In this document: positions 1 through 36,363 of the stretch, piece by piece
How positions within the stretch are numbered: position 1 is the first letter of the stretch
How the letters are laid out: each line of letters opens with the position of its first letter
Source: Acidimicrobiaceae bacterium
GTDB lineage: Bacteria; Actinomycetota; Acidimicrobiia; Acidimicrobiales; Aldehydirespiratoraceae
Assembly: GCA_028819005.1 (NCBI GenBank)
Contig: JAPPMP010000002.1
Span: 18,570 to 54,932 of the forward strand
Reading direction: 5' to 3'
DNA length: 36,363 bases
Program-made: the position numbers and the translations under genes
Notes under the pieces: model-generated
The model's database searches: none
What the model was told of the DNA's origin: nothing
What the model saw: the letters and a program-made list of their open reading frames with translations, nothing else

Positions 1-30
1 CCGAAACAACCACCGAAGCACCTGCCGCGG

Positions 31-1386
31 TTACTCGTAACGGAGGGCTTCAGTAGGCGACAGGCGAGAAGCGCGAACGGCCGGATAGATTCCGGCCAAT
101 GCGCCAATGGCGAACGCTGCGCCGAGACCGCCCCAGACCGCTATGTCGGGGATGATCACCCGCCATCCCTGAGTCGTCGAATAGCCCGCGGTAACCGCGA
201 CGCCGAGCAGCACCCCGACCGCACCTCCCGCCGCAGACAAAAGTAGCGACTCGGCCAGAAATTGGCTGAGGATATGAGCTCGAGTAGCCCCGATCGCTCG
301 TCGCAAACCGATCTCGCCGCGCCGTTCGAGCACACCGATCACCATCACATTGGCTATACCGATCCCGCCGACGAAGAGTGCCACCGCGCCCAAGCCCAAG
401 AACAGATTGGCGAACTGGTTCTCCGCTGCCTCTTGTGCCTCCAACAAGTCCGAGGGGCGGCTCACCTCGACCTCTTCAGGGTTCGCCGGGTCGGCCGTGG
501 CGGGCATCACATCGCGGGTAATGTCAATCCAACCTTCGTCGACACGCAGATAGACCGTCGTCGCGGTGCCGTCAGCATCGAAATAGTCGATCGAAGCCTG
601 ATGCCCGATAATTGCCGCCCGGTCCAGATCGGGGGCCAGCGCAAAAGGCTCCAAGATGCCGACCACCTCCACCCAACGCTCGCCGATGAGCACCCGCGGC
701 CTGTGGGTGAGGTCCCTGATCCCCAGTCGCTGCGCAGTCACCGACCCCAGAACCACGGCGGGATACTCGAGGGCCGCCTCAGTCAAAAAAGTGCCATGGG
801 CGACTTCACCGTTCAGGGTTTCGAGCAGAGCCATGTCGCTCGCCACCACCGAGATGCCGCCAGTCTGACCCGACGGGATGAAGTCGCTGCGGTACACGCC
901 GGCGTCGACTGACGAAACAAACGAAATCTCCTCCACACTCCCCACCCGTCCGATCATCGCCACAGCCTCATCGGGAAGAGTGGCGTCGCCGGCGCCGAAA
1001 CCGGCTGATGGAGTCACCTGCAACAGGTTGGTGCCCAGAGCATTGATCTTGTCGAGCAAATCGGACTTGGACGACTCCGAGAGTCCGAGCACGCCCACGA
1101 GCGATGCGATACCGATGGCGATACCCAGCGCTGACAGGGCCGCGCGCAGCTTCCGCGATTGAAGCCCGGCGAACCCGACACGCAGCACATCAAGTGGCCG
1201 CAGCCGGCTCGGTCGGATCTCCGAGGCCGCTGAGGTCACCTGGCCGGCAGGATGAGCCGGGTGAGCCGAGTCCACCATCGGGTGAGCCGAGTCCACCGAG
1301 TGAGCCGAGTCCGCCGAATGAGCCGAATCCGCCGAATGAGCCGAATCCGCCGAGTCCCCCATCGGGTGAGCCGAGTCCGCGTTCAC
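31..1386 (-). CDS. MacB/FtsX-type ABC transporter permease
   Basis: Membrane permease of a MacB-like ABC exporter, 451 codons from a GTG start. The start overlaps the ATPase stop (GTGA), so translation is coupled. After an unusual N-terminus of about 48 residues made of DSAH/SADSAH repeats comes a membrane helix at about residues 80-105. A periplasmic-type (here extracellular) domain with beta-rich sequence follows, then three membrane helices at about 330-445, which is the FtsX-like fold. The C-terminal motif PTEALRYE is typical of the MacB/LolC family. Expected partners are the ATPase at 1383 and the HlyD-like adaptor at 2084. The substrate is unknown; macrolide, peptide or lipid export are all possible. 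The repeat-rich N-terminus is encoded by an 18-bp tandem repeat and is not a normal family feature. Confidence 0.9.
   Translation of the reverse strand: MNADSAHPMGDSADSAHSADSAHSADSAHSVDSAHPMVDSAHPAHPAGQVTSAASEIRPSRLRPLDVLRVGFAGLQSRKLRAALSALGIAIGIASLVGVLGLSESSKSDLLDKINALGTNLLQVTPSAGFGAGDATLPDEAVAMIGRVGSVEEISFVSSVDAGVYRSDFIPSGQTGGISVVASDMALLETLNGEVAHGTFLTEAALEYPAVVLGSVTAQRLGIRDLTHRPRVLIGERWVEVVGILEPFALAPDLDRAAIIGHQASIDYFDADGTATTVYLRVDEGWIDITRDVMPATADPANPEEVEVSRPSDLLEAQEAAENQFANLFLGLGAVALFVGGIGIANVMVIGVLERRGEIGLRRAIGATRAHILSQFLAESLLLSAAGGAVGVLLGVAVTAGYSTTQGWRVIIPDIAVWGGLGAAFAIGALAGIYPAVRASRLSPTEALRYE
1283..1354. repeat. 18-bp tandem repeat, four copies, in the permease N-terminus
   Basis: Four consecutive 18-bp units (1283, 1301, 1319, 1337) of the form TGAGCCGAGTCCGCCGAA with one or two substitutions. 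More degenerate copies lie on both sides, from about 1252 to 1380. On the minus strand each unit encodes six residues of the SADSAH series. The repeat begins just after the overlapping ATPase stop/permease start. Confidence 0.9.
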
Positions 1387-2087
1387 GAGCCCCGCCTCTC
1401 GTCGGACTGCACCTGCCCGTCGAGCAGACGCACGACCCGGGGCAGTTGGGCCGCAATCTCATCGTTGTGGGTGATCATGACTATCGTGCTGCCCTCGGCA
1501 TGCAGCCGCTCGAACAGCTCAATGATCGAGGCGCTGGCCTTGGAATCAAGATTGCCGGTCGGCTCATCGGCCAGTATCAACGACGGGCCATGCACCAAAG
1601 CCCTCGCGATAGCGACCCTCTGGCGCTCACCGCCGGACATTTTCGATGGAATGTGGGATTTGCGGTTCCCCAGACCCACCCGGTCCAATGCCGCCGCTGC
1701 TCGTTCTCGCCTCTCCCGAGCCGGCACACCCGAATAAAGCAGCCCGCCAGCGACATTCTCCAAGGCCGATGTGCCCGACAACAGAAAGAAACGCTGGAAC
1801 ACGAAGCCCAGCTTGCGTCCCCGAATCGCAGACAAATGCCGTTCCGAGAGCTCCGAGGTGTCCAGCCCGTCGACTAGGACTTTGCCGCTGCTCGGCCGGT
1901 CGAGCGTGCCCATCATGTGGAGCATGGTCGACTTCCCGCATCCCGACGGACCGACAACACCCAACATTTCGCCGGGCTCGACAGCGAGGCTGACCCCGTC
2001 GAGCGCGAGTACAGGCGGGGTGCCTGGATAGGACTTGGTGGCCGACCGGAGTTCCAACGCCGAGACGGCAAACTCAACGGCGGTCAC
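1383..2087 (-). CDS. ABC transporter ATPase, MacB/LolD family
   Basis: Cytoplasmic ATPase (234 aa) that powers the adjacent permease. Walker A is GPSGCGKST at residues 46-54. The signature LSGGERQRVAIARAL-like segment reads MSGGERQRVAIARAL, and Walker B with its extension is LILADEPTGNLD, characteristic of the LolD/MacB/FtsE group. An H-loop follows (MITHND). The GTG start overlaps the stop of the adaptor gene by 4 bp, and its own stop overlaps the permease start, so adaptor, ATPase and permease form a tightly coupled unit. The length is normal for the family. Confidence 0.95.
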   Translation of the reverse strand: MTAVEFAVSALELRSATKSYPGTPPVLALDGVSLAVEPGEMLGVVGPSGCGKSTMLHMMGTLDRPSSGKVLVDGLDTSELSERHLSAIRGRKLGFVFQRFFLLSGTSALENVAGGLLYSGVPARERRERAAAALDRVGLGNRKSHIPSKMSGGERQRVAIARALVHGPSLILADEPTGNLDSKASASIIELFERLHAEGSTIVMITHNDEIAAQLPRVVRLLDGQVQSDERRGS

Positions 2088-4345
2088 GGAATCACGACAT
2101 CCAGATTCGGGGCCAATCCGCTGCCGGCGACCTCCACGAACCCGTCGGCGAACAGACCAGTGCTGACCCCGACCAAGCGGACGCTCCCGTCGGGCAGCAC
2201 AATCTCGACTGCGTAGCCCCCCTCCTGAAGAGCAAGCAAGGCGCTCACTGGAACGCTCAGCACACCCTGGGCGACCTCAGTCGCGAATCGAATTTGAACG
2301 GTGGCTCCCGTCCAATTCGGGTCCACCGACTCCAATGGGGCAACCACCACGTCCAGATATGACGATTCGTCGCTCTGGCCAGTCTCGGGAACGATCACCG
2401 GAACAGCGCCCAACTCAACGACTTCTCCGTCCACCTCAGTGTTGTCGGGAAGCTCGATCACCACGGAACTGCCGAGCGCCAACAGATCCTGATCAACAAG
2501 ATCAAGCCGGGCGGTGACGCGCTGCGCTGTGACCGTCTTTTCTGCAACCCCGTCGGGCCCGACCGTGCTCGACACCAGTTCAACCGCAGTCAACTCGTAG
2601 AGGGCCGCGCCCTCCTTCACCGAATCGCCTCGCGAGACTGCCAACGCGCTCACCGGGGCCGGTCCGGCGATGAATACCACCTGTCCCAGCGGGACCTCGC
2701 CGGTGACCGTCACGCCCACATCTGCCTGCCAGGCGGCGACCGCATCGGCGGTGGCCGCGTCGAAAACCTCATCGACGGTGACGTCGGCTGGATCCCCGTA
2801 GCCGAGGGCGATCAAGTTGGTCTCCAGCCACGTGATATCCGGTCCGGGCGCGATGTCGATCGACATGGAACGCCATGCCGCTCCGCCGCCGTAGAACAAG
2901 AACGCAGTGTCGGCGCCGGCAAGCAGATCGTCGTAGTCGTCCTTGGCGGAGCGTAGGGCGAGTTCCGCCGACAACAGGTTCGAACGGGCACGCAGCAACT
3001 CGACGTTGTCCGGGTCCGCGAGCAGATCGCGGAGGCGGGTTTCAGCGGACTGCAGGTTGGAGCGAGCCTGCTCAACCTCCAAGGCGTCCGGGCCGTCTTG
3101 CAGATCCTGCAACCGTTCCTGCGCCGATTGCAGGCTGTTCAGTGCACTGTCGATATCTGCAGACGACGGACCGGCCAACAACTCAGCCAACGAGTCTCTG
3201 GCAGCGTCCAAGCTGGCGAGCGCGCTTTCGATGTCCGCAGACGACGGACCGGCCAACAACTCAGCCAACGAGTCTCTGGCAGCGTCCAAGCTGGCCAGTG
3301 CCGACTCGTGGGCTGCAACATCGGAGGTGTAGGTCAGGCTCGCATCGACGAGACGCTCCGACAGATCCGCCCAGTCTTCTTCGGTCGATGGTGAGCCATA
3401 CTGTTCGGCTTCGGCCCGAGCATCGGCGATATCGTCGATCAGGGCCGCTGTTTGCCCCTCGTTCAGAGGCAAACGGCTCAGCACTGTGCCATCACACACC
3501 GACATGATCGCCCTGTCGGTCCAGTCACAGTATTCGCGCCAGGTGATCTCCAGAGAAACAAAGGACAGGTCCCGCGCCGCTCGCGTCGAGCCGACGCGCT
3601 GATCTGCCAACTGGATCGCCGCAGTGGCCTCGGCTCTGATGGTCGGATCCAAATCGGCAAGCAGGTCGTCGTAAGTCTCCTGGGCACGGGCAACCGCAGC
3701 TCGCGCCGCACCCAACTCAGCTTCTGAAGGCGGAGCAAGCAGGTCATCGTAAGCCTCTTGAGCACGGGCAACCGCAGCTCGCGCCGCACCCAACTCTGCT
3801 TCGGTGGGTGCGGCGGTCAAATTGTCGAGCAGCAGACGGGCCTGGGCGACCGACGCTTCCGCTGCGGCCAGATCGGCGGGCCCCGCCCCAGTCTCGAGAT
3901 CGTCGAGCGCGATCTCGGCGCCGGCTACCGACGCTTCGGCGGATGCAATCCTCTGTTCGGCCTGTGTCACTTGCGAGTCGGTGACCATCGAGTCGATGGC
4001 GAACAACCGGGCGCCGCGCTCGAGCCGCGTCCCCTCCTCGGGAACCTCCACCACGACACCACTGCTGGGCGCGACCACGATTCGGGCGTCGTCGTAAGCC
4101 AGGGTGCCCGCGATGGTGGTCGTCTCAGAAAGATCGCGCACCTCGATGGCGTCAGTTCTCAGCGCCAATGCAGCGGGATCGTCTGGGTTCTCAGTCTGCT
4201 CGCCAACCAACCAGAACATTGCGCCCCCAGCGGCTAGCAGCACGATCAAGACCAGGATCAAACCCAACCAACGGCGCTTTGGGCGTTTTCCCGGCGGAGT
4301 TGGCGGAACAGTTGGTGGAACTGCTGTTTCGTTCATTTCTGACAT
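2084..4345 (-). CDS. HlyD/MacA-type membrane-fusion (adaptor) protein
   Basis: Periplasmic-adaptor-like subunit (753 aa) of the exporter, anchored by one N-terminal helix at about residues 27-48. A half lipoyl/barrel segment (about 65-115) is followed by a very long Ala/Glu/Leu-rich coiled coil (about 120-460). Next come a peptidoglycan-binding-like domain (about 475-540, with the pattern WLETNLIALGYG) and a C-terminal beta-barrel region. MacA proteins are usually under 450 aa, so this one is enlarged, mostly in the coiled coil. Two pairs of 26-residue repeats lie there (ARAAVARAQE..YDDLLA and ALASLDAARDSLAELLAG). The ATG start overlaps the lipoprotein stop by one base (TAATG). A PG-binding domain fits an adaptor crossing a thick monoderm wall. 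Confidence 0.9.
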   Translation of the reverse strand: MSEMNETAVPPTVPPTPPGKRPKRRWLGLILVLIVLLAAGGAMFWLVGEQTENPDDPAALALRTDAIEVRDLSETTTIAGTLAYDDARIVVAPSSGVVVEVPEEGTRLERGARLFAIDSMVTDSQVTQAEQRIASAEASVAGAEIALDDLETGAGPADLAAAEASVAQARLLLDNLTAAPTEAELGAARAAVARAQEAYDDLLAPPSEAELGAARAAVARAQETYDDLLADLDPTIRAEATAAIQLADQRVGSTRAARDLSFVSLEITWREYCDWTDRAIMSVCDGTVLSRLPLNEGQTAALIDDIADARAEAEQYGSPSTEEDWADLSERLVDASLTYTSDVAAHESALASLDAARDSLAELLAGPSSADIESALASLDAARDSLAELLAGPSSADIDSALNSLQSAQERLQDLQDGPDALEVEQARSNLQSAETRLRDLLADPDNVELLRARSNLLSAELALRSAKDDYDDLLAGADTAFLFYGGGAAWRSMSIDIAPGPDITWLETNLIALGYGDPADVTVDEVFDAATADAVAAWQADVGVTVTGEVPLGQVVFIAGPAPVSALAVSRGDSVKEGAALYELTAVELVSSTVGPDGVAEKTVTAQRVTARLDLVDQDLLALGSSVVIELPDNTEVDGEVVELGAVPVIVPETGQSDESSYLDVVVAPLESVDPNWTGATVQIRFATEVAQGVLSVPVSALLALQEGGYAVEIVLPDGSVRLVGVSTGLFADGFVEVAGSGLAPNLDVVIP
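3159..3295. repeat. 78-bp-period duplication in adaptor coiled coil (59-bp identical arms)
   Basis: Positions 3159-3217 and 3237-3295 are identical over 59 bp and offset by exactly 78 bp, which is 26 codons. The repeat keeps the reading frame and duplicates a coiled-coil segment of the adaptor. Confidence 0.93.
3684..3796. repeat. Second 78-bp-period duplication in adaptor coiled coil
   Basis: Positions 3684-3718 and 3762-3796 are identical over 35 bp and also offset by 78 bp. The same 26-residue step as the repeat at 3159 is used in a different part of the coiled coil. Confidence 0.9.
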
Positions 4346-5208
4346 TACGGATTTCCTCCCGCTCGCGCGCCACCGGCACCGCCTAGACCGCCGAGCTCCT
4401 CTCGGCAGGCTTCGACGGCCGCTTGCACATCCGGGTCGGTCGGATCGAACGCTGGGCCGAACAGCTGAGTGCCGGGATTGTCACCCGTACCGGTGACGAG
4501 CCTGGCCAGCACGGGATCGTCCACCTGAATTCCCTCTGCCCGCAGGCACTGCGCAAACCCGAGCAGAGTGTCCTGCTCCTCGGTGACGTTGAATCCGCCG
4601 CCGCCGCCTCCTCCGAAAGCGAGACCCTCGAAGTGGTGGCGGCAGACGTCGAGTCCCTGCTGGAAGTCCTCTGAAGAGGGGTCTATACCCGATTCGGCGA
4701 ACATCCGCCGCCACTGCACGGCGCCAGTGGCGTCCACGGTCGGATCAACGAAGTCCGACAGCCCGTTCTCTCTCATGCACTGGGCGAATTTCAACAACGC
4801 TTGCTCGGGGTCTGTCTCCGCTGCGTCGGCTTCTGCCTCGGTCTCGATTTCTGCGTCGGCTTCTGCAAGTTCAGGGTCAACCTCCTGTGCGGCGGCCTCG
4901 TCAGCCGCGTCCCCTTGAGAAAAATCTTCCCCGACCGTGGGGATTCCGGGTTCGCTGCTCTGGTAGACGGTCGCTCGGATGGCGGTCCCCTCCCTGGAAT
5001 CCGAGGAATCCGAGGAATCCGAGGAATCCGAGGAATCCGAGTTTGCTGCTTCAGGGGTCGGCGCGGTGTCCATGAGCGTGTCTGTTTCGAGAGGCTCCAC
5101 TCCAACCAATGTGGCCACTCCCCTGCTTGAGCCATCTTGATCGCCCCCGCAGGACGCGGCCATCAGCACTGTGGTAAGCGCTGCCACTGCCATGAATTTG
5201 AGTCTCAA
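4345..5208 (-). CDS. Exported lipoprotein with duplicated FAQC...C module
   Basis: Secreted lipoprotein of 287 aa, first gene of the exporter operon. The TTG start at 5208 is preferred. It follows GGAGAGAGG closely and gives a proper signal peptide (MRLKF, hydrophobic core, then LMAASC with the lipidated Cys near residue 20). A Ser/Asp repeat (DSS units) and an acidic Ala/Glu linker follow. Two related modules come next, beginning FAQCMRENG and FAQCLRAEG, each ending with a second cysteine about 40-60 residues later (VCRHH and ACREE), probably as disulfides. A Gly tract separates the modules. Function is unknown; the position suggests an accessory extracellular component of the transporter. 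Confidence 0.85.
   Translation of the reverse strand: MRLKFMAVAALTTVLMAASCGGDQDGSSRGVATLVGVEPLETDTLMDTAPTPEAANSDSSDSSDSSDSSDSREGTAIRATVYQSSEPGIPTVGEDFSQGDAADEAAAQEVDPELAEADAEIETEAEADAAETDPEQALLKFAQCMRENGLSDFVDPTVDATGAVQWRRMFAESGIDPSSEDFQQGLDVCRHHFEGLAFGGGGGGGFNVTEEQDTLLGFAQCLRAEGIQVDDPVLARLVTGTGDNPGTQLFGPAFDPTDPDVQAAVEACREELGGLGGAGGARAGGNP
4996..5040. repeat. 9-bp tandem repeat, five copies
   Basis: Five perfect copies of GGAATCCGA. On the minus strand they encode the DSS run of the lipoprotein linker. The unit is a multiple of three, so copy-number change would preserve the frame. Confidence 0.95.
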
Positions 5209-5248
5209 GCCTCTCTCCGTTCTACGTCACACTCTGTCAAACGCTGTC

Positions 5249-5273
5249 GAGCGCGATCATCAGCCTCGCGCTC
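5249..5273 (-). terminator. Hairpin between tRNA-Val and the lipoprotein operon
   Basis: A perfect 8-bp inverted repeat, GAGCGCGA and TCGCGCTC, with a 9-nt loop lies 34 nt downstream of the tRNA-Val 3' end. No T-run follows, so it could be a weak terminator, a processing signal, or a leader hairpin of the lipoprotein operon. Confidence 0.4.
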
Positions 5274-5306
5274 CAAAGTAAGCACCCGGTAAGTCACTCG
5301 ACCATG

Positions 5307-5380
5307 TGGGCGCGGAGGGACTTGAACCCCCGACTTCTTCCTTGTAAGGGAAGCGCTCTAGCCGACTGAGCTACGCGCCC
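5307..5380 (-). tRNA. tRNA-Val (UAC)
   Basis: A 74-nt cloverleaf on the minus strand. The acceptor pairs GGGCGCG with CGCGCCC, with discriminator A. The D arm begins TAGCTCAG. The anticodon stem CTTCC/GGAAG encloses the loop CTTACAA (anticodon TAC), and the T arm contains GGTTCAAGTCC. CCA is not encoded. It lies alone between two operons. Confidence 0.95.
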
Positions 5381-5396
5381 GCAGCCATATAGGCCA

Positions 5397-5425
5397 AATA
5401 TAGGCTAGGGGGAGGCTCACCCGAA
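5397..5425 (-). promoter_or_regulatory. Candidate promoter of tRNA-Val
   Basis: On the minus strand, a TATATT -10 hexamer (5397-5402) lies about 16 nt before the tRNA. It is 17 nt from a poor -35 match, TTCGGG (5420-5425). The -10 is convincing, the -35 is not. Confidence 0.35.
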
Positions 5426-5479
5426 CAGTTGCCTCACCGGAGCACGTGCCTTCCCAGAGTACCCGTGTCTAGAGAGGTC

Positions 5480-6271
5480 CTAGAGAATCTGGCTGAGGAA
5501 CAGCTTGGTGCGTTCCTCGGTCGGGTTCGTGAAGAAGTGCTCCGGTGGACCCACCTCGACGATTTCGCCGTCCGCCATGAACACCACACGATCAGCGACC
5601 TCCCGTGCGAAACCCATCTCGTGAGTTACGCAGATCATGGTCATTCCCTCGGTCGCGAGGTCTTTCATGGTGTCAAGCACCTCTTTGATCATCTCGGGAT
5701 CAAGCGCGGAGGTGGGCTCGTCGAAGAGCATCACCTTCGGCTTCATCGCCAGAGATCGAGCGATGGCGACCCGCTGCTGCTGACCACCGGACAGCTGGCC
5801 GGGGTACTTCCTCGCCTGATCGGGGATCTTCACGCGCTCAAGCAGCTCCATGGCCGTCGCCTCGGCTTCAGCCTTGGGAATATTGCGGACGTTGCGAGGC
5901 GCCAGAGTGATGTTGTCCATCACCGACAGGTGCGGAAACAGGTTGAAGCTCTGGAACACCATGCCCGTCTCACGGCGGATCCCCTGGATCGCGCGAATGT
6001 CGTCGGAAAGCTCGACTCCATCCACGACAATCGAGCCGCGGTCGTGCCGCTCGAGACGGTTGATGCAGCGGATCAGCGTGGATTTACCAGAACCTGAAGG
6101 CCCGATCACCACGACCACCTCCTGCTCCCCGACCGACATGTTGATGTTGCTCAGAGCTTGAAAGTCGCCGAAGAACTTGTCTACCCCCCGCAAGCTGATG
6201 ATCGTGTCTCCCTGCCCGAGGACCTCGGTTGCGTCTGCGTTGACGGTGGCGTTGGCATCTGTGTCGCTCAT
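5480..6271 (-). CDS. aapP: General amino-acid ABC importer, ATPase subunit (AapP/GlnQ family)
   Basis: ATP-binding subunit (263 aa) of a polar amino-acid importer. Walker A is GPSGSGKST at residues 57-65, the signature is [14 protein letters not shown], and Walker B reads [14 protein letters not shown], the standard pattern of the PAAT family. An H-loop (CVTHEMGFA) follows. The start overlaps the end of the upstream permease gene by 4 bp. It is the last gene of the binding protein-permease-permease-ATPase cluster. It acts on the cytoplasmic membrane face with the two permeases. The substrate range (broad L-amino acids in the Aap/Bzt group) is inferred from family architecture. Confidence 0.93.
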
Positions 6272-7773
6272 CTCACTCCGACTCCTAGTCTCTCTTCGAC
6301 TCTACGACTCTCTTTGGACATGGTGTAGGCAAAAGCCCAATACCCGAGGGCGACAAAGGGATAGGTGACGGTCACCAGTCCCTGCCCCAAGAACTCTGTC
6401 TGTGCGTTGGCCACCGCGGAAGTCTGCAGAAACTCCAGCAAACCAATGATGGTCAACAGCGAAGTGTCCTTGAACAGCGATATGAACTGGCCGACCATGG
6501 CGGGAATGACCGCGCGCAGCGCCTGGGGCAGAACGATCAAACGCTGGATCTTGCCGGCGGACATCCCACTGGCCTGCGCGGCTTCAATCTGCCCGCGGGG
6601 CACCGCCTGAAGACCTCCGCGGACAATCTCGGCGATGTACGCCGCCGAGAACGCGGTGATGACGATCATCGCCCGAGTCAACGGGCCGGGGATGTCGAGG
6701 TCGATCGGGAACAGCAGGGGAAGCATCAACCACGAGAACATCAGCAATGAAATCAAAGGCACGCCGCGCACGAACTCGATGAAGATCACCGATGCGCCCT
6801 TGATCACCGGCAGGTCCGACTGGCGTCCGAGGGCCAGCAAGATGCCCACGGGAAGTCCGGCGCTGATGCCGATAACGGTCACGAACAAGGTGAGGTGCAA
6901 CCCTCCCCAGTCCTCCCAGCCATAACCGCCCAAGTCGATGGTCCGCAATCCGAACCAGACGCCGACGCCGACGACGACTGCCGCAACCCGCGAGGCCAGT
7001 GCCCCTCCGACTCGCCGCTTGAACGGATACGGCGGGCGCCAACGCCTCGACCGCCCACGCATCTCCGGAGAACCAACGCCCCGTTCATCTGCGTAACGCC
7101 GGGCTTCCGACAATGTCCAGACGCCGGCCAACCCGCCCACGGTCAACGCGACCAAGCCTCCCGATCCCGCGAGCACCAGCAGCGAGAGCAACCCCAGCAG
7201 CCCCGCGAAGAACAGTCCTCTGGTGCGGACCGCGGCACTGAACCTGCGGCCCAGTTCGCGACTGACGAAGAACACCACGAAAGTCCCAGCGAGAGCGACG
7301 AACGGCGGCACGGTTCTCGCGAAGGAGACAAAGAAGATCAACACCGCGATGATCGCCCAGAACCGGCGCAGCAGATCAGGCCAAGAATGGGACTCCGTGG
7401 GCAGACCTTTCTCTTCAGCGTCTGCCTGAGCAGACCGCCACAGGACTCCGGAGCCGATTCCGAACGCCCCCATCAACAGATACCCCGACACCCAAGTCCG
7501 CCAGAGCTCGTCGCGCGGGAACTGCCCGATCATGAACAGGGCGAGGTTGCGCCGAATGATCAGAAAATCCGAAGAGAACAACCAGCCCAAAGTTTGAAGG
7601 ACCGCGAAAGCTATGCCGCAAACCACAACAACCGTGACGAGCGAGTTGTACCAATTGTTGAACAGGTTCTTCCTGGCCCACTCACCCGCGGACAAGCGAT
7701 GGGTCGGGGGCAGGTCGCTGGTGTCCTGTGCCTCGTCGTGGACAACCGAGTTGGAATCAGCCACCGACATCAT
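6268..7773 (-). CDS. aapM: Amino-acid ABC importer permease (AapM-like)
   Basis: Integral membrane subunit (501 aa) of the importer. The C-terminal half is a PAAT permease domain with the EAA loop, which reads [20 protein letters not shown]. Upstream are about seven or eight further hydrophobic segments, making it longer than typical AapM (near 400 aa). This matches the Aap/Bzt subgroup, whose permeases carry extra N-terminal helices, but here the extension is larger. ATG at 7773 overlaps the stop of the other permease, so expression is coupled. ATG at 7770 is an equally possible start. Confidence 0.88.
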
Positions 7774-9041
7774 GCCCCCTTCAACTGGAGACGCCGGTTG
7801 ACCAGGTTGCCTATCACCGACAGGATCAACGAGAAGATCAAGTAGATGACCATGAGAATCAACAAGAGCTGCGGCGCCGGCTGAGACTGCCCGAACAGGT
7901 TGCTGATGATCGAGGTTGTCTCAGCGAAACCGATCGCAACCGCCAATGAAGAGTTCTTCGTGTAGTTGAGGAACTGGTTGATCAACGGCGGAAAAGCGAT
8001 GCGGAACGCCTGAGGCAGTATCACGAACCGGTAGCGCTGCAAACCGCTGAGGGCCAGAGCATGGGAGGCCTCGACCTGCCCCTTGTGAACGGCCAAGATA
8101 CTGCCCCGAACAATCTCGGCGATATGCGAAGCGGTGTAGATGACAAGCGCCATCATCACCGCCACATAGGGCATCTGCATCCGGAAGCCGCCCGACCAGA
8201 CCCGATTCTCGACGGTGGTCTTGGAGAACTCGAAAGGTCCTCCCAGAGCAAAGAAGAACGCCACTCCGAGCACGACTACGGTCGCCAAGGACCACAGCGC
8301 CCTGCGATGCGGCGTCCCCTTGTTGTTGAACACCCAAGTCCGCCACACCCAAACCCCGACGGCCGCGACCAAGCTGGCCACAATCAGCAGTTGGTAGATC
8401 CCGAAGTTGTCCAAACCGATGATGGAAGGAAACGCGAATCGGCTATTGCTGAAGATCATCCAGCCGCCGAAGGGTCGCCACGCGGCTTCCGCTGTGGGAC
8501 TCGCCCCGATCGGGAAGTTGAGGAAGACAGCTCCCCACAAGAACACGATCACCAGCAGGGGCGGAATGTTCCTGAAGAACTCGACGTATGCGGTTGCCAG
8601 TTTCCGCACCAGCCAGTTGGCAGACAACCGGGCGATGCCGACGAGGGTCCCGAACAGAACCGAAAGAGGAATCCCCAACAGGATGATCAAGAACGTGTTC
8701 TTGACCCCTTGCTGCAACGCGTCGCGAATACCCGCATTCGAGCTGAGCGGGTTGTCGGCTATGGAGATCCCAGAGGGTTGGTCCAGAAAATCGAAGGTGA
8801 GCTCGAGGCCGATGGCGTCGGTGCGGTCCCTGAAGTTGCTCCATAGCCAAGCACCGACGGTGACGATGAGCCCGAGGGTGACAACCTGAGCTGCCAGTGA
8901 CAGCACATTCAGGTCGCGCCACGGTGGAGGTCGGTCAGAGGTGTCCCGCCGGGTGACCTTGTCGATGACATAGCGACCGACAAGAAAAACCGCTGTTACC
9001 AGCACTAGGGCGGTCACCAACAACAGCAGCCTGCCGAGCAT
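7770..9041 (-). CDS. aapQ: Amino-acid ABC importer permease (AapQ-like)
   Basis: Second membrane subunit of the importer. The ATG at 9041 is preferred (423 aa): it begins MLGRLLLLVTALVLV, a membrane helix, and follows purine-rich GAGAGGGGG/GAGAAG. The frame is open to a TTG at 9113, but that adds 24 polar residues without a ribosome binding site. PAAT permease features are present: an N-terminal GVKNTFLIILLG-type segment, and an EAA loop reading HALALSGLQRYRFVILPQ near the C-terminus. A long insert with two or three extra helices lies between, as in AapQ/BztB. It pairs with the AapM-like subunit downstream. Confidence 0.88.
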   Translation of the reverse strand: MLGRLLLLVTALVLVTAVFLVGRYVIDKVTRRDTSDRPPPWRDLNVLSLAAQVVTLGLIVTVGAWLWSNFRDRTDAIGLELTFDFLDQPSGISIADNPLSSNAGIRDALQQGVKNTFLIILLGIPLSVLFGTLVGIARLSANWLVRKLATAYVEFFRNIPPLLVIVFLWGAVFLNFPIGASPTAEAAWRPFGGWMIFSNSRFAFPSIIGLDNFGIYQLLIVASLVAAVGVWVWRTWVFNNKGTPHRRALWSLATVVVLGVAFFFALGGPFEFSKTTVENRVWSGGFRMQMPYVAVMMALVIYTASHIAEIVRGSILAVHKGQVEASHALALSGLQRYRFVILPQAFRIAFPPLINQFLNYTKNSSLAVAIGFAETTSIISNLFGQSQPAPQLLLILMVIYLIFSLILSVIGNLVNRRLQLKGA

Positions 9042-9151
9042 CTGTGCTTCTCGCCCCCTCTCTGCACATCGTGGTGTATCGGTGGATGTACCGGCTGTCG
9101 GCGTGACCGACAACCGAACAGTACCGCAGGTTGCTCACCCCGCGGAGCATT

Positions 9152-9164
9152 TCAGAAAATCTGT
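9152..9164. promoter_or_regulatory. Palindrome-like element TCAGAAAATCTGT
   Basis: A near-perfect inverted repeat (TCAGA/TCTGT). It matches 12 of 13 positions of the reverse complement of the palindrome at 33235-33247 in the regulator/malate synthase promoter region. It lies about 110 bp upstream of the AapQ-like start. Confidence 0.35.
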
Positions 9165-9300
9165 TTCAGAGGCCGAGCGGATTGATCCCGAACACGGTTG
9201 CCGAACAGCGAGGCCGTGGCCCGAGCGGCCCGTGAGCGCAGCGAACAAGAGCGGGGAACAACAGGTATCAGCGCAATGACCTTTCAATCCGCGCACGCTC

Positions 9301-9313
9301 TCAGAATATCTGT
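9301..9313. promoter_or_regulatory. Second copy of the palindrome-like element
   Basis: TCAGAATATCTGT differs from the copy at 9152 by one base and sits about 150 bp from it in the same intergenic region. It may be a binding site of the same regulator. Confidence 0.3.
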
Positions 9314-9332
9314 TGCGAATGACGCCAGACGC

Positions 9333-9389
9333 GCAAGACGATCCCGGCGACCCCCGAAAATCTTCGAAGGTCGACCGGAATCGTCTTGC
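9333..9389 (-). terminator. Long imperfect hairpin downstream of the binding-protein gene
   Basis: A 15-bp arm pair (9333-9347 and 9375-9389, one mismatch) encloses further nested pairs CGACC/GGTCG and CGAA/TTCG. It starts 24 bp after the binding-protein stop on the minus strand. There is no T-run. Such hairpins often protect the binding-protein mRNA or partly terminate transcription, giving more binding protein than permease. Confidence 0.6.
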
Positions 9390-9412
9390 AGAGTCAGATC
9401 AGCGCTGGTGGC

Positions 9413-10519
9413 CTACCGGAAGGGCGGGACGTACATCAGACCGCCGTCAGTCCACAGGGCGTTGACACCACGCTCAAGACCCAGCGGCGCGAGGTTGCGC
9501 TCGTAGATCTCACCGTAGTTGCCCACCTGGCTGACGATCTGAGTAGCAAAGTCAGCGGGGAGACCAAGTCCTACCTCAGCCACTTCTCCCTCGATCGGGA
9601 GACCGAGGAACCTGCGGATATTGGAGTTGTCGGTGTCGCTGAAGCTAGCGAGGTTGCTCGAGGAGATGCCGTACTCCTCGGCCTGAACCGTGGCCATCGT
9701 GGCCCAGTTCACAACCTGCGCCCACTCAGTGTCGCCATCAGCCACCACTGGCCCGAGGGGCTCTTTGGAGATGATGTCGCCAAGGACGCGGGTGCCGACG
9801 TCGAGCGTGGCCGAGAAGGCCGCCAATTGGGAGGCGTCGGAGGTCCAGACCTCGCACTGACCTGCAACGAATGCTGGTTGGAGTTCATCGTTGGACTGGA
9901 ACTCAACGGAGTTGAACGGCACGCCCATGTCGCCGAGAACCGAGTTGAGGTTCAGCAGCGTAGTGGTGCCCTGGAGCACGCAGATGTTGGTGTTGGACAT
10001 GTCGGCCACCGACTGGATCGGGCTGTCGTCGCGCACCATGAAGCCCTGGCCGTCGAAGAATGTGGTGAACATGAAGTTCGCCTGCTCATTGCCGTCGCGG
10101 CTCGCGGTCCAGGTGGTGTTGCGCACCAGCATGTCGATCTCGCCGGACTGCAGCGTCGGGAAACGCTGGGATGCGTCGAGGGGCGTGTAGTTCACAGCGT
10201 CGGCGTCTCCGAGCACGGCTGCGGCCACCACGCGGCAGAAGTCGATGTCGAAGCCTTCATTGGTGCCGTCTGCGCTGACGATGCCGAACCCGGGAAGCGT
10301 GTCGTTGACACCGCAGTTGACAGCGCCGCGCGCAATCACCGCGGCCAAGCGGCCGCCTTCGTCTTCGGCCATGTCGTCCTCGACAGGGGCAGCAGTCTCC
10401 GTCGGAGTTGTCTCGACGGGTTCTGCGTCATCGCCGTCGTCGTCACCACAGGCCGCAGCTACGAGGACGATCGCAAATATCACCGCGAGCAAACGCAGCA
10501 ACTTACTGTTCTTGTTCAT
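9413..10519 (-). CDS. aapJ: Amino-acid ABC importer, substrate-binding lipoprotein (AapJ/YhdW family)
   Basis: Solute-binding protein (368 aa) that captures amino acids outside the membrane. The signal peptide ends in a lipobox (VAAAC) and the mature Cys is followed by an acidic linker. The type-3 periplasmic-binding fold is visible: an N-terminal lobe with AVNCGVNDTLPGFG, then EGFDIDFCRVVAAAVLGD, SGEIDMLVRNTTWT and GQGFMVR. These match the AapJ/YhdW group. The ATG at 10519 has a strong GGAAGGGA ribosome binding site about 8 nt upstream. It is the first gene of the importer cluster; the gap to the permeases is about 370 bp and contains a hairpin. Confidence 0.93.
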   Translation of the reverse strand: MNKNSKLLRLLAVIFAIVLVAAACGDDDGDDAEPVETTPTETAAPVEDDMAEDEGGRLAAVIARGAVNCGVNDTLPGFGIVSADGTNEGFDIDFCRVVAAAVLGDADAVNYTPLDASQRFPTLQSGEIDMLVRNTTWTASRDGNEQANFMFTTFFDGQGFMVRDDSPIQSVADMSNTNICVLQGTTTLLNLNSVLGDMGVPFNSVEFQSNDELQPAFVAGQCEVWTSDASQLAAFSATLDVGTRVLGDIISKEPLGPVVADGDTEWAQVVNWATMATVQAEEYGISSSNLASFSDTDNSNIRRFLGLPIEGEVAEVGLGLPADFATQIVSQVGNYGEIYERNLAPLGLERGVNALWTDGGLMYVPPFR

Positions 10520-10602
10520 GAATTGTTCCCTTCCAGGTTAACCAAACCCGTATCAGCGGCGCGCAACGCCTTATTGCGGCCTGGGTCAATGGTTCGCGCA
10601 CA

Positions 10603-10630
10603 AATCTAGCGCAAATGGAACCGAGCACAA
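10603..10630 (-). promoter_or_regulatory. Candidate promoter of the amino-acid importer
   Basis: On the minus strand TTGTGC (10625-10630), a 16-nt spacer and TAGATT (10603-10608) precede the binding-protein gene by about 85 bp. Each hexamer is a moderate match to the housekeeping consensus. Confidence 0.3.
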
Positions 10631-10641
10631 CCAAAGATTCG

Positions 10642-11541
10642 CTACCAGTCGGAACGGCCGGGACCGACAGCTTGCCTCAGTTCCACAAGGTGGTGCAACA
10701 GCGCCGGTGGAGCGGCAACCGGCGACCGTTGAGCCTTGTGATCGATACACGCCAAGTCCCGGCCTTCGGCGTCAACCGTCTCCACGCCGACTTCGCGGCA
10801 GATCAGCACCGCACCCAAGTAATCCCAAACGTGGAGCGTGTCAGCGAAGTCGACGAAACCAGCGAAACGCCCATCGGCTACAGCGCACAGTTCGAGAGCG
10901 CAGGATCCCATGGTGCGAAACTGCCACCAGCCGGGCGAGGCGGGCGGCAGACCGTTGACAGCCACGACTGCTTCGGAGAACTCGACCGGCGGGGGTGTCC
11001 GGAGTGCGACGCCGTCAAGGTCGGCTCCGCGACCGCGGATCGCCGTGTAGCGCCGATTGCCGGGATGGTCGTGAACGACCGCGACCCATGGGCCGTCGTC
11101 GTCGACCACACACAGGCTCGTCGCAAACCACGGAAGCGGCAGCGAAGCGTTGGTTGAACCGTCCAGAGGATCGACCACCGCCACCAGTCTCCCGCCAAGC
11201 CGCTCGGGATCCCCCCGCTCATGCTCGCCCCGCTCCGATCCCCGCCCATGCTCGCCCCGCTCCGATCCCCGCTCATGCTCGCCCCGCTCACCGGGCCGCT
11301 CGGGCCGCGGGCCGGGCCGCTCGGGCCCTAGGCCGCTCTCCTCGCTTAGGACCCGGATACCGGTGTCCCCCAGCACACCGAGCACCGCTTCGTCAGCGAC
11401 CAGGTCCGGTACGTACTGATCGTGGCGCAATCCCGACTTCCCCCAGTCGCGGTTGTCCGCGAAAGCCTCAACGACCGCATCAGCAGCTTCTTGCAGGACG
11501 GCCAGAACCTCTTGGGCGGTCAACTCCGTCGACTCTGTCAT
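10642..11541 (-). CDS. Inositol-monophosphatase-family phosphatase with low-complexity insert
   Basis: Mg-dependent phosphatase of the IMPase/FBPase/HisN superfamily (299 aa from ATG 11541; a GTG at 11550 is an alternative, with GGAG just before it). Metal-site motifs are present: LSEES (first Glu pair), VVDPLDGSTN (second motif), and WDYLGAVLICREVG (third, with Asp). The substrate could be inositol phosphate, histidinol phosphate, PAP or another small phosphate; motifs alone do not decide. Between the first and second motifs is an Arg/Glu/Gly/His-rich insert built from a 9-residue repeat (GEHERGSER), which is not part of the family fold. Its proximity to the importer gene (122 bp) suggests no clear functional link. 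Confidence 0.85.
   Translation of the reverse strand: MTESTELTAQEVLAVLQEAADAVVEAFADNRDWGKSGLRHDQYVPDLVADEAVLGVLGDTGIRVLSEESGLGPERPGPRPERPGERGEHERGSERGEHGRGSERGEHERGDPERLGGRLVAVVDPLDGSTNASLPLPWFATSLCVVDDDGPWVAVVHDHPGNRRYTAIRGRGADLDGVALRTPPPVEFSEAVVAVNGLPPASPGWWQFRTMGSCALELCAVADGRFAGFVDFADTLHVWDYLGAVLICREVGVETVDAEGRDLACIDHKAQRSPVAAPPALLHHLVELRQAVGPGRSDW
11217..11290. repeat. 27-bp tandem repeat, 2.8 copies, in the phosphatase gene
   Basis: Units start at 11217, 11244 and 11271 and differ by one base (GCTCATG versus GCCCATG). Each encodes nine residues of the GEHERGSER series on the minus strand. Confidence 0.93.
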
Positions 11542-11552
11542 CTCTCCCACAT

Positions 11553-11760
11553 CTCCACTATCACTTTCCTCTGTCCCTCACTGGCTGTCCCTCACTGGCC
11601 CTCACTGTTTCGGGCCGTACGTGCAGGTCGGCACCAGCGACGACTATCACTTTCCTACTGGCCATCACTGGTCCTCACTGGCCCTCATCGTCTTTCTCTA
11701 TTCCTTTCTTGCCTGCCCCTTGCTTTCTATCCCTCTCCTGTGACCCCTCTCTGTCTCTCG
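11553..11760. repeat. Pyrimidine-rich region with degenerate CCTCACTGG repeats
   Basis: About 200 bp that is strongly C/T-biased on the plus strand. It contains several TCCCTCACTGG or ATCACTGG-type units. Two longer related blocks begin CTATCACTTTCCT, at about 11558 and 11645. No gene is supported here. It lies upstream of both divergent neighbours. Confidence 0.6.
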
Positions 11761-11841
11761 AATCGCTCTGCTGACGAACAATCCCCGACAATCAGGTCGG
11801 CGCCCACACGATACGCGCCGAGACATGGCAAGCTAGTGGCA

Positions 11842-12405
11842 ATGGCAGTCATCGACCTACAGGGATTCGTTGCCGATCTCAAGGACCATGTGGTCGAGCA
11901 CGGCTTCCACGTTCACGATGAGCGGCACTTCATCGAGACTTACACCAACAGACAAACCTGGGAGGTCGACCTGCACCCCGATCGGGCTTGTGACGGCCCG
12001 TTGGACATGCATATCGCTCTCGAAGTCGACCCGCGGTCGCTGATCATGTTCGAAGACGAATTGAATCGCGTTGGTGAAGCAGGCGAGCCCTCTGGCGACA
12101 TCCGCCTGCCGCTCACGATCAGCTTCGCTCTGCCGCCGCTGCCGTATGCGCCCGACTTGCTCATCCTGGCGACCGATCTGGCCGGCGTCGGCTCCACCGA
12201 GTTGCCGCTCGAAGTGAGCGCTCTAGACAGTTTCGCCGCGGTGACCGACGGACCGGTTCGGGCAATCAGCATCGTCGCCCGCGTGGAGGTGGAGCTGGCG
12301 AGAATCTTCTTCGGTCGAGACGTGCTGTGCGATGTGCTGGATCGCTGCTCGAAGGTCGCCGAATTCCTGCTCGACCGCGCGCCGGCCTGGATTGACGAAC
12401 CCTGA
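11842..12405 (+). CDS. Hypothetical protein of 187 aa
   Basis: A single clear open frame with coding-like composition, starting MAVIDLQGFVADLKDHVVEH. The ATG at 11842 is chosen because the frame upstream runs into the pyrimidine-rich repeat region and reads as low-quality sequence. The ribosome binding site is weak. No signal peptide or membrane helix is seen. It has mixed alpha/beta character, with segments such as ITFALPP-like LPLTISFALPPLPYAPDLL and a C-terminal RVEVELARIFFGRDVLCDVL. I do not recognise the family. It is convergent with the peroxiredoxin, and its stop lies within the 27-bp duplication. Confidence 0.8.
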   Translation: MAVIDLQGFVADLKDHVVEHGFHVHDERHFIETYTNRQTWEVDLHPDRACDGPLDMHIALEVDPRSLIMFEDELNRVGEAGEPSGDIRLPLTISFALPPLPYAPDLLILATDLAGVGSTELPLEVSALDSFAAVTDGPVRAISIVARVEVELARIFFGRDVLCDVLDRCSKVAEFLLDRAPAWIDEP

Positions 12406-12458
12406 GGGGTTCTGCACTGATCAGGTGGCCAAGGGGTTCTGCACTGATCAGGTGGCCA
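12405..12458. repeat. Perfect 27-bp tandem duplication between convergent genes
   Basis: 12405-12431 and 12432-12458 are identical. The unit contains the peroxiredoxin stop codon (plus-strand TCA at 12448) and the palindrome CTGATCAG. The duplication therefore copied the 3' end of the peroxiredoxin gene, including its stop. Confidence 0.95.
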
Positions 12459-12903
12459 ACTCTCTCAGGGCCGCCAGCGCCTCGTCGGTGTGAACAGCGA
12501 TGTCGGTTTCGCTGCGGATCGCCCGGATCACCCGGCGGTCTTGACCTATGACGAAGGTGCTCCGCACCGGCGGAATCAATCCGAAGCGCTTGACGCCGAA
12601 CAGACGCGCCACCCTGCCCCCGGGGTCCGATAGCAGCGGGAAACCCAGTGTGTGCTTCTCATCGAATCGTCTTTGCCGATTCACCGAATCGGGGCTGATT
12701 CCCACTCTGGAGGCGTTGAGTTCGGCGAACTCCGACTTCAGGTCGCGGAAACTGCAGCTTTCCCTGGTTCAACCAGGGGTCATCGTCCGCTGGTAGAAGA
12801 ACAGGACCAACGGTCCGGTCGCAACCAGGTCGTCCAGCGTCACGGTGTTGCCGTGCTGGTCTTCCAGGCTGAAGTCGCCGACCAGCTCACCTTCGCTCAG
12901 CAT
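12448..12903 (-). CDS. bcp: BCP/PrxQ peroxiredoxin, candidate selenoprotein (in-frame TGA at residue 45)
   Basis: Thiol (or selenol) peroxidase that reduces hydroperoxides, 151 residues if the in-frame TGA at 12771-12769 is read through. The ATG at 12903 has a strong GGAGGTG ribosome binding site 9 nt upstream and follows the metY stop by 3 bp. Visible features: FSLEDQHGNTVTL, LVLFFYQR, then TPG-TGA-TRESCSFRD, then ISPDSVNRQRRFDEKH, FPLLSDPGG and RSTFVIGQD. The TGA falls exactly on the peroxidatic residue, equivalent to E. coli BCP Cys45. The resolving cysteine is kept at position 50. No other stop or frameshift occurs. Selenocysteine insertion is the best explanation; a point nonsense mutation or sequencing error is the alternative. 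Without readthrough only 44 residues would be made. Confidence 0.8.
12739..12766 (-). promoter_or_regulatory. Candidate SECIS-like hairpin just after the TGA
   Basis: Starting 3 nt after TGA, the RNA can pair CAGG-GAAA with UUUC-(bulge CGCGA)-CCUG, leaving the apical loop GCUGCAG with G first. Bacterial SECIS elements have a G near the start of the apical loop. That loop is usually 16-37 nt after UGA; here it is about 11, so the match is imperfect. Confidence 0.35.
12762..12778 (-). other. Perfect 7-bp hairpin with the TGA codon as its loop
   Basis: CCCTGGT and ACCAGGG flank the TGA exactly. The structure is mutually exclusive with the downstream SECIS-like hairpin because both use ACCAGG. 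It could be chance, given the TPG-x-TR codons. Confidence 0.6.
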
Positions 12904-12906
12904 CGG

Positions 12907-14238
12907 TTATCCACCTCCGTTGTTCAACGAAGCCGCTGCCGCGAACCCCTTGTCGAGATCCGCGATGATGTCGTCGATCGACTCGAGGCCCACCGACAGC
13001 CTCACCAACCCCGGAGTGACGCCGGTCGACTCCTGCTCTTCTGGTGTGAGCTGGGAGTGGGTCGTGGCTGCGGGCTGAATCACCAGGCTGCGGGTGTCGC
13101 CGATGTTCGCCAGGTGGCTGTGGAGCTCGAGGGCCTCGACGAATTTCTTGCCCGCTTCGAGCCCGCCCTTGATCACAAAGGCAGGTACCGAGCCGTACCC
13201 CTTCCCACCGCCGAGTTCGTTGGCGATGTCGTGCCAGGGCGAGTCGGGCAGCCCCGCGTAGGCGACCGATTCAACCTGATCGTGGGAGGCGAGGTAATCG
13301 ACGACTGCGTTCGAGTTGGAGAAGTGACGTTCCATCCGCAGGCTCAGCGTCTCAAGACCCTGCAGCAGCAGGAAGGAGTTGAACGGCGCAATAGCCGCTC
13401 CGATGTCTCGCAGGAGCTGCACTCGGGCTTTGATGATGTAGGAGCCCGCGCCGAGTGCCGGCCAATAGGCCAGGCCGTGATAGCTGGGGTCTGGTTCGGT
13501 GAACATCGGATGCTTGCCGGAAGCCCCGAAATCGAAACTGCCTCCGTCGACGATCACACCGGCGATTGCGGTGCCGTGTCCGCCGATGAACTTCGTCGCC
13601 GAATGGACGACGATGTCCGCGCCGTGCTCGATGGGACGGATCAGATACGGGGTGGCCACAGTGTTGTCGACGATGAGCGGCACATTGTTGGCATGGGCGA
13701 TGTCTGCAACCTTGGCGACGTCGACCACGTTGTTCATCGGATTGCCGATCGACTCGCAGTAATACGCCTTGGTATTGGGCTGCGTGGCAGCTTGCCAGGC
13801 GTCGGGATCGTCGGCGTCGTCGATGAAGGTGCAGGTGATCCCCATCTTCGGCAATGTGTAGTGGAACAGGTTGTAAGTCCCGCCGTAGAGGGCAGCCGCC
13901 GACACGATGTGGTCGCCGGACTCAGCCAGATTCAGGATCGCCAGGGTTTCTGCTGCTTGGCCCGACGACAGCGCTAGTGCCCCGGGAATGCCGACCGCGG
14001 TTTCGGTGCCGCCTTCAAGACTGGCGAGGCGGGACTCGACCACGGCTTGGGTCGGATTCATTATCCGGGTGTAGATGTTGCCGATCTCAGCCAACGCGAA
14101 CAGGTTCTTGGCGTGATCGGAGTCGCGAAACTGGTAGGCCGTGGTCTGATAGATCGGCACGGCACGGGAACCAGTGGCCGGGTCGGCTTCTTGGCCCGCA
14201 TGGATTTGGCGGGTCTCAAAACCCCAGTCGTTGCTCAT
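12907..14238 (-). CDS. metY: O-acetylhomoserine sulfhydrylase (aminocarboxypropyltransferase)
   Basis: PLP enzyme (443 aa) converting O-acetylhomoserine and sulfide to homocysteine in methionine synthesis. The family pattern runs from [14 protein letters not shown] and YQTTAYQF to IYTRIMNPT. The PLP-lysine motif is [12 protein letters not shown] (Lys216), and the C-terminus has [18 protein letters not shown] 14238 is chosen because it follows GAAAGG by 9 nt and begins [11 protein letters not shown], the usual MetY start. The open frame extends to 14310 without a matching ribosome binding site. The peroxiredoxin starts 3 bp after its stop, so the two are probably one operon. Cystathionine-gamma-synthase-type enzymes are related, but the roughly 440-aa length and motifs favour MetY. 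Confidence 0.93.
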
Positions 14239-14254
14239 GGTTGTTGCCTTTCGT

Positions 14255-14278
14255 GGTTTGATCCCAACCTCTGTGAGG
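14255..14278 (-). promoter_or_regulatory. Two overlapping small hairpins in the metY leader
   Basis: The about 100-nt metY leader can form CCTC-ACA-GAGG (14268-14278) or GGTT...AACC (14255-14269). The two share two bases, so they exclude each other. I do not recognise a known SAM or other riboswitch. This may be an attenuator-like leader or chance pairing. Confidence 0.25.
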
Positions 14279-14337
14279 CCTTGAACATCGCCGTCAGCCG
14301 TGTTAGCCATCCGGCCAGCGACTAATGGAGCCTATAG

Positions 14338-14410
14338 TGGGCTCGGTGGGGATCGAACCCACGACCGAAGGATTATGAGTCCTTTGCTCTAACCACTGAG
14401 CTACGAGCCC
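14338..14410 (-). tRNA. tRNA with CAU anticodon (elongator Met or Ile2)
   Basis: A 73-nt cloverleaf on the minus strand. The acceptor is GGGCTCG/CGAGCCC with discriminator A. The anticodon stem AAGGA/TCCTT encloses the loop CTCATAA (anticodon CAT), and the T arm contains GGTTCGATCC. CCA is not encoded. The features do not clearly separate elongator Met from lysidine-modified Ile2; it does not look like an initiator. Confidence 0.93.
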
Positions 14411-14635
14411 AACGAGACACTATCGCTGTAGCCCGGTGAACAGCGAAGCCGACCGCACCTGAGTGCAGACTGCTTGCACCAACAGGCAGTCTCAAGACGG
14501 ATTCGATGAACGCGACGCTGTTTCGGGCCACAGGTCGTCACCGTCCGGGGGTTCATCGGCTGCTGGGAGTCGTCGTCGTTGGCGGCTAGTGGCGTGGAAC
14601 GACGCGACCCTGGCCCGGCCGGGTTGGCGCTGCTA

Positions 14636-14830
14636 TTACGCGTCGGCGGGGGTTTCGCTGAGGTCGGTACCGTCGCCGGTGTGGTCGCGTTGGGTTACGG
14701 AGACGACTGCGTCCACGAGCGGGCGCTGCACCGCCTCGCTGTGTTGGGCGTGAGACGTCCCCAACGAACACCTCCAGGACAGCTCTTCGACCAACTGGAC
14801 ATGCCGACAGGCCTGTTCGGGCCATAACGG
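14636..14830 (-). pseudogene. Possible gene remnant (open frame of 64 codons)
   Basis: A minus-strand frame between TGA (14833-14831) and TAA (14638-14636), with balanced, acidic composition and no ATG. A TTG at 14794 is possible. It contains LVDAVVSVTQRDHTGDG near its end. Similar short motifs (LVDAAVVAAA and GDHTSDRYG) occur in different minus-strand frames at about 15190-15310, suggesting two degraded copies of one family. Family unknown; the call rests on composition and motif resemblance only. Confidence 0.25.
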
Positions 14831-14948
14831 TCACAGCATGGACCGGCCACGGAAACGCCTCGACACGCCCAGCGTGACATACGCACTTGACGTTGCGGCG
14901 TTGGTTGTGCTGTTGGGTGCCGGGCTGCGGGCCGAGCGTCGCAGCCCA

Positions 14949-14954
14949 TATACT
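14949..14954 (+). promoter_or_regulatory. TATACT -10 element before a small ORF
   Basis: A good -10 hexamer ends 6 nt before the ATG at 14961, the geometry of a leaderless transcript. No -35 match is seen. Confidence 0.35.
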
Positions 14955-14960
14955 CAATCC

Positions 14961-15074
14961 ATGACAGCGACGGCCGCAGCTTGGTTATACACGGAGGCGC
15001 TTACGGTTCCTGCGCTGGCCGTTGAGATGGTTGATCCGTCCTGGCTGCCCGGTCCCCGGGGGGTGGCGGCGTGA
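14961..15074 (+). CDS. Possible small protein, 37 aa
   Basis: Short frame starting MTATAAAWLYTEALTVPALA. Its stop overlaps the GTG start of the next short frame (GTGA). It is supported by an upstream TATACT and by the coupling pattern only. No family is recognised, and it may be a remnant in a degraded region. Confidence 0.3.
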   Translation: MTATAAAWLYTEALTVPALAVEMVDPSWLPGPRGVAA

Positions 15075-15193
15075 TCTGTGATCATCGTTTCGAAGGGTCA
15101 GATTTCGCCAGGTTCAACCTCAAGCGAGAAGGAGAGTCACCTGTGGTGGGGGAAGCGGTCATTGAAGACAGCGGCGTGCCGGCGCGGCCGTAG
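15071..15193 (+). CDS. Possible small protein, 40 aa, pentapeptide-like start
   Basis: GTG start overlaps the previous stop. The N-terminus HRFEGSDFARFNL resembles two pentapeptide-repeat units (A(D/N)LXX-like spacing), but the frame then ends. It could be a truncated pentapeptide-repeat gene or a chance frame. Confidence 0.25.
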   Translation: MICDHRFEGSDFARFNLKREGESPVVGEAVIEDSGVPARP

Positions 15194-15195
15194 CG

Positions 15196-15240
15196 GTCGC
15201 TGGTGTGGTCGCCGAGCAGTCGCTGGTGTGGTCGCCGAGC
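15196..15240. repeat. 23-bp tandem duplication
   Basis: Two copies (15196-15217 and 15219-15240) are identical over 22 bp, with a 23-bp period. The period is not a multiple of three, so it would shift any frame crossing it. Confidence 0.9.
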
Positions 15241-15440
15241 GGGCCTAACGGGCCGCTCGCTCATCTGGGGCCGCAGCCGCGACGACGGCTGCGTCCACCA
15301 AGCAGGCGGCCCAACGCATCGCCCGTTCCTCTCGGCGGCGGTCGCAGCGGCTGGTGCGTCCACCGGGCACGCCGCGAAGCAGCTCGGCAAGCGAATGAGC
15401 AGCGGATTCGACGCCGGCAACGGGCGAGGGGGTGCCACGC

Positions 15441-17867
15441 ATGAGGGGAAGGCCTGTGCGACGATTCATCACCGAGCTGGCGGCCACCACTATAGTCGTG
15501 TCGCTCACTGCCGCTGCATCGGGGTCGGTAGCCGCGCAGTCTGCTCAGCCTGGCGGGTTCGGCGATGTGCCGACCGACGCCTACTTCACGGTGCCGGTCA
15601 CGGACCTGGCCGCCCAAGGTGTCTTCGCGGGCACCGAGTGCGACGACGGCTTGTGCCCGGCGGCACCGATAGACCGCAAGACGATGGCGGTGTGGACTAT
15701 CAGGGTCCTCGACGGCCAGGATCCGTCCCCCATTACCCAAAGCAGGTTCGACGACGTGGACGCGTCCAGCGTCCATGCACCGTTCATCGAGCGCATGGCC
15801 GAGTTGGGGGTTACCCAGGGCTGCGGTGACGGCACCGTGTTCTGTCCCGACCGCAACGTGACTAGGGGCCAGATGGCGGCCTTCCTAAGCCGCGCCTATG
15901 GGCTGCCCGAGGGGCCTGACCCGGGCTTCGGCGATGTGCCCGCTGGCGCGTGGTACTCCGCCTATGTGGCCCGGCTGGCCGCCTCGGGGATAACTGTGGG
16001 CTGCGGTGACGGCACCGTGTTCTGTCCCGACCGCGACACCACCCGGGGCGAGATGGCCACCTTCCTGCATCGGGCCGAGAACCGTGTCGATGACCGCGAG
16101 GAGCGGACCTCGTTCTCGATCCCCGAGGGGCCCCGCGGCAATGACACGCTGATCTCGGCGTCCCGTGCCCGCACCTGCGCGGTCCGTCTCGATAGCGGGG
16201 TGGCCTGCTGGGGCACCGACAGCCTGCTGCACCGGTTCGCCCTCGCGGGGCTAAAGGATGTCGTGGCGGTCAGTACGGGCGACGACCCTGACGGCGAGGG
16301 GCACGCCTGCGTGCTGCACACCGACGGAACCATCTCCTGCTGGGGAGCGGCAGCTAGTGGCCAACTCGGCCAGGGCGACCCGAGCCGCCACTACCTGCCG
16401 GTGAAGGTTCCAGGAATCACCGACGCGGCGGCAGTGAGCGCGGGAGCGTCGCACACATGTGCGGCCCACCGCGACGGCAGCGTCTCGTGCTGGGGCAACA
16501 ACAGTCTCGGCCAACTGGGCGACGGCACCGATCGGCGGAGTTACTCACCGCAGCGGGTTCCCGGCCTGTCGGACGCGGTGGCGATCGCAGCCGCAAGCAA
16601 CATCAACTGCGTGGTCCATCGTGACGGTGACATCTCGTGCTGGGGCTGGCCGTACACCAAGGATGACAGCCCCACCGTCCTCAGAAGGATCAGCGGCCCC
16701 GACGGCTTCACTTCGGTGTCGATCGGTTGGGGATATGTCTGCGCGGCGACGGTCTCAGGGAATGTCGACTGCTGGCCGCACGGTTGGGCGCCGGAGAACG
16801 GGCGCCGCATCCCGAACATGACTGACGTGGTGGAGGTGTCGGCCGGCTACGACAACGTCTGCGCGCTGCACAGCGACGGCGGCGTGTCATGCGCGGGGCG
16901 AAACGACGCCGGCGAGATCGGCGACGGCTCGACCGACGACCGGGACCGGGCGATGCGACTGGCCGGAATCACCGATGCGGTGGCCGTGAGCCTCGCTGTC
17001 GGAGATCCCGGCGAGAGCCCTCACGCCTGCGCGCTGCACGCCGACGGATCGGCGTCGTGCTGGGGAAGCAACGAAGCAGGGCAGCTGGGCGACGGCAGCA
17101 ACACGAACCGGCTGGTCCCCACCCGGGTGGATCTGGTCGCCACGATTCCGGCCGATCAGGTGCCGCTCACGCCCACCGGCTTGTTGCGGACGTGGGGGGA
17201 CGCGGTGGTGCACGAGCACGAGGCCGACTACCCGTGGATGCGGGTCGCCTGGGACCACATCCGCGACAGAAGCTTGGTGGTCCAATCTGGTTTCGGCGGC
17301 CTCGTGTGGCGCCACTGCTACGCATCACCGGGCGCGTTCGGTTGCGGGGTCGACGAGATGCACATCACCGCGATGTCGCTCGGCACCCTCGTTCACGAGC
17401 TTCTGCACGTCTATGACCTGCACACCGGCCTGGCGCCGAACAGGGTGTGGGGCGCGGTGCAGCTCTACTTCGCCACCACCCACCCCGGTTGCTGGAGCGA
17501 CGGCGACATCAGCGGTTCCGAGATCCTGGCCGACACGGTGAACCATGTCATGGTCCCGGGCGCCTGGTTGACCTACTACAACTCCCCCGGTTGTGCGACG
17601 CTGCCTGTGCCGAGCGAGCCCACCGCCGAGGCCGAGCAGGTGGTGCTGCAGGGCATGGCCGGCCAGGTGCCGGACTGGTACACCGACAACATTACCAACG
17701 GCGCCGAGCTGTGGGCGGCCTGGCTGCGGGGTCCGTCGCTGCCGGCGCTGGCCAACCTGGCCGGCGAGTTCGGCGGGCTGTGCACCACCGATTGGATCAC
17801 GTATCCCTTCGACCCGGGACGGTTCCCGCCGGCCGGCAGCAACCCGTTCAGAGACGGCGGCTGCTGA
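15441..17867 (+). CDS. Secreted SLH - RCC1 repeat - HExxH metallopeptidase-like protein
   Basis: Large exported protein (808 aa). ATG 15441 is chosen over the in-frame GTG nine bases upstream because GAGGGGG lies 8 nt before it. It has a signal peptide (about 1-34), then three SLH-type modules (about 36-215) for attachment to cell-wall polymer. Two of these share the segment GCGDGTVFCPDR. About seven RCC1-type propeller repeats (about 225-560) follow, of the form CxxHxDGxxxCWG...GQLGDG. Each carries a Cys pair that could form a disulfide outside the cell. The C-terminal domain has HELLH (His652, Glu653, His656) and a downstream SEILAD (Glu694), consistent with a gluzincin-type zinc site. The active-site prediction rests on these motifs; substrate unknown. 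It stands alone in the tRNA-bounded region. Confidence 0.9.
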   Translation: MRGRPVRRFITELAATTIVVSLTAAASGSVAAQSAQPGGFGDVPTDAYFTVPVTDLAAQGVFAGTECDDGLCPAAPIDRKTMAVWTIRVLDGQDPSPITQSRFDDVDASSVHAPFIERMAELGVTQGCGDGTVFCPDRNVTRGQMAAFLSRAYGLPEGPDPGFGDVPAGAWYSAYVARLAASGITVGCGDGTVFCPDRDTTRGEMATFLHRAENRVDDREERTSFSIPEGPRGNDTLISASRARTCAVRLDSGVACWGTDSLLHRFALAGLKDVVAVSTGDDPDGEGHACVLHTDGTISCWGAAASGQLGQGDPSRHYLPVKVPGITDAAAVSAGASHTCAAHRDGSVSCWGNNSLGQLGDGTDRRSYSPQRVPGLSDAVAIAAASNINCVVHRDGDISCWGWPYTKDDSPTVLRRISGPDGFTSVSIGWGYVCAATVSGNVDCWPHGWAPENGRRIPNMTDVVEVSAGYDNVCALHSDGGVSCAGRNDAGEIGDGSTDDRDRAMRLAGITDAVAVSLAVGDPGESPHACALHADGSASCWGSNEAGQLGDGSNTNRLVPTRVDLVATIPADQVPLTPTGLLRTWGDAVVHEHEADYPWMRVAWDHIRDRSLVVQSGFGGLVWRHCYASPGAFGCGVDEMHITAMSLGTLVHELLHVYDLHTGLAPNRVWGAVQLYFATTHPGCWSDGDISGSEILADTVNHVMVPGAWLTYYNSPGCATLPVPSEPTAEAEQVVLQGMAGQVPDWYTDNITNGAELWAAWLRGPSLPALANLAGEFGGLCTTDWITYPFDPGRFPPAGSNPFRDGGC
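15818..16034. repeat. 37-bp identical segments in adjacent SLH modules
   Basis: 15818-15854 and 15998-16034 are identical over 37 bp with a 180-bp (60-codon) offset. This indicates recent duplication or gene conversion between SLH modules. Confidence 0.93.
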
Positions 17868-17870
17868 GTC

Positions 17871-17996
17871 GTGACAATTGTGGAATTCCTGTCAGAAGCA
17901 GTCGGTGAAGTCGACCGCAGACTCTTCCTGGAGCTGTGGGCTTCGTGTTTGCAGTCGTCGTATGACAGACTCTCGGCGTCGTCACCGGGCGGCTGA
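17871..17996 (+). CDS. Possible small protein or 5' gene fragment, 41 aa
   Basis: GTG start 3 bp after the previous stop. It reads as a natural amphipathic sequence (EAVGEVDRRLFLELWASCLQ), but there is no clear ribosome binding site. It could be the start of a gene broken by a frameshift before the frame at 18142. Confidence 0.25.
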   Translation: MTIVEFLSEAVGEVDRRLFLELWASCLQSSYDRLSASSPGG

Positions 17997-18141
17997 ACGG
18001 GTTGGGAGGCCGCCAAGCGGGTGAGGCGGACTTCGAAAGGACGGGCCTCGGACGGCAGCAGCCTCTGCGTTCGCACTGTCAACCGGGGAACCGCCCAACG
18101 CGGCCCTTCCAAGGATCCACCCCGAGAGGCTCGCTAAGTCG

Positions 18142-18450
18142 ATGAGGTCGTTGCTGATGAGGCCGGTGTCGATCCCCGACGACATCGAGGACCGGTCGCT
18201 GCCTAAGGCCAGCGGCAGGGTGACCCTGCCGCGCCACATCGCTTGGAGTTTCCCCTACAGCTCCAACCTCGACAACCCCAAGTCCCTGCGGTCCTGTTAC
18301 GCGCGGGTGATGACTGAGGGCCTCGACGACGATGTGCGCTTCTACATCGACCTTGACGTGCTGTTGGACATCTGGGACGAGATGTGGCTGTCGCAGCATG
18401 TGCGCGAGGTCTGGAGCGTCTGGCTGCGTGGCCGCGGCCTCATCGACTAG
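18142..18450 (+). CDS. Hypothetical protein, 102 aa (possibly a 3' gene fragment)
   Basis: Coding-like composition with an acidic, Trp-rich C-terminus (DVLLDIWDEMWLSQHVREVW). The frame is open upstream to 18025 without ATG and reads naturally (STGEPPNAALPRIHPERLAK), so the annotated ATG may be internal and the true 5' part lost or frameshifted. No known domain is recognised. Its TAG stop overlaps the TAG of the minus-strand frame at 18447 (CTAG). Confidence 0.5.
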   Translation: MRSLLMRPVSIPDDIEDRSLPKASGRVTLPRHIAWSFPYSSNLDNPKSLRSCYARVMTEGLDDDVRFYIDLDVLLDIWDEMWLSQHVREVWSVWLRGRGLID

Positions 18451-18695
18451 CCCCTGCGGTGCTCACAGACCTCCAGCGCCAGATCAGGGAGGTTGTCGAA
18501 GGTCACCGCTGTCTTGCCGGCCTCGAGGTTGTCGAAGGTCACCGCTGTCTTGCCGGCCTCGAGCTTGTCGAAGGTCACCGCTGTCTTGCCGGCCCGGGGG
18601 CGTCTGGTCTCTGAGTCGCCGCCGCCCCGTCGCTTCAGGTGGCTCCAGAGGCGCAGCCGAGTCCAGTGGCAGGGGTCAAACTGGAGGACAACCTT
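18447..18695 (-). pseudogene. Minus-strand gene remnant with three 12-residue repeats
   Basis: An 82-codon open frame beginning directly after a TAG, with no ATG or other start before the repeats. It reads HWTRLRLWSHLKRR, then three copies of AGKTAVTFDNLE, then PDLALEVCEHRRG and stop. It looks like the 3' end of a degraded gene expanded by a 36-bp tandem repeat. The family is not recognised. Confidence 0.35.
18495..18594. repeat. 36-bp tandem repeat, 2.8 copies
   Basis: Units start at 18495, 18531 and 18567 and are nearly identical. They are contiguous with no spacers. On the minus strand each encodes 12 residues. Confidence 0.95.
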
Positions 18696-18751
18696 CTAGC
18701 TTGACAAGCAAGAAATAGCTTCTGACCTATCATTATGTCCGATCTAAGTGG

Positions 18752-18824
18752 CTCCGGGGGTGGGGATCGAACCCACGACAATTCGGTTAACAGCCGAGCG
18801 CTCTGCCAGCTGAGCTACCCCGGA
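18752..18824 (-). tRNA. tRNA-Asn (GUU)
   Basis: A 73-nt cloverleaf on the minus strand. The acceptor is TCCGGGG/CCCCGGA with discriminator G. The anticodon loop is CTGTTAA (anticodon GTT), and the T arm GTGGG/CCCAC contains TTCGATC. The outermost anticodon-stem pair is C-A. A TATCAT -10-like hexamer (18837-18842) lies 12 nt upstream. Confidence 0.95.
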
Positions 18825-18841
18825 TCGGCATTGAAGATGAT

Positions 18842-18874
18842 ACCGCCACCAGTTCATGTCGATGCGGTTTTTTT
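18842..18874 (+). terminator. Weak hairpin followed by T7
   Basis: ACCGC and GCGGT, with a 17-nt loop, are followed by a run of seven T on the plus strand. It would stop transcription coming from the accessory region. The stem is short, so confidence is low. Confidence 0.3.
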
Positions 18875-18894
18875 CCGATGTGCAGAGGTTCCGA

Positions 18895-19869
18895 TCAGCG
18901 GGATTCCAGATAATCGCGCAGTTGCTCGCTGCGGTGCGGGTGGCGCAACTTCGTCAGAGTCTTGGCCTCGATCTGCCGGATGCGTTCCCGGGTGACTCCG
19001 AAGGCCTCGCCGACCTCCTTGAGCGTCCGGGGTCGACCGTCGTCCAGCCCGAAACGCATCCGGACGACTTCCTGCTCCCTTTGGGGAAGGTCGCCCAAAA
19101 CCTCTCGCACCGCCTCCACCATCAGACTCCGGGTTGCTGCGTCACCCGGGGCCACCGCATTCTGGTCCTCCACGAAATTGGCGAGGTTCGAGTCCTCGCC
19201 CTCGCCGATCGGTGAATCGAGCGACAACAGATCCTCAGAGATCCGGAGGATTTCTGAGACCTTCTCGATCGGCTCGTCGACTTCGGCTGCCAGCTCCTCG
19301 ACCGTGGGCTCGCGCATGAGACCCTGGCGCATCTCCGACTGCACGCGTTTCACCCGATTGACGGTTTCAGCGACATGAACGGGTATGCGGATGGTGCGCG
19401 ACTGATCCGCGATCGCTCGGGTGATCGATTGGCGGATCCACCAGGTGGCGTAGGTCGAGAACTTGAAGCCCTTGCTGTGATCGAACTTCTCCACCGCTCG
19501 GATCAAGCCGAGATTGCCTTCCTGGATCACATCGAGCAATGCCATTCCACGGCCCGCGTAGCGCTTGGCGATCGACACCACGAGCCGGAGGTTCGCTCGT
19601 GTCAACTCATCACGAGCCTGCTCTCCGTCGCTGACCAGACACTCGAGGCGCTCTCGCTCAGCAGGTTCGAGTTCTTCATTGGTGACCGACATCTCTGCGA
19701 GGGTCTCCGCTGCCTCTCCCCCGCTGCGGATACGGGTTGCGATCCAGACTTCCTCTTCAGCATCGAGCAGGGGCACGCGTCCGATCTCCTTGAGATACAA
19801 GCGCACAGCATCGTCAGTCGACCCCGCCTCGGAACTGACACTGAAAGGCACCCTTACCTTGCCCTCCAT
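18895..19869 (-). CDS. RNA polymerase sigma factor, RpoD/SigA family
   Basis: Sigma-70 family protein (324 aa) that directs promoter recognition. Region 1.2 begins [22 protein letters not shown]. Regions 2.1-2.4 contain [38 protein letters not shown] and [19 protein letters not shown]. Region 4.2 contains [14 protein letters not shown]. Region 1.1 is absent, so the protein is short for a primary sigma, but the motifs and the dnaG-linked position favour the principal one. ATG 19869 is chosen: it overlaps the dnaG end by 16 bp and follows GGTGAG. The frame stays open far upstream inside dnaG, but that translation is low-quality sequence. Confidence 0.93.
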
Positions 19870-21728
19870 TCTGCGTGACTCACCAACCATGGTAGCAATT
19901 CGTCTATCGCTCGCCGGCGGGTCGCAGGTTCGTCGAGTTTTTCCAGTTCCTGTTTGAGCCAGGTGAACGAGCGGCTGACTTCGATTCTTGCGTCGGCGGC
20001 CGGTTCGTAGGAACGCAGACCGCGGTTCAGACCGGCGAGGGTTCGCTGGCCCGCCAGGCGCGCCACCCCCGCCAGCACATCGTCTCGGTCCGCGTCGAAC
20101 CCTTCCACAGCCAGCCGTCGCAACAAGTCCGCGGCCTGAGGCCCGCAACGGTCCGGGGCCCCGTCGAAGCCATTGTCTCGAAGCGCTTGGAAGGCTTCCT
20201 GGCGGACACTGTGACCGAACAGGCTGGCGTGAAGTCGTGCGGCCTGGTCGGGCTGGTCGATGACGAGCCGGATAGCTTCGTCCTCTGCCGCAGTTGCGAG
20301 CGAATCGGTGAGGGTCGCTTCGGGCCTGGTGACCTGAGTCTCCCCGTCGGGAGCATTCGGGACCTCGCGTTCTGCGCCCGCCCGTTGGGCGCCGCCTCGC
20401 TGGGCACGGCCTTGTTGGGCACGGCCTGCAGTTGCCGGCGGCTTTTGGCGGGCCTTGGAAGCGAGCTCGCGCAGCCTGCTGACCTCAACCCGGCAACGGT
20501 CGGCGACCTCCATCAGATAGGGATCCCGAACGAGCGCATCAGGATGCTCGCTAACGACGTCAACTGCTCGCTCCGCTGAGCGGGCCCGGCCTTCGGGACT
20601 GGAAAGATCACCGCCGGCCAGAGCCCGTTCCATGCGGAAACGCATGTAGGGAGTTGTCTCCTGCACGGCCCTGGCCAGCTCCGCGGGGTCCTCACGGGCC
20701 ACATCGTCGGGGTCGACACCGGGTGGCAGATCGGCCACGCGCACGTCGAGCTCGAACTTCTGCTCCCATTCGTAGACGCGTTCGGCGGCGGCAAGGCCGG
20801 CTTGGTCAGTATCGAATGCGAGAACCAGGCGATCCGCCGAGAACCTCTTGAGCAGTTTGATGTGCTCCTCGGTCAGAGCAGTGCCACAAGTGGCAACGGC
20901 CCTCAGTATGTTCGCGTTGGCGAAGCCGATCACGTCGGTGTAGCCCTCGCAGATGATCGCCTCGCCTTCTTTGACGATGCCCTCGCGGTGGGCGTGCAGT
21001 CCGTAGAGCAGCTTGCTCTTGTCGTAGACCGCTGCTTCACCGATCGTGTTCTTGTATTTGGGGCCTTCACCTCCGGGGAGTTCACGACCGCCGAAACCCG
21101 TGAAATCCCCCCGCTCATCGGCGATCGGGAACATGATGCGCGCCCTGAAAGAATCCTGCAGTCGGTCAGCCTTATTCACGAACCCGAGGCCGCTGTCTTT
21201 GAGGTCAGCAGCGTTCAATCTCAGGTGTTTGGCCAGCTCATCCCAACTGTCAGGAGCCCACCCGAGCTTGTAGGCGCTCACCACTGAACGGTCGTAGCCG
21301 CGCGAGCGCAGATAACCGCGGGCCGCTCCGGCGTCGGGGCTGTCGAGCAGCCGCTGGTGGTAGAAGTCGACTGCTTCGGCAACCGCGTCGAGCAGGAGCC
21401 GTTTGCGGGCCCGGGTGGTTCCCTCGCCCTGAGTCGTATAACGCAACTGCACCCCGTAACGGGACGCGAGCGACTCGACCGCGCCGACGAAATCGAGCTT
21501 CTCGATCTCCTGGACAAAAGTGATCGCGTCGCCGCTGCGTTGACAGCCGAAGCAGTAGTAGACCCCTTTCTCCGCGTTGACCGACAGCGACGGGGTGCGT
21601 TCGCCGTGGAGCGGGCAGCGGGCCATCCAATTCCGGCCCGAACGCTTGATGTCGGTGTGTTCGCCGATCAGCGCGACGAGATCGGCGGAGGCACGTACTT
21701 TCGCGATGTCGTCACCGTGGATGCCCAT
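19854..21728 (-). CDS. dnaG: DNA primase
   Basis: Primase (624 aa) that makes RNA primers for replication. An N-terminal CHC2 zinc finger ([13 protein letters not shown]...YYCFGC, from about residue 38) is followed by the catalytic core with [19 protein letters not shown] and the TOPRIM DTD-type segment [16 protein letters not shown]. The C-terminal helicase-interacting part is preceded by an Arg/Gln/Ala-rich linker ([16 protein letters not shown]). ATG 21728 is preferred over the adjacent TTG 21731. It lies directly upstream of and overlaps the sigma gene, the classic dnaG-rpoD pairing. Confidence 0.96.
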
Positions 21729-21781
21729 CAATCCGCAAACTAGCCCAATCCCGCACCCGTGGTAGAGGCCGCCGGAGCCGA

Positions 21782-23104
21782 TCAGCCGAGCCGAGCAGTG
21801 AGAAATCCCCCAAGTTGATCGATCGGCACTCGCTCCTGTTCGCGTGTGTCTCTTTCACGCACAGTGACGGCTCGATCATCGAGCGTGTCGAAGTCGACGG
21901 TCACGCAATAGGGCGTGCCGATCTCATCCTGTCGGGCGTAGCGCTTGCCGATGGACTGTGTCTGGTCGTAGTCGGCCATCCAGCGCAGTTTGACGATCTC
22001 GAAGACCTCCTGCGCGGTCGGGGTGAGCGTGTCCTTGTTGGACAATGGCAGGACCGCAACCTTGTACGGCGCAAGCCTCGGGTCGAGGCGCAGAACCGTG
22101 CGAACGCTGTCGTTGACCGTCTCCTCATCGTAGGCAGCCATCAAGAACGCCATCGCCGCGCGGGTGGCGCCCGCAGCCGGCTCGATCACATGCGGCACGT
22201 AGTGCCGGTTGTTCGCCTGATCGAAGAACTCGAGGCGCTCGCCGGAATGCTCAGCATGGACAGTCAAGTCGAAATCGCCCCGGTTGGCGATGCCCTCCAA
22301 CTCGTCCCAACCCCACGGAAAGCGATACTCCAAGTCCGAAGTTCCCGACGAGTAGTGGCTCAATTCATCACAGTCGTGGGGCCGGAGGCGGATGTCTGCT
22401 TCGGGAATGCCCAGATCCAGATACCAGTCCAGCCTCTGCTCACACCAATAGCTGAACCAGTGGTCGGCGTCATCGGGCGGAACGAAGAACTCCATCTCCA
22501 TCTGCTCGAACTCCCTCGTCCGAAAGACGAAGTTCCCCGGCGTGATCTCGTTGCGAAACGACTTGCCGATCTGGGCGATGCCGAAAGGCGGCTTCTTGCG
22601 GCTGGTCTGCAGCACATTGGCGAAGTTGGTGAAAATACCCTGGGCGGTCTCCGGGCGCAGATAGACCTCCGCGGTCGAGTCGGCCATCGGGCCCGCGTGA
22701 GTCTTGAACATCAAGTTGAACTCGCGCGCCTCGGTGAGACGACCGGAGGTCCCGCATGTCGGACACGTGTCGGGATCCTCAAGCTTGTCCTGGCGGTGTC
22801 GGGCATTGCAGTCGGTGCAGTCCACCAGCGGGTCCGAGAAGTTGGCCAGGTGGCCGCTCGCCTCCCACACCTGAGGCGGCGACAGGATTGCCGCGTCGAG
22901 ACCGACCACATCGTGCCGGTGCTGGACCATCGAACGCCACCAGGCCTCCTTGACATTGCGCAGCAACAGGACCCCGAGCGGCCCGAAGTCATAAGTCGAA
23001 CGGAAACCGCCGTATATCTCCGCAGACTGGAACACAAATCCGCGGCGCTTCGATAGGTTCACTATCTTGTCGAAAAGTCCGTCGAACAGTTCCGAGTCGC
23101 CCAT
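21782..23104 (-). CDS. glyS: Glycyl-tRNA synthetase, homodimeric class II type
   Basis: Charges tRNA-Gly with glycine (440 aa). It starts LFDKIVNLSKRRGFVFQSAEIYGG-like, as in bacterial/eukaryal alpha2 GlyRS; the visible segments are KRRGFVFQSAEIYGG and TYDFGPLGVLLLRNVKEAWW. A zinc-binding insert has DCTDC...DTCPTCG. Class II motif 2 is around IGKSFRNEITPGNFVFRTREF and motif 3 around AAGATRAAMAFLM. The C-terminal anticodon-binding domain has KVAVLPLSNKD. It is 29 bp from the divergent RDD gene, so its promoter must lie inside that gene or the gap. dnaG follows after 50 bp. Confidence 0.96.
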   Translation of the reverse strand: MGDSELFDGLFDKIVNLSKRRGFVFQSAEIYGGFRSTYDFGPLGVLLLRNVKEAWWRSMVQHRHDVVGLDAAILSPPQVWEASGHLANFSDPLVDCTDCNARHRQDKLEDPDTCPTCGTSGRLTEAREFNLMFKTHAGPMADSTAEVYLRPETAQGIFTNFANVLQTSRKKPPFGIAQIGKSFRNEITPGNFVFRTREFEQMEMEFFVPPDDADHWFSYWCEQRLDWYLDLGIPEADIRLRPHDCDELSHYSSGTSDLEYRFPWGWDELEGIANRGDFDLTVHAEHSGERLEFFDQANNRHYVPHVIEPAAGATRAAMAFLMAAYDEETVNDSVRTVLRLDPRLAPYKVAVLPLSNKDTLTPTAQEVFEIVKLRWMADYDQTQSIGKRYARQDEIGTPYCVTVDFDTLDDRAVTVRERDTREQERVPIDQLGGFLTARLG

Positions 23105-23133
23105 GGCCGCGAGGCTACCGGAGGTGCATCCCA

Positions 23134-24108
23134 GTGGAGACCATCGAGCCCAACGATCCGGTGACCGCTGACCCGACGGCCGTGTTCGGCCGCCGCTGCT
23201 TCGCCTACGTCATCGACTTTCTCATCCTGTTCTCGGTCGGCGTGATCGCAGTCTTCTCAATGGCCACTCTCGACGAGGTCGATGACCCGGCCCTGGCTAC
23301 GCAGATATGTGAACACTACGAAGCCTTGGACAACGGCGACGTGTGCGTAGACCTTGATTCAGCGGTGTTCGTATTCGAGGCCGACGGATTCAACACCCTG
23401 TTCTTGTTGACGCTCGCCATAGCGGTGTTGAACTCGGTCGTCATTTCTTCGATAACCGGTGGCTCTTTGGGAAAGCTCGCTGCCGGCGTTCGAGTCGTGG
23501 ACCAGAGCACATTCGACAAAGCCGGCTTCGGCAAACAGTTTCTGCGCTGGATACTGCTGATTGCCGACTCGTTCCCCTGGTTCATACCAGTCACCGGACT
23601 GATCCTGGGATTGGCTTCCAAGGGGCATCGACGCATCGGTGACTTCGCCGCCAAGACTCTGGTCGTCGACAAGGAGTATGTCGGCGTGCCCGCACTGGTC
23701 CCCGGAGTCGACGAAGTCGCCGGACCAACGACGACGGCGCCCGGACTCTGGGATCCGCCGGTTCAGGCGCCGCCATCCCAACCACCGGCAGCCGACCCGA
23801 TCGCGTCTGCGCCGGTCGCAACACAACCCCCAGCCGCCGACCCGATCGCGTCTGCACCGATCGCAACACAACCCCCAGCCGCCGACCCGGCAACTGGAGC
23901 CTCCGCCGTTGCCGAACCACAAGCCGGCGACACAGTCGCGCCGGCACCGGCGCCTGAAGCAGGTTGCCAAGCCGAAGCGCAACAGCCGGGCGTCGACGCG
24001 CCGATGTGGGATGAGGCACGCGACGCCTACATCCAGTGGGACCCCGAGCTTGAAGCCTGGATGGAATGGAGCGAGTCCGGCGGTCGCTGGATACCCATAA
24101 GCCAGTAA
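23134..24108 (+). CDS. RDD-family membrane protein with Pro/Ala-rich tail
   Basis: Membrane protein (324 aa). GTG 23134 has a strong GGAGGTG ribosome binding site 8 nt upstream. An RDD domain (about 18-185) has GRRCFAYVIDFLILF and helices at about 25-48, 85-110 and 140-160, plus the conserved RRIGDFAAKTLVVDK. The cytosolic tail is Pro/Ala-rich with a 15-residue repeat (PAADPIASAPVATQP). It ends in a Trp/acid-rich module (MWDEARDAYIQWDPELEAWM). RDD proteins are poorly characterised; some act in ion or solute transport. Divergent from glyS; convergent with recO. Confidence 0.85.
   Translation: METIEPNDPVTADPTAVFGRRCFAYVIDFLILFSVGVIAVFSMATLDEVDDPALATQICEHYEALDNGDVCVDLDSAVFVFEADGFNTLFLLTLAIAVLNSVVISSITGGSLGKLAAGVRVVDQSTFDKAGFGKQFLRWILLIADSFPWFIPVTGLILGLASKGHRRIGDFAAKTLVVDKEYVGVPALVPGVDEVAGPTTTAPGLWDPPVQAPPSQPPAADPIASAPVATQPPAADPIASAPIATQPPAADPATGASAVAEPQAGDTVAPAPAPEAGCQAEAQQPGVDAPMWDEARDAYIQWDPELEAWMEWSESGGRWIPISQ
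23785..23889. repeat. 45-bp tandem repeat, about 2.3 copies
   Basis: The core GCCGACCCGATCGCGTCTGC recurs at 23791 and 23836, and its first part again at 23881, a 45-bp period. Each unit encodes 15 residues of the Pro/Ala tail. Confidence 0.92.
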
Positions 24109-24110
24109 GC

Positions 24111-24260
24111 CCTCAACCTGCGACAGGTCGCGGCAGCGCCCGTCCGCCGCCAACTCGCCCAGCACCCAGCGCCTCAACCTGCGACAGGTCGCGGCAGCGC
24201 CCGTCCGCCGCCAACTCGCCCAGCGCCCAGCGCCTCAACCTGCGACAGGTCGCGGCAGCG
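24111..24260. repeat. 61-bp tandem repeat, 2.5 copies, between convergent genes
   Basis: Units start at 24111, 24172 and 24233 (the last has 28 bp) and differ by one or two bases. Each contains the small hairpin ACCTG-CGA-CAGGT. The array fills exactly the gap between the stops of the RDD gene and recO. It could serve as a bidirectional terminator or a roadblock. Confidence 0.95.
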
Positions 24261-24995
24261 TCAGGTTTGATCCAGCACGGCGATGGAGCGCAGGCGTCGT
24301 TCCAAGTGGTGTTCCAACAGCACGGTGGACAGCGCCAGCAGCTCGACCGCAGCAGGCGTCGCGTCTTCAGTCAACACGCTCGCCAGCCCGCCGCTGAGAA
24401 TCCGCCTCATCAGATCGAGCACCGCCCCAGAGACGGGGCGCCCGCGACGGCACTGGCGGCACAGCACTCCTCCCTCATCGAGATCGAACGCCGCAAGCGC
24501 TTCGGGGCTGCCACACCGACAACAGGAGTCGAGTTGAGGTTGCAACCCCTCATGGGCGAGCAGCTTGAGAAAGAAAGCGGCGACAACCAGACAGCTCTGG
24601 CCCTTCTCCGGCGTGTGCAGCTCGAGCGTGGCCAGCGCCTTGACCAGCATGACGTGAAGCGCTCGGTCCGGTTCACGATCCTGAGCAACTCCCTCGACTG
24701 CCTCGAGCAGCGCTTCGGCGCGAGCGAACCGCTCCGGATCGTCTCGCAGGGACCCGAAACGAGAAATCGTCTCGACCTGGGTGATCGTGTCGAGGTCGCC
24801 CCGGCCACGATACAACTGGATCGACACATGGCTGAACGGTTCGAGCCGTGACCCGAACTTTGATTTCGTACGACGGATCCCTTTGGCAACAGCACGGACC
24901 TTGCCGTTGTCGTGAGTGTGGAGACTGACGATCCGGTCAGCTTCACCGAGCTTCCATGCCCGCAGGACCACCGCTTGATCCCTGTAGAGACTCAT
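24261..24995 (-). CDS. recO: DNA repair protein RecO
   Basis: Recombination mediator (244 aa) that works with RecF/RecR to load RecA on SSB-coated gaps. An N-terminal OB fold has YRDQAVVLRAWKLGEADRIVSL and AVAKGIRRTKSKFGSRLEPF, the clear family signature. A helical region with a zinc finger (CCRCG ... CRQC) follows. The length is normal. It lies 33 bp downstream of uppS in the same direction, the order seen in mycobacteria. Confidence 0.95.
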   Translation of the reverse strand: MSLYRDQAVVLRAWKLGEADRIVSLHTHDNGKVRAVAKGIRRTKSKFGSRLEPFSHVSIQLYRGRGDLDTITQVETISRFGSLRDDPERFARAEALLEAVEGVAQDREPDRALHVMLVKALATLELHTPEKGQSCLVVAAFFLKLLAHEGLQPQLDSCCRCGSPEALAAFDLDEGGVLCRQCRRGRPVSGAVLDLMRRILSGGLASVLTEDATPAAVELLALSTVLLEHHLERRLRSIAVLDQT

Positions 24996-25028
24996 GGCAA
25001 TGGCCGTTTACAACAAATTCCGCTCACG

Positions 25029-25775
25029 TCAGCCACCGCTCATATCGCCGTGATCGACGCCGCCGAAACGGCGGTCGCGGTCCTGGAACTCTCTGATCGC
25101 GGCAAAGAACTCCTGCCGTTGGAACTCGGGCCAGGGAGTGTCGGTGAAAACCAACTCGCTGTAGGCCAACTCCCACAACAGGAAGTTCGAGATTCGGTAC
25201 TCACCGGAGGTGCGGATGACCAGATCGGGATCGGGCATTTCGGGGTCGTAAAGATTCCGGGCGATCGTCGTTTCGGTGATCTTCTCGGGGGCCACGCCGG
25301 AAGCCGCTATCCGACGCACCGCGTCGACGATCTCCGCTCGACCTCCGTAGTTGAACGCGATGGTGAAGGTGAGCCCACGGTTCCCCCTGGTCAGATCGGA
25401 CGCCTCGTCCATCCGCCGGATCAGCCGTTTCGGGACCCGCCAGTCGCGTCGGCCGACGAAGCGGATCCGCACCCCGCGTTCGTTCAGTTCATCCCGGCGC
25501 CGAACCAGGATCTCTTCGTTGAAGTTGACCAGGAACCGAACCTCGTCGCGGGGCCGGCGCCAGTTCTCGGTGCTGAAGGCATACACGGTCAACCATTCGA
25601 CGCCGATTTCCAAAGACGCTTCCACCACCTCGAAAAGCGAATGCTCACCCGCCCTGTGCCCCTCGGTGCGGGGCAGACCCCGGGCCTGGGCCCACCTGCC
25701 ATTGCCGTCCATGACACAGGCGATATGACGGGGAATCCGATCCAGGTCAAGCAGGTCAAGCAAATCGACGGGCAC
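25029..25775 (-). CDS. uppS: Isoprenyl diphosphate synthase (undecaprenyl-type)
   Basis: Cis-prenyltransferase (248 aa) that makes the polyprenyl diphosphate carrier lipid for cell-wall synthesis from FPP and IPP. Catalytic motif HIACVMDGNGRWAQARG holds the Asp. Also present are GHRAGEHSL, WLTVYAFSTENWRRP, LTFTIAFNYGGRAEI, and PDPDLVIRTSGEYRISNFLL with TPWPEF, the substrate-binding C-terminus. GTG 25775 is used; a GGATAGG lies about 10 nt upstream. Product chain length (C50 or C55) cannot be read from sequence. Divergent from the helicase gene. Confidence 0.95.
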   Translation of the reverse strand: MPVDLLDLLDLDRIPRHIACVMDGNGRWAQARGLPRTEGHRAGEHSLFEVVEASLEIGVEWLTVYAFSTENWRRPRDEVRFLVNFNEEILVRRRDELNERGVRIRFVGRRDWRVPKRLIRRMDEASDLTRGNRGLTFTIAFNYGGRAEIVDAVRRIAASGVAPEKITETTIARNLYDPEMPDPDLVIRTSGEYRISNFLLWELAYSELVFTDTPWPEFQRQEFFAAIREFQDRDRRFGGVDHGDMSGG

Positions 25776-25914
25776 CTCGTAGAACCTATCCGCTCGGAGC
25801 GCAGCGCTATTTGATCGTCTTGATCGTCGACTGGATCATCGGCCTAGCCTTCAAACCGTAGGCGCCGCACCGACGCACAGGTCGGGTGTCTGAAGATCCG
25901 GGAACTTTCGCCAC

Positions 25915-27804
25915 ATGAACACCGTTGAACAATCCCTTGAGATGCTCGCCCGGGTCACGGCTGACCTCCCAGGCGGTGGAGAGCGTCGCAGCGGACAGGA
26001 GGAGATGACCGCCACGGTTGCGGACGCGCTGGCGAACAACGGCCATGCGGTGGTGCAAGCCGGTACGGGTACGGGCAAGTCGCTCGCCTATCTGGTGCCT
26101 GCCGCGCTGTCTGGCCAGAAGGTCGTGGTCGCGACCGCGACCAAGGCGCTGCAGGACCAGTTGGCCGACAAGGACCTGCCGTTCCTGTCGAGCAGGCTGG
26201 AGACGCCGATCGATTTCTCCGTTCTGAAAGGCCGCTCCAACTATCTGTGCCTGCAGCGCCTCACCGAAGCAGAAGAAGCAGAATCCGAACCGGGTCTCGG
26301 TCTTGACGTCGATGACGCCGCTCCGGATGACAAGACACTCAAGAAACTCCGGCAGTTCGCCGAGACGAGCGAGAACGGCGACCGATCCGAACTGGCCGAC
26401 GTCGGCGACCGGGTCTGGCAGCAGGTCAGCGTGGGTCGTCAGGAGTGTCCCGGCGCCAACCGATGTCCCGAGGGCGAGAACTGTTTTGCCGAGAGAGCCT
26501 GGCGCCGCGCTGCGGACGCGGACGTGCTGATCGTCAACCTCCATCTCTATGCCATCGATGTCGCGGTTCAAGGGATTCTCCCCGAGCACGACATGGTGAT
26601 CATCGACGAGGCGCACCAACTCACCGACATTGTCGCCGGCGCCACAGGCCGTTCTGTGAGCCCAGCACGCCTGGTGACCGCCGCGGCCGCCGCGAGGGCG
26701 GTGATAGCCGACTCGAAAGCACCCGAAGCGGTCGACGATGCAGCCGAATCGCTCAAGAAACGCCTGGCGCCGATGACCGGGAGCCGTCTGGCCGAAGGCC
26801 CGCCAGATGAACTCTCCAGCACGCTGGACCTCGTCTCCGGGCGTGTCGCTGATCTGCTCGACGACCTTCGGGCGGTGCCCGCCGACGCGCCCTCCGATGT
26901 GATGAACCGGACCATTCGGGCACGCCAGTCCATCAGCTCGGTGCTTGACGACATCAGCTTCCTCCGCTGGGCCAGAGACGACGAAGTCATGTGGGTGGAC
27001 GGTCCGGCCCACAACCCCAGCCTGTGTTCCACGCCCCTGGCCATCGACGAGATTCTGGCTGAGAACCTGTGGTCGCACCGCGGCGCGGTGCTCACCTCGG
27101 CAACAATGCCGCTGAATGCCACCTCCCAGTTCGGGCTCCCTGCCGACACCGTCGAAATCGACGTCGGGAGTCCCTTCGACTACGAAGCCAATGCCCTGCT
27201 GTACTGCGCAGCGGACCTTCCCGACCCGCGGAGTCAACAGCACCGAGAATCGCTGCTGCGCCAGATCGAGTCGTTGATATCGGCGGCCGGCGGAAGGACC
27301 TTGGCATTGTTCACAAGTTGGCGGGCGATGCAGCAAGCCGCCGCCCACATCGAGCCGCGAGTCCCCTGGACCGTGTTGCAACAGGGCGAGGGATCGAAAG
27401 CACAACTGTTGAAGAGCTTCATCGACAACGAGGAGACCTGCCTCTTCGCGACGTTGTCCTTCTGGCAGGGCATCGACGCGGTCGGACCCACCTGCAGCCT
27501 GGTGATAATCGACCGGATCCCCTTTCCGCGACCCGACGATCCAGTGCTGCAGGCACGCCGCGAGCGCGCCGGAACCGACGGTTTCCGAACTGTTGATCTG
27601 CCGAGGGCCGCAACAATGCTGGCCCAGGGCGCGGGACGACTCATCCGCTCAACAACCGACTGCGGGGTCGTTGCCGTGCTGGACCCTCGCTTGGCCACCT
27701 CGCGCAGCTACCGCTGGGCGCTGCTCGGCGCCCTGCCCCCGATGCGTCGAACCAAGGACCGCAGCGAGGCCGAGAACCTGCTTCGACAGTTGCGGAGCAG
27801 CTAG
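25915..27804 (+). CDS. dinG: DinG/XPD-type ATP-dependent DNA helicase
   Basis: Superfamily 2 5'-3' helicase (629 aa). Walker A is AGTGTGKS (49-56) and the DEAH box is IIDEAHQL (Asp231-His234). Four cysteines between them (YLCL, then ECPGANRCPEGENCF) form the expected iron-sulfur site of the XPD/DinG family. Motif VI is QGAGRLIRSTTDCGVVAVLD. The role is probably in resolving R-loops or repair. It is divergent from uppS and convergent with era. The ribosome binding site is weak. The length matches DinG-like actinobacterial proteins. Confidence 0.93.
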   Translation: MNTVEQSLEMLARVTADLPGGGERRSGQEEMTATVADALANNGHAVVQAGTGTGKSLAYLVPAALSGQKVVVATATKALQDQLADKDLPFLSSRLETPIDFSVLKGRSNYLCLQRLTEAEEAESEPGLGLDVDDAAPDDKTLKKLRQFAETSENGDRSELADVGDRVWQQVSVGRQECPGANRCPEGENCFAERAWRRAADADVLIVNLHLYAIDVAVQGILPEHDMVIIDEAHQLTDIVAGATGRSVSPARLVTAAAAARAVIADSKAPEAVDDAAESLKKRLAPMTGSRLAEGPPDELSSTLDLVSGRVADLLDDLRAVPADAPSDVMNRTIRARQSISSVLDDISFLRWARDDEVMWVDGPAHNPSLCSTPLAIDEILAENLWSHRGAVLTSATMPLNATSQFGLPADTVEIDVGSPFDYEANALLYCAADLPDPRSQQHRESLLRQIESLISAAGGRTLALFTSWRAMQQAAAHIEPRVPWTVLQQGEGSKAQLLKSFIDNEETCLFATLSFWQGIDAVGPTCSLVIIDRIPFPRPDDPVLQARRERAGTDGFRTVDLPRAATMLAQGAGRLIRSTTDCGVVAVLDPRLATSRSYRWALLGALPPMRRTKDRSEAENLLRQLRSS

Positions 27805-27827
27805 AACAGTTCCAACGAGACGCGAGG

Positions 27828-27861
27828 CTCAATAACCCAGGCGTCTCAATAACCTAGGCGT
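27828..27861. repeat. 17-bp tandem duplication at the era 3' end
   Basis: 27828-27844 and 27845-27861 differ by one base (CTCAATAACC[C/T]AGGCGT). The unit contains the era stop codon (plus-strand TCA at 27846), so the extra copy carries a second stop downstream. Confidence 0.93.
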
Positions 27862-28742
27862 TGGACCATCTCGGGGCGACGTTGCCAGTCCTTCTCCACC
27901 TTCACGAAGAGCTCGATATAGACCTCTTCGCCGATTTCGGCGCGAACCGCAGTGCCGACCTTCTTGAGCACCTCTCCGCCCTTGCCGATCACCATCGGTT
28001 TCTGGGACTCCCGTTCAACGAGGATCTCGCAACGGATCCGCGGCCACTCCCATTCGGTGACCCTGGTGGCGACGCTGTGGGGCAGTTCGTCGCGAGTCAA
28101 GGCCAGCAATTTCTCGCGAACGAGCTCGGCCACCCAGAACTCATCGCCGACGTCGGTGAGCATCTCGGCGGGATACAGGCGGGGACCCGGCGGCATCTGA
28201 TCGATCAGATGGGCAACCAACTCGTCTGTGCCTTCGCCGGTTCTTCCGCTCACCGGGAACCACTGCGCGGCGTCGAGGTGGCTGGTGGCTGCGAGCTGTC
28301 CGGCGATCTGTTGACGCGACGCAATGTCGGCTTTGGTCACGACGATCACAGAGTCTTTGGGCATTCGCTCGGCTATGGCGGCGTCGCCGCGGCCGTAGCG
28401 CGCGGTCGCATCGAGCACGAAGCACACAACGTCGACCTGCGAGCTCGCCTGGTTGGCAGTGGCGTTGAGGCTGGCGCCGAGGGCGGTCCGAGGCTTGTGG
28501 ATTCCAGGAGTGTCAACAAACACCATCTGGACCCCGTCGCGATTCAGAACCCCTCGTATCTGGGTGCGGGTCGTCTGGGGCTTGTCGGAGACGATCGACG
28601 CCTTGAAGCCGAGGATCTTGTTCAGCAACGTCGATTTTCCGGCGTTGGGACGACCGATGAGGGTGACGAAACCCGAGCGCTCATCGTGGCCGGCCCCCGT
28701 TCCGGCAACCGGGCGCTCATCACCCATCGGTTGCGTTCCCAT
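27846..28742 (-). CDS. era: GTPase Era
   Basis: Essential GTPase (298 aa) in 16S rRNA maturation and 30S assembly. G1 is GRPNAGKS (30-37), G3 is DTPGIHKPRTALG, and G4 is VTKADI. A C-terminal KH domain has VLVERESQKPMVIGKGGEVLKKVG. The start overlaps the corC-like gene by 23 bp, so they are cotranscribed with ybeY and phoH upstream. The length is normal. Confidence 0.97.
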   Translation of the reverse strand: MGTQPMGDERPVAGTGAGHDERSGFVTLIGRPNAGKSTLLNKILGFKASIVSDKPQTTRTQIRGVLNRDGVQMVFVDTPGIHKPRTALGASLNATANQASSQVDVVCFVLDATARYGRGDAAIAERMPKDSVIVVTKADIASRQQIAGQLAATSHLDAAQWFPVSGRTGEGTDELVAHLIDQMPPGPRLYPAEMLTDVGDEFWVAELVREKLLALTRDELPHSVATRVTEWEWPRIRCEILVERESQKPMVIGKGGEVLKKVGTAVRAEIGEEVYIELFVKVEKDWQRRPEMVQRLGY

Positions 28743-29643
28743 GCCCGGGGGCTTGATTGGAGTTGGCGGCGACCGGAGTCATCCGCACTTTGGTGATCCT
28801 GCGGCCCTCCATACGCTCGACCTTCAAAAGCACGCCGCCTTCCTCGATCGACTCACCGACCGTTGGAACATGGCCCAGAGTGCTGAATATCAGGCCCCCG
28901 ACCGTGTCCCAGTCACCTTCCCCGAGTTTGGACCGCACCAGAGTGCTGAGCTGGTCGATCGGCATCCGCCCGTGCACCAGAGCTTCGCCGCCCGCCAGAG
29001 GCTCGACGAGCGGCTCTTCGACGTCGAACTCGTCGACGATTTCGCCGACCAGTTCCTCCACGACGTCCTCGAGCGTGACCAGACCAGCTGTGCCGCCGTA
29101 CTCGTCGACAGCAACAGCAAGGTGGTATCGACCGGCCTGCATCTCTCGCAGAAGATCGCCTGCATGCTTGGTCTCGGGCACGAAACGCGCCCGCCGCATC
29201 ACGGTCCGCACCTGCTGAGCGCCGCGGCCGGCCCGCTCGGCGCGGGTCAGATCCTTCATCAGGCAGACGCCGACGATGTCGTCGATGTCTTCAGCGAACA
29301 CAGGGAGCCTGCTCAAACCCTTCTCGATGGCGAGATCGACAACCTCGGTGATGCTGAATTCGGATGCGACTGCGACCATGTCAGTGCGGGGCACCATCAC
29401 TTCGCGCACGATCGTGTCGTCCAGCGCGAACACCGATTCGATCAGCTCTCGTTCCTCGTCGTCGATCACATCGTCAGCTGCCGCCGCTTCGGTCAGCGCG
29501 ATCAACTCGTCCTCGGATGCGACCGGTGCTTCCGCGCGCCTGATCAGAAAGCGCTTCGGAATGCGGTCCGCCAGCGTCAGTGCGACCCCGGCAACGAGCC
29601 CTGCGATCAGGGCCGCCGCCACGGTTGCCGGCATCCAGATCAT
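28720..29643 (-). CDS. CorC/HlyC-type CBS-domain protein
   Basis: Protein of 307 aa with one N-terminal membrane helix (about 5-25). A paired CBS domain (about 75-210) has VREVMVPRTDMVAVASEF, GLSRLPVFAEDIDDIVG and YHLAVAVDEYGGTAGLVTLEDVVEELVGEI. A C-terminal transporter-associated domain ends with GGVLLKVERMEGRRITKVR. The full DUF21 membrane domain is missing, so it resembles E. coli CorC more than CNNM/MpfA transporters; a role in Mg efflux is inferred. It overlaps ybeY by 4 bp and era by 23 bp, a conserved cluster in actinomycetes. Confidence 0.92.
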   Translation of the reverse strand: MIWMPATVAAALIAGLVAGVALTLADRIPKRFLIRRAEAPVASEDELIALTEAAAADDVIDDEERELIESVFALDDTIVREVMVPRTDMVAVASEFSITEVVDLAIEKGLSRLPVFAEDIDDIVGVCLMKDLTRAERAGRGAQQVRTVMRRARFVPETKHAGDLLREMQAGRYHLAVAVDEYGGTAGLVTLEDVVEELVGEIVDEFDVEEPLVEPLAGGEALVHGRMPIDQLSTLVRSKLGEGDWDTVGGLIFSTLGHVPTVGESIEEGGVLLKVERMEGRRITKVRMTPVAANSNQAPGHGNATDG

Positions 29644-30128
29644 GCGCGGTGGTGCTGTCGGAGCAGAGCCTGTTCGCAGGACTGCATTCGGTCTGTGGTG
29701 GCGGTGTCGTAGTGGTCATGTCCAAGCACATGCAGCACACCGTGGACGATCAGCAGCGCCAATTCGTCTTCAAGAGAGCCGTCGTGGCCTCGTTGGCCCT
29801 CGTGGTCGCGGGCTTGCGCAGCCGCACGGGCGGGACAGACGACCACATCCCCGATCAGCGTCTCGCCGAACTCGGGGGTGCTCGAATCAACAGAGGGTGA
29901 TCCGTCAAGTGGAAACGACAGTACGTCGGTCGCGTAGCGTTTTCCCATGTGCCGGCGGTTGAGCCGGGTCATCGCCGCTTCATCGACGAAGATCAGGTTG
30001 AGTTCACCGCTCATGACGCCTGAAGACACGAGCGCTCTCGAAGCGAGGCGGTGCCAGCACTCAGTGTCGATTTCGACGTCTCTCTGCTCGTCGAGTACCA
30101 CCACCACCGGGCCGGCTGCGTCGTTCAC
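29640..30128 (-). CDS. ybeY: Endoribonuclease YbeY
   Basis: Zinc-dependent rRNA maturation/quality-control endonuclease (162 aa). The hallmark HGVLHVLGHDH is at residues 129-139, with MNRRHMGKRYATDVLSFPL-like upstream (visible: LNRRHMGKRYATDVLSFPL). GTG 30128 overlaps the phoH stop (GTGA). Its ribosome binding site GGTGGA lies in the phoH 3' repeat. The end overlaps the corC-like start. Confidence 0.96.
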   Translation of the reverse strand: MNDAAGPVVVVLDEQRDVEIDTECWHRLASRALVSSGVMSGELNLIFVDEAAMTRLNRRHMGKRYATDVLSFPLDGSPSVDSSTPEFGETLIGDVVVCPARAAAQARDHEGQRGHDGSLEDELALLIVHGVLHVLGHDHYDTATTDRMQSCEQALLRQHHRA

Positions 30129-31138
30129 GTAGTTCCACCGTGGGCATGGCCGGTTCCACCGTGGGCATGGCCGGTTCCACCGTGGGCATGGCCGGCGGCG
30201 TCGGCTCTTTCGTAGGCGTCGACGATCTCCTGCACGATGCGGTGCCGGACGACGTCGCGCTTGGAGAGCCGGACAAAGCCGATGCCGTCGATGCCTCCTA
30301 GAATCGGCTCCAAACCCGACAGCCCACTGCGTCCGGTGGCAACGTCGACTTGGGTGATGTCGCCGGTGACCACAGCTTTGGAGCCATGGCCGATCCTGGT
30401 CAAGAACATCTTCATCTGTTCTGCGGTCGTATTCTGGGCTTCGTCGAGGATGATGAACGACGAGTTGAGCGTGCGTCCTCGCATGAAAGCAAGCGGCGCC
30501 ACCTCGACGACGCCTCTTTCCATCAACCGTTCAACACCGTCGGCGCCGGCCATATCGTGAAGCGCGTCATACAGCGGGCGGAGATACGGGTCCACCTTCG
30601 CCATCAGGTCACCCGGCAAGAACCCGAGCCGCTCTCCCGCCTCGACCGCCGGCCGGGTGAGGATGATCCGTTCAACCGAGCCGGCTTGAAGCGCCGCAAC
30701 CGCCATCGCCACGGCCAACCAGGACTTGCCGGTGCCCGCTGGACCGATCCCGAAGGTGACGACATTGCCCTCTATCGCCTCCACGTAGCGTTTCTGCCCG
30801 CTCGACTTGGGGCGGATCACTCTGCCCCGGTCGGCGCGGAGAATCTCATGGGTCAGGACGCTTGAAGGTCTTTCGTCAGATCGCACCATGTCGATCGTCG
30901 AGTCGAGGGTGTTGAGATCGAGGCGCTGGCCGTTCTCCGCAAGCAGCACGAGCTCCTCGAAAGTCGTTCTGGCGGCTCCCGCTCCCGGACCCGAAAGATG
31001 CACCTCATTGCCCCGCACAGTCACGGTTGTGTCCGGGAATGCGTCCTCAATGTGACGCAGATGCTGATCGTACTCACCTAGCAGCGCCCCCATCAGATGA
31101 TTGCCGGGAATGTGAAGGGTGATGGTGTGTTCGGTCAT
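30125..31138 (-). CDS. phoH: PhoH-family ATPase
   Basis: PhoH-like P-loop protein (337 aa), often linked to YbeY in RNA metabolism. An N-terminal KH-like region comes first. Walker A is GPAGTGKS (132-139), followed by ILTRPAVEAGERLGFLPGDL. Walker B is FIILDEAQNTTAEQMKMFLTR, then VTGDITQVD. The C-terminus ends in three GHAHGGT repeats, a His-rich tail not typical of the family. ATG 31138 follows AGGTGA closely. It is first in the phoH-ybeY-corC-era cluster. Confidence 0.95.
   Translation of the reverse strand: MTEHTITLHIPGNHLMGALLGEYDQHLRHIEDAFPDTTVTVRGNEVHLSGPGAGAARTTFEELVLLAENGQRLDLNTLDSTIDMVRSDERPSSVLTHEILRADRGRVIRPKSSGQKRYVEAIEGNVVTFGIGPAGTGKSWLAVAMAVAALQAGSVERIILTRPAVEAGERLGFLPGDLMAKVDPYLRPLYDALHDMAGADGVERLMERGVVEVAPLAFMRGRTLNSSFIILDEAQNTTAEQMKMFLTRIGHGSKAVVTGDITQVDVATGRSGLSGLEPILGGIDGIGFVRLSKRDVVRHRIVQEIVDAYERADAAGHAHGGTGHAHGGTGHAHGGTT
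30133..30195. repeat. 21-bp tandem repeat, three copies, at the phoH 3' end
   Basis: Three perfect copies of a 21-bp unit at 30133, 30154 and 30175. Each encodes seven residues (GHAHGGT phase) and contains GGTGGA, the ribosome-binding sequence used by ybeY. Confidence 0.95.
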
Positions 31139-31174
31139 CGGTCACCTAGATATTAGCGCTACCCTCGGGAATCC

Positions 31175-31747
31175 ATGAACAGAAAGCTCTACAGGGAGCC
31201 GATCGACGCCGATCGCGACGACCGGCTGGTCGGTTTGTCCCGTTGGCTGGCTGATTGCCGAGTCGATGAAGCGGTCGCAGCCCGGGCCCGCCAGCAATCC
31301 CTTGAACAGCAGGCAGCGCAGGGGGCTTCTGTCGCCGGCGTGCTTTTCGACCTGGCCGAACGAGATCTCTCGGCGACAATCAAAACCACTGCTGGAGAGG
31401 TCTGCGAGGGGCAGATCATTGCGGTCGGCGCTGACTTCGTGTTCGTGCGCGGCCCCGAGGGCGACTTGCTCATTCCGACTGGGGCGATCGCGACCATCAG
31501 AACCTCGCCGACCACCCGTCCCGTGACCGGGGCGCGCCCAGTGCCGGCGATGATTCTGCTAGACACACTCGACGAGCTGGTCGCTGACCATGCGAACGTT
31601 GTCGTGACCGTCGGAGATGAGAGCATCGACGGTCGCCTGCAAGCGGCGGGAACCGATGTGGTCGCGGTGGCTGTCGGCAAGGGGCGCGAAGAACTGGTCC
31701 ATATTGCGACCGCGACAATCGATCAGGTGCTGGTGGTGGCGCGCTAA
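31175..31747 (+). CDS. Hypothetical protein, 190 aa
   Basis: No signal peptide or helix. An N-terminal helical part (RWLADCRVDEAVAARARQQS) is followed by a beta-rich region (AGEVCEGQIIAVGADFVFV) and a repeat-like second half (GDESIDGRLQAAGTDVVAVAVG). The two halves resemble each other (GQIIAVGADFVFVRGPEG versus GRLQAAGTDVVAVAVGKG), perhaps two small SH3/LSm-like barrels. Function unknown. It is divergent from phoH (36 bp), and its stop overlaps the regulator's stop by 3 bp. Confidence 0.85.
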   Translation: MNRKLYREPIDADRDDRLVGLSRWLADCRVDEAVAARARQQSLEQQAAQGASVAGVLFDLAERDLSATIKTTAGEVCEGQIIAVGADFVFVRGPEGDLLIPTGAIATIRTSPTTRPVTGARPVPAMILLDTLDELVADHANVVVTVGDESIDGRLQAAGTDVVAVAVGKGREELVHIATATIDQVLVVAR

Positions 31748-33222
31748 AGTCGCCGACCGCGCCGTTGGCGCTCCAGAAATCTGTACACGTCGAGCAGGTC
31801 GATTCCCGGAAACGGGCTGAATTCCAGATCTGACGGCGGCAGGGCTGAGAGCACATGGCTGCGTTCTGCGGCCGACGGCCAGGTTATGTCCTTCCATTCG
31901 TTCACCAGGGCTGGATCAGGTTCGATCTCCCGGTCCCGGGCATACTCCTTGCGCAGAGTGTCCGATCCGCGGAAATGGTGCGCGTGCTCCGTCGGCGTGC
32001 CCAGGGTGATCGCATGGGGCCAGCGATCTGTTTCTGTCTCGATGTAGGTCGTGCAGAAGTACTCCCCGCCGTTGGTGACGGTGAACTGACTGTGCAGCAG
32101 GAAACTCCCCGTAGCATTCCAAGCTTGGCGACTCCCCCACTGACGCGGAACCCGCTGGCCCTCGAGTCCGCCGTCGGGGGCCGCCGGAAAACGGATCCCA
32201 TCGTTCTCGTACGCCTTGTTGATCACGCCTTCTCTGTCGGTGCGCAGGAAGTGGCAGGGGATGCCCAGATGACGCGTGGCGAGGTTGGTGAAGCGGTGGG
32301 CAGCCATCTCGTATGAGATGTAGAAGATCTCCTTGAGGTCTTCCACGGAAATATCGTCGTCAGCCTGAGCTTCGCGAAGGAAGTCGACCGCCGGCGCCTC
32401 GGGGGCGAGGATCGCCGCCGCGAAATAGTTCGACTCGATGCGTTGACGAAGGTATTCGGCGAAGTCGCTGGTTTCGTGGTGTGCAAGTGCAAAATGTCCG
32501 AGCGTCTGCAGCACCACGGACCGAGCCTCGCGGATCTTCAGTCCTCCTCGGTCGGGAATGAAGATGATCTTGTCGCGGATGTCTGTGATGCTGCGCGCGG
32601 TCGGGGGCATCGCCCGAACCCGTTCGATCGTGAATCCCTGGTTGGCTACAAGCTCGGTGAGGACCCTCTCGCTGATCGGCCCGGTTCCGGGGTAGCTGGC
32701 GTCGGCCAGCGCCTGTGCGGCGATTGCCTCAATTTCGGGATAGTGATTGGCCCTTTCGCGCATTTCGGCGCGCAACGCGATGTTGGCTGATCGGGCAACA
32801 TCTGCGAAGCGGGTCTCGGACGGAGGCTCCTGTCGGGTTTCGCTGGTCTGACTGCCCAGTTCGTTCCAGAGCGCAACGAGATGTTCCAAGACGTCGTTGG
32901 AGACCTTGGCCGACGGTTTGAGGTGCGGCAATCCGAGCGCCCGGTAGGCGGGATCGCTCTGGGCTCGTGCCAGGGAGACCTCCAGAGACGCGCGACGGTT
33001 CGGGGGTTCCGGCGCGAGGAAATCGGCCGTCGTCGTGCCGAGCGCCTCAGCGAGTTCACCCAGAAGCGTGAGCTTCGGTTCGACTTTGCCGGTCTCGAGT
33101 TGCGACAGGTAGGGCGCTGGGCGGTTCACGATGTCGCTGACTTCCGCGAGCGTGACCCCCGCGCGTCGACGTGCGTGGCGCACTCTGCTACCCAGAACGA
33201 GGAGGTCGAATCGGTCTGCCAT
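31744..33222 (-). CDS. XRE + ImmA/IrrE-type regulator, RamB/ScfR family
   Basis: Transcription regulator (492 aa). An HTH-XRE domain is at about 8-65 (GSRVRHARRRAGVTLAEVSD ... PAPYLSQLETGKVEPKL). An ImmA/IrrE-like central region with LGHFALAHHE and FAAAILAPEAPAVDFLRE follows, and a conserved C-terminal domain (VNEWKDITWPSAAERS). RamB-type proteins sense carbon status and control aceA, aceB and acetate genes in corynebacteria and mycobacteria. This gene is divergent from malate synthase and isocitrate lyase, so that role is likely but inferred. The Zn-peptidase motif HExxH is degenerate. There is no clear ribosome binding site, so the mRNA may be leaderless. Confidence 0.9.
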   Translation of the reverse strand: MADRFDLLVLGSRVRHARRRAGVTLAEVSDIVNRPAPYLSQLETGKVEPKLTLLGELAEALGTTTADFLAPEPPNRRASLEVSLARAQSDPAYRALGLPHLKPSAKVSNDVLEHLVALWNELGSQTSETRQEPPSETRFADVARSANIALRAEMRERANHYPEIEAIAAQALADASYPGTGPISERVLTELVANQGFTIERVRAMPPTARSITDIRDKIIFIPDRGGLKIREARSVVLQTLGHFALAHHETSDFAEYLRQRIESNYFAAAILAPEAPAVDFLREAQADDDISVEDLKEIFYISYEMAAHRFTNLATRHLGIPCHFLRTDREGVINKAYENDGIRFPAAPDGGLEGQRVPRQWGSRQAWNATGSFLLHSQFTVTNGGEYFCTTYIETETDRWPHAITLGTPTEHAHHFRGSDTLRKEYARDREIEPDPALVNEWKDITWPSAAERSHVLSALPPSDLEFSPFPGIDLLDVYRFLERQRRGRRL

Positions 33223-33234
33223 TGCACAAGAATG

Positions 33235-33247
33235 TCAGATTTTCTGA
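33235..33247. promoter_or_regulatory. Palindrome TCAGATTTTCTGA upstream of the regulator
   Basis: TCAGA-TTT-TCTGA inverted repeat 12 bp before the regulator start codon. The position suits autorepression. Two near-identical elements occur in the amino-acid importer intergenic region (9152 and 9301). Confidence 0.45.
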
Positions 33248-33250
33248 TTA

Positions 33251-33257
33251 TTGCAAA
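33251..33257. promoter_or_regulatory. TTGCAAA, RamB-box-like core
   Basis: Matches the 3' core of the RamB binding consensus reported in C. glutamicum (ending TTTGCAAA). Placed between the two palindromes in the divergent promoter region. Confidence 0.4.
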
Positions 33258-33267
33258 CACGGCAACG

Positions 33268-33284
33268 AATATCGTCACGATATT
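33268..33284. promoter_or_regulatory. Perfect 17-bp palindrome AATATCGTCACGATATT
   Basis: Eight-base arms around a single central C, 45 bp before the malate synthase start and 46 bp before the regulator start. It is a strong candidate operator for one or both divergent genes. A CATACT -10-like hexamer for malate synthase follows at 33312-33317. Confidence 0.6.
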
Positions 33285-33328
33285 TCTGGCATTATTTTAG
33301 TTCAGCCAACTCATACTGAATTGTGCTA

Positions 33329-34885
33329 ATGACACTGCCCCGCTGCACCGTAACCCCGCACCCTCTGGCCGGAGCGATCGTGACCGCGCAGGCAGCCGAC
33401 TTCCTCTCAGAGCTGCACCACAATTTCGAGTCGAGGAGACAGAGACTGCTGGCAGATCGAGTCATCCGCCAAAAGCAGATCGACGCCGGCCGACTTCCGG
33501 CCTTTCGGGCCGAGACAGCCCACATTCGCTCAGGCGAATGGGGCGTCGCCCCTCCCCCTCCGGATCTGCAGGATCGCCGCACCGAGGTCACCGGCCCGGT
33601 CACAGCCGAGTTCATGATCGAAGCCCTCAATTCGGGCGCGAGAGTCTTCATGGCTGATTTCGAAGATGCGACGTCGCCCACTTGGCACAACATTCTGACC
33701 GGCCAAGCCAACGTCAAGGCTGCGTACGCGGGCGAGTTGACAGATCTCAGCGAACAGTCGGCCACACTCATGGTTCGCACCCGGGCATGGCATCTCGACG
33801 AGTCGCATGTGACCATCGAAGGTCAGCCGATCTCGGCCGCCCTGACAGACTTCGGACTCTGCTTCTTCCACAACTACGACACCGCAATCGAACGCGGCAG
33901 CGGGCCTTACTTCTACCTCCCGAAACTGGAGGGACAGGCTGACGCCCGTCTTTGGAACCAAGTGTTCGACCACACCGAGGACCGGTTCGGCCTGCAGCGC
34001 GGCACGATCCGAGTGACAGTGCTGGTCGAGACCATCCTGGCCGCTTTCGAGATGGACGAGATCCTCTTCGAGCTGCGCGATCACATCACCGGTCTCCACA
34101 CCGGCAACTGGGACTACCTGTTCAGTGTCGCCAAGACCTTTCGGAACAACGGGGATTTCCTGCTTCCCGACCGGGACCAGATAACGGTCAAGACTCCGTT
34201 CATGCGAGCCTTCACCGAGTTGTTGGTGTCGACCTGTCATCGTCGCCGGGCCCATGCCATCGGCGGCATGTCGGGGGTCATACCCGACGCCGACGACCCG
34301 ACGCGCACGGCGGGCGCTCTGCGCAAGGTTGCGGCGGACAAACGGCGCGAAGCGGGAGACGGCTTCGACGGGACCCGAGTCGCGGTGCCCCAGATTGTTC
34401 CCGCGGCCGTCGCCGAGTTCGACAAGGTGCTGGGCAACAGGCCGAACCAGGTTGAACGCCGACGGGACGACGTGTATGTCACCGCCGGAGATCTGCTCGC
34501 CGTTTCCTCCACCCGCGGCTCGATCTCCGAGGGCGGCGTCCGAACCAACATTCGCATCGTGGTCCGCTATCTCGGCGAGTGGCTCGTCGGCAATGCCGCC
34601 GTCCCGATCGACGACCACCTCGAAGACACCGCCATGGCAGAGCTCTGTCGAGCACAGCTCTGGCAATGGCGCCGTCACCAAGTGCGGCTTTCGAACGGAC
34701 TGACTCTCGACCGAAGCTTCCTCGAGCAACTCATTGACGACGAGACCGAGTCGCTGCGAAGCGAACTCGGCGAGGAGGCATGGGCGGCCGGACGCTTCAC
34801 AGAGGCACGAGAACTGCTCTCAGAACTCACCACAACCGACGACTACCCCGAGTTCCTCACCACCGAGGCCTGCCGGCTGTTGTGA
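33329..34885 (+). CDS. aceB: Malate synthase A
   Basis: Condenses glyoxylate and acetyl-CoA to malate in the glyoxylate bypass (518 aa). The family pattern is TAEFMIEALNSGARVFMADF-EDATSPTW, PYFYLPKLEGQADARLWNQV, TVLVETILAAFEMDEILFEL, HITGLHTGNWDYLFS, and HAIGGMSGVIPDADD, the A-type (not G-type) enzyme. ATG 33329 is chosen; an in-frame GTG lies 6 bp upstream and neither has a clear ribosome binding site, so a leaderless or weakly initiated mRNA is possible. It precedes isocitrate lyase by 90 bp and is divergent from the RamB-like regulator. Confidence 0.95.
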   Translation: MTLPRCTVTPHPLAGAIVTAQAADFLSELHHNFESRRQRLLADRVIRQKQIDAGRLPAFRAETAHIRSGEWGVAPPPPDLQDRRTEVTGPVTAEFMIEALNSGARVFMADFEDATSPTWHNILTGQANVKAAYAGELTDLSEQSATLMVRTRAWHLDESHVTIEGQPISAALTDFGLCFFHNYDTAIERGSGPYFYLPKLEGQADARLWNQVFDHTEDRFGLQRGTIRVTVLVETILAAFEMDEILFELRDHITGLHTGNWDYLFSVAKTFRNNGDFLLPDRDQITVKTPFMRAFTELLVSTCHRRRAHAIGGMSGVIPDADDPTRTAGALRKVAADKRREAGDGFDGTRVAVPQIVPAAVAEFDKVLGNRPNQVERRRDDVYVTAGDLLAVSSTRGSISEGGVRTNIRIVVRYLGEWLVGNAAVPIDDHLEDTAMAELCRAQLWQWRRHQVRLSNGLTLDRSFLEQLIDDETESLRSELGEEAWAAGRFTEARELLSELTTTDDYPEFLTTEACRLL

Positions 34886-34975
34886 GGCACCAGCCCCACC
34901 CCTCCCGAAAATCCAGAATCACAAGCACAAACCCACACACAAAGATCAGCACGCACAGAGATCAGGAGAGATCAG

Positions 34976-36286
34976 ATGACCGGCAAACCCACAAAGGCCG
35001 AGCACCCCAGCTTCGATGAGCAGGTGGCAGCTATTTCAACCGACTGGGCCGGCAACGAACGTTGGGCCGGACTCACGCGCGACTACACGGCCGAAGACGT
35101 TGTGCGACTTCGCGGCTCGGTGACCCCCGAACTGACACTGGCACGACAGGGATCAGCCAAGCTGTGGCACCAGCTCCACACGATGGACTACGTACACGCC
35201 CTGGGCGCCATGACCGGCGGCCAGGCCATCCAGTACGCCAAGGCCGGCCTCCCCGCCATCTACCTCTCCGGTTGGCAGGTCGCAGGCGACGCGAACCTCT
35301 CGGGGCATGTCTATCCCGACCAGTCGCTGTACCCGTCGAATTCGGTGCCTTCGGTCGTGGCTCGGATCAACAACGCTCTGCGGCGCGCGGATCAGATCGA
35401 GTGGTCCGAGACATCCGGCTCCCCCAAGGTGGACTACCTGCTGCCGATAGTGGCGGACGCAGAAGCGGGCTTCGGCGGCCCTCTCAACGCCTTTGAACTG
35501 ATGAAGGCGATGATCGAAGCGGGCGCGGCCGGGGTTCACTGGGAGGACCAGCTGAGCTCGGCCAAAAAGTGCGGGCACATGGGCGGAAAGGTGCTGATTC
35601 CGACCCAGCAGCACATTTCAACTCTGAGTGCAGCTCGCCTGGCTGCAGACGTGGTCGGCGTCGACACGATCATTGTTGCGCGCACCGACGCGCTCGGCGC
35701 CAACCTCATCACCAGCGACGTCGACGAACGGGACCGCGAGTTCCTCACCGGCGACCGCTCTGCAGAGGGCTTCTTCTACACCGAACCGGGGTTGGCAACG
35801 CCCATCAAACGCAGCCTCGCTTACGCCCCCTACTGCGACCTGATCTGGTGCGAGACCTCAACCCCCGACCTCAACGAAGCACGTCGGTTCGCCGAAGCAA
35901 TACATGCCACCTATCCCGACAAGTTGCTGGCCTACAACTGCTCTCCCTCGTTCAACTGGTCCGCAGCACTGGATGACTCCACGATCGCCAAGTTCCAGAA
36001 GGAGCTGGGTTCGATGGGCTATGCGTTCCAGTTCATCACCCTCGCCGGATGGCATGCCCTCAACGCCTCCGCCTTCGAGTTGGCACAGGGTTACGAATCT
36101 TCGGACATGTCGGCTTATGTCGAGTTGCAACAACGTGAATTCGGCATGGAAGGCGAGGGCTACACGGCCACACGCCACCAACGCGAGGTCGGGGCGGGAT
36201 ACTTCGATGACGTGGCGACGGTGATCTCAGGCGGCAAGGCGTCGACTCTGGCGCTCAAGGGCAGCACCGAAGAACAGCAGTTCTGA
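34976..36286 (+). CDS. aceA: Isocitrate lyase
   Basis: Splits isocitrate into glyoxylate and succinate (436 aa). Catalytic signature KKCGHMGGK is at residues 197-205 (Cys199). Also present: [55 protein letters not shown] and [16 protein letters not shown] 34976 has AGGAGA 6 nt upstream. The 90-bp gap after aceB contains three AGATCAG-type repeats but no terminator, so the two genes are probably cotranscribed under the divergent regulator. Confidence 0.97.
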
Positions 36287-36299
36287 GAACCAGCTCGGC

Positions 36300-36363
36300 G
36301 GCTCGGCAGGCTCCACGGGCCCGGCAGGCTCGGCTCGGCAGGCTCCACGGGCCCGGCAGGCTC
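36300..36363. repeat. 32-bp tandem repeat at window end, at least two copies
   Basis: 36300-36331 and 36332-36363 are identical 32-bp units; the array reaches the window edge and probably continues. It starts 13 bp after the isocitrate lyase stop. Confidence 0.9.

Follow-up and report, generated by a model that had tools for sequence, protein, structure and literature searches.

The 36,363-nt stretch of DNA analyzed here (the window) carries a minus-strand gene at 12448..12903 that very probably encodes a PrxQ/BCP-type peroxiredoxin with selenocysteine (Sec) at position 45, with a displaced hairpin (H2) as the SECIS element and a helix-closed domain (P1) as the spacer in front of it. The hairpin lies 83 nt after the UGA, and a 55-nt domain with an 8-bp helix at its base would fold out to bring it within normal reach. 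We consider it probable that this arrangement represents a second bacterial SECIS architecture. The SECIS is the most unusual part of the gene; the original prediction of a selenoprotein contained no SECIS evidence and did not mention Gln38, the residue found at an active-site position of the protein.

The reading frame runs from ATG 12903 to a TGA stop at 12450-12448 and consists of 151 codons, of which only codon 45 (12769..12771, minus strand) is TGA, which confirms the predicted complete BCP-type frame with one TGA at the peroxidatic codon. The predicted TPG-x-TRESC motif reads TPG-U-TRESC, Cys50 is intact, and the strong ribosome binding site is a GGAGG located 5' of the ATG. Ordinary ORF calling reproduced the anticipated 85-residue C-terminal fragment (12448-12705, GTG start) as the sole call for this frame. 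Residues 7-125 match the Pfam AhpC-TSA domain (1.2e-31), a span that places the sequence before and after the TGA in a single domain. The top NCBIfam match is the thioredoxin-dependent thiol peroxidase (BCP) model NF006960 at 89.5 bits, below the curated equivalog cut-off of 140; the window peroxiredoxin is divergent. Its AlphaFold2 model has a mean pLDDT of 96.4 and, among solved structures, comes nearest in fold to BcpB of M. tuberculosis (5epf; Z 28.9, rmsd 1.1, 52% identity, residues 1-151). The Pfam match, the model and the fold comparison all identify an AhpC-TSA domain with the PrxQ fold. Residue 45 is positioned near the start of helix 2 (residues 43-54) of the model, and the resolving Cys50 follows five residues later in the same helix. 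BcpB, E. coli BCP and Xanthomonas PrxQ share this fold and place residue 45 at the start of the Cys50 helix, but have Cys where the window protein has Sec. The active-site residues Thr42 and Arg114, the latter being the active-site Arg of peroxiredoxins, are invariant across the alignment. The active-site Pro of the PxxxT(S)xxC motif, universal in peroxiredoxins, is absent, and the window protein has Gln38 at this position (codon 12792-12790).

Sec-containing peroxiredoxins are a known family (COG1225, Bcp; PMC5029168, PMC9312934, PMC13188914) with the motif TxxU. The first member was PrxU of Eubacterium acidaminophilum. They are among the commoner bacterial selenoprotein families, with 91 proteins in 78 organisms (PMC5029168). 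Judged by sequence, the window gene is a new member of this family: its product would share the peroxidatic Sec, TxxU and the AhpC-TSA fold with the COG1225 Sec-peroxiredoxins, but these have the conserved Pro of PxxxTxxU where the window protein has Gln38, and the SECIS proposed for the window gene lies outside the published distance range.

Codon 45 was compared in 146 readable homologues from the order and family, the window gene included. It is TGA in 85, TGC in 55 and TGT in 6, and no other codon occurs. The proposal that the TGA falls on this codon by more than chance is borne out by the 85 of 85 TGA-bearing homologues that have it at the same codon, with the other 61 carrying TGC or TGT. 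If the TGA were an error of sequencing or assembly, one wrong base would suffice, TGA being a single change away from TGC or TGT, but the same TGA is found in 84 further genes from other assemblies, which contradicts this explanation and leaves it with next to no probability.

In the genome that contains the window (3.06 Mb, 98% complete), selA and selB are neighbors, SelB scores above the curated cut-off, and a tRNA-Sec above the gathering score is located on the same contig. Its selD has an in-frame TGA of its own at the catalytic Cys (GAG-U-GCK), making SelD itself a selenoprotein. All four components that the original prediction listed for a search are therefore present. SelD is a selenoprotein family-wide (L078, L206-L234), and its SECIS, composed of two hairpins, sits at the canonical distance. 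A hand tally over 198 genomes of the order gave tRNA-Sec in 26 of 29 TGA-form genomes versus 19 of 58 Cys-only genomes (Fisher p 3e-7). Two of the three TGA-form genomes without tRNA-Sec have SelB above the cut-off; in the third, the 83% complete draft G170, tRNA-Sec was not found, and nor was SelB above the cut-off. The peroxiredoxin gene terminates with TGA, and recoding at codon 45 must therefore be context-dependent. This bears on the alternative that UGA stands for an ordinary amino acid through a code change or general suppression. The open frame alone would look identical under such a reading, but the TGA terminator, the alignment of the in-frame TGA solely with the catalytic Cys and the presence of the Sec machinery contradict it and make it very improbable.

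Between close relatives, dN/dS is 0.12-0.41 for the part of the gene preceding the TGA and 0.08-0.40 for the part following it. Purifying selection is equally strong on both sides of the TGA, and the possibility raised in the original prediction of relaxed selection is not borne out. A second intact BCP, also raised there, was not found in the genome; the sole other match is a distant 1-Cys type peroxiredoxin with 31% identity. A nonsense mutation or pseudogene would be in keeping with events in related genomes. The same-genus genome G223 lacks the C-terminal part of the gene, the same-genus genome G379 lacks the gene, and the copy present in both G399 and G400 is frameshifted; these losses and the frameshift indicate that the gene is dispensable at times. 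However, the same-codon TGA in 84 relatives, the selection acting downstream of the TGA and the Sec-specific fold described below contradict a pseudogene, and we consider this explanation highly unlikely. A UGA aligned with the catalytic Cys, a genome with SelA, SelB, SelD and tRNA-Sec, and a frame under selection on both sides support the predicted candidate selenoprotein, as does the Sec-specific fold. Codon 45 almost certainly encodes Sec, and from these comparisons we infer that the UGA is actually decoded in this way.

The damaged copies in related genomes differ in kind. In G223 (L143; G223:C1, ~850-1010, minus strand), the C-terminal part is deleted immediately after the Cys50 codon and the flanking gene order is kept; this genome still carries tRNA-Sec. 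The copies in G399 and G400 (L156 and L177) are identical Sec-type genes with a frameshift near codon 59 and an intact H2 (67 bits). The assemblies compared are drafts, and the frameshift is perhaps real because two of them share it.

The published bacterial SECIS model describes a small apical loop with G in the first two positions, a 4-16 bp stem and a UGA-to-loop distance of 16-37 nt (PMC13188914, PMC10778597), and according to reviews some bacterial SECIS elements fail to fit it (PMC13188914). Nothing conserved or structurally constrained was found at the standard place directly after the UGA in 74 close Sec genes. A canonical SECIS at this location was rejected: the folding z was 0.5, and column-shuffled RNAalifold together with a constrained hairpin search against synonymous shuffles detected nothing Sec-specific.

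A scan along the gene that compared folding energy with synonymous codon shuffles revealed two Sec-specific zones, +24..+66 and +78..+114 (offsets count the U of UGA as 0). The second zone is far stronger than the first, with a mean z of -2.76 in Sec genes versus -0.09 in Cys genes (p 1e-19). The sole structure returned by RNAalifold in +33..+113 of 63 Sec genes is H2, an 8-bp hairpin in which +78..+85 pairs with +89..+96 to present the loop GGU at +86..+88. Its cells are paired at 95.4-95.6% in the 63 Sec genes versus 36-37% in Cys genes. Both sides of a pair have changed in 46 cells compared to 11.4 in shuffled alignments, and 0 of 500 shuffles reach 46, a comparison uncorrected for ancestry. 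Compensatory changes also alter amino acids, as in GAC TCG GTG AGT CGG, where Asp becomes Ser and the stem is kept. The synonymous-shuffle z for H2, likewise uncorrected for ancestry, is 26.8 in Sec genes and -2.5 in Cys genes. Of 74 Sec genes, 72 have a G[G/U] loop at +84..+89 on a stem of 6 bp or longer; among the 61 Cys genes, this position stays below the listing threshold. These data establish H2 as a covarying fold restricted to Sec genes.

A covariance model (R1) built from Sec genes matches the window at 12661..12705 (minus strand) with 60.6 bits (E 1.6e-12), a score obtained with the window sequence in the training alignment. Held-out Sec genes score 46-73 bits, whereas 83 Cys loci score at most 27.4 bits, with the exception of L145 at 44 bits. 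L145 is a Cys-type gene in G343 with an H2 stem that is intact save for one A-G mismatch, and it is likely a SECIS fossil from a recent Sec-to-Cys change.

The window copy of H2 (12675..12693, minus strand; +78..+96) has the sequence CCGAUUC-GGU-GAAUCGG with the loop at 12685-12683. Its stem is 7 bp, with C-C in place of the outermost pair, and its energy of -7.8 kcal/mol lies within the SECIS stem and energy limits (4-16 bp, MFE <= -7.5 kcal/mol); the energy threshold is reached by H2 in 70 of 74 Sec genes. The minimum-energy fold of the window sequence over +0..+110 contains P1 and the H1 hairpin that P1 encloses, with H2 replaced by another hairpin. When the segment is trimmed to +16..+98, P1, H1 and H2 all form and the H2 probability is 0.98. 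H2 resembles canonical elements (the bSECISearch model; E. coli fdhF) in its small loop of G then G/U, its 4-16 bp stem and its location in the coding region. The difference is distance: canonical loops lie 16-37 nt from the UGA and H2 lies at 83 nt along the sequence, roughly 50 nt past the accepted limit, with the closed P1 and H1 domain in between, and the SECIS arrangement of the window gene thus falls outside the published model. No report of such a displaced arrangement or spacing was found in the open-access literature, the scope of our search.

The SelD genes of the same family offer a comparison with a SECIS at the standard distance. They have a covarying hairpin with an invariant GU in the loop, which starts 32 nt past the UGA. 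The element in the selD of the same genome is arranged like H2, with a 7-bp stem, the loop GGUCG and an extra hairpin just 5', but differs from H2 in the spacing. A distant Sec-BCP subclade of the order (L053-L063, ten sequences) has an apparently ordinary hairpin with the loop CGUGA 21 nt past the UGA. With loops at 32 nt in SelD and 21 nt in this subclade, the same SelB appears to serve both canonical and displaced elements.

These comparisons also weigh on a different reading of the gene as a selenoprotein, in which a weak SECIS directly behind the UGA escaped detection and P1, H1 and H2 slow the ribosome, protect the mRNA or act in a similar way. Many bacterial SECIS elements are degenerate, and the codons beside the UGA are biased: 73 of 84 Sec genes use GGT for the Gly that precedes it, versus 11 of 61 Cys genes, which may reflect UGA context. 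However, the ~48 nt next to the UGA show neither a conserved fold nor synonymous constraint on structure, and H2 shares the GU-in-loop signature with the SelD SECIS and is missing from the Cys orthologues. We therefore regard a weak element beside the UGA as unlikely and favor H2 as the SECIS.

Folding of -15..+134 in 73 Sec genes uncovered the long-range helix P1, which consists of 8 contiguous pairs and closes a 55-nt domain that holds H1. The 5' strand of P1 is located at 12745..12752 (+19..+26) and the 3' strand at 12698..12705 (+66..+73), and H1 (12716..12734; +37..+55) has a GAGUUC-GCC-GAACUC core; all three are on the minus strand. All 8 P1 pairs form in the window copy, and the H1 core is 6 bp. 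P1 cells are paired at 92.5-93% in Sec genes versus 67% in Cys genes, and the pair +20/+72 covaries, being UA in 38 and CG in 14 Sec genes and mostly C-A in Cys genes. The synonymous-shuffle z values, uncorrected for ancestry, are 19.2 in Sec genes versus -0.7 in Cys genes for P1 and 9.2 versus 4.3 for H1. Mean pair probabilities for P1, H1 and H2 are 0.64, 0.77 and 0.91 in Sec genes and 0.00, 0.02 and 0.00 in Cys genes; the probability of P1 formation exceeds 0.5 in just 67% of Sec genes. A lower stem extending H2 (+66..+74/+102..+110) has 87% of its cells paired in Sec genes but was set aside, as it shares bases with the better-supported P1 (z 19.2 versus 9.2 for the lower stem); it is kept only as a possible alternative.

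The proposed mechanism starts with SelA and SelD, which would make Sec-tRNA-Sec; SelB would then deliver it to the codon-45 UGA. H2 would hold SelB through its GGU loop. P1 would act as a distance corrector by folding 55 nt out of the path, and the route from UGA to loop would become 16 + 4 + 8 = 28 nt, a value within the canonical range and not far from the 32 nt seen in selD of this genome. In the resulting enzyme, Sec45 would be the peroxidatic residue and Cys50 in the same helix the resolving residue. Peroxide reduction would proceed via a selenenic acid that Cys50 resolves as a selenenylsulfide, and a thiol reductant would recycle the enzyme.

If this mechanism is correct, the 16-37 nt rule describes distance along the folded mRNA and not along the sequence. 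SECIS-based finders expect the element 16-37 nt from the UGA, and genes built like the window gene would therefore be missed or annotated as fragments. A folded-out spacer would show how a SECIS can escape from the active-site codons, where the element constrains the protein, and would provide a clear test of how distance is measured by SelB, the mRNA and the ribosome.

Among the phylum genomes sampled, the TGA form was detected in one order only. It was not found in 396 genomes of the phylum outside the order (E 1e-25), and one contig scan beyond the order returned Cys homologues only. The closest relative with a name is an Acidimicrobiaceae bacterium, at 53%. The Sec/Cys state has changed about eight times across 145 sequences. 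All 61 Cys forms retain both Pro38 and Cys50, whereas 17 of 84-85 Sec forms lack Pro38 and 15 of 85 lack Cys50. In the four copies from the same genus, residue 38 is Gln, Leu, Gln and Tyr. By parsimony, Pro38 was lost 3 times and Cys50 4 times, each time on a Sec branch; Sec accounts for 20.0 units of branch length and Cys for 18.5. A phylogenetic independent-pairs test of Sec against loss of Pro38 or Cys50 had just 3 usable pairs, and with so few independent events the link is suggestive only. The repeated loss of Pro38 and Cys50 only in Sec forms suggests that selenium may relax supposedly universal peroxiredoxin rules.

The gene upstream of the peroxiredoxin (12907..14310, minus strand) ends 3 nt before its ATG and, from our own reading of the sequence, presumably encodes a PLP-dependent enzyme resembling O-acetylhomoserine sulfhydrylase (MetY). 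This MetY-like gene is adjacent to the peroxiredoxin gene in all four same-genus copies and in just 5 of 41 Sec loci. On the other side is a convergent neighbor (11422-12405, plus strand), which 29 of 41 Sec loci also have next to the Sec-type gene, compared with 0 of 26 Cys loci. A perfect 27-bp tandem duplication, consisting of two identical copies at 12405-12458, extends across the peroxiredoxin stop codon.
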